Source: Planctomycetaceae bacterium (GTDB lineage Bacteria; Planctomycetota; Planctomycetia; Planctomycetales; Planctomycetaceae). From it: a stretch of DNA of 64,000 nt. The stretch spans positions 1-64,000 of the forward strand of contig OMIV01000287.1 of the NCBI GenBank assembly GCA_900299185.1. Direction: 5' to 3'. Shown here piece after piece: positions 1 through 64,000 of the stretch. Position 1 is the first letter of the stretch. Each line of letters starts with the position of its first letter. Under the pieces are notes generated by a model, which did not search any database, was not told where the DNA came from, and saw only the letters and a program-made list of their open reading frames with translations. Position numbers and translations under genes: made by a program.

Positions 1-224
1 AAAACGCTTGAGCGGACATTCTGGGACTCCGTTGAAGTTGCGACTTGAGAACTCACAACCCCAGCTGAACCAGTCTGTCCGCTCTTTACCAGTTACCCCC
101 ACGGTTTTGCGATGAGCCCAAAGTTCTGGGTAAGAACCAAGTCGAAGTGCAGTACTAGCGCGGCCGAATCAATCCTGCCGTCGTCATTGAAAGCCACAAT
201 TCCTCTCTCGAAGAAAACTTCATC
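1..224. other. Left-edge stretch, no supported gene
   Basis: All three plus frames are broken by stops here. By operon convention an upstream flagellar gene such as flgA could end in this stretch. A short frame ending at a TAG near 158 (tail KNQVEVQY) vaguely resembles a FlgA C-terminus, but it is not open further upstream, so no gene is called. Confidence 0.4.
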
Positions 225-896
225 ATGTCCAAGCAAACTCGATTCAAAAGCCTGATGCCACCGATGCCTCGGCTGGCCAAGGTGCTGACGTTAGGAGTCG
301 TCGCCGCCAGCTCGCTTTGGATCGCGGACTCAGGATTCGCAGAGTCCTTATGGCAAAAGCGGAATCAACGAGGATCCAACCTGTTTGTTGATACGCGAGC
401 TCGGCAAGTCGGCGACCTCATCATCGTGCAGATTCGCGAAGTCACCGGCGTCGATGAAAACGACGAACGCAAACTCGAAAAGAAGACTGATGCCGATGGC
501 ACATTCAGCTTCGAGGGCAAGTCTTCGGCGAACGCAGTGGCACGCAGTGCTGCAGCAAGTCTTACAGCGAATAACGAGTCGAATCGAACGCTCGAAGGCT
601 CGGCAGAGTTTCAGAGTGATCGAACCTTCCGTGACCAATTGGCTTGCACGGTGGTCGACATCCATCCGAACGGCGTTCTGGTTATTGAAGGCTCGCGACA
701 ACGAATCATCGCAGGCGAAACGCGCACGATGCGAGTTCGCGGCAAGGTGCGTCCAGACGACATCGGATTGGGTAACACGATCCAATCCAACGTGATCGCT
801 GACTTCAAAATCACCTACGACGGTGACGGAGATGCCACTCGCTATACGAAGCACGGTTGGCTAGGCCGATTCACGAACAAGATTTGGCCTTGGTAA
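225..896 (+). CDS. flgH: Flagellar L-ring protein FlgH
   Basis: FlgH builds the outer-membrane L-ring of the flagellar basal body, around the rod and above the P-ring. The 223-residue protein has a basic N-terminus and hydrophobic segment (about residues 17-40), then the FlgH core: SLWQKRNQRGSNLFVDTRA, GDLIIVQIRE, and the C-terminal half with VLVIEGSRQ, GKVRPDDIG and IADFKITYDG. flgI follows on the same strand, which is the usual order. Well-studied FlgH proteins are lipoproteins, but this N-terminus has no cysteine. It therefore looks like a type I signal peptide cut near SGFA-ES, unless translation starts elsewhere. Length is close to the family norm. The family is certain; the exact start is less so. 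Confidence 0.93.
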   Translation: MSKQTRFKSLMPPMPRLAKVLTLGVVAASSLWIADSGFAESLWQKRNQRGSNLFVDTRARQVGDLIIVQIREVTGVDENDERKLEKKTDADGTFSFEGKSSANAVARSAAASLTANNESNRTLEGSAEFQSDRTFRDQLACTVVDIHPNGVLVIEGSRQRIIAGETRTMRVRGKVRPDDIGLGNTIQSNVIADFKITYDGDGDATRYTKHGWLGRFTNKIWPW

Positions 897-1015
897 CCCA
901 AGTCGTTGAGAGACCGTTCTATTGGACCTCAACGAACCTATGTCGAACTGCGTTTCGACAACGCCCGACTCCTCTGCCCTCTCTTGCGTATTCAGACCTC
1001 ATCAGGAGCCATGTC

Positions 1016-2176
1016 ATGAGGCTACTTCTCTGTGTGGTTATCGCTGGTTGGATGTTGGTAACTGCCACTCCTTCTCAAGCAGCCGTGCGTATTAAAGATG
1101 TGACTCGCGTGGAGGGCGCACGCGGTAACCAGTTGGTGGGACTGGGACTGGTCGTTGGGCTCAATCGAACTGGCGGCCGCAGCCTGGCTACTCAGCAGAT
1201 GGCGATCGACATGCTGCGATGTATGGACGTCACCACCAAGATCGCTCGTGAAGGTCTCCTCGATAACGTCTTTCAATCGACCAACATTTCGATGGTGACA
1301 GTGACGGCCGAGCTGCCTCCGTTTGCTCGAGCGGGCGCCAAGCTCGACGTAAACGTGTCCGTCTTGGACGACGCTCAAAGTTTGCGAGGCGCAGTATTGC
1401 TACTCACGCCACTGAAGGGTGCCGACGGCGAAGTTTACGCAGTAGCTCAAGGACCGCTGTCTTTGGGTGGTGTGAATCTTGAATCCCAAGTCCCTCAAAG
1501 CGCACTCATCAATCATGCAACGAATGGTCGTATCGCGAACGGGGCGATCGTCGAAAAAGAAGCACTCGGCACGATGTCTAAGGATGGCAAGCTGAGGTTA
1601 TTGCTCGAAGAACCGGACTACGACACTGCCAATGAAATCGCCACAGCCATCAATGCCAAGTTCGTCGGAGCAGCGAAGACCATCGACATGGGCACTGTGG
1701 AAGTGGCGATGAGTCGTGAGCAGAACCGAAACGTCGTCGCATTCATCGGCGACTGCGGCAGCCTCATCATCAAGCCAGACACCAATGCCAAAGTCATCAT
1801 TAATGAGAGAACAGGGACTGTGATCGTCGGCCAAAGCGTTCGCATTGCGACAGTCGCGATCTCACACGGCAACCTCTCCATACGCCCGGTCGATCCGCGA
1901 ACGAGAACACAAGGGCCGCTTGGCCCGGCAGCATCGGCCTTGCTCGGCATTCAAAACGACAATCCGCCCGCAGCAGGAAACCAAGCACCACAACAGCAGC
2001 CTGCGGGCACCGTCTTGGGCACTCGAGTGAATGTTGTGGAAGACAACGAGTCGATCACAGTGTCCGACTTCGCTCGAGCACTCAACGCACTTGGGACCAG
2101 CCCGAAGGAGTTGATCTCGATCTTCCAAGCACTCAAGCGAGCCGGTGCACTCCATGCCGAATTGGTGATCATGTAA
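1016..2176 (+). CDS. flgI: Flagellar P-ring protein FlgI
   Basis: FlgI forms the periplasmic P-ring, the bushing of the flagellar rod in the peptidoglycan layer. The ATG at 1016 is preferred over the longer frame because AGGAG lies 7 bases upstream and the protein then begins with a clean 22-residue signal peptide (MRLLLCVV...PSQA). The mature protein opens with the family hallmark VRIKDVTRVEGARGNQLVG followed by GLVVGLNRTGG. The C-terminal third contains VVEDNESITVSDFARALN and ends in the typical IFQALKRAGALHAELVIM. It is 386 residues, normal for FlgI apart from a Pro/Gln-rich linker near residue 325. It lies 119 bases after flgH. No flagellar gene follows on the plus strand. Confidence 0.95.
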   Translation: MRLLLCVVIAGWMLVTATPSQAAVRIKDVTRVEGARGNQLVGLGLVVGLNRTGGRSLATQQMAIDMLRCMDVTTKIAREGLLDNVFQSTNISMVTVTAELPPFARAGAKLDVNVSVLDDAQSLRGAVLLLTPLKGADGEVYAVAQGPLSLGGVNLESQVPQSALINHATNGRIANGAIVEKEALGTMSKDGKLRLLLEEPDYDTANEIATAINAKFVGAAKTIDMGTVEVAMSREQNRNVVAFIGDCGSLIIKPDTNAKVIINERTGTVIVGQSVRIATVAISHGNLSIRPVDPRTRTQGPLGPAASALLGIQNDNPPAAGNQAPQQQPAGTVLGTRVNVVEDNESITVSDFARALNALGTSPKELISIFQALKRAGALHAELVIM

Positions 2177-2240
2177 CAGTGGCTACAGAAACCGACGGAA
2201 ACGAAAGCGTCACGTAAAGGTCACACGTAAGCCGTCATCT

Positions 2241-3233
2241 TTAGTCACGCGGAAGCAGCCCGACTTCGAGGTCGGCAAACGCAATCTTGAGAAAGAACAG
2301 CGCCGGCCCGCCGGACTGATTCGGCTCGACGTCGTAAAAGATCACGCCGATGTTTCGTTCGTCGAGCGGCACGGTTCGAGGACACGCGCGTCCGCCAATC
2401 GCTCGACCAGGGTTGTAGTACTCGAACGAGTGGCCCCAACTGACTCCGTCGTCACGCGAGACCACGTACCGAATTCGTTCGCCACCCACGCCCGGACCAA
2501 GGATCTCAGACGCGAGCAACCAGCCGTTCGCGAGGCAAACCATCTCGTGCCGCCACCCCTGCTCCTTCAAGTTCGGAAAGCGCGGAATCTCGCTCCACGT
2601 CCGACCTTCATCTGTTGAACGCAAGCCCGCACCACTGATGAACGTGCCCTTCGGAGTTCGCACGATCGGCACCAGCCCGTGTTTGCGACCGTCACCGAAC
2701 TCAGAGCCGATACTCGTTTCCGCATCGATGATCCAAGTCGCGTCGCTAAGAGATGTCAGCCATTTGCTGGGAGCAAGCTCGACGAGCGGGTGCCGAATGA
2801 CGCTCATAACTTTTTCGTCACGGGGAAACGGCTTCGGATCAGACCACGTGACGCCATCGTCATTCGAAACTGAATACAGCACGGAACGAGGCTCGGTCTC
2901 GACCGACTCACCGCTCCATCGATTCCAAGCATGCACCAGCCGACCGTCCGCCAGTTTTGTCAGCGAACCAGGGTAATAGGTCTTCTTGATGGTGTGCTGA
3001 AACGGAGTCGGCTCTGACCATGTTTGGCCACCATCAGTCGATCGAGTGATTCGCAAATCGCGGTGATTGATCTGGCCGAAAGTGACAACGATCGTCCCCG
3101 CTTTGCCCATGCAAGCCGACGGGTGAATGTGCCCACCGACAGGGCGACCAATTCGAAGCGGCACAAGCTCGGCGGCATCAGTCGCAGCCCCGAATAAACA
3201 TACGACAGTGACAAACGCCAGCAGCTTCATCAT
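2241..3233 (-). CDS. Secreted BNR/Asp-box sialidase-like protein
   Basis: A predicted exported six-bladed propeller of the BNR/sialidase-like superfamily. Four Asp-box motifs of the form S-x-D-x-G-x-(T/S)-W are visible: RSTDGGQTWSEP, SNDDGVTWSDP, RSTDEGRTWSEI and SRDDGVSWGHS. The N-terminus (MMKLLAFVTVVCLFGAATDAA) is a good signal peptide, so the start is put at 3233, not at the longer upstream extension. Length is 331 residues. Planctomycetes carry many such proteins, thought to act on glycans, but an Asp-box alone does not prove sialidase activity and the catalytic arginine triad cannot be assigned confidently. It lies downstream of the ABC exporter on the same strand in the reverse order, with about 100 bases between. 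Confidence 0.85.
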   Translation of the reverse strand: MMKLLAFVTVVCLFGAATDAAELVPLRIGRPVGGHIHPSACMGKAGTIVVTFGQINHRDLRITRSTDGGQTWSEPTPFQHTIKKTYYPGSLTKLADGRLVHAWNRWSGESVETEPRSVLYSVSNDDGVTWSDPKPFPRDEKVMSVIRHPLVELAPSKWLTSLSDATWIIDAETSIGSEFGDGRKHGLVPIVRTPKGTFISGAGLRSTDEGRTWSEIPRFPNLKEQGWRHEMVCLANGWLLASEILGPGVGGERIRYVVSRDDGVSWGHSFEYYNPGRAIGGRACPRTVPLDERNIGVIFYDVEPNQSGGPALFFLKIAFADLEVGLLPRD

Positions 3234-3332
3234 GCCCCGTTCTAACCGTAAGAATTCTTGCAACAACGAATTCGTCGATCGCTCTCGAACTTCGAACGGA
3301 CACATTGAAAAGACTCGAACACCGCGACTCAA

Positions 3333-5594
3333 TCACTCATCCGATTCATCATCCTCGTCTTCGTTACTCGACGAAGCCGGTGCTGCCGATTGCTCAAACT
3401 GAGCGGCATGCAATCTCGCGTAGTGGCCATCGCGAGCGAGCAGTTCGTCGTGCGGGCCTTCCTCGACGATGCGTCCGGCGTCGAGCACGATCACTCGATT
3501 CGCTCGATTCAATGTGCTGAGTCGGTGAGCAATCGCGATCGTCGTGCGGCCTTGAATGAGCCGTTCGAGAGCTTGCTGAATCTCGCGTTCGGTCTCGGTG
3601 TCGACGGATGAAGTGGCCTCATCAAGGATCAAGATCGCCGGGTCGATCAACAAAGCTCGTGCGATCGAGATGCGCTGTCTCTCACCGCCTGAAAGCAACT
3701 GGCCCCGCTCGCCGACGACCGAGTCGTAACCTTCTGGCAATCGCAGAATGAATTCGTGAGCACCGGCTGCTTGAGCGGCAGCGACTATTTCATCGCGCGT
3801 TGCTTCGGGTTTTCCATAAGCGATGTTCTCAGCGATCGTGCCGAAGAACAGAAATGGCTCCTGCAGAACGATGCCGATGTTCTTGCGATACGCCGAGATC
3901 GGGAACGAGCGAATGTCCGTGCCGTCGACGGAGATCGAGCCTTCGACAACGTCATAGAACCGGCAGACGAGATTTACGAGGGTGCTCTTACCGGCTCCGC
4001 TCTGACCGACGAGCCCGACCATTTCACCGGGAGCGATCTTCAAGTCGATGTGATGCAGCACGCGCCGATTGCCGTATTGAAAGCAGACGTCTTTGAGTTC
4101 GATCGCTCCCTTCAAGCGACCCGGTTCGACGGGCTTAACGGGCTCTGCGACAGAGGGCACGCGATCAAGGATCTCGAAAAGACGTTGCGCCGAAGCCGAG
4201 GCTCGCTGCACTGCGCCGGCCATGTAGCTCAGCGATTCGAGCTTTGTGTAGAAGCGACTGATGTAAGTGATGAAAGCTGTCAGAACGCCGACCGTTACTC
4301 CGCCGCCGTTGAAGACGAGATAAACGCCCGAGGCCCAAACAACGAGCAGTCCCAATTCCGTGAGCAGCGTGACCGACGGCCCAAAGAAGGCCCACACCGT
4401 ATTCACCCGGTCGTTCGACGCGAGAATGGTGTCGTTCGCTTTCTTGTACCGAGCGACCTCTCGCGACTCCTGAGCGAACGCCTTCACGACGCGAATGCCG
4501 GGAATGGTGTCGGCAAGTACGCTCGTCATCTCCGCCCATGTGCGCGTCATGATGCGGAAACCGCGGCGCAATCGTTGTCGCACTCGATGCACGAGCCAGG
4601 CGATCAACGGAAACGGTACGAGCGACACGAGGGCGAGCTTCACATTCATAGACAACAGCACCGCAGCCGTCATCGTCATCATCATCACGTCAGTCATGAA
4701 GTCGACGAGGTTCAACGTGAGGAAGTCGCAAATGCGGTCTGTGTCGCTACTCAGTCGCGACATCAGGTCGCCAGTACGTTTGCCGCCGAAGAACTCGAGC
4801 GACAGCTTTTGCAGATGGGCGTAGCCTCGATTTCTCAGGTCCGCTGCGATTCGCTCGCTGACCCAAGCGAGGCAGAAGCTGCGCCCCCAACCCAAAATCC
4901 AGGCGAGCGCCGCAGCTCCGACAAGACTCCATAAGTAGAAGCTGACGAGTCCATCGGGAACCTTGTCACCGTTCTGAAACGGCATCAGCACTTTGTCGAC
5001 GAGCGGTCGCGTAAGATAGGGCGGGATCATCGAGGCCGCAGTATTACCGAATGCTAGCGCGAGACCCACCAAAACCATTCCCAAACGCGGCTTCGCGAAG
5101 GGCAATAGCCGGTATAGCGCGGCTCGCTCGTTGGTCACGGCTTTAGGCGTGCAAGCTTCACACTTCACGCGTTCGACCGGCATTGCCGCGCCGCAACTGG
5201 GGCAGATCGACTCTTGCGACTGTTGAGTGGCTCCATTCTTGAGAGTGTCCCAAGCGCGCTGCAGTTTGCGAACTTGGCCAAGCTGATGAGCCGTTAATCG
5301 CCAGTTCGCCAATCGCTGTGTAGAGCTCAACAAATCGAGACTCGCCAGAGCCCCATGTACGCTGAGCTTGAGATCAGAAATCTCGGAGAGTCCCCAACTC
5401 TTGAAGTCTCCGTTTGGCCGTCTTGCCAGCAACCTTCGGTCAGTTAGAACCAGAACCGAGTTCGCAAATCGCATCTGCTCATCAAGATCACATTCCGCGA
5501 CTGCCAAGATCGACTCGTCAGGAGAAAGCTGAGCAGCAAACGCAGCTCGATGGACCTCGGAAAGTACCGACAGATTGCCGTTCATTGCTGTCAC
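3333..5594 (-). CDS. ABC exporter with N-terminal PH-like and zinc-ribbon regions
   Basis: A 753-residue half-transporter of the MsbA/lipid-multidrug exporter class. Residues about 175-460 hold the membrane domain. The nucleotide-binding domain has Walker A GQSGAGKST (530-538), signature LSGGE (634-638), Walker B ILILDE (654-659) and H-loop His690, so it should hydrolyse ATP and work as a homodimer. Unusual for the family, about 165 residues precede the membrane part. Residues 25-110 look like a PH/GRAM-type beta domain (VLVLTDRRLLARR, then SWGLSEISDLKL), and residues 131-148 form a four-cysteine zinc ribbon (CPSC...CEAC). The C-terminus is acidic (NEDEDDESDE). ATG codons at 5594 and 5585 are both possible starts. 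The substrate is unknown. Confidence 0.93.
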   Translation of the reverse strand: MTAMNGNLSVLSEVHRAAFAAQLSPDESILAVAECDLDEQMRFANSVLVLTDRRLLARRPNGDFKSWGLSEISDLKLSVHGALASLDLLSSTQRLANWRLTAHQLGQVRKLQRAWDTLKNGATQQSQESICPSCGAAMPVERVKCEACTPKAVTNERAALYRLLPFAKPRLGMVLVGLALAFGNTAASMIPPYLTRPLVDKVLMPFQNGDKVPDGLVSFYLWSLVGAAALAWILGWGRSFCLAWVSERIAADLRNRGYAHLQKLSLEFFGGKRTGDLMSRLSSDTDRICDFLTLNLVDFMTDVMMMTMTAAVLLSMNVKLALVSLVPFPLIAWLVHRVRQRLRRGFRIMTRTWAEMTSVLADTIPGIRVVKAFAQESREVARYKKANDTILASNDRVNTVWAFFGPSVTLLTELGLLVVWASGVYLVFNGGGVTVGVLTAFITYISRFYTKLESLSYMAGAVQRASASAQRLFEILDRVPSVAEPVKPVEPGRLKGAIELKDVCFQYGNRRVLHHIDLKIAPGEMVGLVGQSGAGKSTLVNLVCRFYDVVEGSISVDGTDIRSFPISAYRKNIGIVLQEPFLFFGTIAENIAYGKPEATRDEIVAAAQAAGAHEFILRLPEGYDSVVGERGQLLSGGERQRISIARALLIDPAILILDEATSSVDTETEREIQQALERLIQGRTTIAIAHRLSTLNRANRVIVLDAGRIVEEGPHDELLARDGHYARLHAAQFEQSAAPASSSNEDEDDESDE

Positions 5595-6365
5595 TGAGTC
5601 GATTCCTCACAAAGGTTCGTCACATTCGAGATACTGTCGAGCGATCAAGGGACGGGAGTCTAAAGCGGACCGCATCGGAAGTAATGCGCGACTTGAGACT
5701 TTTCTGATTGCTCAAGTCATCCGTTGAAAGACGAAGACAAGAGCCGATCATCGAGACTTTATGGATTGCGTGCGTTGTGCCGGAATCAGGAATTAGGCCG
5801 ACTAAGATTCATGAAGTTCTCCTCAGCTGCCGAACTTTGATGAATTGAATACAGCCGTTGATCGACCGCTGAAGAACGCATTCCATAACTGGTTCAGTGG
5901 GCGACTGCGGTCGATTTGAGGCCACCTGTCGTCGACGTCTTAAAGAGTCTCGGCACGGCTTCGGAATCTAGTGCTGATCGAGCTTTCCGTCCGTTGACTT
6001 CCTCAGATGGGTTCGGCATGTTGTGCCCCGCTTTCTGCTTGGAGCCCGCGCCTCCAGAGCGATGGAATCGCTTCCGTCGGCGAATGTTGCTGTTGTCGCC
6101 GCCGCAACTCGGGGCGTTCGTGCAATTGGATCTGTCGTGGATCAATGTGACCACTCGATGGACCGGTTGCCTGTCTTCGTTTTGGCCCCCGACACGCCTT
6201 TCAGCATGCCTGCCTGGTGATTCGACTCGCCGTTTGTGATACCGCTCTCTCCTTGGTTTTTCCCGCCAACATGACCTCGGTCCGAGAGTTGCCTATGCCA
6301 ACCGCGTCCCCAACGGTCATCAATTCAGCATTCCTCGCCGCCGTACAACCTGATTGGAGCTTCTT
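5595..6365. other. Intergenic region between divergent genes
   Basis: About 770 bases separate the ABC exporter and cyanophycin synthetase, which diverge, so promoters for both should lie here. Open frames in the middle are short, start at weak codons and have no recognisable protein character. One perfect 8-base inverted repeat (GACTTGAG at 5690-5697, CTCAAGTC at 5711-5718) lies about 100 bases upstream of the exporter. No clear promoter was picked out. Confidence 0.5.
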
Positions 6366-9044
6366 GTGGAGATCTTGAAGATCAACGCCCTTCGTGGTCC
6401 AAATGTCTGGGCCAATTTCCCGGTACTGGAAGTCTGGGTGAAGCTTGGTGTCTACAACGAAAAGAGTTCCGAGGAATACCCAGGCTTCAATGACCGCCTG
6501 AAATCTTGGCTGCCGTCTCTGATCGAACATCGTTGTAGCGTCGGCGAGCGGGGCGGCTTCTTCGTACGACTCGATCGAGGCACATATCTCGGTCACATTC
6601 TTGAGCACGTTGCTCTCGAACTTCAGACGCTGGCGGGAACAGACGTCGGTTTCGGGCGAGCTCGAGAAACCTCTGTCGAAGGCACCTACCGAGTTGCCAT
6701 CAAGTTTCAGGAAGAGAAGCTCGGACTCGAAGCAATCTATGCCGCTCGTGAACTGATCATGGCTGCTGTCCATGACACACCATTCGATGTTTCGGGGACG
6801 ATCGAGCGACTCAAGGATCTCGCTCATGACTTATGCCTTGGACCGAGCACCCGTTCAATCGTTGAGGCCGCACGAGCCCGTGGAATTCCATGGCGTCGAC
6901 TCACAGAAGGCAGCATGGTTCAGTTCGGATATGGCGCCCGCATTCGCCGCATCTGCGCTGCTGAGACCGACCGAACCGGTGCAATCGCGGAGATGATCGC
7001 TCAGGGCAAGGAACTAACGAAAAAGATCCTGCGAGAGATCGGCGTTCCTGTTCCGGACGGTCGCCCGGTTAAAGACGCTGACGATGCCTGGGAAGCGGCT
7101 CAAGAAATTGGCCTGCCAGTTGTCGTGAAGCCGCAGAATGGCAACCAGGGCCGAGGGGTTGCGACCAACCTGCGTTCCGAAGCTGAAGTGCGAGCGGCCT
7201 ACGCGGCAGCCTATGCACGAGAAGATGAAGTCCTGCTGGAGAAGTATGCTCCGGGCTGTGACTGGAGACTACTCGTCATCGGTGACAAGCTCGTCGCAGC
7301 AGCTCGCCGCGAACCAGCTCACGTCTTTGGTGACGGCAAGCGAACGATTCGAGACCTTGTCGCAGAGGTCAACAAAGATCCTCGCCGCAGTGACGGGCAT
7401 GCCACCGCCTTGAGTTTCGTGAAATTGGACGATGTGGCTCTGGAAGTTTTGAAGTCTCAGGGCTTCGAAGCGGACTCAGTCCCACCATCAGGATTGAAAG
7501 TCTTAATTCGTCGAAACGCCAACCTTAGTACGGGAGGCACGGCGGAAGACGTCACCGACACTGTTCACCCCGATGTCGCGGCACGCGCAATTGAAGCGGC
7601 CAAGGTTGTCGGATTGGACATCGCAGGAATCGACATCGTTGCTGAAGACATCAGCCAACCACTCGAAGACCAGCACGGTGTCATTGTGGAAGTGAACGCC
7701 GCTCCCGGCTTGAGAATGCACTTGGAACCATCTGGCGGAAAGCCGCGTGCTGTTGGTGAAGCCATCATCCAGATGATGTTTGGCGAAGATCAAACTGGCC
7801 GAATTCCAATCGTCTCGGTGACAGGTACGAATGGAAAAACGACGACGACTCGACTGATTGCTCACATTCTTCGCCGCCGCAACGCTCGTGTGGGTATGAC
7901 AACGACAGACGGTATCTTTTTGAATGACCGTCTGATTGATCGCGGCGATTGCAGTGGTCCCAAGAGTGCTCGCTGTGTTTTGTCGAACCCCTGCGTTGAC
8001 GCAGCGGTATTCGAGACTGCTCGCGGCGGCATCGTCAGAGAGGGACTTGGATTTGATCGCTGCGATGTCGGCGTAGTGACCAACATCGGCGCCGGAGACC
8101 ATCTCGGACTGGCTGATATTCAAACTCCAGAGCAGCTCGCCAAGGTGAAGCGAGTGGTTGTTGAGTCAGTCTCCAGAGACGGTTCGGCAGTGCTCAATGC
8201 CGACGACCCGCTTGTCATTGAGATGGCCGAATACTGCAAAGGCGGCGTGATCTTCTTCTCGCGAGACGAGCAGTCGCCCGTCCTCAAGAAGCACCTGGAG
8301 CAAGGTAAACCTGTCACGTTCGTTCGCGACAACAAGATCATCCAAGCGGATCGTGAAGGCGAGAGCACGCTGATGTCGCTGGATCAGATTCCGCTGACTC
8401 ACGGTGGCCGAATTGGCTTCCAAGTCGACAATGTCTTGGCGGCAGCTGCTGCTTGCTGGGGCTTGGGGATTGATGAAGAGAACATCATCGCGGGCTTAGA
8501 GTCATTCACTCCGGACCTGCAACACTCGCCCGGTCGCTTCAACATGCTGGACGTGAATGGTGCGACCGTTGTTGTCGACTACGGCCATAACACGTCATCA
8601 CTGCAAACGATCTGCGCAACACTCAAGGGCTTCGATGCGAAACGCCGTCTCGCAGTCTATTCAGCTGCAGGTGATCGGCGCGACGAAGACTTCGTCGATC
8701 AAGGTCGTCTGCTCGGGCAGAACTTCGATGAAGTCGTGATTTACGAAGGCCAGTACGTTCGTGGTCGCGAGAAGGGCGAGATCACTCAGTTCTTCAAGAA
8801 AGGCATCATCGAAGGTGGCCCCGGCAAGAAGATTCATGAAGTCGTCGGTGCCGTCGCTTCAATGGACCTAGCCTTGAGCATGCTCAAGCCTGGTGACTTG
8901 CTGCTGATGCAAGCCGACGAAGTGGCCGAAACTGTCGAGTATCTCAAGAAGTACCTCGCCACTAACCCAGCCGCTCGTGAAATGGCCAACTGCGATACCG
9001 AGGAAGTCGTTTCCAGTACGAAGTCCGATGATGAAACGACGTGA
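6366..9044 (+). CDS. cphA: Cyanophycin synthetase CphA
   Basis: CphA polymerises aspartate and arginine into cyanophycin, a nitrogen-storage granule, using two ATP-driven ligase sites. The 892-residue protein opens with the family signature (MEILKINALRGPNVW), continues through the N-domain and an ATP-grasp domain (about 215-470; VVVKPQNGNQGRG), and ends with a Mur-ligase-like domain whose P-loop GTNGKTTTTR sits near residue 488. Both ligase modules look intact, which favours a CphA1-type enzyme over the truncated-function CphA2 type. The GTG at 6366 is chosen because GGAG lies 6 bases upstream and it gives the canonical N-terminus; the upstream TTG at 6354 is less likely. A strong terminator follows. 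No cyanophycinase is visible nearby. Confidence 0.93.
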   Translation: MEILKINALRGPNVWANFPVLEVWVKLGVYNEKSSEEYPGFNDRLKSWLPSLIEHRCSVGERGGFFVRLDRGTYLGHILEHVALELQTLAGTDVGFGRARETSVEGTYRVAIKFQEEKLGLEAIYAARELIMAAVHDTPFDVSGTIERLKDLAHDLCLGPSTRSIVEAARARGIPWRRLTEGSMVQFGYGARIRRICAAETDRTGAIAEMIAQGKELTKKILREIGVPVPDGRPVKDADDAWEAAQEIGLPVVVKPQNGNQGRGVATNLRSEAEVRAAYAAAYAREDEVLLEKYAPGCDWRLLVIGDKLVAAARREPAHVFGDGKRTIRDLVAEVNKDPRRSDGHATALSFVKLDDVALEVLKSQGFEADSVPPSGLKVLIRRNANLSTGGTAEDVTDTVHPDVAARAIEAAKVVGLDIAGIDIVAEDISQPLEDQHGVIVEVNAAPGLRMHLEPSGGKPRAVGEAIIQMMFGEDQTGRIPIVSVTGTNGKTTTTRLIAHILRRRNARVGMTTTDGIFLNDRLIDRGDCSGPKSARCVLSNPCVDAAVFETARGGIVREGLGFDRCDVGVVTNIGAGDHLGLADIQTPEQLAKVKRVVVESVSRDGSAVLNADDPLVIEMAEYCKGGVIFFSRDEQSPVLKKHLEQGKPVTFVRDNKIIQADREGESTLMSLDQIPLTHGGRIGFQVDNVLAAAAACWGLGIDEENIIAGLESFTPDLQHSPGRFNMLDVNGATVVVDYGHNTSSLQTICATLKGFDAKRRLAVYSAAGDRRDEDFVDQGRLLGQNFDEVVIYEGQYVRGREKGEITQFFKKGIIEGGPGKKIHEVVGAVASMDLALSMLKPGDLLLMQADEVAETVEYLKKYLATNPAAREMANCDTEEVVSSTKSDDETT

Positions 9045-9081
9045 AGTTTGAGCGTCGCACGCCTAATGATGTGACCAATAC

Positions 9082-9141
9082 CGAATCAGCCCGCACTGTA
9101 GCCTGTTCGAAAGAACGTTCAGTGCGGGCTGATTCGTTTTT
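9082..9141 (+). terminator. Rho-independent terminator after cphA
   Basis: A perfect 17-base-pair stem (9082-9098 with 9120-9136, GC-rich in the middle) closes a 21-base loop and is followed directly by TTTTT at 9137-9141. It starts 38 bases after the cphA stop codon. It is the clearest intrinsic terminator in the window and makes cphA a separate transcription unit from the dehydrogenase downstream. Confidence 0.92.
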
Positions 9142-9310
9142 CAGATCGAGGATGATCTACCTAGAATCCGCCGCACTGCCGACAGGATGAATTCAAGCAA
9201 TCATCCAAATCTCACCGACCGATGTCACCAGACTCTCGACAACGAACGACGGCGCTTGCCCCTGAGTCCGCCAACCTCATCACATTCTTCCGCCCACCGA
9301 AAGCAAACGC

Positions 9311-10501
9311 ATGACCGCACGCGAGCCAGCTGCTGCCGCGCTGTCCGGCTTTGATTTTGATCCGCGAACCCGAGTCGTTTACGGCTCTGGGTCGCTCGGG
9401 CGAATTGCTGAACTCAGCCACGAACTTCAAGGCAGTCGCGTTTTGCTCGTGACCGACAAGGGCTTGAAGGCCGCCGGGCATGAAACCAAAACGCTTAAGT
9501 TGCTCAACGACGCTGGTATTCGAGTGACGGTCTTCGACGATGTGCAGCCCAATCCGACAACTGATGACGTTGAACGAGGTCTTGCAGTTGCTCGCGATTC
9601 TCAAGTCGATCTCATCATTGGCCTGGGGGGCGGCAGCAGCATGGACACGGCCAAAGGCATCAACTTTCTGCTGACCAATGGCGGACGCATGGAGGATTAC
9701 TGGGGCATTGGCAGAGCTAAGCAACCGATGCTTCCCATGATTGCAGTGCCTACCACCGCCGGTACTGGCAGCGAAGCTCAATCGTTCGCACTTATCGCCA
9801 ACGCACAGACTCACATGAAGATGGCCTGCGGAGATAAGAAGGCTGCTTGCCGCGTCGCCATTCTCGATCCCGAATTGACGGTCACAATGCCCGCGTCGGT
9901 AACGGCGGTTACTGGTATTGATGCCGTTAGCCATGCCGTGGAAACCTATGTGACGACCAAACGAAATCCAGTTTCGCAGCTCTTCAGTCGTCGAGCCTGG
10001 AGCCTTTTGGCACCAGCATTCGCAACCGTCTTGCACGAGCCGAGCAACTTGGATGCTCGCGGAGCCATGTTGTTGGGAGCTCACTTCGCAGGTGCCGCGA
10101 TTGAGAACTCGATGCTGGGTGCCGCTCACGCGTTGGCCAATCCATTGTCTGCGCACTTCGGTTTGACTCACGGAATCGCCATCGGAGTCATGCTGCCGCA
10201 TGTCGTGCGGTTCAACGGCACGGCGGTCGGCGACCTCTATGCCGATCTTGTGGCTGACCTCGGAAAAACAGCCAGCAGTCAGATCGATGCTGCAGAGCAA
10301 CTCGCGGAATACTTGGAGTCGCTCGTCGCAAGTTGGGGAATGCCAACGTCACTAGCCCAATGTCACGCACGCGAGGAACTCATTCCCATGCTAGCTCAAG
10401 AAGCTGCAAAGCAATGGACGGGGACATTCAATCCTCGTCCGGTAACCGTGGTCTCGTTGCAGGAGCTTTATCAATGCGCGTTCAACCATCGCTCGAATTA
10501 G
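9311..10501 (+). CDS. Iron-containing alcohol dehydrogenase family protein
   Basis: An NAD(P)-dependent group III alcohol dehydrogenase of 396 residues. The nucleotide site is seen as [12 protein letters not shown], and the metal ligands fall in the expected order: Asp204 and His208 in [10 protein letters not shown], His273 in GAAHALA, His287 in GLTHGIAIG. These enzymes interconvert alcohols and aldehydes or ketones, sometimes phosphonate or polyol substrates, and the sequence does not settle which. The 3' end overlaps the start of the next gene by 28 bases, so the two are probably cotranscribed. The terminator after cphA separates it from the gene upstream. Confidence 0.92.
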
Positions 10502-11709
10502 TTGGCAACCATGAGCAGCCTGGCCGCTCGATGCTCAACACTGATTTGTCGAGGCGAGCATTCTTGGCAACGTCTGCAGCCGTCATAGCGAGCGGCTACA
10601 GCAATCTGCTGAATGCCAATGAAGGCAATCCATCAACAAGCTGGCCGTCGTTCCGGAATGGCAACCAACTGCGCGGCATCACAACCAGTGCCCTGCCCGA
10701 CAAGCTGGAAGTCTTATGGAAGGAACCTCTGAAGGACGGCATGACATCGACCGCGGCCATTGTTGGTTCGCACGTCATTGCAGGGTCGCTCGGTGGAGAA
10801 CTCATCTGCTTTGAACGACTCACGGGGAAACGAGTTTGGACTTATCTCTCAGCCGAGCGCAAGAAGCCGGATGACTTCATTCCAGGCTTCGGCTCCTCGC
10901 CAACAGTCACCAACAAGCAAGTTTTCATCGGGGACGAGGACGGCAAGTTTCATGCTGTAGATCGTTCGACAGGCAAGCGAGCATGGTTGTTCGAAACCGG
11001 CGCCGAGATCATCGCCAGCGCGGCAATCGTCGGAGACAACGTCATCTTCGGTTCGTACGACAGCACGCTCTATTGCCTACGAATGGAAGATGGAAAACGA
11101 GTTTGGGAGTTCAGGACTCAGGACCGCATTAACGGGTCACCCGCAATCGCTGGTGGTCTCACTTTCGTCACGGGTTGTGACCAACATCTGCGAGCGATCG
11201 ACATCAAAACGGGCAAAGAGAAGTTCGATCTTCCCCTAAATCAGTTCATGATCTCGTCACCTGCAGTTCTGGATTCCATGCTTTACGTTGGCACTCACGA
11301 AAGCGAAGTGCTGGCGATCGACATCACCAAACCAGACATCGTTTGGCGGTTTCAAGAGAAGGGTAAAGAGCAGCCCTATCACTCCTCCGCAGCAGTCACC
11401 AACGATCTCGTCATCATCGGTGGACAAGACAAGTTGCTGCATGCACTTGATCGCAAGACCGGCAAGCAAGTCTGGTCATATGCGGCGAACGGACAGATCA
11501 ATAGCTCTCCCGTAGTTGTGGGTAAGCGAATCTTCTTCGGCTCCAACGACGGACATCTCTACGAGGTCGGGATCGACGACGGCAAGCAACGTTGGAAGCA
11601 AAAGCTTGGTCGCCAAGTTTCCTCATCGCCTGCTGTTGGAGAAGGTTGCTTAGTGATCGGAGCCGAGGGTACCGAAGGCTCTATCTACTGCTTCGGAACC
11701 AAGAAGTAA
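10474..11709 (+). CDS. Tat-exported PQQ-like beta-propeller protein
   Basis: A predicted periplasmic propeller with about seven blades, each carrying a tryptophan-docking motif ([57 protein letters not shown] and one degenerate). A twin-arginine signal is present ([12 protein letters not shown], Arg27-Arg28). The ATG at 10474 has AGGAG 8 bases upstream and lies inside the preceding dehydrogenase gene, implying translational coupling. The ATG at 10531 would give a shorter signal but has no ribosome site. Length is 411 residues. PQQ-like folds may be enzymatic or scaffolding, and no quinoprotein catalytic residues could be assigned, so a binding or scaffold role is possible. The dehydrogenase link is only positional. 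Confidence 0.85.
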
Positions 11710-11789
11710 GTAGGCCACCAAAGACTCTGCGAGCAACGGACGGCACAAGAAGAAAGACAACAGACATGCGCGACCTTGGGCCACTGGCG

Positions 11790-14732
11790 ATGAGTTTCAA
11801 ACGGGCACTTGGACTCATAATCGCGACCGTGTTTGGCTTCGCGACCATCGCACAAGCTGAAGTCTTTCCGCCGGAGCAGCGGTTCGTCGGAATGCAGTCC
11901 GATGGCACTCGTGTCTTCGCTGACAAACCCACGGAATGGGCCGACGACACTGTTCAACCCAAGCTCGCCGGAGCCCTGGTCTTCGACCCGACGAAGCCAT
12001 TTCGTTGGATTATCGACCAAGCTCAGCCACTCGGCGTTTCACCCAAGTCGTATGTCGAATTCGCAGGCGGAGACGTCTTGCCGGGCATCGTCTCGGACTA
12101 CGAACCAGCTCAGAGTGACGCCTTCGAAAACATTGGCGAGTACCTGTTGGTCGAGCCGTCCGTCAGTGTCGATCTGCCGCAAGTAGCCCCTTCAGGATTT
12201 CTGCGAGTGTCGACGGAATGGATTCAGCGCATCGTGTGGGAACATCCGCCAGGCGGTCCCAACGACTATCGACCTGGAACTGTTTTTCTAAGGGACGGCA
12301 GCCAGGTGAAATTCAAAGGATTGCGTTGGTCCAAAGGAGCGATCTCATTGTTGACGGACGACGGCGTGCGATCGTTCGTCCTCGCACAAGTCGCTGAACT
12401 GCATTATCCGCAGCGTTCGGTCTGGGACTCTTGGTTTGAGCAACTCGCCGTTCTAAGCCCCGATCTCTCAGCTCGTCTCATACAAATCGAAACCGCTGAA
12501 GGCATGAAACTGACCTCATCAGCTCTTCGGTATCGCCCTCAGTTTCACGGCGACCGCAACAAGCCCGATGATTGGTTCCCACTCATGCAACCAGTCTGGA
12601 GTTTGGACCCAATCGTTGTCCCGTTCCGAGCGACTCGCAGTTGGCGTTTTTTCGCGGCCGTTGAACCTCCAGCAACTCTCTTCGCGCCAACGACCTCTCG
12701 TAACAAACCAGTGCTGAGTCAGGGTTGGAATCCAAGACAAGATCGTTCGGTGCAAGGCAGTGCCTTGTGCATCAACAAACAACTCTTTGGTTGGGGATTT
12801 GGAGTCCAGGCGCCGACTGAATTGGACTTTGCACTACACCCCGTCGTCACCGGCTTTCGAGTGAAGTCTGGACTCGATGAAGTCGTAAAACGAGGTGGGT
12901 CGGCACGTTCCCTGATCGCCTATTCGAACAACCTCGCAGCACCTCTTCACAAGAGCGATTTGCTCATTGCGAGTGAAAAGATCGTCGACTCGGGGTGGCT
13001 TAACGTCGCCTCACAGTCGAATGCAGGAGCAACGCTGAAGTTACTCGCCGATCCATCCATCAATGAACGCCCTGCCGGAGCGGACCCTTTTGACATTCGC
13101 GACTGCCTCGACTGGAGTGAGCCTGAATGGCGACTCGATGCAGCCAAACTCAAAGAGGAAGTCGCGGCCCGCATGCCGCGAAGACTACCGGCCTTACGTG
13201 ATTGGTCAATCGCGGGGCAACTTCCGCTCGTGCCAACAGCAGCCGATCAAACCACGTCCAATGTCGCGATAAAACTGACGAATGTTTGGGACTCGCTGTT
13301 GTCAGAGGATTCTCACTATCGAATTGATTTCGAACCCGCGGACAAGTTCCTCGTTCTCAATCGCAAGATGAGCATCAAGCCGGAACACCGCTGGTTGGCA
13401 TTGGTCGCAACCCGCCAAGGACCGAATCTTACAACTCCCATTCGAGTCCAAGTTCGAGCGGACGGAGTCTGCCTCGGAGAGGCAATGGTTCCAGAACGAA
13501 CGGGACGAGCAGAACCCGATCCAATCCTCATTCCCGTGACAAGCGTTCGCGGCAAATCGGTTGAATTGAACGTCATCATCATCGCCGAAGGTGATAAATC
13601 TCGAGTCGACTGGAGAGGTACAAAACTACTTACACATCATCCAGGACTCGTGCGGCTCTTCGATGACGAAACCGACTTCATTGAAAAACTCAGCGAAGGA
13701 GAAGCCCAAGCGTCACTGTCCGAAATGGAGAAACAGCTCGGCGACGCATCACTGAAGATTTCAATTGGTGAGCGATCACAAGCTCGGTTGCCAGGCATGC
13801 GATACAGCATCCGAGAGACCCCAAAGCTCGGTGAGTATCGCTACTTGCGATTTGCTTGGAAGAAGGTCGGAGGAGATCAAATCGGCCTACAAGTTGGTCA
13901 CGATGGAGAACTTGGAATTCGCCCCGACCAAGTACGCGGTAAGCCTGAAGCGATTTCAGTCTCTGGATTGAGATCGCGTCGTCCCGGAGCGTCCGATCAA
14001 CGAGGCGCTCTTGTTGGTTACCAATACGACATTGGCAAAGATCCCAAGCCCGCTCAGCCCGTACTTCGGCTAGAGAAAAAGATCAGCGGTAATTGGGATG
14101 CGCACTTTCGCGATCTCTTCGGCGAGTTTGGAACATTCAATGTCACAGGCTTGGGCTTCCAGTGCCCTGACGGAGAAGCCGCCTACTTTGATGGCCTCTA
14201 CTTGGCTCGCAGTCACGCCGACCTGACTTGGCTTTCTGAATGGACCTCGACAACGACTCCATCAGCACCGATCAACGACCCGAAAGTCGTTGCTCAAGTC
14301 ACGGCTCCGTGGCAATTCTCACAACTGCTTTCAAAGGTCGCTCCGCAATTCACAACAGACCTAACTTCGGAACCAGTCAAACTCATGAAGGACATCTACG
14401 GCCGCGATGCCGTACGCATCATGCCGCCAGCCCAGGGCAAGCCAAGCATCCTGCGATCTCCAGTTTCGGTACCCTCTGGAAAGTCGACAGTTCTCAAAGT
14501 GAGCTGCGCACGCCACGCAGAAGGCGACTGGCAACTCGCCGTGGTTGTGGACGGTCAAGACATCCTGCGTTCGATGATTGACGCCAACACGGCTAAAGAC
14601 GGTTGGGCGAACTTCGAAGTAGACCTAAGTCGCTTTGCGGGAAAGAACGTCGTTGTCGAAGTTCACGACCACCCAAATGACTGGAAGTATGAGGAAGCTT
14701 TTTGGGGAACTGTGAAAATCGAAACGAAGTAA
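11790..14732 (+). CDS. Large secreted protein with NPCBM-like region, function unknown
   Basis: A 980-residue exported protein. The start at 11790 gives a clean signal peptide (MSFKRALGLIIATVFGFATIAQA); an in-frame ATG at 11766 would add eight residues, and neither has a convincing ribosome site. The middle (about residues 320-410) resembles an NPCBM-type carbohydrate-associated domain: a short motif LFGWGFGVQAP, then VVTGFRVKSGLDE. The C-terminal 400 residues look like two further beta-sandwich modules (LRFAWKKVGGDQIGLQVGHD, then VLKVSCARHAEGDW). No catalytic motif was recognised. It follows the propeller protein by 80 bases on the same strand. Planctomycetes have many such large surface or periplasmic proteins, and glycan binding is inference. 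Confidence 0.72.
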   Translation: MSFKRALGLIIATVFGFATIAQAEVFPPEQRFVGMQSDGTRVFADKPTEWADDTVQPKLAGALVFDPTKPFRWIIDQAQPLGVSPKSYVEFAGGDVLPGIVSDYEPAQSDAFENIGEYLLVEPSVSVDLPQVAPSGFLRVSTEWIQRIVWEHPPGGPNDYRPGTVFLRDGSQVKFKGLRWSKGAISLLTDDGVRSFVLAQVAELHYPQRSVWDSWFEQLAVLSPDLSARLIQIETAEGMKLTSSALRYRPQFHGDRNKPDDWFPLMQPVWSLDPIVVPFRATRSWRFFAAVEPPATLFAPTTSRNKPVLSQGWNPRQDRSVQGSALCINKQLFGWGFGVQAPTELDFALHPVVTGFRVKSGLDEVVKRGGSARSLIAYSNNLAAPLHKSDLLIASEKIVDSGWLNVASQSNAGATLKLLADPSINERPAGADPFDIRDCLDWSEPEWRLDAAKLKEEVAARMPRRLPALRDWSIAGQLPLVPTAADQTTSNVAIKLTNVWDSLLSEDSHYRIDFEPADKFLVLNRKMSIKPEHRWLALVATRQGPNLTTPIRVQVRADGVCLGEAMVPERTGRAEPDPILIPVTSVRGKSVELNVIIIAEGDKSRVDWRGTKLLTHHPGLVRLFDDETDFIEKLSEGEAQASLSEMEKQLGDASLKISIGERSQARLPGMRYSIRETPKLGEYRYLRFAWKKVGGDQIGLQVGHDGELGIRPDQVRGKPEAISVSGLRSRRPGASDQRGALVGYQYDIGKDPKPAQPVLRLEKKISGNWDAHFRDLFGEFGTFNVTGLGFQCPDGEAAYFDGLYLARSHADLTWLSEWTSTTTPSAPINDPKVVAQVTAPWQFSQLLSKVAPQFTTDLTSEPVKLMKDIYGRDAVRIMPPAQGKPSILRSPVSVPSGKSTVLKVSCARHAEGDWQLAVVVDGQDILRSMIDANTAKDGWANFEVDLSRFAGKNVVVEVHDHPNDWKYEEAFWGTVKIETK

Positions 14733-14774
14733 GTCAGCGATGATGGAGCAATTCGACGTCGAAATAACTTCGGA

Positions 14775-15107
14775 CTAGTACCGAGTCATGCCTGGTTCGA
14801 TGTCGGTTGCCCAAACGTCGATTCCCCCTGCCATGCTCTTGACGTTTGAGAAGCCCTGCTGAGCTAACCAATTAGCAACTCGCAAACTGCGTCCTCCATG
14901 ATGGCAGTGGACTACTATTGGGCTCGACTTGTGAGACTCAAGTTCTCCGACGCGTGTTGCCATTTCGCTCATCGGAATCAATGTAGTCCCCTGGATTCGA
15001 ACGTGATCGAACTCGCTCTTCTCTCTGCAATCAACAAACAAGAATGGTTGCTGAGAATCGAGCATGGCCTTTACTGACTTGCAGTCGACTTCAAGTGGAT
15101 GCGACAC
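14775..15107 (-). CDS. Single-domain rhodanese-like sulfurtransferase
   Basis: A 110-residue rhodanese domain. The catalytic loop HCHHGGRS (67-74) has the active cysteine Cys68 and the C-x4-R arrangement with Arg73, matching sulfurtransferases that carry a persulfide. Other family marks are FLFVDCREKSEFDHVRI and the C-terminal GGIDVWATDI. The GTG at 15107 is chosen as start because AAGGA sits 7 bases upstream and the resulting length is typical; the longer frame reaching 15302 reads as non-protein. It lies between convergent and divergent neighbours, so it is probably monocistronic. The sulfur acceptor is unknown. Confidence 0.88.
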   Translation of the reverse strand: MSHPLEVDCKSVKAMLDSQQPFLFVDCREKSEFDHVRIQGTTLIPMSEMATRVGELESHKSSPIVVHCHHGGRSLRVANWLAQQGFSNVKSMAGGIDVWATDIEPGMTRY

Positions 15108-15384
15108 AAAAGAATCCTTCAATAATTCGTTGACCACGGCTGGTGCAGATCGACGTCTCGTCAAAACCCCAATCGATTGAGAAGGCTCTGAAAGCCGCCA
15201 CAGACACATCGATCGCAACGAAATATAGACCGGCCAATTGAAACTCCCAGTCGCGAAACAGGCACAATTCACAGGGATTTCGGGCTCCTTGCTGGCCCCC
15301 AAAGCAGCCGTTAATCTGCCGCGCCCTCAACCCGGTTACGGGTTCCGCACGGCCTAAATCTGAGCGAATTCAACTGGTTCTGAC

Positions 15385-16632
15385 ATGCACTCGGCGGACA
15401 AGGATCATCAACGAATCGTCATCACAGGCGTCGGTCTGACGTCTCCAATTGGTGATTCTCTACCCGAGTATCGAGCGAACCTCTTGGCAGGCAAGTCTGG
15501 TGTTTGCGACTACGAAACTCGCTTCATCGGCAAGGTGCTCGCGGGAGTCTGCCACTTCGATCCGCTGAAACATCAAAAACGCAAAGACATCCGCAGAGGC
15601 ACTCGGTCCGGCTCAATCGCTGTGTATTGCGCGAATGAAGCTGTCATTGATTCAAAGATCGATTGGACAAGCCGGGATAAGAGTCGTGTCGGCGTGTATC
15701 TCGGCATTACGGAACACGGGAATGTCGAAACCGAAAACGAGATCTATGAGATCTCTAAGTTCGGCTACGACACATCAGTTTGGTCACATCACCACAACCC
15801 TCGAACGGTGGCAAACAACCCAGCTGGTGAAGTGACTCTGAGCCTAAACATCACAGGTCCGCATCTAACCATCGGAGCAGCATGCGCCGCAGGTAATGCA
15901 GGCTTCATCCAAGGCTTGCAGATGCTGAGACTCGGCGAAGTGGACTTGGCACTTGCAGGTGGCGTGTCAGAGAGCATCCACACATTCGGAATCTTTGCGA
16001 GCTTCAAGAGCCAGAACGCGTTGGCTACTCATACTGAGCCGCATAAGGCTTGTCGGCCTTTCGACGTCGATCGGAATGGCATCGTTGTCGCAGAAGGTGG
16101 CGCAGTCTGCACGCTAGAGCGACTACCAGATGCCTTGGCTCGCGGAGCAAGAATCTACGGCGAAATCGTCGGCTACGCGATGAATTCGGACGCGACTGAC
16201 TTTGTTTTGCCCGACCGCAATCGCCAAGTGGAGTGCATGCATTTGGCACTCTCCCGAGCGGGCCTTCGACCATGTGACGTCGACATTGTCAGCAGTCATG
16301 CCACGGCCACCGAACAAGGCGATATTGAATAGTCACTTGCTCTTCATGAAGTCTTCAAAGATTGCCCCAACGTCGCCATCAATAACACGAAGAGTTTCAT
16401 TGGCCACGCGATGGGCGCTGCTGGCGCTCTTGAGCTTTTGGGCAATATCCCGGCGTTTGACGATGGTTTGGCCCACGCTACAATCAACTTGGACAAGCAA
16501 GATTCCCGAGTGCCACTGACGCAAATTGTGGCCAACCAGCCAAGGCAGATGGGTGCTGTGCATTGCATCCTCAACAACTCCTTCGGAATGCTCGGAATCA
16601 ACTCGGTCTTAATCGTTAGGAAGTATCAGTAG
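15385..16632 (+). pseudogene. Beta-ketoacyl-ACP synthase interrupted by an in-frame amber codon
   Basis: The frame encodes a FabF/FabB-type condensing enzyme over its full length, but codon 316 (16330-16332) is TAG. Before it are the nucleophile Cys167 (GAACAAGNAG) and the first catalytic His305 (SSHATATEQGD). After it the same frame continues with no indel through VAINNTKSFIGHAMGAAGALEL, holding Lys336 and the second catalytic His341, to the normal KAS ending ILNNSFGMLGINSV and a stop at 16630-16632. The truncated product would lack Lys336 and His341 and so be inactive. A single CAG-to-TAG change would explain it, since glutamine fits at this position. A sequencing error is possible. TAG ends the neighbouring acp gene normally, so general recoding is unlikely. 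The acp gene lies 76 bases downstream. Confidence 0.88.
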
Positions 16633-16658
16633 AGCTGATACTGGCCGAGTCTCTTCGC

Positions 16659-16676
16659 GAACACACGGGTGTGTTC
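16659..16676. promoter_or_regulatory. Perfect palindrome upstream of the ACP gene
   Basis: Arms GAACACAC and GTGTGTTC flank a 2-base centre between the synthase and acp genes. A smaller hairpin (TATCAG/CTGATA) overlaps the synthase stop codon at 16624-16640. The palindrome has operator-like symmetry and no U tract, so a repressor site or a short RNA hairpin is more likely than a terminator. Confidence 0.4.
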
Positions 16677-16708
16677 ATTGTGTAGTTTACTCAAAGAGGA
16701 TCGGGTTC

Positions 16709-16966
16709 ATGTCTGCGGATCAAATCAGGCAGGTAGTCCTTGGAATTCTGGCCCGGATAGCGCCAGATGAAGACCTGTCCGACCTAAAGGATGAGGTAGC
16801 TTTCCGCGAGCAAATGGAACTCGACAGCATGGACTTCTTGGACATCGTGATGGAGCTTCGAAAGCTTTATCGAGTCCAGATCCCTGAAGAGGACTATGGC
16901 AACCTAGTCACGATGGCAAGCACCGTCTCGTATCTGACTCCGCTCTTAAAAGACTTTAAGGCCTAG
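16709..16966 (+). CDS. Acyl carrier protein
   Basis: An 85-residue acidic four-helix carrier protein. The phosphopantetheine attachment site is Ser40 in LDSMDFLD, a variant of the common DSL motif with Met after Ser. Helix II/III character follows (IVMELRKLYRVQIPEED). AGAGGA lies upstream of the ATG at a suitable distance. It follows the interrupted ketoacyl synthase, so the pair probably formed a dedicated acyl-chain module and not the housekeeping fatty-acid ACP. With the synthase broken, its present partner would have to be encoded elsewhere. Confidence 0.9.
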   Translation: MSADQIRQVVLGILARIAPDEDLSDLKDEVAFREQMELDSMDFLDIVMELRKLYRVQIPEEDYGNLVTMASTVSYLTPLLKDFKA

Positions 16967-17281
16967 TCGCGAGTCGGATTTTCTCACGACAGCTTCTTCT
17001 TGAGTCTTTCGTGTTTTTGGAAATCAGACTGCATTTCGATTTTGCCTGAAGGCGTTCATCCCTACAGCCGAATTTCTGGTGCCTGTTATTCCCATCAACC
17101 GTGCGTCCTTGAAACCGGGATTCTATGCAACGGCCTAGTCGTTGTAATCCTCGTGAGAACCGCGGCTTGACAACATTTTCGCGGTGCAATATCCACCGCC
17201 GCGCCCGGGGCCAATTAGGTCCCCTATAACCCCACATTTTGCGGAAATTGACGAGTCCATTTGCAATTGGAGTAACGGATC
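16967..17281 (+). promoter_or_regulatory. Intergenic region with a possible promoter for the acidic protein gene
   Basis: No gene is visible in this 315-base gap. A perfect -35-like TTGACA at 17167-17172 is followed 17 bases on by TATCCA (17190-17195), a weak -10. GGAG about 10 bases upstream of the ATG at 17282 serves as the ribosome site. The -10 match is poor, so the promoter is only a candidate. Confidence 0.3.
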
Positions 17282-17605
17282 ATGGCAGTGACTTGGGCTA
17301 AGAAGGAACTGGTTGAAGTCGTTGATGACACCGTTGAGGTGGAAGCGACCACGTTTAATTCACCTGTTGAAGATGATGACGACGGATTCGGCGACTACGA
17401 CGATGATGAGGATGAAGACTTCGAAGACGAAGAAGACGACTTCGGGGATGAAGAAAGCGATGAAGACGACTTCGAAGATGACGAGGAAGTCGAAGAGGAA
17501 TTCGAAGACGAAGACGACTTCGAAGACGACTTCGAAGATGACGAGGACGACTTCGACGACGACGATGATGATGACTTCGGCGACGATGGATTCGATGACG
17601 AGTAG
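17282..17605 (+). CDS. Extremely acidic Asp/Glu-rich small protein
   Basis: A 107-residue protein with a roughly 29-residue ordinary N-terminus (MAVTWAKKELVEVV...) and a tail in which 60 of the last 78 residues are Asp or Glu. Aromatic Phe residues recur every four to six positions (FEDD, DDF). No signal peptide or membrane segment is seen. Start and expression look real: a ribosome site upstream, codon-by-codon GAY/GAR alternation and a hairpin terminator after the stop. Such tails can mimic nucleic acid, bind cations or chaperone basic proteins, as in the RNA polymerase delta subunit tail, but no function can be assigned. A serine-rich frame on the opposite strand is only its shadow. Confidence 0.8.
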   Translation: MAVTWAKKELVEVVDDTVEVEATTFNSPVEDDDDGFGDYDDDEDEDFEDEEDDFGDEESDEDDFEDDEEVEEEFEDEDDFEDDFEDDEDDFDDDDDDDFGDDGFDDE

Positions 17606-17637
17606 TCATCCATCGAACGACAATAGAGCATACGAGT

Positions 17638-17663
17638 AGCCCGTTTTACAACGGGCTGCTTTC
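17638..17663 (+). terminator. Hairpin terminator after the acidic protein gene
   Basis: An 8-base-pair stem (AGCCCGTT at 17638-17645 with AACGGGCT at 17650-17657) closes a TTAC loop, 33 bases after the stop codon. The following tract is only moderately T-rich (GCTTTCGTTT). Confidence 0.7.
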
Positions 17664-17772
17664 GTTTATGGACTAATTCAATGGCCAACATTCCGCTATA
17701 AGCCCGAGTCAATCGATCAATTCTCAATGAGCATCTCGATCGATCCCTCAATTCAGCGTTAGGTCGATAGCA

Positions 17773-18801
17773 ATGGGGACATGGGGAACGCTACTGGCAG
17801 CAATCGTTCTATTCATCGCAGGCATGCGATTGGGGGCGTTCTTCAGCGGAACCGAGTCTGGCTTCTATCGAATCAGCTTTTTACGCCTCAGCATTGATGC
17901 TCACTCAGGAGATCGAGTCGCGCGATGGCTCATGTGGTTTGTGCAGAATCCAGCCTACTTTGTTTCTACGACTTTGGTTGGCAACAACATCTCCCATTAC
18001 GTCATCACCGTGGCGATCGGAATGGGTGCCGACGTTCTGGTTCATTCAGAGAGTGCACTGGTTGAAGTCGCAACCACCCTGCTCTTCGCACCGATCATTT
18101 TCGCATTCGCGGAACTCATGCCGAAGAGCCTTTATCTCCGAGCTCCAACTCAATTGCTTCGTCGAGACGCGTTTAAGTTTCGATGGTGCTATCGATTGTT
18201 TCTCCCAGTGACTTATCCACTTGTTGGACTCACACGCCTTCTCGAGCGACTGACAAAGTCCAAAGCGCATGAGATGGAGATGGTTTTAGGTCGGCACCGA
18301 CTCATGCAAGTCTTATCCAAGGGACGCGAACACGGGCTGCTCACGAACGAGCAAGGTCAATTGTTTCACAGCTTGCTCCACGATGCTCATCGTCTTGCTC
18401 GGGAGGTCATGACACCGCTCGAACGAGTGCTGGGCGTCGAAGAAGGCACTTCGAATTCAGACATCCTGGCGTTTGCGATTTCATATGGAATGCCGCACGT
18501 CGCAATCAGACGCCGCAACACGACTGACGAATGGGTGGGCTATATTCGAACCGTCGATTTGCAAACCACAACTGCGTCTGCGGCAACACTCATCCAATCG
18601 TTGCCACGACTAGCACTCGATGCGACTCGACTCTCCGCACTGATTAGCCTACGAGAATCAGGTCACTCATTGGCCGCAATCTACGATGGCCAAAACCCGT
18701 TGGGACTTGTCACTCAACGAGCACTGCTGGATCAATTCATGCACCCATTCGGAGCGAAGCCAGCAAGGCACGCACGCACGATGACCGCGCGCAGCACGTA
18801 G
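17773..18801 (+). CDS. CNNM/DUF21-type membrane protein (CorB/HlyC-like)
   Basis: A 342-residue membrane protein of the CNNM transport family, related to bacterial CorB and HlyC/CorC proteins linked to magnesium or cobalt transport. The DUF21 membrane part shows the family's intramembrane motifs: FFSGTESGFYR near residue 28, LVGNNISHYVIT near 73, and AFAELMPKSLYLRAPT near 115. The cytosolic part has a weakly recognisable CBS-pair region (LAREVMTPLERVLGV, then LGLVTQRALLDQFM) and no CorC-HlyC C-terminal domain. CorC-like relatives often come in adjacent pairs; here only one is seen. Ligand and ion are unknown. Confidence 0.85.
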   Translation: MGTWGTLLAAIVLFIAGMRLGAFFSGTESGFYRISFLRLSIDAHSGDRVARWLMWFVQNPAYFVSTTLVGNNISHYVITVAIGMGADVLVHSESALVEVATTLLFAPIIFAFAELMPKSLYLRAPTQLLRRDAFKFRWCYRLFLPVTYPLVGLTRLLERLTKSKAHEMEMVLGRHRLMQVLSKGREHGLLTNEQGQLFHSLLHDAHRLAREVMTPLERVLGVEEGTSNSDILAFAISYGMPHVAIRRRNTTDEWVGYIRTVDLQTTTASAATLIQSLPRLALDATRLSALISLRESGHSLAAIYDGQNPLGLVTQRALLDQFMHPFGAKPARHARTMTARST

Positions 18802-19039
18802 AGACCGAGGCCGCCAAATCTGACACTTTTGTGCCCCATTTCACAGAGCTGATCTTCGCTCTTGAATCTCGGTTAAGACGGCGGCCAGAACGCCGGTTTC
18901 ATACGTCAGCCAATCATCGAGGCAGCCCAAAGTTCGAGTTACGCACGTTGGTTGCGACCTCCAAGGGGCCGACGTAAAGTCCCGCCCGCTTCCAAAACGG
19001 CCTTAAATTTCGGCCCTTCTTCAACAAACAGCGAACTTC

Positions 19040-19894
19040 ATGAGCAACAGCAACGCCCCAATTCTGATCAACATCGGCCACAGTCCCGACCCTGACGACG
19101 CCTTCATGTTCCACGCTCTCGCGAACGACAAGATCCCCACTGGGAACTATCGCTTCACTCACACCCTGCAAGACATTGAGACGCTCAACCACAGAGCCTT
19201 GCGAGGTGAATTAGAACTTACAGCGGTGAGTCTTCACGGTTACGCATACGTGCTCGACAAGTACGCGTTGTGTGCTTGCGGGGCCAGCATGGGCGAAAAC
19301 TACGGGCCAATGGTTGTGGCTCGCGAAGCAGGTCCGATCGAATCGCTGTATGGCAAGAAGATCGCAGTTCCTGGCACGCTTACGACTGCGTTCCTTGCTC
19401 TCAAACTCTTGCTTGGCGATCGCTTCACTTACGAGGTCCATCCATTCGACGAGATTCTGAATCTTGTCGCGGCGAACAAAGTGGATGCAGGGCTCATCAT
19501 CCACGAAGGCCAGCTTACCTTTCAGAATCAGAACTTGAATCTGATCGTCGATCTAGGCAAGTGGTGGTACGAGCAAACGGATGGTCTACCACTGCCGCTG
19601 GGAGGCAATGCGATTCGCCGAGACTTGGGCCGAAAAGGAATGGAAGAGGTCACCTCGCTGCTCAAGCAAAGCATTGCTTATGGCCTCGAACATCGACAGG
19701 AAGCATTGAGCCACGCCATGCAATACGGTCGTGACCTTGACCGAGCCAAGGCGGATCAGTTCGTCGGGATGTACGTTAACCACTGGACGATGGACTTCGG
19801 GGATAAGGGGCGGCGCGCCGTGCAACTTCTGTTACAGAAGGGATACGAGGCCGGAATTATTCCGCGTCCAGTCGACATCGAATTCATTGGCTGA
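19040..19894 (+). CDS. mqnD: 1,4-dihydroxy-6-naphthoate synthase MqnD
   Basis: MqnD converts cyclic dehypoxanthine futalosine to 1,4-dihydroxy-6-naphthoate in the futalosine route to menaquinone. The 284-residue protein has the family N-terminus (IGHSPDPDDAFMFHAL, then DIETLNHRAL), the periplasmic-binding-protein-like fold motif GKKIAVPGTLTTAF, and DAGLIIHEGQLTF carrying the conserved histidine that acts in catalysis in the family. It stands alone between the CNNM-like gene and a ComEA-like gene. mqnE lies about 15 kb downstream, so the pathway genes are dispersed. No good ribosome site precedes the ATG. Confidence 0.92.
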   Translation: MSNSNAPILINIGHSPDPDDAFMFHALANDKIPTGNYRFTHTLQDIETLNHRALRGELELTAVSLHGYAYVLDKYALCACGASMGENYGPMVVAREAGPIESLYGKKIAVPGTLTTAFLALKLLLGDRFTYEVHPFDEILNLVAANKVDAGLIIHEGQLTFQNQNLNLIVDLGKWWYEQTDGLPLPLGGNAIRRDLGRKGMEEVTSLLKQSIAYGLEHRQEALSHAMQYGRDLDRAKADQFVGMYVNHWTMDFGDKGRRAVQLLLQKGYEAGIIPRPVDIEFIG

Positions 19895-20055
19895 AATCGG
19901 TCGAAGTGCCCGAATTCACAACTAGCCAACGCTGCGTCGGCATCTAAAGAAGATCAGCCGAACGTTGGAGTGACACGTTGCGAGCGAGCACTTTTGAAAT
20001 CAGCAGTCTGACGCGAATCTCAACTGGTTCGATGACTTAGATTCTGGGGCATCCC

Positions 20056-20463
20056 ATGGATGGCACACAACAAGGCGTACGAGCCACGCGAAGACAACCT
20101 GGTACGCCAAAGCTCGTGCAGTCCTGTTGTGGGCTCATTCGCAATGACCAGTTCGCGATCGTGCTGTGGTCAGTCATCGGTGTCGTTATCTCAGTTGTTT
20201 CGTCGATACGGCATCACACTCCCATGGATGTAGCAAAACAGACACGGGAGCTAGTCGACTCACAGATTGAGATGAATTCGGCACCGGCGGCTGAACTCGA
20301 CTTACTTGAAGGCATTGGTCCAAAGCTCTCTGCTCGCATCCTGGAAGACCGGGATTCACGCGGACCATTCAAAAGCGTCGAGGAATTGCGACGAGTGAAA
20401 GGCATCGGCCCAAAAACCATCGAAAAGAATCGGCCATATCTTCGAGTCGCGGCAGCGAATTAG
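20056..20463 (+). CDS. ComEA-like membrane-anchored helix-hairpin-helix protein
   Basis: A 135-residue protein with one membrane segment (about residues 32-50, FAIVLWSVIGVVISVV) and a C-terminal tandem helix-hairpin-helix DNA-binding domain. Two hairpins are visible: LLEGIGPKLSARIL and RVKGIGPKTIEKN, preceded by the MNSAPAAELDLLEG linker typical of ComEA. ComEA proteins bind incoming DNA at the cell surface in natural transformation, though many short ComEA-like proteins lack a proven role. No other competence genes are nearby. The start is uncertain because there is no clear ribosome site. Confidence 0.82.
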   Translation: MDGTQQGVRATRRQPGTPKLVQSCCGLIRNDQFAIVLWSVIGVVISVVSSIRHHTPMDVAKQTRELVDSQIEMNSAPAAELDLLEGIGPKLSARILEDRDSRGPFKSVEELRRVKGIGPKTIEKNRPYLRVAAAN

Positions 20464-20763
20464 ACAGAACTCGAACAGCGGTACGTGGCTGTTGTCAGCT
20501 TATTTTCGAAGTTTAGACTCCCGCCTACTCATCGAGTGGCCTGACTTGCTGGCAAGCCGGACCACAACGCGCTGGCACGAATACCGTGGCCGGTGGAGAA
20601 AACAGACAGCGACTCAGTAAGACGTCGAATTCCATGTTTGTGGTGTGGCATTATCAAGTGCTTCACGACCAGCACCGACTCCGCTGTTAGACGCGTCTTA
20701 CCGTTTCCCCCCCACGTCGTTGCCCCCACGATCCCTCAGAACTCAACAAGGAAGTCACCAACG
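20464..20763. other. Upstream region of the multiheme cytochrome gene
   Basis: About 300 bases without a supported gene. The longer open frame running into the cytochrome gene from 20593 reads as non-protein. An AAGGAAG ribosome site at 20748-20754 fixes the start of the next gene at 20764. No convincing promoter was identified. Confidence 0.5.
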
Positions 20764-23562
20764 ATGACTCTCGGAAGAATTCGTTTTGCGTTACTCCCAC
20801 TGCTTGCTTTCCCCACTGCGATGTTGGCTGCTGATGCTCCAGCGACTCCCGATCACGCGATTGTCGCGGGGTATGAGCGAGTCGTCTCGCGCGTTGAGCA
20901 GTCTCTGAAGGACGAGGACGAAGAGCCCGAAGACAAATTCAAAGCGGATGAAGCGGAACTCGGACGCGTGCTGCTCGACGAGTTGAATTGCACCTCATGC
21001 CATAAGGCGACGGGGCCGACGGCAAGCTTGCTCAAGGCGAAGCAAGCTCCGGTGCTCGACAAGATTGGTGAGCGAGCTCAACTCGCGGCGCTCGAAAAGT
21101 TCTTTGGCGGGCCGCATGCACGTAAGCCCGGCACGACGATGCCTGATGTCTTCAATGCTCTGTCCGAAGACGAACGCAAAGCCAACATCACCGCGCTGCT
21201 GCACTTCCTCTCGAAGACCGGTGCCGTGCAAGAAGCGATGACGGACTCGGCGTCGGCGGCACGCGGAGAAAAGTTATTCCATCAGATTGGCTGCGTTGCT
21301 TGTCACTCGCCGATCAAGCCGGGAGTCGCTCCCGTGCCGAACTCGATTCCGGTCGGCAACGTTGCGGGCAAGTACACACTGCCGAGCTTAATCGCGTTCC
21401 TCAAGAACCCGCTCGATGCGCGACCGGCGGGACGCATGCCGAGCCTCAATCTCGATGACAAGCAGGCCCGCGACATCGCGTCGTTCTTCTTCAAGGACGT
21501 GAAGATCGCGGCCAATCTGAACTACGCCTACTACGAAGGCGACTGGGACAAAGTGCCGGACTTCGGGAAGCTCGAGCCGAAGTCAAAGGGCATGTCGTCT
21601 GGCTTCGATGCGGAGGTCGCGCCGCGTAAGAGTAATTACGGCCTGCGTTTCACCGGCTTCATCCATGTGGCCAAAGAGGGGAAATACAAATTCCACTTAG
21701 GCTCGGATGACGGCAGCCGCTTGCAGATCGACGGCGAAGAAGTCGTGCTCAACGACGGCATTCATCCTTATGGCGAGAAGTCTGCCGAGCGAACTCTCAC
21801 CGCCGGTCCGCATGAGGTCATCGTCGACTTCACGCAAGGCGGCGGAGAGGCGGAACTGAAGGTCGATTACGAAGGCAAAGGCATCCCGCGCCAGCCGCTC
21901 GCGTCAATCGCAACGCCGACTCGTGAGAAGCCAATGCCGATGAGTGGCAGCAGTGCCTTCGTGTTTGATGAAGCTCAAGCGACGAAGGGCCGCGAGATCT
22001 TCGCGAAGTTTGGTTGTGCGTCGTGCCATCAACTCAAAGAAGACGGTAAGGCCGTGAAGCCGGATGTCACCGCGAAGTCGCTGTTTGATCTCGCGAACTT
22101 CGCGAGCGGTTGCCTCGGCGATGCTCCGTCGAAAGGCATGCCTCACTATCACGTCAATGCGACGCAGCGCAAGCATCTCGAAGCAGCGGTGAAGGCGTTG
22201 AAGACTGGCAATGCCGAACGTTTTCCCGAGCAGCAGCTCGCTCATTCGCTGACTCAGTTCAACTGCTTCGCGTGTCATCAGCGCGGCAAGGTCGGCGGCG
22301 TCGAGGAAGCTCGCAACAGCTTCTTTGAGACAACGATGAAAGAGATGGGCGACGAAGGCCGCTTGCCTCCGCCGATCAACGGTGTCGGCGACAAGCTCAA
22401 CGATGCGTACCTCAAGAACTTGCTCAACAACGGAGCGAAGGATCGCGGCTACATGCTGGCCGTGATGCCGAAGTTCGCAGGTCACAACGTCAGCCATCTG
22501 GCAGACGTCCTGAAGAAGGTCGACGAGAAGACCGAAGCGAAGCTCGTCGCACATACGGAGTCTGCGGCTCAGATGAAGTCGGCGGGCCGCAAGCTTGTCG
22601 GCGATAAGGGGCTCGGCTGCGTGAAGTGTCATCCGTTCGGCCAGAATCAAGCGGTCGGCATTCAAGCGATGGACTTGCAGAAGATGCACTCGCGACTGCG
22701 CCAAGATTGGTTCATGCGCTACATCGAGAACCCGCAGGTCTATCGTCCCGGCACGCGTATGCCGGCTCCGTGGCCGTTCGGGCAAGTGACGATCAAAGAC
22801 GTGCTCGACGCTGACGGCAACAAGCAGATGCAAGCCGTCTGGCTGTGGCTGAGCGACAGCAACCGCGCTCTGATTCCGGCGGGCATTCAACGAGAAGCGA
22901 TCGTGCTCGAACCGAACGATGAGCCGATCGTCTACCGCAACTTCATCGAAGGCGTGAGTCCCCGCGCGATCGCGGTCGGATATCCCGAGAAAGTGCATAG
23001 CTGCTTCGACGCTCAAGAAGGCAGCCTCGCTTTGATTTGGCAAGGCGACTTCATCGACGCGAGCAAGCACTGGGTCGGTCGCGGTCCCGGCAATCAAAGC
23101 CCGCTCGGCGACAACGTCATCAGCCTGACGCGAGGTCTCCCCGTCGCAGTCCTCGAAAACTCCGACGCCGCCTGGCCGACCGCGAAGTCGTCCGACCTCG
23201 GCTATCAGTTCAAAGGCTACCGCTTCAACTCAAAGCGTCAGCCGGTCTTCCAATACTCGATCGCCGACACACAACTGACCGACGAACTGATCCCCGTCGC
23301 GCAAGGCAAGCAGCACGGCTTCGCCCGAACGCTCACGATCAAGACCGCCGCGACCGGCACAAAGGTGACTTACCGAGCGGCTTCCGGCACAAAGATCGAA
23401 CAGCAAGGCGACACCTACGTCATCGACACGCACCTGAAGCTGACGCTCAAGAGCGCCGCCGGCACGCCGCGTCTGAGAACCATCAACGGCAAGCAAGAGC
23501 TGCTCATCGACCTCGACCTGAAAGGCGGAGAAGCGCGCATCGAGCAGGGCTATTGGTGGTAG
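20764..23562 (+). CDS. Secreted multiheme cytochrome c with PA14 domain
   Basis: A 932-residue exported protein with a signal peptide (about residues 1-22) and five heme-c attachment motifs: Cys76 (CTSCH), Cys177 (CVACH), Cys418 (CASCH), Cys501 (CFACH) and Cys619 (CVKCH). Between the second and third hemes, residues about 250-385 form a PA14-like beta-barrel (AYYEGDWDKVPDF, GFIHVAKEGKYKFHLGSDDGSRLQIDG written in two parts in the sequence), a module that usually binds carbohydrate. The last 250 residues are a beta-rich domain without hemes. AAGGAAG 9 bases before the ATG supports the start. The arrangement fits the planctomycete PA14-cytochrome families thought to couple polysaccharide contact with electron transfer; the substrate is unknown. 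Confidence 0.88.
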   Translation: MTLGRIRFALLPLLAFPTAMLAADAPATPDHAIVAGYERVVSRVEQSLKDEDEEPEDKFKADEAELGRVLLDELNCTSCHKATGPTASLLKAKQAPVLDKIGERAQLAALEKFFGGPHARKPGTTMPDVFNALSEDERKANITALLHFLSKTGAVQEAMTDSASAARGEKLFHQIGCVACHSPIKPGVAPVPNSIPVGNVAGKYTLPSLIAFLKNPLDARPAGRMPSLNLDDKQARDIASFFFKDVKIAANLNYAYYEGDWDKVPDFGKLEPKSKGMSSGFDAEVAPRKSNYGLRFTGFIHVAKEGKYKFHLGSDDGSRLQIDGEEVVLNDGIHPYGEKSAERTLTAGPHEVIVDFTQGGGEAELKVDYEGKGIPRQPLASIATPTREKPMPMSGSSAFVFDEAQATKGREIFAKFGCASCHQLKEDGKAVKPDVTAKSLFDLANFASGCLGDAPSKGMPHYHVNATQRKHLEAAVKALKTGNAERFPEQQLAHSLTQFNCFACHQRGKVGGVEEARNSFFETTMKEMGDEGRLPPPINGVGDKLNDAYLKNLLNNGAKDRGYMLAVMPKFAGHNVSHLADVLKKVDEKTEAKLVAHTESAAQMKSAGRKLVGDKGLGCVKCHPFGQNQAVGIQAMDLQKMHSRLRQDWFMRYIENPQVYRPGTRMPAPWPFGQVTIKDVLDADGNKQMQAVWLWLSDSNRALIPAGIQREAIVLEPNDEPIVYRNFIEGVSPRAIAVGYPEKVHSCFDAQEGSLALIWQGDFIDASKHWVGRGPGNQSPLGDNVISLTRGLPVAVLENSDAAWPTAKSSDLGYQFKGYRFNSKRQPVFQYSIADTQLTDELIPVAQGKQHGFARTLTIKTAATGTKVTYRAASGTKIEQQGDTYVIDTHLKLTLKSAAGTPRLRTINGKQELLIDLDLKGGEARIEQGYWW

Positions 23563-23734
23563 CAGCATTCAACGAGCTGAGGCTGACGAGTTGATGCGGC
23601 TAGCAACCAAGTCGTTTGGACTTAGGGGACATCGGCCTTGCTGATTGGGCTCAGAACGTTTCGCAGCTGGCAATTCAGACTCGCACAATTGTGCGAATGA
23701 TTTCAAATCACCGGTGAGTGGAAAGAGACCTTTT

Positions 23735-23781
23735 AAAAAATGCGAACAGCCCGAGTGCTCTCATTTTGGCACACGGGCTGT
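23735..23781 (-). terminator. Intrinsic terminator for the minus-strand gene at 23846
   Basis: A stem of 8 base pairs (ACAGCCCG at 23746-23753 with CGGGCTGT at 23774-23781), one A-A mismatch and 4 more pairs (GTGC/GCAC) closes a 10-base loop. Reading on the minus strand it is followed by TCGCATTTTTT. It lies 65 bases beyond the minus-strand stop codon and separates convergent genes. Confidence 0.75.
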
Positions 23782-23845
23782 CGCGTCTTATCGGCGAGTC
23801 GCACGTCAGCGAAGTGACCTTCACATCGCTGCTCCTTAGTCGGAC

Positions 23846-25501
23846 TCAGTCGTCCGTGGGAGGGGGCGGGACTTGGAACTCGCCGTCGAATTCGTCGTTG
23901 TCATCTTTCTTCGGAACACTCTCTGTCGGTTTGACAGCAACCTTCATCGGCTCAGGCATCGGCGGAGCCGAAGGTGTGATGGGTTTAGTGCTCGCGGAAT
24001 CTGGAAGTCGTTGCGGAACTACCGATGTCTCAGACTTTGCCGGCACTGGTTTAACAACTTCAGGTTCAACAACGGCCTTTGTCGTTGTCGACTTAACCGC
24101 TTCCGGCATCGGGGCAGGCTTAACCTTACTTGGCTCAACTGTTTGAACTTCCTGAGCTGCATCCGCCTTTGGAGCTGCACTGCCATCTGGTTTCGCGGGA
24201 GTAGTGACTGCAGGCAATGCCCCCTGCGGCACAGTAACCGACGGGGATTCGAAAACCGTCGGATCAGCAAGCTCAGGACGAGTGCGCTGCCGATAAAGCA
24301 CGAGCGAATGGAGAGCGTGATAGAGCGGTCCGCAATCCGCAGGTGCCGACCGATTCTCAACGAGATCACGTGCAACAGAAGTTACACCACGTTTGAGCCA
24401 CTCTTGTTCGATCTCCTCGTTCGAAACTCCAATCATCAACCATTCGAGGATATGCCCAGAGGCCGCGATCCGTTTGTTGAAGTCGGGTGAGTAACGAGGA
24501 CCGTTGTAATGATCGGCCGAGAAACTGCCGTCTGCATTTTGATAGGCACGAGTCTCAGCGATGTAACGTTTGATTTTCATGTCAGCGTCGAGGTACGCAC
24601 CTTGAAGCTGGAAACCACTTTGCAGATAGGCATTCCGAGCTAAAGACAGCGCGAACAACCCGTGACAGCCACCGCATGCGCCTTCTTGAACTCGTTTGCC
24701 AACTTCAGTTTGGACGAGTCGCTCCATGCTCCACGGTTCGCCGAATCGATTGTTCCATTGCGTACCCGGATGCATGTAGCGAGCGAACGACCAAAGCGTC
24801 CAAGTGACTTCTTCGCGATCGTTACACTCGGCCTGAGCATTCCGCAGCATGTCATCAACTGTAATTGTCGCTCCATTGCCAGCCCGAAACGTGAAGTTTC
24901 GAGGCAGCTCGGACATAGAAAGAATCGCGAGAAACTGATTGGGATGTCCCTCAAAGGCATACGGGACCGTGAAGGGATGAAAGCGTCCTCCATGAACCGT
25001 TTGCTCGATGAGCGGCAAGCCCTGATAGCTAGGGCCTGACTGCACCCACTTCATCGCTGAAGACTTTTCGTTGTTGATCTTCAGCTTGAAGTTGTGTCGG
25101 AGTGCGAGCAGTCCATGAAAGATCTGCCACGGAGTATGAACATCCGCCGTGAGATATCGCCGAGAGGTCACCGACACAGCTTCGTCGACCAGCTTGTCGA
25201 GGTCCGACAACGGTCGCACTGGAGCAGCCGAAGTCTTCGTTGGCGCAGGCTGAGTCTCGGTCTGAGTGGAGTTGGAAACTCCGCCACTCACTGTCTGGCC
25301 AGAAGCCACGACGGTCGTCGTAGGCTGATTAGAATCACGCACCACTTGAGGACGCGCAGGTGTGCCTGGAGACACTTCCGGCTTCTCACCACCAACCATA
25401 ACAATCACATGCTCGGCAGCGGAACCCGACAGTGCTTGCGTTGCCAGGCAAAGGCCCAGGCATACCGCAACGACTCGTCTCCAACGAATCGTAAGCTTCA
25501 T
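23846..25501 (-). CDS. Secreted alpha/alpha-toroid-like protein with Pro-rich tail
   Basis: A 551-residue exported protein of unknown function. The ATG at 25501 has AGGAG upstream and gives a signal peptide (MKLTIRWRRVVAVCLGLCL...). Residues about 100-400 look all-helical with terpenoid-cyclase/prenyltransferase-type toroid features: TPWQIFHGLLALRH, GHILEWLMIGVSNEEIEQEW, and a Gly-Ser repeat-like NADGSFSADHYNG. A CGGCH pentapeptide (Cys276, Cys279, His280) fits the heme-c consensus but may be coincidental within GACGGCHGLFALSLA. The last 130 residues are Pro/Lys/Val-rich and end acidic (DDNDEFDGEF). No catalytic acid cluster was recognised. It is monocistronic with a terminator. Confidence 0.75.
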   Translation of the reverse strand: MKLTIRWRRVVAVCLGLCLATQALSGSAAEHVIVMVGGEKPEVSPGTPARPQVVRDSNQPTTTVVASGQTVSGGVSNSTQTETQPAPTKTSAAPVRPLSDLDKLVDEAVSVTSRRYLTADVHTPWQIFHGLLALRHNFKLKINNEKSSAMKWVQSGPSYQGLPLIEQTVHGGRFHPFTVPYAFEGHPNQFLAILSMSELPRNFTFRAGNGATITVDDMLRNAQAECNDREEVTWTLWSFARYMHPGTQWNNRFGEPWSMERLVQTEVGKRVQEGACGGCHGLFALSLARNAYLQSGFQLQGAYLDADMKIKRYIAETRAYQNADGSFSADHYNGPRYSPDFNKRIAASGHILEWLMIGVSNEEIEQEWLKRGVTSVARDLVENRSAPADCGPLYHALHSLVLYRQRTRPELADPTVFESPSVTVPQGALPAVTTPAKPDGSAAPKADAAQEVQTVEPSKVKPAPMPEAVKSTTTKAVVEPEVVKPVPAKSETSVVPQRLPDSASTKPITPSAPPMPEPMKVAVKPTESVPKKDDNDEFDGEFQVPPPPTDD

Positions 25502-26048
25502 GAATCCGCACTCCTCTCTGATCGCGTCGCAGTCCATCCAATGTGTTGAGCGTGCTGCCACAAGACGAGACGAACTCGGCATTCAGCGACCAAGAAACGA
25601 AACATGACTCCGAGCATTGACATCAACTGACCCGAGTTTTGAAGGATCAAGTGATGACAACGGAGTCCGATCGTTCGAGGCTGCGAGGCCGAGACTTCGT
25701 AGTCCGAATGGCACGCAGGCTTGGCTGACAACTCGAACTCGGCACTGAAGAAGACGAGAACTTGAACTCATTTCTCGTCCCAGTACCGAAACCTCGCACG
25801 AGTACGCACAAGGTTTCACAGACCGTCACAGTCAGCCGACTCGTGTATTGCGAGGCCACAACACACCGAGTGCTCGGACAATTGGATCGGCTCGCGTTTG
25901 AGGAAGATGTGTCTGAAGTCGAATCCCCCAATCGACTGGCATAACCGTTAGGCTCGCGCCAGGCTGGTGAAGAAGTTCAATGCCTCACAACTTTGAGTCA
26001 GGAGACTCAATACCAAAAACGTTGAGGCGGTGTGACAGCGGCCGACAT
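25502..26048. other. Intergenic region, no gene seen
   Basis: About 550 bases between two minus-strand genes. Short frames here are serine- or arginine-rich and lack ribosome sites. The region should hold the promoter of the secreted toroid-like gene and the 3' end signals of trpD, but none is clear enough to mark. Confidence 0.45.
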
Positions 26049-27068
26049 TCAGGAATGCGACTCACCCTGCAAGTGCTCCAACTTTTGCTGAGCTCGCCCA
26101 GAGTCAATCGCATGCGCAGCGAGAGCAGCCCCTTCGAGCGGATTCGCTGCATGTCCGGCAACAACCAGAGCAGCAGCGGCGTTGGCAACGACGATATCAC
26201 GAGCCGGACCGCGCTCTCCGGTGAGGAGACGTCGAATGCGATTCGCACTTTCTGCCGATCCGTTGACCCGTAAGTCTTCCACTCGGCACTCGTCCAACCC
26301 GAAGGTCTGAGCGGTCCAGAGGGACTCGGTGACTCCGGCAGAGGAGACATCAAAAACAGCGGTCTCGCCCCAGAGACTGACTTCATCCAGCTCGTTGTTG
26401 CCACAGACAACAAACGCCCGCCAAATCCCGAGTTGATGCAAAGCCGCAGCAAGCATCGAAGCAAATTGACGTCGATTGCCGCCGAGCAATTGGAACTCGG
26501 CTCCGGCGGGATTGGTCAACGGCCCCAACAGATTGAAGATGGTTCGAAAGCCGAGCTGCTTCCGAACTGGCCCGACGTGCTTCATGGCAGAATGCAAAAG
26601 TTGAGCGAAGCAAAAGCCGATGCCAACTCGTTCGATGCAACGTCCGACTTGCTCGGGAGTCAGTTGCACGTTCACTCCCAGAGCTTCGAGAACATCGGCT
26701 GAGCCACTCGAACTGGACACTCCGCGATTGCCGTGCTTGGCGACGGGGACTCCAGCGGCAGCCACCACAAATGCCGTGGCAGTGCTGATGTTGAAGGTAT
26801 GCAACTTGTCGCCGCCGGTGCCGCAGGTATCTAGCAAACCAGTGCGTGCGGTCGGGATGCGAGTGGCTCGTTGTCGCATGACGCTCGCCACTCCTGCGAT
26901 CTCGTCGACGGTCTCACCAGCAACACGCAACGCCGTGAGTAACGATGCCACTTCAGTCTCTGAACACTGCCCGTCCATGATGGCGCCAAATGCCGTCTCG
27001 ATGGCGGATCTAGCCACTGGCTGCCCTTCGAAAATGGAATTCAGAACGGGTTCCAATGCAGCATGCAT
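26049..27068 (-). CDS. trpD: Anthranilate phosphoribosyltransferase TrpD
   Basis: TrpD transfers phosphoribose from PRPP to anthranilate in tryptophan synthesis. The 339-residue protein has the PRPP-binding glycine loop CGTGGD (82-87), the KHGNR motif (111-115), SSSSGSADVLEALG, and IFNLLGPLTNPA, all diagnostic of the family. AGGAA lies 8 bases upstream of the ATG. The only same-strand neighbour is a sugar isomerase, not another trp gene, so trp genes appear dispersed. It is similar in size to other TrpD proteins and shows no missing motif. Confidence 0.95.
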   Translation of the reverse strand: MHAALEPVLNSIFEGQPVARSAIETAFGAIMDGQCSETEVASLLTALRVAGETVDEIAGVASVMRQRATRIPTARTGLLDTCGTGGDKLHTFNISTATAFVVAAAGVPVAKHGNRGVSSSSGSADVLEALGVNVQLTPEQVGRCIERVGIGFCFAQLLHSAMKHVGPVRKQLGFRTIFNLLGPLTNPAGAEFQLLGGNRRQFASMLAAALHQLGIWRAFVVCGNNELDEVSLWGETAVFDVSSAGVTESLWTAQTFGLDECRVEDLRVNGSAESANRIRRLLTGERGPARDIVVANAAAALVVAGHAANPLEGAALAAHAIDSGRAQQKLEHLQGESHS

Positions 27069-27162
27069 CGTAGTGCTTCCTCGATATGTACTGAGGCCAG
27101 CAGCCTCTGAGTACTTGTGTGTCGATCACGATGAAGTGTGACACGTCCCTTACAAAGCAAGA

Positions 27163-27185
27163 GAGGCACGCGAACCGCGTGCCTC
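27163..27185 (-). terminator. Strong hairpin downstream of the isomerase gene
   Basis: A perfect 10-base-pair GC-rich stem (GAGGCACGCG with CGCGTGCCTC) closes a 3-base loop, 29 bases beyond the stop of the minus-strand isomerase gene. The following minus-strand tract (TCTTGCTTTGT) is only moderately T-rich. Confidence 0.65.
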
Positions 27186-27214
27186 TACAAGTTAAATGTC
27201 CGCCGTCATCGGGC

Positions 27215-28060
27215 TTAGCCTTCCCAATTCTTCTTCATGAAGGCCAATGCATTTCGGCTGAGGTGGTCTTCAGTCGGGAACATGCGGCGCCAAATCTTTG
27301 TCGCAGCAGCCAGGTCAGGAAGCGCGAGCCCAAACGCTTCGACGACGAACCAACCGCTGTATCCGGTCTCTTTCAAAGTCTTGAACGTCGTTGCGAAGTC
27401 GACATGGCCCTCGCCCGGAGTCGAGCGGTCGTTTTCCGAAATGTGGACGTGGACGCATTGGTCTTTGCATTCGCGGATGGCGTTAGCAATGCACTTCTCT
27501 TCGATGTTCGCGTGGAAGGTGTCATACATCATCTTGAGAGCAGGATGATTGACCTCGCGGCAGAACCGAGCTGCGTCCGCAGCGCACGTCACGAAGTAGC
27601 ACTCGAATCGATTCAGGTACTCCATCACCAGAGTGACCTTATTGGCTTGAGCGTGATCCGCGACTTTGGCGAGTACGTCTTTCGCTCGTCCCCATTCGTC
27701 GGCTGTTGGCCCTGCTCCACTGAAGTGACCGAGGGCAGAGTGAATTGGTCCGCAAAGATGAGTCACACCAGCCGCCGCACAGCAATCCACAACCTTCTTC
27801 AAACGATCGACAGCAGCGGCTCGAACTGATGCTTCGGAAGAAATCGGGTTCTCTTCAAGAGTGCTGACCGTCACAGCGGTGCGACCAAGACCGAGCGAGT
27901 CGCAACGAGCACCGATCTTCTTGAAGTTCTCCAGATCGAGATTGAAGATCGGGAGTTCGACGCCGTCGTACCCGATTTGCTTCATTTGATCGAGCAGGCC
28001 GTGCTGAGGTTCTTGCAGATCCGCAGTCCACAACAGCAGATTCATTCCATACTTCACCAT
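27215..28060 (-). CDS. Sugar isomerase/epimerase of the xylose-isomerase-like TIM-barrel family
   Basis: A 281-residue TIM-barrel related to D-tagatose/D-psicose 3-epimerases and hydroxypyruvate isomerases. The metal ligands expected for the family are in place: Glu147 (VMEYLNRFE), Asp180 and nearby His183 (YDTFHANIEE), His206 (VHVHISEND) and Glu241 (VVEAFG). GAGGAG lies 6 bases before the ATG. It is probably a cytoplasmic ketose 3-epimerase, but substrate preference cannot be read from sequence alone. An inverted repeat lies between it and the next minus-strand gene, and a hairpin terminator ends it. Confidence 0.88.
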   Translation of the reverse strand: MVKYGMNLLLWTADLQEPQHGLLDQMKQIGYDGVELPIFNLDLENFKKIGARCDSLGLGRTAVTVSTLEENPISSEASVRAAAVDRLKKVVDCCAAAGVTHLCGPIHSALGHFSGAGPTADEWGRAKDVLAKVADHAQANKVTLVMEYLNRFECYFVTCAADAARFCREVNHPALKMMYDTFHANIEEKCIANAIRECKDQCVHVHISENDRSTPGEGHVDFATTFKTLKETGYSGWFVVEAFGLALPDLAAATKIWRRMFPTEDHLSRNALAFMKKNWEG

Positions 28061-28091
28061 CGCAGGCTCCTCACAGTTGAGGCCACGGCAA

Positions 28092-28155
28092 GAGTCGTAG
28101 CTTGACGCTCTTTCGGTACCACAAACGAGCCCGACTAAGCAGCAAGCTACGACTC
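28092..28155. repeat. 13-base inverted repeat, possible dispersed element or terminator
   Basis: GAGTCGTAGCTTG (28092-28104) is exactly complementary to CAAGCTACGACTC (28143-28155), with 38 bases between. It fills the gap between two minus-strand genes and ends one base before the upstream one's stop codon complement. It may be a small dispersed palindromic element. Confidence 0.6.
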
Positions 28156-28156
28156 C

Positions 28157-28825
28157 TTAAGCCGTGTGCCAGACAAAGAAATTTGGAGGCAGCAGGCCAT
28201 CAACGCGGCTCTGAACTATCCCCCAACTCGCCGCAAGTGCTTCCTCAATGGCTTCAGGAAGTTGGTCGAGTCCTACTCGTAGCATGACTTGGTTCAGGCG
28301 AATTCGCAAACGGCGCGGATCGGTGTAATCACGCAAGAATTGCTCGCGAGCAAAGCCTTCCAGCAGCCGTTCCAAACGATCGCTGGCCTTCGTCGCCATA
28401 ACGTTGACATCAGCCGCCACACGAGCCCGATCGACCTCAGCCAGTAATTCGTAATACCGGTCGAGTCTCCCTGGATGAGCTTCGTGCAACGCACCGTCGA
28501 GTTGCAGCTCAGTCACAATGTGACCAAGAAATGCACACCGAGCGCCGTCGTCATTCGCGAGCACTTTGCGAAACAGTCGAGTCAGTTCGCCACTGGTTTC
28601 GAGGAACGCTCGCGTGGAGTGAAACCAACGGTCATCAGCCAAATGCTGTAAGACTCCAGCAGCGACTTCGGCTCGAAACTCGTCGTTGTCGGTGACGAAA
28701 GGTGACACTCGCTTCTCTCGCAAACGCATCGAGCGATCGATCACCGAGAGCATGTCCGGCAACCCCGTGGCGATGGCGAAGACCGGACGATCAAGAAACC
28801 GAATGGCGTGCGCGAAGTAATTCAT
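28157..28825 (-). CDS. Protein with AcpH (acyl-carrier-protein phosphodiesterase)-like features
   Basis: A 222-residue, probably all-helical protein. The N-terminus MNYFAHAIRF and a later HLADDRWFHSTRAF resemble the metal-binding helices of AcpH (DUF479), an HD-like phosphodiesterase family that removes phosphopantetheine from ACP; FLGHIVTELQLDGAL could carry further ligands. The match is by eye and partial. Start is taken at the ATG at 28825, because the upstream TTG frame adds only five residues and has no ribosome site. It is followed closely by a membrane protein gene on the same strand. Confidence in expression is good, in function low. Confidence 0.55.
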   Translation of the reverse strand: MNYFAHAIRFLDRPVFAIATGLPDMLSVIDRSMRLREKRVSPFVTDNDEFRAEVAAGVLQHLADDRWFHSTRAFLETSGELTRLFRKVLANDDGARCAFLGHIVTELQLDGALHEAHPGRLDRYYELLAEVDRARVAADVNVMATKASDRLERLLEGFAREQFLRDYTDPRRLRIRLNQVMLRVGLDQLPEAIEEALAASWGIVQSRVDGLLPPNFFVWHTA

Positions 28826-28879
28826 AGAGGTCGCGATCAAGATTCGAAGCCAAGCGTCGAGTTACCGCAACGACGACAA

Positions 28880-29449
28880 TTACGACGCGGCACGGCCAGA
28901 CTGACCGCCTTTCTTGAGAATCGCCAGCACGATCTCGACGGGTAGTTTCACGGCCTTGGCGACTTCTTCCGGACTGAACCCAGACTGATGCAACAACCGT
29001 ACGAACTGCTGTTTGTCGACCTTTGCAGTTTGCTCCGAAGCAGCAGTCGAGAGTTTCAAAGTCGAGTCATTCGGTTGGTTGTCAGTCAGATTCGCTTCGA
29101 CATCGTCCTCGTCTCGCACAACACCTGGAATGCGAATGGAACGAGCCTCATGCAGTAGCTCGGTCAATCGACTGAATTCTCGGTCGGCCTCAACCAGCAT
29201 GGAGTCGAGCAAGGCGAGTTTCGTATGCAACGAGGCATTCGCCAGCGCGATGTCGGCACCAACATCGTCGGCCAAAGTCACTCGCTGCTCGGGTCGTTCA
29301 TCAATTTCGAGTTCAACCTTGGAAGACTCGTCTTTGAACAGCTCTCGCGGTTGATGCTGCGGTTTCATTCTCATGAATTTGAGAACGCAGAACGCGATCA
29401 ACACCGTAATTGCTATCGCCTGAACCTGAGCCAGTTCTATTGCCAACAT
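28880..29449 (-). CDS. Single-pass membrane protein with C-terminal helical (SwrB/DUF6115-like) domain
   Basis: A 189-residue protein with one N-terminal membrane segment (about residues 7-26), a charged coiled-coil-like middle (ALLDSMLVEADREFSRLTELL) and a short C-terminal helix-turn-helix-like motif (SGFSPEEVAKAVKLPVEIVLAILKK). This layout resembles SwrB/DUF6115 and DUF2802 proteins, often found in flagellar regions, where the C-terminal motif resembles a sigma-factor-type helix pair. AAGGA 8 bases upstream supports the ATG at 29449 over the one at 29458. Function is unknown, and a motility link is only by analogy. Confidence 0.65.
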   Translation of the reverse strand: MLAIELAQVQAIAITVLIAFCVLKFMRMKPQHQPRELFKDESSKVELEIDERPEQRVTLADDVGADIALANASLHTKLALLDSMLVEADREFSRLTELLHEARSIRIPGVVRDEDDVEANLTDNQPNDSTLKLSTAASEQTAKVDKQQFVRLLHQSGFSPEEVAKAVKLPVEIVLAILKKGGQSGRAAS

Positions 29450-29623
29450 GACACTCATCCTTGAGCGTTTGAATTTGATGAATCTCGCTGCCCGTCCAGA
29501 GCAGCATTCGAATCAGCGGTTTGAGCCGATCCTTTGAGGCTTCACTTTTCCTGACAATGCCACAGACAAAATCAAACCGCCAGTCCGCACGATTCAACGA
29601 CTCGTGCGGACTCAAGCCTCTGC

Positions 29624-31000
29624 TTAATGGTGATCGTGCCGATGGTCATGGTCGTGACTGTGATCATGGCTGTGGTCGTGCGAGTGATCGTGGCTATGGT
29701 CATGAGAATGGTCATGGCTGTGATCATGGGAATGATCGTGATCATGACTGTGACCGTGATGGTCATGATCGTGATCGCAATCGTCGTCGCAGTTTTCGTG
29801 ATCATGGTCATGATCGTGTTCGTGCTCAATCTCGTTTTCGAACCATGCTTCAACCGCTCGATAAACATCTCGAAGAGGGATGCCGTGCTCGCGAGCGATC
29901 TTGGCACAGGATTCATACTCGGGCTTGAACGTCACCGATTCATCGGGCAACCAGCCGAGCTTGCCTTGCACCGTACCCCATTCATCGGACTCGATATCGA
30001 ACTGTTGCCGAGGTCGAATCGAACGCTCGATAAGCTGCCGCCGAATACCAAACGTGCCCGTTTCCTGGAAGATGATTGTCTCAAACTCGACACTCCGAGA
30101 CGGCTCGCAAATCACGCTCAGCGTTACGGCCGGTCGCCCCTTCTTCATTTGAATTGAGCTCGTGTAAACATCGAGAGCCCCGTTCTTCTGCAGCCGATCC
30201 ACGGCATAACCAATGATCTCGCCGGAGACGTCATCGAGATTCGTTTCGAGCAAGCAGACCGTATCTTGATTGGTCTCAACACTGGCTTCGCCGATCAAGA
30301 TCCGCAACACGTTGGCTCGCTGCGGAAAGTCTCTAGTTCCCGCGCCATAACCAATCGATTCGATGGTCATCTTGGGAAGTGGAATAAAGTCATCGACAAC
30401 GGCCTTCAGGATCGCGGCTCCAGTCGGAGTCGTCAGTTCGGCTTCAATCGGAACATCGACAAGCGGCACGCCCTTCAACAACTCGAGCGTCCCAGGTGTC
30501 GGCACAGGGCAAACGCCATGAGCGATCTTCACTGACCCGCGGCCTGTTGGAACGCGGCTGGCATAGATCTTGTCCACGTCCAGCGTATCCAGCGCGATCG
30601 CAACACCGACGATATCCACGATCGAGTCGATGGCACCGACCTCATGGAAGTGAATCTCTTCGACCGTTGAACCATGCACCTTGGCTTCAGCCTCGGCCAC
30701 ATGCAGGAAGATCGTTCGAGCGAGCTCCTTCTGCTCGTCCGTCATCGCCTTCGCCTTGTCGATGAGATCGTAGATGTCGCTTAAGTGGCGATGAGCATGC
30801 TGCTCGGGATGCTCGACTTTGACATAGGTCGCTCGGAAGCCGCACCGCATCACAGACTCGGTCGTGAACTTCACGCCCTTGAGCCCCAGAGATTTGATGC
30901 CCGCTCGAATGGCATCTGCGTCAGCTCCTGCATCAATTAGAGCTGCCAAAGTCATGTCTCCGGCGATGCCGGTTGAGCAATCGAAGTAAGCAATACGCAC
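29624..31000 (-). CDS. larC: LarC, nickel insertion for the nickel-pincer cofactor, with His-rich tail
   Basis: LarC inserts nickel into the pyridinium pincer cofactor used by lactate racemase and relatives. The 458-residue protein has the family N-terminus (MRIAYFDCSTGIAGDM), HFHEVGAIDSIVDIVG and CPVPTPGTLELLKG, and the LarC2 part (LLETNLDDVSGEIIGYAVDRL). In Lactobacillus plantarum LarC is split by a programmed frameshift; here it is one frame. Residues 392-458 are a repeating His/Asp/Ser tail with about 30 histidines (SHDH repeats), like the metal-storage tails of HypB and SlyD. The GTG at 31000 is the start, with AGGA upstream. No larA, larB or larE is in the window. Confidence 0.9.
   Translation of the reverse strand: MRIAYFDCSTGIAGDMTLAALIDAGADADAIRAGIKSLGLKGVKFTTESVMRCGFRATYVKVEHPEQHAHRHLSDIYDLIDKAKAMTDEQKELARTIFLHVAEAEAKVHGSTVEEIHFHEVGAIDSIVDIVGVAIALDTLDVDKIYASRVPTGRGSVKIAHGVCPVPTPGTLELLKGVPLVDVPIEAELTTPTGAAILKAVVDDFIPLPKMTIESIGYGAGTRDFPQRANVLRILIGEASVETNQDTVCLLETNLDDVSGEIIGYAVDRLQKNGALDVYTSSIQMKKGRPAVTLSVICEPSRSVEFETIIFQETGTFGIRRQLIERSIRPRQQFDIESDEWGTVQGKLGWLPDESVTFKPEYESCAKIAREHGIPLRDVYRAVEAWFENEIEHEHDHDHDHENCDDDCDHDHDHHGHSHDHDHSHDHSHDHSHDHSHDHSHDHSHDHSHDHDHRHDHH
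29627..29830 (-). repeat. Tandem-repeat DNA encoding the His/Asp tail of LarC
   Basis: About 200 bases of imperfect 6- and 12-base repeats (CATGAC/CATGAT-type on the coding strand) at the 3' end of larC. The repeats are in frame and translate to alternating His and Asp/Ser codons, so copy number could change by slippage without breaking the frame. It creates long spurious open frames on the opposite strand. Confidence 0.8.
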
Positions 31001-31023
31001 TTTGAATTCCTGCAAAAAGCGAC

Positions 31024-31044
31024 GAGTCTGCAGCCTGCAGACTC
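31024..31044. repeat. 21-base palindrome just upstream of larC
   Basis: Arms GAGTCTGCAG and CTGCAGACTC flank a single base. It lies 24 bases upstream of the larC start codon on the minus strand, close to its ribosome site. It could be an operator, or one copy of a dispersed palindromic repeat. The rest of the 31001-31263 gap shows nothing else. Confidence 0.45.
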
Positions 31045-31263
31045 TCTCCAAAACCAGATCCACTCACTGAGCCAATCGCGGCCAGTAACGACGTGGTCCG
31101 CAGAATAATCACTCCATCGAAACGATGAGACTCTGCGGCAAGAGATTTGCCGAGAGTCCAAACATGGCAGCGCCGGCGATCGCATCTCATCGAGATTGAG
31201 CGGTCCCCTGACGAGAGACGCCATGACGATTCGATTCAGGAAGTCATTCGCCAGGGACAGAGC

Positions 31264-31677
31264 TTAGATGTCGACGATGACTTCAGCCGACCATTGTCCT
31301 GGCGATTCCTCACACACTTTGAGTCCGTGATAGGTGATCGCTTTCACTTCGTGACCGGGTTGATGCCGGTCTCGATCGAGCGTCTCGCCACCGACGGTCG
31401 CGACCAAAGTGTCGCCTTCGATCTGCACGTTGAAGGTTGCTCCCAACCAGCCATTCGATTCGAACGCAAAGAGCAGTTCGTTCAACCAATCAAAGAACAA
31501 GTAGTCGCGTTCGCTCGACGAGATCTCGAACCGTCGTTGCTCGACAGGTCGAATCAATTCGGGGCGATCGACCAGCATGTTCATGAGCCCGCGAGCGGCT
31601 TCAACAAAGAGCGATTCCAGAGATTCCGCACCGGCTTTGAGTCCCAAATCGGCGGTGTGTTCGAACGTTGAAAACAT
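31264..31677 (-). CDS. Archease
   Basis: A 137-residue protein of the archease family, which stimulates RNA ligase RtcB and tRNA methyltransferases. Diagnostic features are the N-terminal FEHTADLGL with its conserved aspartate, the central DWLNELLFAFE and the C-terminal HEVKAITYHGL, followed by a terminal VDI, where the carboxylate is used for calcium in the family. No rtcB is in the window. It overlaps nothing, but sits 30 bases from cdsA on the same strand, so cotranscription with cdsA and uppS is likely. Confidence 0.92.
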   Translation of the reverse strand: MFSTFEHTADLGLKAGAESLESLFVEAARGLMNMLVDRPELIRPVEQRRFEISSSERDYLFFDWLNELLFAFESNGWLGATFNVQIEGDTLVATVGGETLDRDRHQPGHEVKAITYHGLKVCEESPGQWSAEVIVDI

Positions 31678-31707
31678 CTGGTTCCAGTAGTCACGAGAGG
31701 ACGAGGA

Positions 31708-32601
31708 TCAGCGTTTCGTCGAAACCCATTCGGCAAGCGGCAACGCGTGCCACAACACCAACGCCACTGGGCCGGAATACAAAACGCTATCCAGTAGATC
31801 GAGTAGACCACCGAAACCGGGGACCAGGTTCGAAGAGTCCTTGGCACCCACATCGCGTTTAATCAGCGACTCGGCCAAATCGCCGATCAAACCAATGACG
31901 CCCAAGACTGCTCCATAACACAACGCCCACTCGGCGTTGCAGGGAGTCCAAGCATTCGAAAACAAACTCGGTCCAAAGTGCAGCCACAGCCAAGAACCCA
32001 AACTCGCACCGAGCACCGCTCCGAGTGCTCCCATCCAGGTCTTGCCGGGGCTCAGCAACGGAACCAATTTCTTCTTCCCGAACAGTCGCCCCAAGGTGTA
32101 GCCACCGATGTCGCCACACTTCGCCGCAATCACCACCGAAGCCAAGGCCAAGTAACCAGCATTGCCGTTTCCGAGCCAACGCAACTGAGCAGTGACCGCC
32201 AACAACACCCCGATGTAGGTCACGCAAAAGATCTCACAGGCCATACGTTCGATGTTCTTTCCGGGCTCGCGATAGAGCACGCAGCCTTTCAGAAAGATCA
32301 GCAACACCACCATCGAAAATGTGAGCATTACAGTTTCAAGGCTCGTGAAGCTGCGGAAGGCCCATTGCCCCCACCACGCGGACATCACGATGGCTGTCGA
32401 GCCCAGGACTGTCAGCGGGTACGACACCGGCAACGATCGCTTCTTCAGCAGTTCCACCAACTCCCAGTTGCCTCGCACTGCTAACAGGCAACACAGCCCC
32501 AGAAGAAAGGGAGCAGTTGCTCCCGCTTGATGATCGAACGAGAAGATCGCGATGAGCACTGGTATCAGCACGGCTGATGCAGCAAGTCGCCAGCGAAGCA
32601 T
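31708..32601 (-). CDS. cdsA: Phosphatidate cytidylyltransferase CdsA
   Basis: CdsA makes CDP-diacylglycerol, the precursor of all bacterial phospholipids, in the inner membrane. The 297-residue protein has multiple membrane segments and the C-terminal family signature from Asp241 to Asp271: SLIKR (245-249), KDS (254-256), GG (264-265) and Asp268. Three signature positions differ from the usual consensus: Val260, Phe263 where His is usual, and Leu269 where Arg is usual. SPGKTWMGALGA precedes it as expected. It lies downstream of uppS on the same strand, the normal uppS-cdsA order. The signature changes may be a lineage feature. Confidence 0.92.
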   Translation of the reverse strand: MLRWRLAASAVLIPVLIAIFSFDHQAGATAPFLLGLCCLLAVRGNWELVELLKKRSLPVSYPLTVLGSTAIVMSAWWGQWAFRSFTSLETVMLTFSMVVLLIFLKGCVLYREPGKNIERMACEIFCVTYIGVLLAVTAQLRWLGNGNAGYLALASVVIAAKCGDIGGYTLGRLFGKKKLVPLLSPGKTWMGALGAVLGASLGSWLWLHFGPSLFSNAWTPCNAEWALCYGAVLGVIGLIGDLAESLIKRDVGAKDSSNLVPGFGGLLDLLDSVLYSGPVALVLWHALPLAEWVSTKR

Positions 32602-32802
32602 CGTAAAGCAGCCTTTCAGTCCGAGAGCGTCATCGAGAAGCTGAGTTCGGCAACGGGGTGTAATCGAAATTCACTAAGGCAAGTTGTTCGTTCTGCGGCT
32701 TCTTCCAAGAACACAGACTCGAAACCAAGCAGCTCGATCAGCAGAAGATCGAAAGTCTTTCAACGGCCCACAAACCACGAAGCCGAGAAGACTCAGCAGA
32801 GA

Positions 32803-33534
32803 CTACGACACCTTCAAGCCACCAAAGCGACGATCGCGAGAAGCGAAGGCTCGTAGCGCTTGCATCAGATCGGGCTTTCGAAACTCGGGCCAGCATTTTT
32901 CAGTGACCCAAAGCTCGGCGTAGCTGATCTGCCACAGCAGGTAATTGCTAAGCCGCATCTCGCCAGCGGTGCGAATCAGCAAATCAGGATCAGGCATGTC
33001 GGCCGTATAAAGATGCTGAGCGAAGACTTCTTCGTTGATTTCGCTGGGCTGCAATTCTCCGGCAGCAACCTTCTCGGCGATGGCCTTAGCAGCATCCGCG
33101 ATCTCACTGCGTGCGCCGTAATTCAAAGCGAGGCACAATCGCATGCCGGTGTTGTTGCGGCTGAGCTCCAAGGTCCGATTCAGCTCTTTGATAACGCCCG
33201 GAGTCAGCCCCTCTCGTCGACCAATCGCTGCGAACCGCAGCCCCTGCCGCATGATCGTCGATCGATCTTCGATGAGGTATTGCTCCAGCAAACTCATCAA
33301 GCGACTGAGTTCCGCTTCGGGCCGTTTCCAGTTCTCGCTGCTGAGGCAGTAGAGAGTGAGCTGCTCGATACCAAGATCAGCGCAAGTCTCCACGATCTCG
33401 CGGACGCTCTTCACTCCGCGACGATGACCTTCAATGCGCGGCAATCCCCGACGCTGAGCCCAGCGACCATTGCCATCCATGATGATGGCAATGTGACGAG
33501 GAAGAAGATGAGGGGTCGGGTCGATTTGAGTCAT
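32803..33534 (-). CDS. uppS: Undecaprenyl diphosphate synthase (isoprenyl transferase) UppS
   Basis: UppS elongates farnesyl diphosphate with isopentenyl diphosphate in cis to make the lipid carrier for cell-wall and O-antigen synthesis. The 243-residue protein has the catalytic Asp20 in HIAIIMDGNGRWA, GHRRGVKSV, the SSENW motif and RTAGEMRLSNYLLWQ close to the C-terminus, ending with the arginine-rich DRRFGG. Start is taken at the ATG at 33534, which gives the usual N-terminus; the frame extends upstream without family features. cdsA follows 200 bases downstream. Confidence 0.95.
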   Translation of the reverse strand: MTQIDPTPHLLPRHIAIIMDGNGRWAQRRGLPRIEGHRRGVKSVREIVETCADLGIEQLTLYCLSSENWKRPEAELSRLMSLLEQYLIEDRSTIMRQGLRFAAIGRREGLTPGVIKELNRTLELSRNNTGMRLCLALNYGARSEIADAAKAIAEKVAAGELQPSEINEEVFAQHLYTADMPDPDLLIRTAGEMRLSNYLLWQISYAELWVTEKCWPEFRKPDLMQALRAFASRDRRFGGLKVS

Positions 33535-33662
33535 AGCCTGCGACTCATTGCGGCGATGGCACCGAGGACGAACGGGACTCGCAGGATCAGTTCGTTTTCC
33601 AACCAAACTGAGGCATGCCGCATGACTGAGATCATCGCAGCGCACCGACCTGCAGAGCAGAA

Positions 33663-33836
33663 TTAGAACGAAGCGTATTGAGGTTCGAGATGAATGACTT
33701 CCTCGCGATAGGGAGGAACTTCATCCGGGGATTGAATTGCTAATCGAACAAAGTCTTCAGCGATCTCCAAGACGGTGACAATGATGTTCTGATCGATGAC
33801 GATTCCTTCGTTTTCACGACGGGAAATCACGTGCAT
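33663..33836 (-). CDS. Short CsrA-like RNA-binding regulator
   Basis: A 57-residue gene that reads MHVISRRENEGIVIDQNI at the N-terminus, followed by VTVLEIAEDFVRLAIQSPDEVPPYREEV. This follows the CsrA fold: strand 1 with Arg6, the GIVID turn, the I-x-V-T-V-L-E strand, and Arg44 in YREE, a position critical for RNA binding in CsrA. Met-His and Ile4 replace the usual Met-Leu-Val-Leu. GAGG lies 8 bases before the ATG. CsrA binds GGA motifs near ribosome sites to regulate translation. A second CsrA gene lies at 46095-46325. Confidence 0.85.
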   Translation of the reverse strand: MHVISRRENEGIVIDQNIIVTVLEIAEDFVRLAIQSPDEVPPYREEVIHLEPQYASF

Positions 33837-33994
33837 CGTTATGCCTCGCGTGATGAATGATTGAAGTAGTTGGCCCGAAAACGCAGGTCATTGTACGAGT
33901 GACCGGTTGACCGACAAGCCGCAAAAAAATCTTCTTTTTCACGGTGAAGCCAGCAATCGCTTTGATTGACAACGTGTTCCCAGAAGGCGTGTTG

Positions 33995-34423
33995 ATGACT
34001 CTATGGATGCAACAAGAACTGCGACTCAAGCCCGTGCGTCGTGGCTTTCATCTCATCACTCAGGAGGTCCTTCAAGCCCTGCCCGGATTACGACGCATTA
34101 AGATTGGCTTACTGCATGTCTTCATCATGCATACCTCTGCGTCAGTCACGATTAACGAGAACGCAGACCCGGACGTGCCTCGCGATTTGGAAATGGCATT
34201 CAATCACATCGCCAGCGAAGACTTGCCTTACGACCACACCTTGGAAGGCCCCGATGACATGCCAGCTCATGTGAAGTCATCAATGATCGGCAGCTCGGTG
34301 ACGATCCCCATTCGCGACGGTCGCCTGTGTTTGGGAACCTGGCAAGGCATCTATGTCTGCGAGCATCGCGATCATGGCGGCTCGCGAAGGCTGATGCTGA
34401 CCGCTCAAGGCGAGGCGGAATGA
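33995..34423 (+). CDS. UPF0047/YjbQ family protein
   Basis: A 142-residue member of the UPF0047 (YjbQ) family, small trimeric enzymes reported to have thiamine-phosphate-synthase-like activity that can substitute weakly for ThiE. Family marks are RGFHLITQEV, HTSASVTINENADPDVPRD, EGPDDMPAHVKSSMIG and the C-terminal LGTWQGIYVCEHRDHG with its histidines. The ATG at 33995 has AAGG upstream, though the ATG at 34007 is also possible. It is divergent from the CsrA-like gene. Confidence 0.88.
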   Translation: MTLWMQQELRLKPVRRGFHLITQEVLQALPGLRRIKIGLLHVFIMHTSASVTINENADPDVPRDLEMAFNHIASEDLPYDHTLEGPDDMPAHVKSSMIGSSVTIPIRDGRLCLGTWQGIYVCEHRDHGGSRRLMLTAQGEAE

Positions 34424-34576
34424 GCGTTAAACAGAGCTTGGCGCGACGTTGAAATTGAAATCGCCCCGCCTACAACTCCGCCCCGTTAATCCCCGCCCAT
34501 CAGTGCGGTTCGACAGACAGCGGATCAACGTCCTTTTGGCGCGACGAGTGCGTCTCAAGTTTTGATTTTCGGTTCA

Positions 34577-34622
34577 GCGAGTCGCGGAGCGACTCGCCTA
34601 CGTATGTCGGTCGCTAAGCGAC
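34577..34622. repeat. Palindromic repeat pair upstream of mqnE
   Basis: A 9-base-pair hairpin with a 3-base loop (GCGAGTCGC/GCGACTCGC, 34577-34597) is followed by a 6-base-pair one (GTCGCT/AGCGAC, 34610-34622). The two share the same core sequence, which suggests a dispersed REP-like element. The rest of 34424-34698 holds no gene. Confidence 0.6.
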
Positions 34623-34698
34623 TGAGATGGACAAGCCGAATTATTTGCCTGGAAAACGTACTCCTCGAAACTCACTCGGAAATTAAGAGCTTCTCAAC

Positions 34699-35838
<1,140 letters not shown>

Positions 35839-35865
35839 CGGCCACTGCTTCTTGGCATCACCAAC

Positions 35866-36216
35866 TTAGTCCGACCGATACGCCTGAAAGACGTAACCGG
35901 GTTCGTCCGAGTTCTTCAGCGGAAAATTGCTGAGCACTTTGCCCTTCGCGAGGTCTCCCACAATGTCTCGCATGATGCCGGTGATGGCCGCTTCATCGAG
36001 TCGCTTATCGGGATAGTGACGCAGCACTGCTCCGAGCAAATAGAGGTGCTCGGGAATCTCGCGCGGCTCTTCGGGCATGGGAGTCGGAGCCGCTTTCTCC
36101 ATCGGGATCAGCTTCGTCTTGTCTTCGGCGGCAGCCCCTGTTGGCAGCGTCGCAGCAGTCGCGCTCGTCACAAGTGCGAGCCCAAAGTCTCGGCGAGAAA
36201 CAATCGTCTGTTCCAT
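35866..36216 (-). CDS. Small Tat-signal protein, function unknown
   Basis: A 116-residue protein that starts MEQTIVSRRDFGLALV, a twin-arginine signal peptide ending near GAAAED. The mature part is a short helical protein (EIPEHLYLLGAVLRHYPDKRL, AITGIMRDIVGDLAKG). No family was recognised. Such small Tat proteins often accompany exported redox enzymes, but no partner enzyme is next to it. The longer frame upstream has no protein character. It is divergent from the His-rich lipoprotein gene. Confidence 0.65.
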   Translation of the reverse strand: MEQTIVSRRDFGLALVTSATAATLPTGAAAEDKTKLIPMEKAAPTPMPEEPREIPEHLYLLGAVLRHYPDKRLDEAAITGIMRDIVGDLAKGKVLSNFPLKNSDEPGYVFQAYRSD

Positions 36217-36386
36217 TCTGATGGCCTTACTTCCGTGGTCTCGTGAGTCCCGTTGAAGATTCGCTACAACTCGCGTCCTTGGACGAAGCGAAGCAGCGAC
36301 TCGCCCAATGCAACCGATCTGAATCCCAAGCGGGATATCAAAAACAGCGTACTGGCGGACCACGTTCTACCTTAAGGGAGTTTGAG

Positions 36387-36890
36387 ATGAAGTCGTTTTC
36401 TGGCTGGATGGTGTCGGCAGTGGCTGCCGGATTGATGTTCGCAGCAGTGGGTTGCGGCGGCGATAAGAAGAGCGAATACAAAGAGTTCTCGCCGCACGAT
36501 GTAAAGACGGCTCCAGCTGATGCTCATGATCATGGTCATGGCGGTCCTCACGGAGGAGCGATCGTTGAACTCGGTGAGGAAGGCTTCCATGCCGAAGTCG
36601 CACTCGACGAAAGCAAGGAACTGATTGCCGTGTATGTGCTGGGAGGCGATGCCAAAACGGCGAAGCCCATCGAAGCCACCGAGATCGTGATGTCGTTCAA
36701 GCACGGCAACGAAGTCAAAGAGTTCAAGCTCGCCGCGACCAAGCAAGACGGCGACGAAGAAGGCAAAGCATCGCTCTTCAAGATTGAAAGTGAAGACGCG
36801 ATGGAAGAACTCCACGAGCACGGCGAAGGCACTCTGACCATTACGTTGGGCGACAAGAAGTTGACCGGCGTCGTGAAGCACTCGCACTAA
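36387..36890 (+). CDS. His-rich lipoprotein
   Basis: A 167-residue putative lipoprotein. The signal has a lipobox-like AAVGC with the acylated cysteine near residue 23, followed by GGDKKSEYKEF. A histidine cluster DAHDHGHGGPHGGAIVEL follows the linker and the C-terminus has HEHGEG and KHSH. The body (FHAEVALDESKELIAVYVLGGDAK) is beta-rich. GGGAG 9 bases upstream supports the ATG at 36387. The histidines suggest metal binding, perhaps copper or zinc, without direct proof. It belongs to a recognisable planctomycete style of His-rich exported proteins. Confidence 0.75.
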   Translation: MKSFSGWMVSAVAAGLMFAAVGCGGDKKSEYKEFSPHDVKTAPADAHDHGHGGPHGGAIVELGEEGFHAEVALDESKELIAVYVLGGDAKTAKPIEATEIVMSFKHGNEVKEFKLAATKQDGDEEGKASLFKIESEDAMEELHEHGEGTLTITLGDKKLTGVVKHSH

Positions 36891-37194
36891 CGCCGAAGGC
36901 TGGCTTCGCCTTCGATTGTCGCGGCGACACTTAACCGCCGAGCCAGACGAGCGATGTCTCGTCACTTTCGGCCGGCGGTTATCTGTCGAGCCAAACAGCG
37001 TTCGATCATCGAATCACGCCAACGTCGCGAAGCCTCGCTGCTCATTCAATTGTAAGCGACCTGACACAAGCTGCTGGTTTCGAGTTGGATCGCAACCAGT
37101 AACTTGAGCCTGCTTGCATGCTCAACTCAAGACTCCGTTCGAACGCTCGAACACTCCTAGTATTGAACGCACCGCACCGTCATCGGAGACAGCC
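36891..37194. other. Intergenic region with a nested palindromic structure
   Basis: No gene is seen in these 304 bases. At 36933-36980 an 8-base-pair outer stem (AACCGCCG/CGGCGGTT) encloses a 6-base-pair hairpin (GACGAG/CTCGTC, 36946-36963). It could fold as a two-part RNA structure. A small CGAAGG/CCTTCG hairpin lies just after the lipoprotein stop codon. There is no T tract. Confidence 0.5.
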
Positions 37195-39168
37195 TTGACT
37201 ACGAAGTGGATGTCATGGAACGAGCTACCGTGGTTGCAGCAGCAAGACGGTTTCGGACCGGCTCTCAAACTCTGTGATCGCATCGCTCAGAGCGTTGTCA
37301 CCAGCGGATCAACCGGTGCGTTCATGAATGCGGCTCTGCATGAACTGGCCGCAGAGTTCTCGGTGCAATGGGCCGGAGTTGTCGAACGGTTTCCACAATG
37401 GAACCAACGCGCCGAGTTCGGACGCAAGCCGTTCGCGGCATGGCCGGGCCGACTGTTTGAAGAAGCGTTTGATCGCAACGCCGGAGTGGTCGCCGACCTC
37501 AACGATACCTCGGGCACGGTGGCCGCGATCGTTCCGCTCGAAGGCACTAGCACCGATCCGCTGCTTTTGATGCTGGCTGGAAGACGTATTCCAGCAGCCG
37601 AACTGCCAAGCATTTTGATGGCCGCGCGGGCTCTCTCGCAGGGCATGCAGTTGGCACAACGAGTCGAGCAGCAAGGGCGACTCAACGAGCGACTCCGCGA
37701 AACATTGCGAGTCGCCTCGCGACTCTCACAAATCTTCGAGACAGTCCCGCTGCTGGAAGCGATTGCTCAAGAAGCAACTCGCATGCTGGATTGCGATCGA
37801 GCCAGCATCTTCATTTGGGACCGACCGAACCAAAAGCTCTTGGCTTGTCCGGCCTTGGGGGTCGAAGGTCGCACGCTCTACTTACCGGACAACGCTGGCA
37901 TCGTGGGCACGGTGGTGCAAACCGGTCAGATGATTCGAGTCGACGACGCCTACAACGACAAACGTTTTGACCAAAGCGTCGACAAGAAGAGCGGCTATCG
38001 CACTCGCAATCTGCTGTGCGTGCCGCTGCTGGATAGCAATGGCAAGCTGATCGGAGCCTTTGAAGGCATCAACAAGAATCGTGGCACGTTCGACACTGAC
38101 GACGATGACATCCTGACGCAGCTAGGCATTCAAGCGGCCGTAGCTCTTCGCAACACACGCGAACGCGAGATGCTGCTGCGGACTCACCAGCAACTCACCG
38201 AGCAACTTCACGGCGGCGTGCGCATCGTCGGCAATAGCCCAGCAATCAAAGCACTGCGGCAGACCATCGAACGACTCAGCGGCACCGAATTGCCAGTACT
38301 CATCTTGGGTGAAAGCGGCACCGGCAAAGAGGTCGTTGCTCAGTCGTTGCACCTCAGAGGGCCTCGGTCGGGCAATCCTTTCGTGGCCGTCAACTGCGCG
38401 GCACTGACGGAGTCGCTCCTCGAAAGCGAACTCTTCGGACACGAGAAAGGTGCCTTCACCGATGCGAGAGAAACTCACAAAGGTAAGTTCGAACTCGCGG
38501 ATGGCGGCACGATCTTCCTCGATGAGATCGGAGACATGAGCGCCGGAGGCCAAGCCAAGCTCCTCAGAGTGCTCGAACAGCGCATCATCACTCGGGTGGG
38601 CGGGACGCAGCCGATTCATGTCGATGTCAGAATTGTTGCAGCCACAAACATCAACTTGGCCGAAGCTGTGCGCCAAAAGAAGTTTCGAGAAGACCTCTAT
38701 TACCGCCTCAGCGTCGTCACTCTCGATCTACCGCCGCTCCGAAATCGTGGCGAAGACATCGTGCCGCTGGCTGAGTATTTCTTACGACAGTTCTGCCCCA
38801 AGGCTCGCCGCGCCGTGCTCGAACTTTCGTCAGAAGCTCAACGACGTCTGACGACTCATGGCTGGCCGGGCAATGTCCGCGAGCTTCGCAACTTGATGGA
38901 GCGAGTGGCCTTCCTGAGCACCGGCGACAAAGTCGAAGCCGAGGACTTGGCCTTCATTCTCAGTCCCATCCATGAAGATGCCGAAGCGCCGTTGGGAGTT
39001 GACCTGGGGCTGATGAAGGCCACTTATCGCTTTCAAGAACAATACATTTCGCGAGCCGCCAAGCTTGCGAAGGGCAACATGAGCGAGGTTGCTCGGATGC
39101 TTGGACTGCATCGTTCCAACCTCTATCGCAAGATGAAGCAACTCGGCATGGATGTGCCCGATGAGTAA
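37195..39168 (+). CDS. GAF-domain sigma-54-dependent transcriptional activator
   Basis: A 657-residue bacterial enhancer-binding protein. A GAF sensor domain lies at about residues 185-345, the AAA+ domain follows with Walker A GESGTGKE near 372, the sigma-54 contact loop GAFTDA at 419-424 (Asp where Gly is commonest), Walker B FLDEIGDM, and the arginine finger region FREDLYYRLSVV. A Fis-type helix-turn-helix ends the protein (MSEVARMLGLHRSNLYRKM). The TTG at 37195 is preferred because GGAG lies 6 bases upstream; the ATG at 37210 is the alternative. Ligand for the GAF domain and target genes are unknown. It activates transcription with RNA polymerase-sigma-54. Confidence 0.9.
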   Translation: MTTKWMSWNELPWLQQQDGFGPALKLCDRIAQSVVTSGSTGAFMNAALHELAAEFSVQWAGVVERFPQWNQRAEFGRKPFAAWPGRLFEEAFDRNAGVVADLNDTSGTVAAIVPLEGTSTDPLLLMLAGRRIPAAELPSILMAARALSQGMQLAQRVEQQGRLNERLRETLRVASRLSQIFETVPLLEAIAQEATRMLDCDRASIFIWDRPNQKLLACPALGVEGRTLYLPDNAGIVGTVVQTGQMIRVDDAYNDKRFDQSVDKKSGYRTRNLLCVPLLDSNGKLIGAFEGINKNRGTFDTDDDDILTQLGIQAAVALRNTREREMLLRTHQQLTEQLHGGVRIVGNSPAIKALRQTIERLSGTELPVLILGESGTGKEVVAQSLHLRGPRSGNPFVAVNCAALTESLLESELFGHEKGAFTDARETHKGKFELADGGTIFLDEIGDMSAGGQAKLLRVLEQRIITRVGGTQPIHVDVRIVAATNINLAEAVRQKKFREDLYYRLSVVTLDLPPLRNRGEDIVPLAEYFLRQFCPKARRAVLELSSEAQRRLTTHGWPGNVRELRNLMERVAFLSTGDKVEAEDLAFILSPIHEDAEAPLGVDLGLMKATYRFQEQYISRAAKLAKGNMSEVARMLGLHRSNLYRKMKQLGMDVPDE

Positions 39169-39287
39169 GCCGTGACGCAATCGATTCATGGCGTGATCGT
39201 AAAACTGAGAGACATCGGACATTCGGATTGCTCGCCGAGTCGTCGCAAAACATTGTCCTCGATGAATTGGTTTCAGGAGTGAAGTTC

Positions 39288-41240
39288 ATGGACGTGGCTG
39301 GTCGGTCAAGAGTTGTGATTGAGCGTGTGACTCCGTCCTTGGATGGCGGACGATTCCCCATCAAGCGAACTGTCGGAGATAAGGTGCAGGTGCAGGCCGA
39401 CCTCTTCACCGACGGACATGATGCACCGTTTGCGGTCCTGAAATCGCGGCAAATTGGTGCGAGCAATTGGACGGAGTCGCCATTCGAATTCTTCGACAAC
39501 GACCGCTGGCAAGGCGTGTTTGTGTGCTCGCAAGTTGGGACTTACGAGTACCAAATCGAAGCCTGGGTCGATCATTTCATCACCTGGCGGCGCGACCTTA
39601 AAAAACGCATCGATGCCGGGCAGGACGTTCGCGTTGATCTCGAAATCGGCACTCGACTCATTGAAGCCGCCGCGTCGCGCGTACCGGGTGCCGAGCAATC
39701 AGAACTCAAGATGTGGGTTGGTCGTCTGCGGGCTGAACCATCGAGCGACATCGGCCGAAGTCTCATCAGCGATGAGCGACTCGGAGCTCTCATGATTCGC
39801 TACGCCGACCGCTCAATGTCATCCCTGGCGGATGTGACTCATCGAGTCACTGTCGATCGCGAACGAGCTCGCTTCAGCTCTTGGTACGAAGTCTTCCCTC
39901 GATCGTGCTCAGCAGTCGCCGGCCAACATGGCACGCTGCGCGATGTCATCGAGTACCTGCCCTACGTCTCGTCGATGGGCTTCGACGTGCTCTACATGCC
40001 GCCCATTCATCCGATCGGGGATAAGTTTCGAAAGGGCAAGAACAACTCGCCAACCGCGCAGCCGGGTGATGTCGGTAGTCCGTGGGCCATTGGTGGAATC
40101 GCAGGCGGACATAAGTCGATCTTGCCGGAACTCGGAACGCTGGATGACTTCGATGCTCTTGTCGCTGCGGCCAAACAGCACGGCATCGAACTGGCACTCG
40201 ACATTGCGTTTCAATGCAGCCCAGATCATCCGTATGTGAAGCAACATCCCGAGTGGTTCAAAGCTCGACCGGACGGCACGATTCAATACGCCGAGAATCC
40301 ACCGAAGAAGTACCAGGACATCTATCCGTTCGACTTCGAGTCTCGTGATTGGCAAGGACTGTGGAACGAGCTGAAGAGCGTGTTCGAGTTCTGGATTCAT
40401 CGCGGCGTCGCGATCTTCCGCGTCGACAATCCGCATACCAAACCGTTCCCGTTCTGGGAGTGGTGCATCGGTGAGCTGAAAGCCAAGCACCCCGATGTGC
40501 TGTTCCTGGCGGAAGCCTTCACTCGACCGAAGGTGATGTATCGGCTCGCGAAGTTGGGCTTCAGTCAGTCTTACACTTACTTCGCGTGGAGGAACTCGAA
40601 ACACGAGTTAGCCGAGTACCTGGAGACGCTGACCAAGACCGAAGTCCGCGACTTCTTCCGACCTAATTTCTGGCCGAATACACCGGACATTCTGACGGCA
40701 GAACTCCAACACGGAGGGCGGCCGATCTTCATGCAGCGGCTTGTTCTCGCGGCAACGTTGACGGCGAATTACGGCATCTATGGCCCGGCCTATGAACTGT
40801 GTGAGGGCGTACCCGTCAAAGAAGGTAGCGAGGAATATCTCAACTCCGAGAAGTACGAGATTCGACAACGCGACCTCAATGACCCCATCAGCATTCGTGA
40901 GTTGATCTCGGTCATGAATCACGTGCGTCGGCAAAACGTCGCGCTGCAATCGAACGACAACTTGAAGTTTCACCACACAGAAAACGACAAGCTGGTCTGT
41001 TACAGCAAGCGGACTGATGACCGTGCCAACATGATTCTGACGGTCGTCAATCTTGATCCGTTCAATACTCAGAACGGCTGCGTGAACCTCAACCTCCATG
41101 AACTCGGCATCGCTCCAGACGCCGAATTCCGAGTCTGCGACTTACTTACCGGCCAATGCTATACGTGGCGCGGCAGCCGCAATTGGGTGCAACTCAGCCC
41201 GCACTCATTGCCTGCTCACGTATTTCAAGTCCGTCCTTAA
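39288..41240 (+). CDS. glgE: Maltosyltransferase GlgE
   Basis: GlgE uses alpha-maltose 1-phosphate to extend alpha-1,4-glucan, the key step of the trehalose-to-glycogen route. The 650-residue GH13 protein has an N-terminal beta-domain, the catalytic barrel with YMPPIHPIGDKFRKGKNN, the nucleophile Asp380 in FRVDNPHTKP and the acid/base Glu409 in FLAEAFTRP. The C-terminal part is beta-rich (MILTVVNLDP, then SLPAHVFQVRP). AGGAG 8 bases before the ATG at 39288 decides the start over the upstream TTG. Partner genes for maltokinase, trehalose synthase or GlgB are not in the window. Confidence 0.93.
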   Translation: MDVAGRSRVVIERVTPSLDGGRFPIKRTVGDKVQVQADLFTDGHDAPFAVLKSRQIGASNWTESPFEFFDNDRWQGVFVCSQVGTYEYQIEAWVDHFITWRRDLKKRIDAGQDVRVDLEIGTRLIEAAASRVPGAEQSELKMWVGRLRAEPSSDIGRSLISDERLGALMIRYADRSMSSLADVTHRVTVDRERARFSSWYEVFPRSCSAVAGQHGTLRDVIEYLPYVSSMGFDVLYMPPIHPIGDKFRKGKNNSPTAQPGDVGSPWAIGGIAGGHKSILPELGTLDDFDALVAAAKQHGIELALDIAFQCSPDHPYVKQHPEWFKARPDGTIQYAENPPKKYQDIYPFDFESRDWQGLWNELKSVFEFWIHRGVAIFRVDNPHTKPFPFWEWCIGELKAKHPDVLFLAEAFTRPKVMYRLAKLGFSQSYTYFAWRNSKHELAEYLETLTKTEVRDFFRPNFWPNTPDILTAELQHGGRPIFMQRLVLAATLTANYGIYGPAYELCEGVPVKEGSEEYLNSEKYEIRQRDLNDPISIRELISVMNHVRRQNVALQSNDNLKFHHTENDKLVCYSKRTDDRANMILTVVNLDPFNTQNGCVNLNLHELGIAPDAEFRVCDLLTGQCYTWRGSRNWVQLSPHSLPAHVFQVRP

Positions 41241-41331
41241 CGCGACAAGCGGCCTGCCAATCAAGCGAGACGACACCGCGAACGACAACTGATTCACTCT
41301 CCAAGACTTTCTAAACAACGAAGGAACAAAA

Positions 41332-42066
41332 ATGTCTGCACTCTCTGGTAAGACGGCTTTGATTACGGGCGGTGGTTCGGGAATCGGAGCTGCTATCGCC
41401 ACCGCGTTCGCTCAAGCAGGTTGCAAGGTCGCGATTTGTGGTCGTCGAGTTGAGCGGCTTGAGCAAGTCGCGAAAGCCGCTTCGGGCGAGCATCCCATCA
41501 GCTATCGAGCTGCGGACGTTGCGGAGCTAGACCAAGTCAACGGACTCGTAACGTGGGCTCGCGAGCAACTTGGAAAGATCGACATCCTCGTCAACGCAGC
41601 CGGCATCAACGTCAAGAAGCGGATGATGCGCGAACTCTCGCCGGAGGATTACAACCGCATGATGCAGATCAATGCGAACGGTGTGTTCTATGCCCTGCGC
41701 GAAGTTTTGCCCGAGATGCGTCAACGCCGTGATGGACTGGTCATCAACATCTGCTCGATCTCTGGAATCCGAGCCGGGCAACTAGGCGGCGTGGGCTACA
41801 ACGCGTCGAAGTTTGCACTCGCAGCCATCGGTCAGACCGTCGGCGACGAAGAGAAAGAAAATTGCATTCGAGTCACCACGATTCATCCGGGTGAAGTTGA
41901 TACGCCGATCCTCGAAGACCGACCGAATCCCGTCAGTGCCGAGCATCGAGCACGCATTCTGCGACCAGAGGACGTTGCCGCTGCGGCATTGATGGTTGCT
42001 TGCCTTCCGCCTCGTGCCCGAGTTCCCGAACTCGTCATCTGCCCGACAATTCAATCCTTCGTTTAA
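41332..42066 (+). CDS. SDR-family oxidoreductase
   Basis: A 244-residue classical short-chain dehydrogenase. The cofactor motif GGGSGIG (13-19), the NAAG motif (88-91) and the catalytic Ser144, Tyr156 and Lys160 (YNASK) are all in place. Arg38-Arg39 after the second strand suggests NADPH use. The C-terminal region (HPGEVDTPILEDRP) resembles many SDRs acting on polar substrates such as sugars or ketoacids, but substrate is unknown. It is next to glgE on the same strand, 91 bases apart, without an obvious functional link. A strong hairpin follows. Confidence 0.9.
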   Translation: MSALSGKTALITGGGSGIGAAIATAFAQAGCKVAICGRRVERLEQVAKAASGEHPISYRAADVAELDQVNGLVTWAREQLGKIDILVNAAGINVKKRMMRELSPEDYNRMMQINANGVFYALREVLPEMRQRRDGLVINICSISGIRAGQLGGVGYNASKFALAAIGQTVGDEEKENCIRVTTIHPGEVDTPILEDRPNPVSAEHRARILRPEDVAAAALMVACLPPRARVPELVICPTIQSFV

Positions 42067-42077
42067 GTCGGCATGTC

Positions 42078-42111
42078 CTCTTGGAGCAGAGTTCGTCCCC
42101 TGCTCCAAGAG
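42078..42111. terminator. Hairpin between convergent genes
   Basis: A perfect 12-base-pair stem (CTCTTGGAGCAG with CTGCTCCAAGAG) and a 10-base loop sit between the SDR stop (42066) and the end of the SRAP gene (42116). No T tract on either side, so it may end transcription by both routes weakly or protect 3' ends. Confidence 0.6.
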
Positions 42112-42115
42112 CGAC

Positions 42116-42808
42116 TCAAAGATCAAACAGAGTCCGGCGCTTGATGACTGCGACGCGCGGATCGACGTCTTGCCGAGCGTTGTTAATTGACGGACTAACT
42201 TCGACGGACTGCATCAGTTCGGGAGCTAACGGCACCAACAAGCTCTGCAAAAAGTCTCCGTCGTCGCATGCTGAATCGAGCCATAAGTCAACTGCTTCAG
42301 GCGGCAAGATGACCGGCATCCGATCGTGAATTGCTCCCACCACGGCATTGGCCTCGGTGGTCAAGACAGAGCAAGTTTGTAACTCGCTGCCGTCGGGACT
42401 CTGCCAGCATTCCCATAAACCGGCCATGCCGAACGGACGCTGATCCTGCCGAGTGATTAAGTAGGGCCGCTTGTGTTTGGGGTCAGTGCGATCCCACTCG
42501 TAAAAGCCAGTCGCAGGCATGATGCAACGACGGCGTTTGAACGCTGCTCGAAACGCAGGCTTGGTGCGAGCCGTCTCCGATCGGGCATTAATCAGGCTCG
42601 CAGCGATCGTCATGTCCTTAGCCCATGATGGCACCAAGCCCCACTTCATGAGTTCAGGAATGGGGCCATCGTCACTTTCCAAGATGACCACGACCGGAAG
42701 CGTCGGAGCGATGTTGAAAAGTCGCGGCCAAAGCATGGGCTCACGAATCAACGAAAACTCAACAACAAGCTCTCCCGGTGTTGCGTGCAAGTTGTAGCGA
42801 CCACACAT
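42116..42808 (-). CDS. SRAP-domain protein (YedK/HMCES family)
   Basis: SRAP proteins form a covalent thiazolidine link to abasic sites in single-stranded DNA through the N-terminal cysteine exposed after methionine removal, shielding the lesion. The 230-residue protein begins MCGRYN with catalytic Cys2; Asn74 (SLINARSET), Glu104 (GFYEWD) and His161 (AIHDRMPVIL) complete the active site. PSWAKD and FNIAPT are other family marks. GAGG is 10 bases before the ATG. It stands alone; no SOS box was marked. Confidence 0.93.
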   Translation of the reverse strand: MCGRYNLHATPGELVVEFSLIREPMLWPRLFNIAPTLPVVVILESDDGPIPELMKWGLVPSWAKDMTIAASLINARSETARTKPAFRAAFKRRRCIMPATGFYEWDRTDPKHKRPYLITRQDQRPFGMAGLWECWQSPDGSELQTCSVLTTEANAVVGAIHDRMPVILPPEAVDLWLDSACDDGDFLQSLLVPLAPELMQSVEVSPSINNARQDVDPRVAVIKRRTLFDL

Positions 42809-43120
42809 CAGAACGATCCCTCAGCCAGATGCATCAACGAGTCTAAGGCTCTCGACAGGAAGCCCAAGTCGGGACTCGATCAGTGTAAACGAATGCCGCC
42901 GAAGCCCCGATCGAGACACTCCTTTCGCATCGCCGAGACTCCCGTTGTGGCAATTCGATTCACTGACTTAACATCGCTGGAAATGAAGAATTGCGGTCCC
43001 TTCGTCGGCACATTTTCGTCGCGATGAACCGCTCGGCGAGCTTTGCTCAGCCCCATTGTCACATCGCGCGATCGCTGCACGAGCAGGGACGCCAAGAGAT
43101 TCTACGGAAGGTGGCCACTC
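42809..43120. other. Intergenic region between divergent SRAP and hopene cyclase genes
   Basis: About 310 bases with no gene. A longer frame reaches into this region from the cyclase but has no family character. The GGAAGGTGG ribosome site at the right edge belongs to the cyclase. Promoters for both neighbours should lie here but are not clear. Confidence 0.45.
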
Positions 43121-45271
43121 ATGAGTTCTGGTTGGCTGGGAGCCCAACGACGCTTTGATGACTCCTCATTTTCGCCTGCGCTGGCAGACGCCTTGCCCAG
43201 CGAATTAGGTGTCGCGCCGGGGAATCTCGAAGACGCCCCGCTCTACGAAGCCATTGGTCGAACTCGCGATTGGCTCATCAAGCAACAACACAAAGACGGC
43301 TATTGGGTTGGTGAACTCGAAGGAGACACCATCCTTGAATCGGAATACATCCTATTGCTGACCTGGATGGGCCAAGGAGAGTCCGAAGAAGTACGCCGAG
43401 CCGCGAAGTACATCGAACGTCAACAACTCGCAGCAGGTGGCTGGGCGATCTATCCCGGCGGGCCTCTTGAGATTAGTGCCTCGGTCAAAGCCTATTGGGC
43501 GCTGAAAATTGCGGGACATCGACCAGACGAAGCTCAAATGGTGCGAGCGCGCGAAGCAATTCTCGCTGCTGGCGGCGCCGAGAAAATGAACTCTTTCACT
43601 CGGTTCTATTTCGCATTGCTCGGTCAGATTTCCTACGACCAATGCCCTGCCGTGCCCCCCGAGTTAATGCTTCTCCCGAAGTGGGCTCCATTCAACATCT
43701 ACGAGATGTCCGCCTGGTCGCGAACCATTCTGGTTCCGCTGGCAATCATGTGGGCTTATCGCCCCGTGACGAAGCTGCGCCCCGAATGGAGTGCAGCCGA
43801 AATCTTCGTCAATTCCCCCGCCGATTTGCCGATGACAATGCCTCAGGCTGAAACACTCGACGCACTCAAGAAGAAGCGTTGGATCAACTGGCACGGCGTC
43901 TTCAACACCATCGATTTCGGGCTGAAAGTCCTCGAAAAATGCCACATTCGCCCCTTCCGTAAGCGATCAGTAAAGCTGGCGAAAGAGTGGATGCTTGCGA
44001 GGTTTGAAGACAGTGACGGCTTGGGAGCCATCTTTCCGCCAATCATTTGGAGCATCATCGCTCTGCGCTGCATGGGCTACGAAGAGAGTTCTCCGGAAGT
44101 TCAATCACAACTCTCTGAGCTAAAAGCTCTGATTGTTTCCGACGACGATTCAGACCATTTGCAGCCCTGTAAATCGCCCGTCTGGGACACATCCATCGCG
44201 ACCATTGCACTCCGCGACGCAGGTCTCAAACCCGATCACCCGACGTTGGAACGAGCCGTCGACTGGATGCTTTCTAAAGAGTGTCGTCGACCGGGAGACT
44301 GGGCCGCACGCGGTTCTAAGTGCGAGCCATCTGGTTGGTATTTCGAGTTCAATAACGATTTCTACCCGGACGTCGATGACACCTGCATGGTGGTCATGGC
44401 GTTGGCTCGTTGCTTGCCAACCAAGCTCGACTGGGATGCTGATTTCTTGCTCGATAACTGGAGTCCACACGAGTCCGACCGTGATGTGACGGCTGTGCTC
44501 GCAGCACGAAACGCTCACACGGATGTCGCCGCAGCGACTCAGATCGAGCGAATGCAGCCGATCTTGGGAGCAGTGCATCGCGGTGCTCGCTGGATCATGG
44601 AAATGCAGTCGGCGGATGGCGGTTGGGGAGCGTTCGACAAAGACAACACTCGAGAGCTTTTCACCCAAGTCCCTTTCGCCGATCACAACGCGATGATCGA
44701 CCCGAGTTCGGCGGACCTCACCTCTCGAATGCTCGAGATGTTTTCATACCTCAATGTCCCTGCAGATCATCCAGCATTGAAACGTGCTTTGACCTACATC
44801 TGGAGCGAGCAAGATCGCGAGCACTGTTGGTACGGCCGTTGGGGCGTCAATTACTTGTACGGAACCTGGCAATGCCTCGTCGGCTTAACGCGAATAGGCA
44901 TCTCACTCACCGATGCTCGCATTCGCAAAGCGGCAAATTGGCTGAAATCAGTCCAGCAACCAAGCGGTGGTTGGGGCGAGACTCCTCGCAGCTATGACGA
45001 TCCCGCGCTGAAAGGAAAAGGCCCGGCAACGGCATCACAAACAGCCTGGGCCTTGATGGGTCTCATCTCAGCAGGCGAAGGCGATTCAGATTCGGTACGC
45101 CGAGGAATCCAATACCTCATTGATTCCCAACATGATGACGGCACCTGGGACGAGCCGTGGTGGACCGGGACAGGTTTTCCCAAAGTCTTCTACCTGAAGT
45201 ATCACCTCTACCGCATTTCGTTCCCGCTCATGGCACTCTCGCGATACGCACGACTCAAGAGTCGTATGTAG
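43121..45271 (+). CDS. shc: Squalene-hopene cyclase
   Basis: Cyclises squalene to hopene, the first step of hopanoid membrane lipids, as a monotopic inner-membrane enzyme. The 716-residue protein carries the catalytic DXDD motif at 417-420 (DVDDTC) and several QW repeats such as QSADGGWGAFDKDN, QQPSGGWGE and QHDDGTWDE. The C-terminus (YLKYHLYRISFPLMALSRY) is typical. A region around HTDVAAATQIERM is a small insert. GGAAGGTGG precedes the ATG at 43121, chosen over the upstream ATG. ispD follows 87 bases downstream, so isoprenoid supply and hopanoid synthesis are adjacent. Confidence 0.95.
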   Translation: MSSGWLGAQRRFDDSSFSPALADALPSELGVAPGNLEDAPLYEAIGRTRDWLIKQQHKDGYWVGELEGDTILESEYILLLTWMGQGESEEVRRAAKYIERQQLAAGGWAIYPGGPLEISASVKAYWALKIAGHRPDEAQMVRAREAILAAGGAEKMNSFTRFYFALLGQISYDQCPAVPPELMLLPKWAPFNIYEMSAWSRTILVPLAIMWAYRPVTKLRPEWSAAEIFVNSPADLPMTMPQAETLDALKKKRWINWHGVFNTIDFGLKVLEKCHIRPFRKRSVKLAKEWMLARFEDSDGLGAIFPPIIWSIIALRCMGYEESSPEVQSQLSELKALIVSDDDSDHLQPCKSPVWDTSIATIALRDAGLKPDHPTLERAVDWMLSKECRRPGDWAARGSKCEPSGWYFEFNNDFYPDVDDTCMVVMALARCLPTKLDWDADFLLDNWSPHESDRDVTAVLAARNAHTDVAAATQIERMQPILGAVHRGARWIMEMQSADGGWGAFDKDNTRELFTQVPFADHNAMIDPSSADLTSRMLEMFSYLNVPADHPALKRALTYIWSEQDREHCWYGRWGVNYLYGTWQCLVGLTRIGISLTDARIRKAANWLKSVQQPSGGWGETPRSYDDPALKGKGPATASQTAWALMGLISAGEGDSDSVRRGIQYLIDSQHDDGTWDEPWWTGTGFPKVFYLKYHLYRISFPLMALSRYARLKSRM

Positions 45272-45358
45272 CATCCGCTTCCCCTCCGCTGCGACTGAAG
45301 ACGCACGGCAAACAGCCATCAGCCTACTCGGAGTGACTGACGGCTCTCGGAGTACTTC

Positions 45359-46132
45359 ATGCCAACATTCGCGGTCATCATTGCTGCAGCCGGAAAAAGC
45401 AGCCGTTTTGGCGGCTGCCAAGCTCGCGACAAGAAGGTTTTCCAGGAACTCAATGGCCGCGCCGTATGGATCCGAACCGCTGAAGCTTTCCTCGGGCGAG
45501 ATGACGTCAAGCAAACGCTCATCGTCCTCTCCCCCGAAGACATGGACTGGTTTAGAGATAAGTACCGTGCCAACTTAGCCTTCATGGATGTCGAGCTTGT
45601 CGAAGGCGGAGCTGAGCGATGTGACTCAGTCCAAAAGGCACTGGCGCGAGTGCGAAGCGACATCGAGTTCATCGCGGTTCACGATGCCGCTCGACCACTT
45701 ATTGCTAAGGACTGGATATCCAATGTGTTCGAGACAGCGGCACAATGCGATGCCGCAATTCTTGCAACGAAGATATCAAGCACCGTCAAACGCGCCGAAA
45801 ACGGCGTCATCCGGGAAACGGTCCCCCGAGATCAACTTTGGGCAGCTCAAACTCCGCAGGTCTTTCGACGCCAACTGCTGCTGGATGCATACGCCGCTCG
45901 AGGCAAACGACAACCAACCGACGACGCCGAACTTGTGGAGCAATTTGGACGCAACGTTGCGATCGTCGAAGGCTCGGCACTCAATCTGAAGATCACAACC
46001 CGAGAAGACCTTCGGATGGCAGAGGTCCTCCTGGACGTCTTGCCCAAAGAGAAGAACCTCGAAGCCCTGCATCCATTCGGCACCTCAAAAGGTCCTACCG
46101 CGGGCAAGCCGAAATGGCTTTTCGACTCGTAG
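45359..46132 (+). CDS. ispD: 2-C-methyl-D-erythritol 4-phosphate cytidylyltransferase IspD
   Basis: IspD activates MEP with CTP in the non-mevalonate isoprenoid route. The 257-residue protein has the nucleotide loop AAAGKSSRFG (9-18), HDAARP (108-113), TVPRDQLWAAQTPQVF and a C-terminal LKITTREDLRMAE, as expected for the family. GGAG is 6 bases before the ATG. It lies just downstream of squalene-hopene cyclase, which uses the end product of the pathway. Its 3' end overlaps the convergent csrA gene by 38 bases. Confidence 0.95.
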   Translation: MPTFAVIIAAAGKSSRFGGCQARDKKVFQELNGRAVWIRTAEAFLGRDDVKQTLIVLSPEDMDWFRDKYRANLAFMDVELVEGGAERCDSVQKALARVRSDIEFIAVHDAARPLIAKDWISNVFETAAQCDAAILATKISSTVKRAENGVIRETVPRDQLWAAQTPQVFRRQLLLDAYAARGKRQPTDDAELVEQFGRNVAIVEGSALNLKITTREDLRMAEVLLDVLPKEKNLEALHPFGTSKGPTAGKPKWLFDS

Positions 46133-46325
46133 TGGAACAAGCATCTTCTGCACATTCAGGGCGTTCTTCGGCCATAGAAATCGCAAGCTCGCCCCGAAGA
46201 ATTGAGATGTGATTCGGAGCATCGATCCCGAGCCTGACCACGCCGCCCCTCACTTCAATCACCTTCAGAATGACTTCATCCCCAATTCGAAGTACTTGAT
46301 TCTTCTTCCGAGACAAAACCAACAT
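46095..46325 (-). CDS. csrA: Carbon storage regulator CsrA
   Basis: CsrA is a dimeric RNA-binding regulator of translation and mRNA stability, in many bacteria controlling flagellin and carbon metabolism. The 76-residue protein reads MLVLSRKKNQVLRIGDEV then KVIEVRGGVVRLGIDAP, with Arg6 and Arg44 (ILRGEL) in the positions needed for RNA contact. After residue 55 comes a Cys/Ser-rich tail that is longer than usual and has no known role. GGGAGGGAAG upstream supports the start at 46325. The 3' end overlaps ispD on the opposite strand. Confidence 0.9.
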   Translation of the reverse strand: MLVLSRKKNQVLRIGDEVILKVIEVRGGVVRLGIDAPNHISILRGELAISMAEERPECAEDACSTTSRKAISACPR

Positions 46326-46816
46326 GATGCTTCCCTCCCTGGATTTCCTGAACGCGAAAGATTGAGCAACCAGACTGCATCCCTCGTCGCAATCAAACTC
46401 ACCCTCTGAGTTGATAGCCGTCTCAATCCATTCGCGTGCAACAGACATACGCAGAACATCAGGAATTCGCTAATTTTTCTGTCTTGATCAAAAAAAGATT
46501 CAAGTCAGATCAATCCGATCAGACCGTCAACCCACATTACTTACTACTTCATTCGATATGTCCGATCGGATCACCAAATCCTCAGTAGCCTAGTAACGAG
46601 AAACTTTGACGATTACGCAGATTTTGCTGATAAGTCACCCTCCAAATGGTCGATGAATGAGTTGACGTCCTGTCGGACAGTCAAAAGTGGAAAAAGGACG
46701 AGTTCAACGGCTTCAAACACGATCTTGACACTCAACTCAAAACGACCCTAAAGTCCGACTGGCGTTGATGTTCGTATGAAACGTGCCTCGGCACCTCTGG
46801 TGCGGAGAAACCAGTC
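46326..46816. other. Long AT-richer intergenic region upstream of csrA and HU genes
   Basis: About 490 bases between divergent regulator genes. A perfect 10-base palindrome TCCGATCGGA lies at 46561-46570, with a related ATCCGATC shortly before it. The gap should hold the csrA promoter on the minus strand. The HU promoter candidate is listed separately. No gene is seen. Confidence 0.5.
46725..46754 (+). promoter_or_regulatory. Candidate sigma-70-type promoter for the HU gene
   Basis: A perfect TTGACA (46725-46730) is followed after 18 bases by TAAAGT (46749-46754), which matches four of six positions of the -10 consensus. It lies about 60 bases upstream of the GTG start codon. Confidence 0.45.
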
Positions 46817-47206
46817 GTGACCAAGAAAGACATAGTCAAAGCGATTTCAGATTCAATTGGGATGACCCAGTTGAAAACCAAAGAAATCGTTCAAAAAACG
46901 TTCGAAGCCATCATCGACACCTTGGTCGAAGAAGAACGTATTGAGCTTCGTAACTTCGGCGTGTTCGAAGTGAAGAAGCGAGCTGCTCGGAAAGCCCGAA
47001 ATCCTCGAACAGGAGAACGGGTTGACGTCGCAGAGAAGTACGTTGTTACCTTCAAACCGGGTAAGGAGATGGAAGAGCGAGTCCGCCAGTTAGAACTCCG
47101 CAAACACGAAGAAGCCCGCCTGAAAGCTGCTCAAACAGAGCAGCCGACGGCATCAAGTCTCTCCGCGACGTTCGTCGCCACTCCCCCATCCGACAGCCCG
47201 TCTTAA
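46817..47206 (+). CDS. HU/IHF-family DNA-binding protein
   Basis: A histone-like protein that bends DNA and shapes the nucleoid. Residues 1-90 are the HU core, with [22 protein letters not shown] at the start and the DNA-binding arm [20 protein letters not shown], including the conserved proline that intercalates. The remaining 40 residues form a Lys/Glu-rich helix and a Ser/Pro tail, longer than typical HU. The start codon is GTG at 46817 with a GGAG about 10 bases before. A promoter candidate lies upstream. Confidence 0.93.
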
Positions 47207-47379
47207 GTCACTCCTGACGTCGCGTTGCGTACGCAATTCAGATTCTCTGAATGCCAGCAGCGCCCCCTTCAATCGAATCCCAAAAACTTTCTAACGTCTC
47301 GCAACGACAGTCGAAGATCTCTTCTGCTGGCGCCGCGTCGCGTCTTTGTTTTGTCTTTCGCTACTCATGGAGGAGTTCC

Positions 47380-47598
47380 ATGCGAAAGCTTGCTGCATTT
47401 GTGTTACTAGCCGCCCTCTGTGGCATTCAGATCGGCTGCGTTGTTCCCATCTATTCGTCCCAACCCGATGTCCGCACCAAGCAGCTGATCTACGTCTCAG
47501 AAGGACTGCGGCACATTAACGATATCTGGGAACGCATCTGGGGACTCGACACTCCAGACTTTGCGACCCCGTATCGAACTCACGGTGGCGTGATCTAG
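47380..47598 (+). CDS. Small lipoprotein of planctomycete type
   Basis: A 72-residue protein with a lipobox-like IQIGC after MRKLAAFVLLAALCG and then a short mature part. The C-terminal HINDIWERIWGLDTPDFATPYRTHGG resembles small planctomycete paralogues that end in a (T/P)PxRxHGG pattern. No function is known. GGAGGAG lies 6 bases before the ATG. It is followed by a metallopeptidase gene on the same strand, 92 bases on. Confidence 0.75.
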   Translation: MRKLAAFVLLAALCGIQIGCVVPIYSSQPDVRTKQLIYVSEGLRHINDIWERIWGLDTPDFATPYRTHGGVI

Positions 47599-47690
47599 TC
47601 ACTCGAACTGTGGATCTTCGCCGTTCATTCAGAGCAAAGATCACAAACGAGTTCTTGATTAGGTCCATTTCACCCATCGAGGCGGCCGTG

Positions 47691-48542
47691 ATGAGTTTCA
47701 ACCGTCGCGAGTGCGACCTGTATCGGCCTGCGCAGCTAACGACCCAAGTGAGTCGCGAAGAACGTTCGAGACTCCGTTTGCTGCTAGCAATCGTAAGCGT
47801 GTTGCTACTGTTACAGGTCACCACAGCAATCGCTGCGGGGTGGGCAGACACTCGACGAGTTGGACGTGTGGTCGTTGCTTCTGAAGTGAGGCTCGATCGC
47901 TTCGTTGGTATCGTCAACATCATCGAACAGCACGAAGCTGATGTGCTGGCAACTCTCGACCTTGCGGCAACACAGGCTCCAATCGAGATCTACATCCTGG
48001 CTGGCCGTAAGAGCTACGCCGAATTCGTTGGACGACAAGCTCCAACGGCAATCAACCGACGAGCAGCATTTGCTAAAAACGAGGACGGAATCGGACGCGT
48101 CTTCGTCTACATCCACGAAGACTTTGAAGTCGATTTGCGCCATGAACTGACGCATGCCGTGCTGCATTCCTCTTTGCCCTTCGTACCACTTTGGCTCGAC
48201 GAGGGCATTGCCGAATACTTCGAGGTTACAGCGGAAGACCGCCCGTCTCGAAATCCTCATCAAGCTCGTCTGAAATGGGCAATGCGGTTGCTCTGGAGAC
48301 CCAATCTAGAGCGTCTTGAACAGAAGACGTCCCTCTCGGAAATGTCACAAGAAGATTACCGAGAGTCGTGGGCCTGGGTACACTTCTTGCTTCATGGACC
48401 TAATGACGTCCAGCGTGTGCTTCCAGACTATTTACGTTCGATCCAATCAGGCGATCCGCCAGGTCCGCTGAGTAAGACGCTAGACGCCAAGATTCCGAAC
48501 GCGGGAAGGCGAATGGTCACTCATCTCAAATCCTGGAAGTAG
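47691..48542 (+). CDS. Membrane-anchored gluzincin-like metallopeptidase
   Basis: A 283-residue predicted zinc peptidase related to the peptidase MA/DUF1570 group. An N-terminal membrane segment (about residues 23-42; LRLLLAIVSVLLLLQV) is followed by a domain with HELTH (His151, Glu152, His155) and, sixteen residues later, WLDEGIAEYFE with Glu171 as the likely third zinc ligand. Substrate is unknown. GAGG 8 bases before the ATG at 47691 supports that start over the GTG further upstream. The end overlaps nothing. Planctomycete genomes contain many such proteins. Confidence 0.85.
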   Translation: MSFNRRECDLYRPAQLTTQVSREERSRLRLLLAIVSVLLLLQVTTAIAAGWADTRRVGRVVVASEVRLDRFVGIVNIIEQHEADVLATLDLAATQAPIEIYILAGRKSYAEFVGRQAPTAINRRAAFAKNEDGIGRVFVYIHEDFEVDLRHELTHAVLHSSLPFVPLWLDEGIAEYFEVTAEDRPSRNPHQARLKWAMRLLWRPNLERLEQKTSLSEMSQEDYRESWAWVHFLLHGPNDVQRVLPDYLRSIQSGDPPGPLSKTLDAKIPNAGRRMVTHLKSWK

Positions 48543-48587
48543 TCCGCTCTTTGGACTACTTGTCGTTTCGCATCCAAGGTTGTCGAC

Positions 48588-49325
48588 ATGCGTGTGATAC
48601 CAGTGATGGACCTGATGAACTCGGTCGTCGTCCGCGCGATTGCTGGTCAACGTTCTGAATATCGCCCAGTCCAAAGTGTGCTCTGCCAAACCGCCGAGCC
48701 CCTTGAAGTGGCAGAAGCAATTCGATCCGAATTCGGATGGAATGAAGTCTACATCGCTGACCTCGATGCAATCCTGACCGAGGTTGTCAACTTCGAAACT
48801 TATGAAGCCCTTAGATCCGCAGGTTTTCGGTTATTTGTGGATTGTGGTCTGACAGAACCATCGACAGCCGAAGAAGCTCTGGCTGCGGGTGCAAAAAAAG
48901 TCATTGTAGGCTTGGAAACATGGCCTTTGCTCGCGTCGCTCGAGTTGCTCGTGCGACGCATCGGAAGCGATCAGATTTGCTTCAGCCTTGATCTTCGAAA
49001 CGGCCAAGCAATTCGAGGCTTTCGTGACATGGTCAGCTCGGATCCAATTGATATCGCAAGCGCCGTCATCGAGGCGGGAGTCCACGACATCATTGTGCTC
49101 GATCTCAAATCGGTCGGCACAGGAACCGGCCCTGCCACATTGCCGCTCTGTAGTCAGATCAAAGCGTTCTCAGAGAATTGCTCGATCATTACGGGAGGCG
49201 GCATTCGAAGCATCGAAGATCTCAAGATGCTGCAAAGAGAGGGGCTACAAGGCGCACTCGTAGCGACCGCAATTCACGACGGAACAATTCGCCCCGACGA
49301 TTTGGCGGCAGCCGGTTTTTCATGA
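48588..49325 (+). CDS. HisA/HisF-like TIM-barrel protein
   Basis: A 245-residue (beta/alpha)8 barrel with the HisA/HisF phosphate-binding half-barrel pattern. MRVIPVMDLMNSVVVRA at the N-terminus and ITGGGIRSIEDLKML near residue 205 correspond to the HisA N- and C-terminal motifs, but the usual HisA loop residues differ. Distant HisA-like proteins occur in tetrahydromethanopterin-linked gene sets in methanogens and planctomycetes, which is one possible role. No his genes are adjacent. AAGG is 8 bases before the ATG. The function is unassigned. Confidence 0.75.
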   Translation: MRVIPVMDLMNSVVVRAIAGQRSEYRPVQSVLCQTAEPLEVAEAIRSEFGWNEVYIADLDAILTEVVNFETYEALRSAGFRLFVDCGLTEPSTAEEALAAGAKKVIVGLETWPLLASLELLVRRIGSDQICFSLDLRNGQAIRGFRDMVSSDPIDIASAVIEAGVHDIIVLDLKSVGTGTGPATLPLCSQIKAFSENCSIITGGGIRSIEDLKMLQREGLQGALVATAIHDGTIRPDDLAAAGFS

Positions 49326-49377
49326 ACCGCCAAGAACTGAATTGCAGCAATCCAGGAGTCGCCAAACCACACCGAGA

Positions 49378-49728
49378 TCATTTCAAGGGCACGAGATTAT
49401 CAATGACCTTGTCGAGCTTGCGGTCGATTTGATTGCCTTGGCGTTGAATCGTGCCCACGTCGTTCTTCAACGAGTTCAAATCGTTCTCAATTGAATTCAC
49501 TCGGCCTTCCAAGCCTGGAGATGATGAGCCGGGCCCCGTGATGACCGCCGAACCAGAGTCGGAAGAGATGACGACCTCGCCAGAATCGCATGGTTGCGAC
49601 GCCATATAGTACCGCGAGCCGCATGGCCCACAGGGATTTGGCGGACACATCGCCGCTCGTCGGTAATAGGGCGCGCAGCCCGATAGCAGTGTGCTCCCCA
49701 TGAGGAACACCCAAACGGTGTGCTTCAT
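49378..49728 (-). CDS. Small lipoprotein with C-terminal coiled coil
   Basis: A 116-residue putative lipoprotein with a clear lipobox LLSGC (Cys18) after MKHTVWVFLMGST. A Cys/Pro-rich short region follows (CPPNPCGPCG), and the last 45 residues are a predicted coiled coil with regular heptads (RVNSIENDLNSLKNDV, then IQRQGNQIDRKLDKVID). Trimeric coiled-coil lipoproteins often anchor the envelope, as Lpp does, but the sequence is not Lpp. GGAGGA lies just upstream. It faces the HisA-like gene. Confidence 0.75.
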   Translation of the reverse strand: MKHTVWVFLMGSTLLSGCAPYYRRAAMCPPNPCGPCGSRYYMASQPCDSGEVVISSDSGSAVITGPGSSSPGLEGRVNSIENDLNSLKNDVGTIQRQGNQIDRKLDKVIDNLVPLK

Positions 49729-50143
49729 CCTGAATTTCCTCCCCTTCCTTGTTTCCCTAGCCCGAAGGCCGCGCGAAAGGTGACGGCCGTCAAAAAACGC
49801 GTCAATGGGGATTTGCGAAGTCAGGGTGGTTGAGAACGCTGATCAAAGAAGAGTTCTGACACGAGATTCAGCTTCGCTGAAAACCAAATCGAAGTTCGGC
49901 ACAAAGCACTGCTCAAGATCGCCAGCCCAGACAAACGGTTGGAGTCATTGATACCTCTCTATCACGATTCTCAACCAGCAGCCATCATCGCCTTAGGTAG
50001 CATGAATGACCGATGAGATCCGCAAGCGCAACCCAAGCTGCACGACTTTTTTGCAGACGCTGGATTCGGATGAAAACGGTGCAGGAGAACAACCCGATAA
50101 ACCCGTCAGTGAATCTCCCTCTGAGTACTCCTAAGACGCTGCG
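49729..50143. other. Intergenic region before the acyltransferase-P450 group
   Basis: About 415 bases with only short frames. It is the natural place for the promoter of the four-gene group that follows, but no box with good spacing was found and the acyltransferase start has no good ribosome site. Confidence 0.4.
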
Positions 50144-50926
50144 ATGTCCTTAACCGCCAAACAATCCGGTTGCCGCAAGCTGGTCCCACGGAGTCGGAGT
50201 CTTGTCAGGGACGTGCTTTGGCTTCATCGAGATGTTCCAACTTGCGTGCATCATCGCGATATGAACTTGTCCGAAGTCAGTGAGGCACGATCCGCCCTCG
50301 GCGAGCGAGTTTCATGGCCCGCCATCTTTCTCAAGGGCTATGGAACCGTCTGTGCTCGACATCCGAGGCTTTTGCAAACCTGGCAAAAATGGCCGATACC
50401 GCATGTGTTCCAACATGAAACTCCCGTCGCAACCGTCGCCGTACACAGGCGATATCAGGACGACGACTGGTTGTTGTGGGGCAAGATTCGAGATCCACAT
50501 TCTCAGTCATTTTTACAACTCCAAGCCGCGTTAGATCGCTTCACGACCGGTCCTGTCGAAGAGGTGTTCCGGCAAGAATTACAATTGGCTATGTTGCCGA
50601 CCCCGCTGCGACGACTGGTCTGGTGGTGGAATCTGAACCTCTGCGGTGAGAAGCGAGTTAAGCGAACCGGTTCCTTTCTCTTAACGACTCTCGCCGGACG
50701 AGGTGCCGAGAACCCACACCCGCCTAGCTTTCTGACAAGCTCCATTAGCTACTCTCCGTTGCGAGCAGATGGAACTTGCCAAGTCAGCATCATCTACGAC
50801 CACCGTTTAATGGATGGGGCATTCGTCGCAGATTGTTTGGGTGAACTAGAAAAGGAACTCAACGGAGACATCCTCGAAAACTTGCGAGCGATGGATTCGT
50901 CCAATCGCGATCGAAACGCGGCGTAG
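50144..50926 (+). CDS. Stand-alone E2-type acyltransferase domain protein
   Basis: A 260-residue protein similar to the catalytic domain of 2-oxoacid dehydrogenase E2 (CoA-dependent acyltransferase, chloramphenicol-acetyltransferase fold). The active-site signature DHRLMDG has catalytic His220 and Asp224. There is no lipoyl or subunit-binding domain, so it cannot act as an ordinary E2 core and may transfer an acyl group from CoA to another acceptor. SLRSLV..VLWLHRDVP at the N-terminus resembles related stand-alone planctomycete proteins. The gene precedes a P450 by 87 bases on the same strand. The start is uncertain. Confidence 0.72.
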   Translation: MSLTAKQSGCRKLVPRSRSLVRDVLWLHRDVPTCVHHRDMNLSEVSEARSALGERVSWPAIFLKGYGTVCARHPRLLQTWQKWPIPHVFQHETPVATVAVHRRYQDDDWLLWGKIRDPHSQSFLQLQAALDRFTTGPVEEVFRQELQLAMLPTPLRRLVWWWNLNLCGEKRVKRTGSFLLTTLAGRGAENPHPPSFLTSSISYSPLRADGTCQVSIIYDHRLMDGAFVADCLGELEKELNGDILENLRAMDSSNRDRNAA

Positions 50927-51013
50927 GATCTGCCGACTCGATTGCTTCGACACACCGAGAAACGCGCGGTGACCTCACAACCGCGTAACAGCCAATGCAG
51001 GGAAGTGCGGCTT

Positions 51014-52432
51014 ATGAATCTGCAGTCGACTGTCGTAAATGGGCTAACTGTCACTGACGGCAGTATTCGAGACTTCGCTGCCAACCCCATCGCATGCATG
51101 ACTTCGCTGCGGGAGCGTTTTGGGAATCTCGTCGCGTTGAACGAAGCTGGGCAGCAAGTGGTGTTCGCGTTCGGAGCCGACTTCAACAAAGAACTGCTAA
51201 GCCAAGCCGACCTCTTTCATTCACGGTTCTTTGCCGTGCGTGGTTCCAAAAACTCCGCCCAGCGACGGCTCACCAGCGGCCTGCTGTCGATGAACGGCCC
51301 CGAGCACATGCAGCAACGGCGAGTCGTGAAGGGCGCTTTCGGTCGGCATGCCATCACGGGTTATCGAGACGTTGTTCGCCAACTGACCGAAGACATGCTC
51401 GATGATTGGAAAGTCGGACAAGTTCGCGATGTGTCTTCAGACATGACTCGTCTGATGCTGCGAATCACCAGTTCGATTCTCTTCGGGATCAAGCGACCTG
51501 AACTCGCCTTTGAACTTGGCGAGATGATCCACAAATGGGTCGAGCTCAATCACGAAGTCGGTCCATCGGTCTTTATCTCGCAAGACGACTCATACAGTCG
51601 TTACGAAGAACTGTTGGCCTACTCCAAAGAAGTGGAATCGCGAGTACGCCAACTGTTGACCGAGCGGCGCAGCGAAGCCGCATCCGATTCCGACATGCTC
51701 TCACTCTTAATTCAATCGCACATGGCCGGAGAGGGCATCAGCGAGGACCAGTTGATCGGACAGACGGCCCTGCTCTTCGCGGCAGCTCACATGACGACGG
51801 CCCACTCGCTCTTATGGACGTTGTTCTTGATTGGGCAACATCCCGAACTCGCCGATCAATTGGATCACGAGCTTGAGACCATGACCGAGTTACCCGAAGA
51901 CGGCAGCTTACAAGCCTCGCCGCTGCTGCTTGATCGGGTCATTCGCGAGAGCATGCGCATCATGCCCGCCTCAGCGTACTCGCAGCGGATCGCGCAAGAA
52001 GAAGTGGTTCTCGGCAACGCCACGCTCCCCAAGGGCAGCATTGTGATCTTCAGCCAGTTCATGACCCACCGCACCGAGAAGATCTACATCGAGCCATCGC
52101 GTTTCATGCCCGAGCGTTGGCTCACCATTAAGCCGTCGCCGTACGAGTATTTGCCGTATGGTGGTGGCTCGCGTCTGTGCTTGGGCTCGACACTCGCGCT
52201 TTCAATCATGAGGGGAGTTCTGCCGACCATCTGGCGTCGATTCCGCATGAGCGCGATCCCTAACTCAGAGGTCAGTGCATTAGTTGTTTCAACAATGCTT
52301 GGCCCCACAACAACGGTCCCGATGCAACTTCATCAACCGGGTAGCCGAATCGATGTTGCTCCCCTGCGCGGCAACATCTCAGAGCTTGTCACGTTCGATA
52401 CCGAACGCCGAGCAATCCGCCGCGCGGCATAG
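51014..52432 (+). CDS. Cytochrome P450 with atypical I-helix
   Basis: A 472-residue soluble cytochrome P450. The ExxR motif is Glu312-Arg315 (VIRESMR) and the heme-binding loop is YGGGSRLCLG with axial Cys389. In the oxygen-activating I-helix, however, the expected AGx(D/E)TT reads AAHMTT: Ala for Gly and Met260 for the acid, with Thr261-Thr262 kept. This suggests altered proton delivery, as in P450s that use peroxide or rearrange substrates. GGGAAG 8 bases before the ATG at 51014 sets the start. It lies between an acyltransferase and a hydroxyacid dehydrogenase gene, consistent with a small biosynthetic unit. Substrate unknown. Confidence 0.92.
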   Translation: MNLQSTVVNGLTVTDGSIRDFAANPIACMTSLRERFGNLVALNEAGQQVVFAFGADFNKELLSQADLFHSRFFAVRGSKNSAQRRLTSGLLSMNGPEHMQQRRVVKGAFGRHAITGYRDVVRQLTEDMLDDWKVGQVRDVSSDMTRLMLRITSSILFGIKRPELAFELGEMIHKWVELNHEVGPSVFISQDDSYSRYEELLAYSKEVESRVRQLLTERRSEAASDSDMLSLLIQSHMAGEGISEDQLIGQTALLFAAAHMTTAHSLLWTLFLIGQHPELADQLDHELETMTELPEDGSLQASPLLLDRVIRESMRIMPASAYSQRIAQEEVVLGNATLPKGSIVIFSQFMTHRTEKIYIEPSRFMPERWLTIKPSPYEYLPYGGGSRLCLGSTLALSIMRGVLPTIWRRFRMSAIPNSEVSALVVSTMLGPTTTVPMQLHQPGSRIDVAPLRGNISELVTFDTERRAIRRAA

Positions 52433-52631
52433 TCTGACCGCGCGAACTCCCTTCAACGGTCGAGTTCGAATAACGTCGCCATCACGCGTCGACTCTTTGA
52501 CCTCTGAAGATCTAACGATGTCAGCCATGAGTTCGTCCGACTTCGGTTCGAACTCATCGCCAGCAGTCCTTCGCGTGCATCGAAACAAGCGACATCACGA
52601 GTCGTTGGCCATCATCAACAGGAGCAGCTTC

Positions 52632-53594
52632 ATGCCCAGCGTTGCCATCACGGACTTCACATTCCCCAACCTGGAGATCGAGGAGTCGATCCTCACGGCA
52701 TCGGGAGCCCAGCTCGTCAGCGGGCAATGCAAGACTCCCGAGACTTTGATTCCATTGGTCGCGTCAGCGGATGCCGTCATCACTCAATTTGCTCCCGTGA
52801 AGGCTGATGTCATCAACGCGATGACGAAAGCTCGCGTCATCGTGCGCTACGGTATTGGAGTCGATAACGTCGATCTGGAAGCTGCTCGCGTTCGAGGGAT
52901 TCCCGTTTGCAATGTGCCCGACTACTGCATTGATGAAGTCGCCGACCACACGCTTGCCTTTATTCTGGCCACGACCCGCCAAGTCATGCAGAACTGCTTG
53001 CTCATCCGCGACAACAAATGGGGGCTCGGCACAACGCTCGATCAAATGCGAACCATGCGAGATCAAGCCGTTGGCATCGTGGGCTTTGGTCGCATTGGTC
53101 GAGAAGTTGCCGCACGAATTGGAGCCCTCAAGAGTCGCCGCTTGGTCTTCGATCCTGTCGTGCCTGCCGAGACGATTCGAGCAGCCGGATGCGAGCCGGT
53201 TACTCTGCCTGATCTGCTTTCTCAATCAGACATCGTCACCTTGCATTGCCCATCCACGGCTCAAACTCGCAAGCTACTTAACGCCGAGTCGCTAGCCCAA
53301 ATGAAGCCAGGCTCAATCGTCATCAATCTGGCTCGTGGCGATCTCATCGACACTCCAGCGTTTGTCGTAGCCCTCCAGTCGGGTCACTTGAGCGCGGCAG
53401 CGATCGATGTCTGTGACCCCGAGCCGATCCCACTTGATAGCCCACTGAGATCGCTGCCCAACGTTATCACGGCGTCGCATGTTGCTTCCGCGAGTCCGAA
53501 GGCCGTTCGCACGTTACGAGAGACCGCCGCTCGCATCGCCACGATGGCCTTGCGCGGCGAATCGCTTCCCAACGTCGTCAATGGAGTCAAATGA
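52632..53594 (+). CDS. D-2-hydroxyacid dehydrogenase (phosphoglycerate-dehydrogenase-like)
   Basis: A 320-residue NAD-dependent dehydrogenase of the D-isomer 2-hydroxyacid family, shorter than SerA because it lacks the regulatory ACT domain. The NAD loop is GFGRIG (151-156). Catalytic residues follow the family: Arg235 in NLARGDLID, Glu264 in CDPEP and His283 in ASHVAS. RYGIGVDNVD matches 3-phosphoglycerate-type substrates. AGGAG 7 bases before the ATG at 52632 sets the start. The next gene starts one base after the stop, so the two are surely coupled. The substrate is unknown. Confidence 0.9.
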   Translation: MPSVAITDFTFPNLEIEESILTASGAQLVSGQCKTPETLIPLVASADAVITQFAPVKADVINAMTKARVIVRYGIGVDNVDLEAARVRGIPVCNVPDYCIDEVADHTLAFILATTRQVMQNCLLIRDNKWGLGTTLDQMRTMRDQAVGIVGFGRIGREVAARIGALKSRRLVFDPVVPAETIRAAGCEPVTLPDLLSQSDIVTLHCPSTAQTRKLLNAESLAQMKPGSIVINLARGDLIDTPAFVVALQSGHLSAAAIDVCDPEPIPLDSPLRSLPNVITASHVASASPKAVRTLRETAARIATMALRGESLPNVVNGVK

Positions 53595-53595
53595 G

Positions 53596-54513
53596 ATGAG
53601 CAACACCGTTCTGGTTACTGGTGGCAGTGGCTTCATTGGAAGTTGGGTGCTTCGCGACCTCGTACAACATGGGCATCGAGCCGTAGTTGTTGACGTCGCC
53701 CCAGCTCATCAACGCTGGCAACGCATCATTGGCGAGCAAGCTCGTGAGTTGATCTGGGCCGAAGCCAAGCTCACGGACCGCGAGGCGTTGCGAGCAGTCA
53801 TCGAACAGCACGGCGTCACGCACATCATTCACTTGGCAGCGTTGCTGACGCCTCAATGTCAGCAAGATCCCTGGCGAGGTTGTGAAATCAACGTTCTCGG
53901 CAGTACGAGCGTTTTCGATGCAGCTCGAGTTTCGGGCCGAGTGAAGTCCATTTCGTATGCCAGCTCTTACGCGGTTTACGGCCCCGAGTCAGCAGATAAC
54001 AACGACGGCCCCAATCGACCGCCCATGTTTTATGGAGCGTTCAAGCAGGCGGTAGACCTCATCACCGAGCAGTACTGGCGGCATAGTGGCATCGCTTCGG
54101 TAGCCGTTCGACCGCATGTGGTTTACGGACCGGAGCGTGACCAGGGGCTGACTGCTGGTCCGTCTCTGGCCTGCAAAGCTGCGGTATGTGGCGACTCTTA
54201 CACAGTCGGTTATACCGGACGAGTGGGATACGACTACGTTGAAGATGTAGCGCGAGCGTTCGTTCGATCGGTATTTGAATGCCCTCCGGGAGCAACCGTC
54301 GCGGACTTGCCAGGCGAGCAAGCTTCGACCGAAGAATTTGTGCGAGCGATCGAAGCAGTCGTCCCATCGGCAGCCGGGCGACTGCACGTCGACGGCCCGG
54401 CTATTCCCGCCAACATTCCGCCGCAGCCGAACTACATCTCAAACCTCTTCCCAGACTGGGTACCAACCTCGTTGAGCGAAGGCGTGCGAAAGACCGTCGA
54501 CTTCTACCGCTAG
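53596..54513 (+). CDS. NAD-dependent epimerase/dehydratase family protein
   Basis: A 305-residue extended SDR. The Rossmann loop TGGSGFIG is at 8-15, and the catalytic Tyr146 and Lys150 sit in FYGAFKQA with SYASSYAVYG before it as the Ser-containing strand. These enzymes act on nucleotide sugars or related dehydrations; the C-terminal half, where substrate binds, is not diagnostic. The ATG is one base past the preceding stop codon and GGAG lies 9 bases upstream inside that gene, which indicates translational coupling with the hydroxyacid dehydrogenase. Confidence 0.88.
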   Translation: MSNTVLVTGGSGFIGSWVLRDLVQHGHRAVVVDVAPAHQRWQRIIGEQARELIWAEAKLTDREALRAVIEQHGVTHIIHLAALLTPQCQQDPWRGCEINVLGSTSVFDAARVSGRVKSISYASSYAVYGPESADNNDGPNRPPMFYGAFKQAVDLITEQYWRHSGIASVAVRPHVVYGPERDQGLTAGPSLACKAAVCGDSYTVGYTGRVGYDYVEDVARAFVRSVFECPPGATVADLPGEQASTEEFVRAIEAVVPSAAGRLHVDGPAIPANIPPQPNYISNLFPDWVPTSLSEGVRKTVDFYR

Positions 54514-54577
54514 CGGCGAGTGAGCCCCGGTCTTACGAAATCTGAGCCTCGGGATAATTGCAAGTTCGGTCACACGA

Positions 54578-55573
54578 CTACTCATCTTGATTTAGCGGAT
54601 TGGGAATTCGCTCCTGCGATGGTTCGACTTCCAATTGAAAGATTGGCTGAGGCGTAAATCCAAATAGCACGAAGCCCAGTGTCAGCCAGCCGAGCACGAC
54701 GCGAAACGCTCCCAGTGGAACTCGATCGTCGGCTGTCCGCGTATGCCGAGTTCCCATCCACAGAATCATCATGAGCATGACGGCGTAACCAAAGTCCCGC
54801 GTGTAAGCCATATAGACGACGGCTCCGGTCACAACCAAAAGAGCGCACGCATGCGCTCGGCGACCGATGAGGCAATACAAAATGTGCCCTCCATCAAGCT
54901 GACCGATCGGCATTAGATTCAACGCTGTAATAAAGATGCCAACCCAGCCTGCGAAATACAGAGGATTCGTCTCTAACTCAAAGCTCAGATTTCGCTGGCC
55001 GTGAAAGCTTTGCATCAACCACTGAAGAATGAGTGGATTGCCAAGACGGGAATTGTCGCCTTCGGGCAGCACGGACGAGAAATCCCAATGAGCGATGCCA
55101 TACCACGCAATCGGAAATGCGACAGCTAGCCCTGCCAGCGGGCCAGTTATCGCGATGTCGAACATCTGCTTGCGATTAGCAACGCCGCCTGCTTGCGCAA
55201 TGACAGCCCCCATCGTTCCGATCGGAGAGATCGGAAATGGAATGAAGAACGGAGGCGAAGCGGGCACTCCATGACGTCGAGCTTGCAGGTAATGCCCGAA
55301 CTCGTGAGCCAACAAGATCGACATGACCGCGATCGAATACGTGAGCCCCAAGGCAAGCCACGTTGAAAAACACGTTGCGACAAATAGCACCGCCGCCACT
55401 CGCCACATGCGAGCCAGCCGTTGGTGATAGTTGCGGATCAACTCCTGCCGCTTACGGCGAGCATCTTCAGCAGCCGATTGCAGGCCAACTGGCACATACG
55501 GCGTAATTGCTTCCGCTCCGAATTGCGGGCTGTGTTCATCCAGCCCTTCAGGCTCGCTCTGGCTTCCATCCAT
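54578..55573 (-). CDS. M50 site-2-protease family metallopeptidase
   Basis: A 331-residue intramembrane zinc protease. HEFGH (His90, Glu91, His94) lies in the first core helix and the second metal-binding motif LDGGH has Asp227 in the region NLMPIGQLDGG, both as in site-2 proteases. There are about six membrane segments and a long cytosolic N-terminal region, but no PDZ domain was seen. Such proteases release membrane-bound sigma or regulatory factors; no anti-sigma partner is near. The gene is convergent with the epimerase. Confidence 0.9.
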   Translation of the reverse strand: MDGSQSEPEGLDEHSPQFGAEAITPYVPVGLQSAAEDARRKRQELIRNYHQRLARMWRVAAVLFVATCFSTWLALGLTYSIAVMSILLAHEFGHYLQARRHGVPASPPFFIPFPISPIGTMGAVIAQAGGVANRKQMFDIAITGPLAGLAVAFPIAWYGIAHWDFSSVLPEGDNSRLGNPLILQWLMQSFHGQRNLSFELETNPLYFAGWVGIFITALNLMPIGQLDGGHILYCLIGRRAHACALLVVTGAVVYMAYTRDFGYAVMLMMILWMGTRHTRTADDRVPLGAFRVVLGWLTLGFVLFGFTPQPIFQLEVEPSQERIPNPLNQDE

Positions 55574-55836
55574 GAAGTGAACTCAGTCTTAAGAACGTTG
55601 CATCTTCCCCGCGATGTGCAGTGATTCGTGACGCATTCAACGTCGACCGTCGAGACCAATTCGCTGCGGTAAGTGCTCTCGTAGCTATCGATGACTGAAT
55701 GCAGCGACGGAGTCCGGACACTCTGGGTGAGAATCGGATTGACGCTTAGAAGCGGCTTCGCGATGGTTCGCCGCGAATTTTGACCGGGGCTGCTTCCAGG
55801 TGCTCCCGGCTTTGGACACAGCCAAGGGAGTGGCTC

Positions 55837-57519
55837 ATGTATAAGTTGCTGTTGTGCGTGCGATATCTACGCACGCGATACATCGCTCTGGCCAGCATCG
55901 TCAGCGTCATGCTGGGCGTGGCGACCATGATCGTCGTCAACAGCGTGATGTCCGGCTTCGCGACAGAAATGCGAACGCGAATCAACGGCATCCTCGCAGA
56001 CATCGTCATCGAGACTCATAGTTACGACGGCGAACTCAACCCAGATGCCATGATGAAGCTTGCGCGTCGCGCGGCTGGCGATCACATCGATGGCATGACG
56101 GCAACCGTCCAAGTCTTCGGCTTGATGCACTTTCCTCGTGGCGGCCAATGGATTCCACGACCAGTGGAACTCGTCGGGATTGAGCCCGAGTCGAAGTCGA
56201 AAGTCGGTCCGTTCATCGAGCACCTCGACAGCTACAAAGAACTGCGCGAGAAAGGCGTCATCACGAAGGCTCCGCTGCGGCAGCTCAGCGAAAAGCCAAC
56301 CTGGGAACTCACAGCCCAGGCGAGTGCTTATCGCCGCGAGAAGATGCAGCGCATGCACGAGCGAATGCTCCATTTCCGCCAGCAAGAGCAACAGGAGGCC
56401 GATCCTCTGACGGCTCCCAATAAGAATCGTGAAGAGCCTAAGTTTGATGACTCTCAAGCGGCTGCCGTCCAAACCGCCGACGCCGTGCAAGCAGCAAATC
56501 TCGCGAGCAACTCCATTCAGCAAGTTGGAGCAGAGGATCCTGAGCAGCCTGCAAACCGACGCGGTGGCGGCGACATCTTCCAAAACAATCCATTCGGCGG
56601 ACGCCCAGCACAGCCTGCGGATGGCATTGATCCCGCTGATCCCACCGGCCCCTGCAAAGGCCGAGTGATTGTCGGTGCGGGACTCGTGGAATGGATGACG
56701 GAAGACGAGAACGGCGAGCTGTTGTTACGTCGGGGAGTTGAACCGGGTGACGATGTGAAGCTCACAACCGTCAGCGCCGGACGTCCGCCACGTCCCGTGA
56801 GTTTCCCAGCCACGATCGTCGACATCTACAAGAGTGGCATGAGCGAATACGACTCCAGCCTGGTGTTCTGTAATTTGGATTACCTGCAAGAAATCCGCGG
56901 CATGATCGACCCGGTCTCGCAAGAACGAGCCGTCACCGCAATTCAGATCAAACTCAAGGACTACAACCAAGCCGCCAAGGTCGTCAGCCTGCTGGAGAAC
57001 GCGTTTCCCCGGCATCAATTCTCCGTGAAGACGTGGGAGCAAAAACAAGGTCCACTCTTGGCCGCTGTCGACATCGAATCGGCCATTCTGAACGTCCTGT
57101 TGTTCCTGATCATCGCGGTCGCTGGGTTCGGCATCTTGGCGATCTTCTTCATGATCGTGGTTGAGAAGACTCGCGACATTGGGATCCTGAAAGCACTCGG
57201 AGCAAGCTCGCGAGGAGTGATGTCAATCTTCTTACTCTATGGTCTGGGCCTGGGAATGGTTGGTAGTGGAGTTGGCGTCGGTATCGGCCTGTTGTTTGTC
57301 CGCTACATCAACGAAATCGAAGCGTTCCTTGCCGTCATCACCGGACGGAAGGTCTTCGACGAACGGATCTATTACTTCCCGACGATCCCCACGGCAGTCA
57401 ACGCCTTCACGGTGACCTGGGTCGCAGTAGGAGCCATCGCCATCGCAGTCATGGCCAGCATCTTGCCTGCCCGTCGTGCCGCTCGACTCCATCCCGTTCA
57501 AGCTCTGCGTTACGAGTAA
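55837..57519 (+). CDS. LolC/LolE-type ABC transporter permease
   Basis: A 560-residue permease of the FtsX/LolCE family, which extracts lipoproteins from the inner membrane or exports other substrates. One N-terminal membrane helix (about residues 15-37) and a periplasmic domain precede three C-terminal helices (from about 425) and the ARRAARLHPVQALRYE ending. An unusually long disordered insert, rich in Gln, Ala and Pro, lies at about residues 170-270, and is absent from typical LolC. GGGAG 7 bases upstream supports the ATG at 55837. The ATPase gene follows 58 bases later. Confidence 0.88.
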   Translation: MYKLLLCVRYLRTRYIALASIVSVMLGVATMIVVNSVMSGFATEMRTRINGILADIVIETHSYDGELNPDAMMKLARRAAGDHIDGMTATVQVFGLMHFPRGGQWIPRPVELVGIEPESKSKVGPFIEHLDSYKELREKGVITKAPLRQLSEKPTWELTAQASAYRREKMQRMHERMLHFRQQEQQEADPLTAPNKNREEPKFDDSQAAAVQTADAVQAANLASNSIQQVGAEDPEQPANRRGGGDIFQNNPFGGRPAQPADGIDPADPTGPCKGRVIVGAGLVEWMTEDENGELLLRRGVEPGDDVKLTTVSAGRPPRPVSFPATIVDIYKSGMSEYDSSLVFCNLDYLQEIRGMIDPVSQERAVTAIQIKLKDYNQAAKVVSLLENAFPRHQFSVKTWEQKQGPLLAAVDIESAILNVLLFLIIAVAGFGILAIFFMIVVEKTRDIGILKALGASSRGVMSIFLLYGLGLGMVGSGVGVGIGLLFVRYINEIEAFLAVITGRKVFDERIYYFPTIPTAVNAFTVTWVAVGAIAIAVMASILPARRAARLHPVQALRYE

Positions 57520-57577
57520 TTCTTCGCACTGCACTCGGCTTATCTGTCAGCAACTACTCCAACTTTCGAGTTCGCCG

Positions 57578-58297
57578 ATGTCACAAATCCCGCCGTACCT
57601 TTCCGCCATTGCCGTCGAGAAGATCTATCTCAAGAGCCAGCACAAGATCCCTGTACTGCGCGGAGTCGACTTCCACATTCGACGTGGCGAACTGGTTTCG
57701 ATCATCGGCCAATCGGGTTCCGGCAAGAGCACTTTGCTGCATCTCATGGGGCTGCTCGATAAGCCGACGATCGGTGAGATTCACATCGAAGGCCAACGCG
57801 TCGACGACCTACCGGCAGCGACTCGGGACGAACTGCGCAATCGCGTCTTCGGCTTCATCTTTCAGTTCTATCACCTGCTGCCGGAACTCAGCGTGCTGGA
57901 GAACGTGTTGGCTCCGCTGATGATCCGAGATTCAACGCTGACCTATTGGCGGAATCGTCATGAGTACGAAACTCGTGCTCGCGAGATGATCGACAAAGTG
58001 GGACTGAGCCATCGGCTTAAGCATCGCCCGTCCGAACTATCCGGCGGTGAGATGCAGCGAGCCGCCATTGCGCGAGCCCTCGTCGCAGAGCCATCCATCC
58101 TGCTCGCTGACGAGCCGACGGGAAACCTCGACGCCCAAACGGGACGCGGCATCATTGACCTGCTGAAGAAGCTCAACGCCGAGCAAAAGCTGACCGTCGT
58201 CATGGTCACTCACGACGAGTCCATCGCCGCACAAGCCGGACGAATCGTGCGGCTGGCCAATGGTCGCCTGCAGCGTTTGGAAGAAGCCGCCGCGTAG
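57578..58297 (+). CDS. LolD/MacB-type ABC transporter ATPase
   Basis: A 239-residue ATPase partner of the LolC-like permease. Walker A is GQSGSGKST (44-52), the signature LSGGE is 154-158 and Walker B is ILLADEPTGNLD (174-185). LDKPTIGEIHIEGQ and the ENVLAPLMIRD loop fit the LolD/MacB group. Its gene begins 58 bases after the permease gene, in the usual permease-ATPase operon order. Only one permease is seen, so the complex may be a homodimer of permeases. A hairpin follows in the gap. Confidence 0.9.
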   Translation: MSQIPPYLSAIAVEKIYLKSQHKIPVLRGVDFHIRRGELVSIIGQSGSGKSTLLHLMGLLDKPTIGEIHIEGQRVDDLPAATRDELRNRVFGFIFQFYHLLPELSVLENVLAPLMIRDSTLTYWRNRHEYETRAREMIDKVGLSHRLKHRPSELSGGEMQRAAIARALVAEPSILLADEPTGNLDAQTGRGIIDLLKKLNAEQKLTVVMVTHDESIAAQAGRIVRLANGRLQRLEEAAA

Positions 58298-58350
58298 CGC
58301 TGAACGCGGGCCACCTCGAAACGGAGTCGGAATGGCGGCTACATGTTTGC

Positions 58351-58380
58351 GGCGCGCCCTGAGCATTCTAAGGGCGTGCC
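58351..58380. terminator. Hairpin between convergent genes
   Basis: A 10-base-pair stem with one G-T pair (GGCGCGCCCT with AGGGCGTGCC) closes a 10-base loop. It lies between the LolD-like gene and the convergent propeller gene. There is no T tract on either side. Confidence 0.4.
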
Positions 58381-58462
58381 AGCGTAGCTCGAACGCGCCC
58401 TTCCGATTGTTGGTCAACGCCTGCCAAACCGAAGAGATCGAGCTGTAATCACAGCTCCACTC

Positions 58463-61400
58463 CTAAGGCTGCGTCACGACGTTCAAGCCTTCCAAGTTGG
58501 CGAGATAAACCCACGTTGGAGCCGGTGCCGTCACCGGAGCGCAAGTGATCGTCAACTCGGTCACGGTATTCGCGAGATGGCTCAGACTGACTTGCAGATC
58601 TTGCCAACCACTCGGAGCCGTTTGGTCGTCAATGATGGTGCTCAGAACTCGGCAATTGCCGCCCTCAATGATGAGTTGCCACTTCTGCCCAGCCTCGTGG
58701 CCGACTCGGAATTTCAACACCGCGTCATCAACCTTGGGCACCTTCACTTGTTTGACCAACCGCAGTGCGTCGACCGGAGCAGATGCGAGCGCGGCCTTTT
58801 GATCGTCCGTAAGAACTCGCGGACTCAGCAGCACGGCCAGCGCGTCTTTCTGACCTTTGATGTCGGGTCGCAGCCCGGCTTCCTTTGGCTGGCTTGGCGG
58901 TGCGATCGCTAACCAGCCATCAAGCTGCTTCACGAAGGCGTCCCGCAGCGCGGCAGGAGTCGCTCGCCTGGCGAGATTCGGTCGAGCCGCGACGTTGCTA
59001 ACAAAGGTCGCTCGTTGAAACTCGGGCAACCAACCTGCCCACAAGGTCTGATCGACCGACTGCACCAAGCTGCGTCCCTTCGTGGCAGTGAGAGCGAGCA
59101 TGTCGCGACGTCCGTCAGTTCGCCCCTTCCCCGAGAAGATCCAGGTGACTTGCGGCGTCGCCAGAATCGGTCCCAAGCGAGGCTCTTTGTCAGCCAACGC
59201 GTCGATGGGCATGAAGCCCGATTCGAGCCCATTCGAGGCGTCGATCCAAACAAGACATGGCACATGAGTGTTTGCCGGAGCGTCGATCATACGACTCAAC
59301 AAGATGCGGGGCGTGGTGCCAGTTGTCGCCGGCGCGGCTGTAGCTGGAGTCGCACCAGAAGCTGGCGGCGCAGCTGCCGCAACAGTGGGTGCTGGAAGTA
59401 AAACTGCATCGAGCAAATCAGCCGCCTGATAGCGCCACGCAACTCGCCCAGAAGTCAGATCCAGAGCTTCGATCCCGCTTTGCGTTTCCGTCAGCAGGCG
59501 GCCCTCACTCAAGCCCAACATGCGTCGCAAATCCGGCGTCGAACGAGTCCACCGCAAGCGCCCGCTGCGTTGATCAAGAGCCTCGATCACGGGCACTCCC
59601 GGCTGCGTCACAACGACTAAATCGCCGATCAACAACGGCACGTCGAACGCTCGGCGATACCGATAAGGATCCATCGCCGGAGGCAGCCAGCTTTGCCGAC
59701 GCAACCAAACGCTTTGGCCTTGAGCGTCGCAGCAACCGCTGACTCCAGACAACGAGAAGTAGATCAATCCATCTTGAGCGACTGCGAGACACGGATGGCC
59801 TTGCAGTTGAGGATCGTCGAAGAGTCGAGTGACTGAGACCTCGCTCAATGGACTGCCGGTCTCGGCTTGCAGCGTGACCAATCGCAGGTCGACCGGCCCG
59901 GCATACGCCAGCTCTGACACAAAGACCTGCAAGCGTCCCTGCACCAAGAGCGGATCCGAGACGATCGTCGACTTCGGCTTGAACTTCCACAGCGGGTTGC
60001 CGGAGTTCTTATCGAACGCCGCTAACTCGGGACCATTCTTTGTCAGGCGCCGACAGAAGACCCAATTGCCAACAACGAGCGGCTTCATCGCCACGTTCGG
60101 CCAATGATGGGCATGCCCATGCTCAGCCCCAAGCTGTTGATTCCAACGCACCACTCCCGTGTTGAGATCGACGCTCGTCAGTTGAAAACGATTGCTCATG
60201 AAGCCCACGGCACCATCAACCGTGATCGCGAACTGTCGGGAAAACCAATCCGTCTCAACGCTCGCCGCATGTCCGACATGCTCGCCGAGATCACCGTCAA
60301 ACTTTCCTTTGGCCTCCAGTTGATAACTTGCCATCGCGGGCACAATGGGCGCGACCAAATTCGCTTGAGTCATCGTTGAGGGCGTCGATTGATTGACCGG
60401 AGACTGCACGGCTCCTGATGACTTGATGAGATCCTGCAACAACGCCGCGAGCTGATCTTTAGCCAACGATTGCTCGCCAAAAGCCACGTTCGCCGCGAGC
60501 AGTTCGTTGTCAGTCACTCCCAACATTGAGGACGCTAACTGCAAGCGTCCCTGCAAGTCGGTCATGTCTTGAGTGACGACCTGCGAGTTCGATGCAAAGC
60601 CCAACATAGCTCGTCGGTAGTGGCCGCGAGCCTCTGCAAAGTGACCGCCAGCCAAGGCTCGATCACCCAGCCAGCGTTCACTCTCTGCAGCCGCCAATGT
60701 GCCAAAGAACTGCACTCTGGCAGCTTCCAGCACTTCAGCGTCGCCTGACTCCATAGCTTGCCGAACTCTCAAGCGACCAATGGCACCGAACTTCTCATTC
60801 ATCGTCGACCGCAGTTCGGGATGCTCCGACATCGCCAACGCGACGGCATTTGGGAATGCGACGAGCAGCTTGTCGTCATGCGAATCAGGCAAGAGCCCCA
60901 GCAGGTTTCCGGTGCCGGCTGCACCAATAACTTGGCAGGCATCCGCGAAAGCCTTGCCGGAGATAGCCGCCTGGAACTCAGCCATCACGTTGTAAGCTTC
61001 CTTACTCAATGGCTGAGCGAGCGAGTGTCGCAATGGAGCAGGCATCGTCTTCCAGCGACGAGGCCAACTCATTCGTCGAGTCTGCTCATCAGGACTCAAT
61101 CCTTTGTGCGACGAGAGTTCTGACCATTGCACGGTGTTGTAGATCGAGTCGGCGTAGCTCCACCAATACTGAACCGGATGGCTCGGAGTGTTCCAGAACA
61201 CGAGCCGATCAATGGCCTGCAAAACATCAGCCGATCGGCCTGCACCAACGAGCGACGTTAGCTCTCGTCGCGCGGCTTCAGTCGGAGTTAGCAGTGGCAC
61301 AGCTCCAGTCCAAAGGGGAGCCACCAACATCGCCTGCATCGCTTGAGTACATGCCACTGACTGGCGATCGCCGGCTCGAAGTTCGGCACTTGCGACGAAC

Positions 61401-63559
61401 TTCTCCACCGCCGCATGCCACATCTGAGAGAAATGAATCGCGTTCGTCCCGTCGTAGACGTAGTACAACAACGCGGCCTCAGACAGCAGCTTCAAGTCAC
61501 GAGTGAGCGAGTCTGTCTCCGCAGCATCTTGAGGAGCCTCTTCCAACACTTTCGACTTCCCCAAGAGACCGCGATTGGCATCGAAGTCGCCAAAGAGTCC
61601 GTCGGAAAGAAGTCCACTTAAGAGCGTCTGACCGAGCACCACATTCGAGCCCGCGAGCAACGTCTCGACAGCACAAGCTCGACGCCACTCCGGCAAGGAA
61701 ATCGCAGCCGGTCGAGTCTTCACGACTTGCTGCAACCAAGAACCAATATCACGAATTTCAAGCGGCTCAAAGCGAGCGATGTCGACTTGCTGACAATGTT
61801 CGGGGGAAGCCACAGCAGCGACTAACGGCATTTCATGTAATGCAAAGTGAGAGACGCGAATCCGCCGCTCAGCACCCGGCAACGCAAACATCCCAACCGT
61901 GCCATGACGAGCACCGGTGCCGGCATATGGCACCTCACCCAGCCATCCCCAATGAACTCCATCGGGACTGACCCATCCACTCACCACGCCGACTCCGACA
62001 ATCAGTCGAAACCACTGCGACTCACCGACAAATGGAGGAGTGAAAGCATTGGGATCAAACTGTTTCTCAATCGCGTTCTCACCGGGATGCAGCAAGGTGA
62101 CTGCGATGCGACCGCCAATGGGATCCCACACAAATCCGATGCGATCCTGAGGCAGTCCCGCGGCATTGCCGAAATAGATGCCGGTACCGGGATCAGCATG
62201 GTCCACTCGAAAGACCAATTCACTGAGTCCGGTCTTTGGAGCCTCAACCGACGCCCAAGTGATCTCTTTGATGGCCGACGTCGTCGCTAGCTCAACGGCA
62301 GCGTCGCTCGATTGTCCTACCACAGGCGTTGTGCGAAACGCGGTGCCCTCAAGGTTCTTTGGTTTCCACGCCAAGTCCGCAGGTCGAGCCGATGCCAAAC
62401 GATTAGGACCGACTTCGTGACGGAACCGATCCGATTCAACTTCGGGTAGCGGATCACTGCGATACATCGTCAAGTCGCGAATCTTCATTCGCGCATCGAG
62501 GATGACATCTTGAGGGGCAGCCGACATCGGCACTTTCAAGATGGCGACATCACCGCGTGCCATCACCAAATGACCGCGTTCAAATCGAAACTCTACCGGC
62601 CCAAACTGAGTCATCTGCCAACGACCACAATCATTCGTCAGTAACTCACCAACGACGGGAACAGCATTTTGAGCAGGACGAAGAACGCGATGGGCCGACC
62701 AGACTTGCGGCTGTCGGTGTCGGAAAAACATCAGCCGAATTCCCGAGTTGCCCTGCCAGAAAGTGAGACTGCATCGCTCAACGTCGTAAACCGACAAACG
62801 CAACACAGCCGAGTCCACCCACTGCGGTCGCAGCCGTCCTTGACCATCGAACGTTGTGAACGAGCGATTGTCGACCCGCTCGTCATTGACGGTGAATGGC
62901 CGCCCCGGAATAGCCGCAAACCAACGACGAAATGTGTCCGGTACAAACAAGTCGGGACCGAGACTACCGGGCGTGGACCAAACGCGAACTCCCAACGCCA
63001 ACGGTGGCTTTTGCAGATCGAGTGCATCCTTCCAAAGCTCGTCCACAACAACTTCGGGAACCGGCGGCTTAGACTCCGTCTTCTCGATCGCAGCCGACTT
63101 CACCGGCGAATCAGCGGCATCTGTCTTCATTTCACGAGATGAAGATTCAGCCGCCACAAGCGGGCGATCTCCAGGGTTTTCGTTTGCTGTTCCAGACTGA
63201 CGGTCGCTTCCATCTCGATTGTTGCTGTCATCGTCTCGCTGCGAGATTTCAGGCTGCAAGGGCTTCTCTTCAGGACTGCGAAACGCCACTTGCCCGATCC
63301 AAATTCCCACGATCAGACAAGCGACCGCGACCATCGCCAAAAACAGTCCGGCAAGTCGGCTCGGTGCTCGATCGAGGCTCGGTACCCCAATGTGCTCGTT
63401 GATCCAATCGCGACGCGGCGACTGTTCGATTGCCGTTCTCAAGGCGGGATTCTCGCGAGACCTCGCACGCAATGAATCAATGAGTTCGACCGGGACGTCT
63501 TCGAACGGCCCAGCGGCGCAGAAACGAATCAGCTCTTCGTCGTTCCACTCGCGACTCAT
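58463..63559 (-). CDS. Very large membrane-anchored PQQ-like propeller protein
   Basis: A 1698-residue protein with one N-terminal membrane helix (residues about 68-89) after a short cytosolic part that reads like a zinc-finger-free regulatory tail (MSREWNDEELIRFC). The long periplasmic region has a concanavalin-like beta segment near 420-560 (SPDGVHWGWLGEVPYAG), a helical TPR-like middle (about 620-1040), and a C-terminal PQQ-type propeller starting near 1130 with blades such as GNPLWKFKPKSTI, SGRLRWTRSTPDL and SGRVAWRYQAADL. No catalytic motif is seen. Such giant propeller proteins are common in planctomycetes and may organise the periplasm, as inference. Confidence 0.75.
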   Translation of the reverse strand: MSREWNDEELIRFCAAGPFEDVPVELIDSLRARSRENPALRTAIEQSPRRDWINEHIGVPSLDRAPSRLAGLFLAMVAVACLIVGIWIGQVAFRSPEEKPLQPEISQRDDDSNNRDGSDRQSGTANENPGDRPLVAAESSSREMKTDAADSPVKSAAIEKTESKPPVPEVVVDELWKDALDLQKPPLALGVRVWSTPGSLGPDLFVPDTFRRWFAAIPGRPFTVNDERVDNRSFTTFDGQGRLRPQWVDSAVLRLSVYDVERCSLTFWQGNSGIRLMFFRHRQPQVWSAHRVLRPAQNAVPVVGELLTNDCGRWQMTQFGPVEFRFERGHLVMARGDVAILKVPMSAAPQDVILDARMKIRDLTMYRSDPLPEVESDRFRHEVGPNRLASARPADLAWKPKNLEGTAFRTTPVVGQSSDAAVELATTSAIKEITWASVEAPKTGLSELVFRVDHADPGTGIYFGNAAGLPQDRIGFVWDPIGGRIAVTLLHPGENAIEKQFDPNAFTPPFVGESQWFRLIVGVGVVSGWVSPDGVHWGWLGEVPYAGTGARHGTVGMFALPGAERRIRVSHFALHEMPLVAAVASPEHCQQVDIARFEPLEIRDIGSWLQQVVKTRPAAISLPEWRRACAVETLLAGSNVVLGQTLLSGLLSDGLFGDFDANRGLLGKSKVLEEAPQDAAETDSLTRDLKLLSEAALLYYVYDGTNAIHFSQMWHAAVEKFVASAELRAGDRQSVACTQAMQAMLVAPLWTGAVPLLTPTEAARRELTSLVGAGRSADVLQAIDRLVFWNTPSHPVQYWWSYADSIYNTVQWSELSSHKGLSPDEQTRRMSWPRRWKTMPAPLRHSLAQPLSKEAYNVMAEFQAAISGKAFADACQVIGAAGTGNLLGLLPDSHDDKLLVAFPNAVALAMSEHPELRSTMNEKFGAIGRLRVRQAMESGDAEVLEAARVQFFGTLAAAESERWLGDRALAGGHFAEARGHYRRAMLGFASNSQVVTQDMTDLQGRLQLASSMLGVTDNELLAANVAFGEQSLAKDQLAALLQDLIKSSGAVQSPVNQSTPSTMTQANLVAPIVPAMASYQLEAKGKFDGDLGEHVGHAASVETDWFSRQFAITVDGAVGFMSNRFQLTSVDLNTGVVRWNQQLGAEHGHAHHWPNVAMKPLVVGNWVFCRRLTKNGPELAAFDKNSGNPLWKFKPKSTIVSDPLLVQGRLQVFVSELAYAGPVDLRLVTLQAETGSPLSEVSVTRLFDDPQLQGHPCLAVAQDGLIYFSLSGVSGCCDAQGQSVWLRRQSWLPPAMDPYRYRRAFDVPLLIGDLVVVTQPGVPVIEALDQRSGRLRWTRSTPDLRRMLGLSEGRLLTETQSGIEALDLTSGRVAWRYQAADLLDAVLLPAPTVAAAAPPASGATPATAAPATTGTTPRILLSRMIDAPANTHVPCLVWIDASNGLESGFMPIDALADKEPRLGPILATPQVTWIFSGKGRTDGRRDMLALTATKGRSLVQSVDQTLWAGWLPEFQRATFVSNVAARPNLARRATPAALRDAFVKQLDGWLAIAPPSQPKEAGLRPDIKGQKDALAVLLSPRVLTDDQKAALASAPVDALRLVKQVKVPKVDDAVLKFRVGHEAGQKWQLIIEGGNCRVLSTIIDDQTAPSGWQDLQVSLSHLANTVTELTITCAPVTAPAPTWVYLANLEGLNVVTQP

Positions 63560-63738
63560 AACAGCAGCCCTCTTCGGTATCAGCGAGGGCCGAGCAGTCG
63601 CTCACGCCCGCAGTACGAACTCAAACCGAAGCAGTCTTGCGGCGAGTCATCCAGGGATCAACCAGCACCAATAGAAGCCCAGATCCATACAGAGCAAAGC
63701 ACCGTTGAGGCACCTGCCAACACAGCCAAAGGCAGGAT

Positions 63739-64000
63739 CTAAACCGCTCGGATGATTGCGGCGACGCTTTGCCCCATCGACGTGCGATTGACCGACATGG
63801 CAGTGAAGTTTCGCAGCTCGATCGGATCGCCATGCACGACGTTTAACTGACATCGCGGGTCAGGAATCCGGTAGTTCAAAGTCGAGGGCAAGACTCCGTG
63901 CTTGAGTGCGAGAACAGATCCAGCCAGCTCAACAGCTCCTGCACCGGCATCACAATTACCAAAGTAACTCTTCATCGCAGTCACGGGAATCCGCCGCGCG
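63739..64000 (-). CDS. C-terminal part of a ketoacyl synthase-like protein, truncated by the window edge
   Basis: The last 87 codons of a condensing-enzyme-fold protein run in from the right edge. They begin with RRIPVTAMKSYFGNCDAGAGAVEL, which aligns to the KSxxGHxxGAAG region of FabF-type enzymes, and end with LNYRIPDPRCQLNV, a later NFTAMSVNRTSMG and a terminal IIRAV. The histidine that follows the glycine in active synthases is Asn here (63955-63957). It may therefore be a non-condensing partner or chain-length factor. The rest lies outside the window. Confidence 0.8.
   Translation of the reverse strand, partial: ARRIPVTAMKSYFGNCDAGAGAVELAGSVLALKHGVLPSTLNYRIPDPRCQLNVVHGDPIELRNFTAMSVNRTSMGQSVAAIIRAV

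Follow-up and report, generated by a model that had tools for sequence, protein, structure and literature searches.

A conserved pair of genes for a lipoyl-free E2-type acyltransferase and a cytochrome P450 in Planctomycetaceae

Genes at the locus

The window (the whole 64,000-nucleotide stretch of DNA that was analysed) comes from contig 287 of a 7.87 Mb planctomycete genome that is held in 383 contigs and is 97% complete. Four neighbouring genes lie on its + strand, separated by gaps of 87, 199 and 1 bases: an E2-type acyltransferase (AT), a cytochrome P450, a D-2-hydroxyacid dehydrogenase (DH) and an NAD-dependent epimerase/dehydratase-type SDR (EPI) (Table 1). A preliminary description had named the four genes in this way, and reading frames, domain searches and a structural model bear it out. 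Start codons for the P450, DH and EPI were chosen by reading frame and by comparison with the starts in relatives; for the P450 the ATG at 51014 was taken, the longest reading frame beginning with the TTG at 50942. Orthologues of each of the four genes were found at 40-82% identity, so the gene set is not a product of chance. Neither a sigma-70-like promoter nor a terminator-like site on the + strand was found within the four genes, absences that carry little weight in planctomycetes.

Table 1. Positions of the four genes and their main features in the window
Feature	Position	Strand	Remarks
Lipoyl-free E2-type acyltransferase (AT), 260 aa	50144..50926	+	ATG start; orthologues in 64/150 family genomes
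AT active-site motif DHRLMDG (His220, Asp224)	50798..50818	+	Invariant core in 21 sequences
AT C-terminal Ala-Ala	50918..50923	+	38/65 AT homologues vs background 34/1082
Cytochrome P450, 472 aa, with C-terminal tail	51014..52432	+	Orthologues in 90/150 family genomes
P450 atypical I-helix AAAHMTTAH: Met260 for acid, Thr261 and His264 kept	51779..51805	+	24/24 orthologues Leu, Met or Lys
P450 ExxR motif ESMR	51947..51958	+	Invariant, 24 orthologues
P450 haem-ligand Cys389	52178..52180	+	Invariant, 24 orthologues
P450 C-terminal Ala-Ala	52424..52429	+	24/24 orthologues; synonymous codon variation
D-2-hydroxyacid dehydrogenase (DH; 2-Hacid_dh/PGDH-like)	52632..53594	+	Pfam; separate module
NAD-dependent epimerase/dehydratase-type SDR (EPI)	53596..54513	+	Pfam; separate module, paired with DH

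Conservation of the acyltransferase and the P450

Each protein was searched for in one set of 150 genomes from the order, which all fall in a single family (judged from named relatives to be Planctomycetaceae in the broad sense), and orthology was set by score: above 200 bits for AT, 330 for the P450, 300 for EPI and 350 for DH. Genes in the relatives were called by a simple longest-ORF method, and absences in draft genomes may reflect assembly gaps; the AT count includes one gene split over two contigs. The P450 orthologues are 42-62% identical. AT and P450 adjoin in eight loci, the window and seven others (L086, L087, L088, L090, L092, L093 and L100), which amount to 7 of the 66 AT loci of named genomes when the window is left aside. 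Gaps between the two genes run from -4 to 291 bases (seven loci, measured to the longest P450 reading frame), and P450 identity within the tandem falls as low as 49%. The genome of a congener (G119) has both genes side by side on its contig 42. In each gene tree the linked loci make up one clade (support 100/100 for the P450 and 98/94 for AT), and the branching order within that clade is the same in both, which argues that the two genes were inherited together while their neighbours changed. A caution applies to the window and L086, whose long branches come together in the AT tree; the P450 tree also groups them. AT and P450 are thus a real conserved pair with congruent trees. A search of a literature library turned up no description of a pair like this in planctomycetes, and it is plausible that this is an undescribed enzyme duo of planctomycetes.

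The two genes also occur together beyond the tandem, in genomes where they lie far apart. The P450 is present in 59 of the 64 AT genomes (Fisher 7e-13, a value confounded by shared ancestry) and accompanies AT in 13 of 14 genera (p=0.004), this genus table being as far as ancestry was corrected. Across a phylum-wide sample of 199 genomes, strong matches to either protein were confined to the family, with the exception of two P450s at 33-36% identity. The preliminary description had suggested a small undescribed biosynthetic pathway of all four genes; for AT and the P450, the adjacency, congruent trees and co-occurrence beyond linkage speak in its favour.

The P450 is one of several partners of AT. 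An SDR gene follows AT directly in 14 of the 66 AT loci, a PhyH gene directly precedes it in 4 and a fatty-acid desaturase gene directly follows it in 1. AT is present in 43 of the 44 genomes with the SDR orthologue (a nesting confounded by shared ancestry); in the exception (G144) the SDR lies at the very start of a contig. No orthologue of the SDR was found at E<=1e-60 in the genera with the tandem (g1, g32 and g43), and SDR and P450 look like alternative partners of AT. AT and SDR overlap by 4 bases in several planctomycetes and likewise in Sinorhizobium and Ensifer, where a free protein annotated “2-oxo acid dehydrogenase subunit E2” is 39% identical to AT. The rhizobial SDR, however, is of a different lineage (35% over 184 aa against the planctomycete SDR), its best profile match is mycolate reductase, below cut-off, and no P450 was seen adjoining. 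These rhizobial genes lie on plasmids (L157:8971-10637 and L158:8971-10628) with a common upstream set of an L,D-transpeptidase, a small “ABC transporter” protein and a hypothetical protein; a Rhizobium jaguaris locus carries no annotation.

A shared C-terminus

All 24 P450 orthologues compared (P450 and AT orthologues come from the window and the L026-L065 and L086-L151 loci) end in Ala-Ala, on a tail that extends about 12 residues beyond the end of several outgroup P450s. The two alanines are encoded variously by GCC, GCG, GCA and GCT, so selection acts on the protein. The same ending is common among AT homologues, set against 3% of the remaining genes (150 aa or longer) at these loci (Table 1), and of 51 families compared only those of P450 and AT have it in more than half of their members. 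Two related P450s of another genus (L163 and L164) share it too. Such a tail resembles known C-terminal degrons of the ClpXP type. The CtrA protein of Caulobacter, a ClpXP substrate, becomes more stable once aspartate replaces its C-terminal alanines (PMC4433202). By analogy, we would guess that the planctomycete tail may be a degradation signal. The shared ending is an unexpected link between genes that are often unlinked, and it may offer a way into testing regulated proteolysis in planctomycetes. Ala-Ala endings were also seen elsewhere: near a solo P450 orthologue (L029:12629-15839), a run of genes for a 186-aa protein, an SDR, a NeuD-type acetyltransferase and a KAS III has them in three of its four products, and at L080:13712-16338 and in L081 an adjoining 378-aa protein (acyltransferase-3-like by eye) and DegT-type aminotransferase both end in this way.

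Most genomes with both AT and the P450 have them unlinked, and the tandem arose once, as would be expected if they were lipid enzymes of separate pathways whose adjacency is an accident kept in one clade. Against this, the pair has stayed together, at 46-62% protein identity, through changes in the other neighbours, AT is found almost only where the P450 is, and the C-terminal Ala-Ala is common to both. We regard separate pathways as possible, if rather doubtful.

The acyltransferase

AT falls short of the Pfam cut-off for E2 catalytic domains (20.8 bits against 23 for PF00198), and no solved relative was found by sequence up to E=1. Its AlphaFold model (pLDDT 92) nevertheless matches E2 catalytic cores at Z of about 22, which upholds the E2-type assignment, and chloramphenicol acetyltransferase (CAT) at Z 14.5. 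Tyr218, Asp-His-Arg 219-221, Asp224 and Gly225 are invariant in the 21 sequences aligned. With the E2p, E2b and E2o cores (PF00198) AT thus has in common the fold, the size of the catalytic domain and the HxxxDG motif (here as DHRxxDG), but it differs from a 2-oxoacid dehydrogenase E2 in having neither lipoyl nor subunit-binding domain (no such Pfam match in its 260 aa) and in its low identity (12-20%); its neighbours are redox enzymes, with no E1 or E3 gene recognised among them. CAT belongs to the same fold superfamily and is likewise a stand-alone enzyme with a catalytic histidine, although identity is only 8% and a resistance context is absent. The E2 domain that is fused in actinobacterial OdhA/KGD has no lipoyl domain. 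AT resembles it in this respect (structure matches 8p5v and 8p5r) but is a free protein adjoining a P450 or SDR, unfused to E1o. Relatives of AT among the named genomes belong to Planctomycetaceae, Schlesneria, Fuerstiella and Planctomyces MAGs.

The fold and the DHRxxDG motif would also suit the catalytic E2 subunit of a 2-oxoacid dehydrogenase complex whose lipoyl protein is a separate chain. We consider this unlikely: gene-by-gene reading of 18 loci showed nothing recognisable as an E1, E3 or lipoyl gene beside AT, its recurrent partners are redox enzymes, and its sequence similarity to E2s is very low. Our best guess for AT is a CoA-dependent O-acyltransferase whose redox partner makes the acceptor, a hydroxyl that probably sits on a lipid.

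The dehydrogenase and the epimerase

Both Pfam domains of DH (2-Hacid_dh and 2-Hacid_dh_C, the latter at 173 bits) and the PF01370 domain of EPI (117.8 bits) score above cut-off; among the NCBIfam matches listed for EPI, none reaches an equivalog cut-off. Orthologues were counted in about 55 (DH) and about 45 (EPI) of the 150 genomes, and at least 14 other genomes have DH immediately upstream of EPI (G024, G025, G038, G040, G045, G047, G052, G053, G059, G070, G084, G099, G116 and G127). Genes around DH, with or without EPI, encode Ldh_2, a cyclase, an FAA_hydrolase (FAH), an FGGY kinase, a GntR regulator, an E1-type dehydrogenase, an SDR close to gluconate 5-dehydrogenase and a transporter-like protein without a Pfam match, families that we take to be those of sugar-acid catabolism. 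In relatives, then, such modules (Ldh_2, FAH, cyclase, GntR) hold the DH-EPI pair, whereas in the window only DH and EPI remain together; Ldh_2 genes of the same genome lie on five other contigs. DH and EPI form a fragment of a catabolic module, the rest of which lies elsewhere, and a sugar acid would be their substrate.

It is tempting to read the four genes as one biosynthetic pathway peculiar to this genome, given the common strand, the short gaps (a single base between the last two) and the lack of any + strand terminator-like site inside. No other genome of the 150 joins all four, however, and in the congeneric G119, which keeps the AT-P450 pair, EPI lies on a different contig (45) and the DH orthologue is absent (best match E 4e-46). 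With the DH-EPI pair belonging to a catabolic neighbourhood elsewhere, a single pathway is very unlikely, and the earlier suggestion of one does not extend to these two genes. Very probably the locus consists of two independent two-gene units, placed head to tail and neighbours by chance; a testable pair takes the place of the four-gene cluster.

The P450 and its affinities

The P450 is the only one in the window's genome. It scores 191.5 bits against Pfam p450 and has its ExxR and haem-cysteine motifs intact, so that by sequence it is not a dead enzyme. The I-helix had been flagged as atypical, and it is so throughout the family: the consensus of 24 orthologues is [AG]A[AGS][HQ][LMK]T[TS][AS]H, with Thr261 and a new His, His264, invariant and the usual acid replaced in every one. 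Of the acid-alcohol pair (common in P450s, not absolute) the Thr is kept. Glutamate occupies the acid position in nine readable outgroup P450s of the same phylum and in two from plasmids, a count from which rows L165 and L166 were left out. The I-helix acid of P450s is thought to help in the activation of O2, and a P450 without it may not be an ordinary hydroxylase. The family provides a natural set of P450s lacking this acid, kept across a whole bacterial family, in which one could ask how oxygen activation manages in its absence. Among solved structures CYP184A1, found with oleic acid, is nearest in fold; it shares the P450 fold and haem motifs, but identity is only about 23% and the fold is generic. 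Plasmid-borne relatives, at about 30% identity, have an uninformative context.

Several profile matches of the P450 are to terpenoid oxygenases, and a squalene-hopene cyclase gene (43043-45271) lies about 5 kb upstream of the pair, which raises the idea that AT and P450 tailor hopanoids. This is very improbable: about 30 genomes with both genes, some of them drafts, have no strong cyclase match, and in the remaining genomes the best match is not near AT-P450. Within the window the cyclase is followed on the same strand by IspD (43043-46132); several genera with AT and P450 lack a strong match to this cyclase. Two genomes that belong to one genus have a different P450 paralogue about 270 bases from the squalene-hopene cyclase (L170, at G106:C97:147217-148464, with the canonical Glu in its I-helix, and G050:C163:41402-42649). 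Compared with the P450 of the window, this paralogue is the better candidate for a hopanoid enzyme.

The best NCBIfam match of the P450 is ApyO (NF050147), an enzyme that works within a gene cluster (PMC11117315), and the haem motifs are common to both; yet 297.7 bits is far below the curated equivalog cut-off of 525, no conserved small ORF was found within 2.5 kb on either side of the P450 in 24 loci, and, AT aside, neighbour families recur in no more than 3 of 20 P450 loci, so that an ApyO-like cross-linker of RiPPs is a highly improbable reading. The small ORFs that did recur are antisense within AT or, in close relatives, fall in neighbouring genes.

A possible function for the pair

AT would be a CoA-dependent transferase with a catalytic histidine, and its neighbours make or unmake hydroxyls, so that acylation of a hydroxyl is the simplest reading. 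In the mechanism that we propose, the P450 would oxidise something hydrophobic, for which a fatty-acyl or other lipid chain is the likeliest candidate. AT, with its E2/CAT fold and no lipoyl arm, would then transfer an acyl group from CoA to the new hydroxyl by means of the DHRxxDG histidine; we infer the order of reactions, the acyl donor and the hydroxyl acceptor. AT would be constant throughout, with the redox enzyme that forms the hydroxyl changing from case to case (P450, SDR or, in a few relatives, a PhyH-type dioxygenase). We put this explanation as a whole, two units with AT-P450 as a tailoring unit, at a probability of roughly 0.4. Taken by itself, O-acylation of the P450 product by AT is a tentative proposal, and a lipid as the substrate a more doubtful one; a lipid context is weakly suggested by the CYP184A1-oleic acid fold, by the desaturase next to one AT and by the mycolate-reductase-like SDR of the rhizobia. 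If AT does acylate P450 products, E2-fold enzymes freed of the lipoyl arm would gain a tailoring role beside the precedent of CAT.

More speculatively, the features might combine into a lineage-specific lipid tailoring system in which a P450 with a rebuilt proton relay (L/M-T-T-x-H for E-T-T) and a free E2-type enzyme for O-acylation would operate with interchangeable SDR, PhyH and P450 partners, the shared Ala-Ala letting an AAA+ protease such as ClpXP control the enzymes together; we hold this to be fairly improbable.

At 48588-49325 the window also encodes a HisA/HisF-related protein. Its nearest family, matched below cut-off, is TIGR00734, whose role is unsettled, and a relative of the protein is found near AT in two other loci (L050 and L051).
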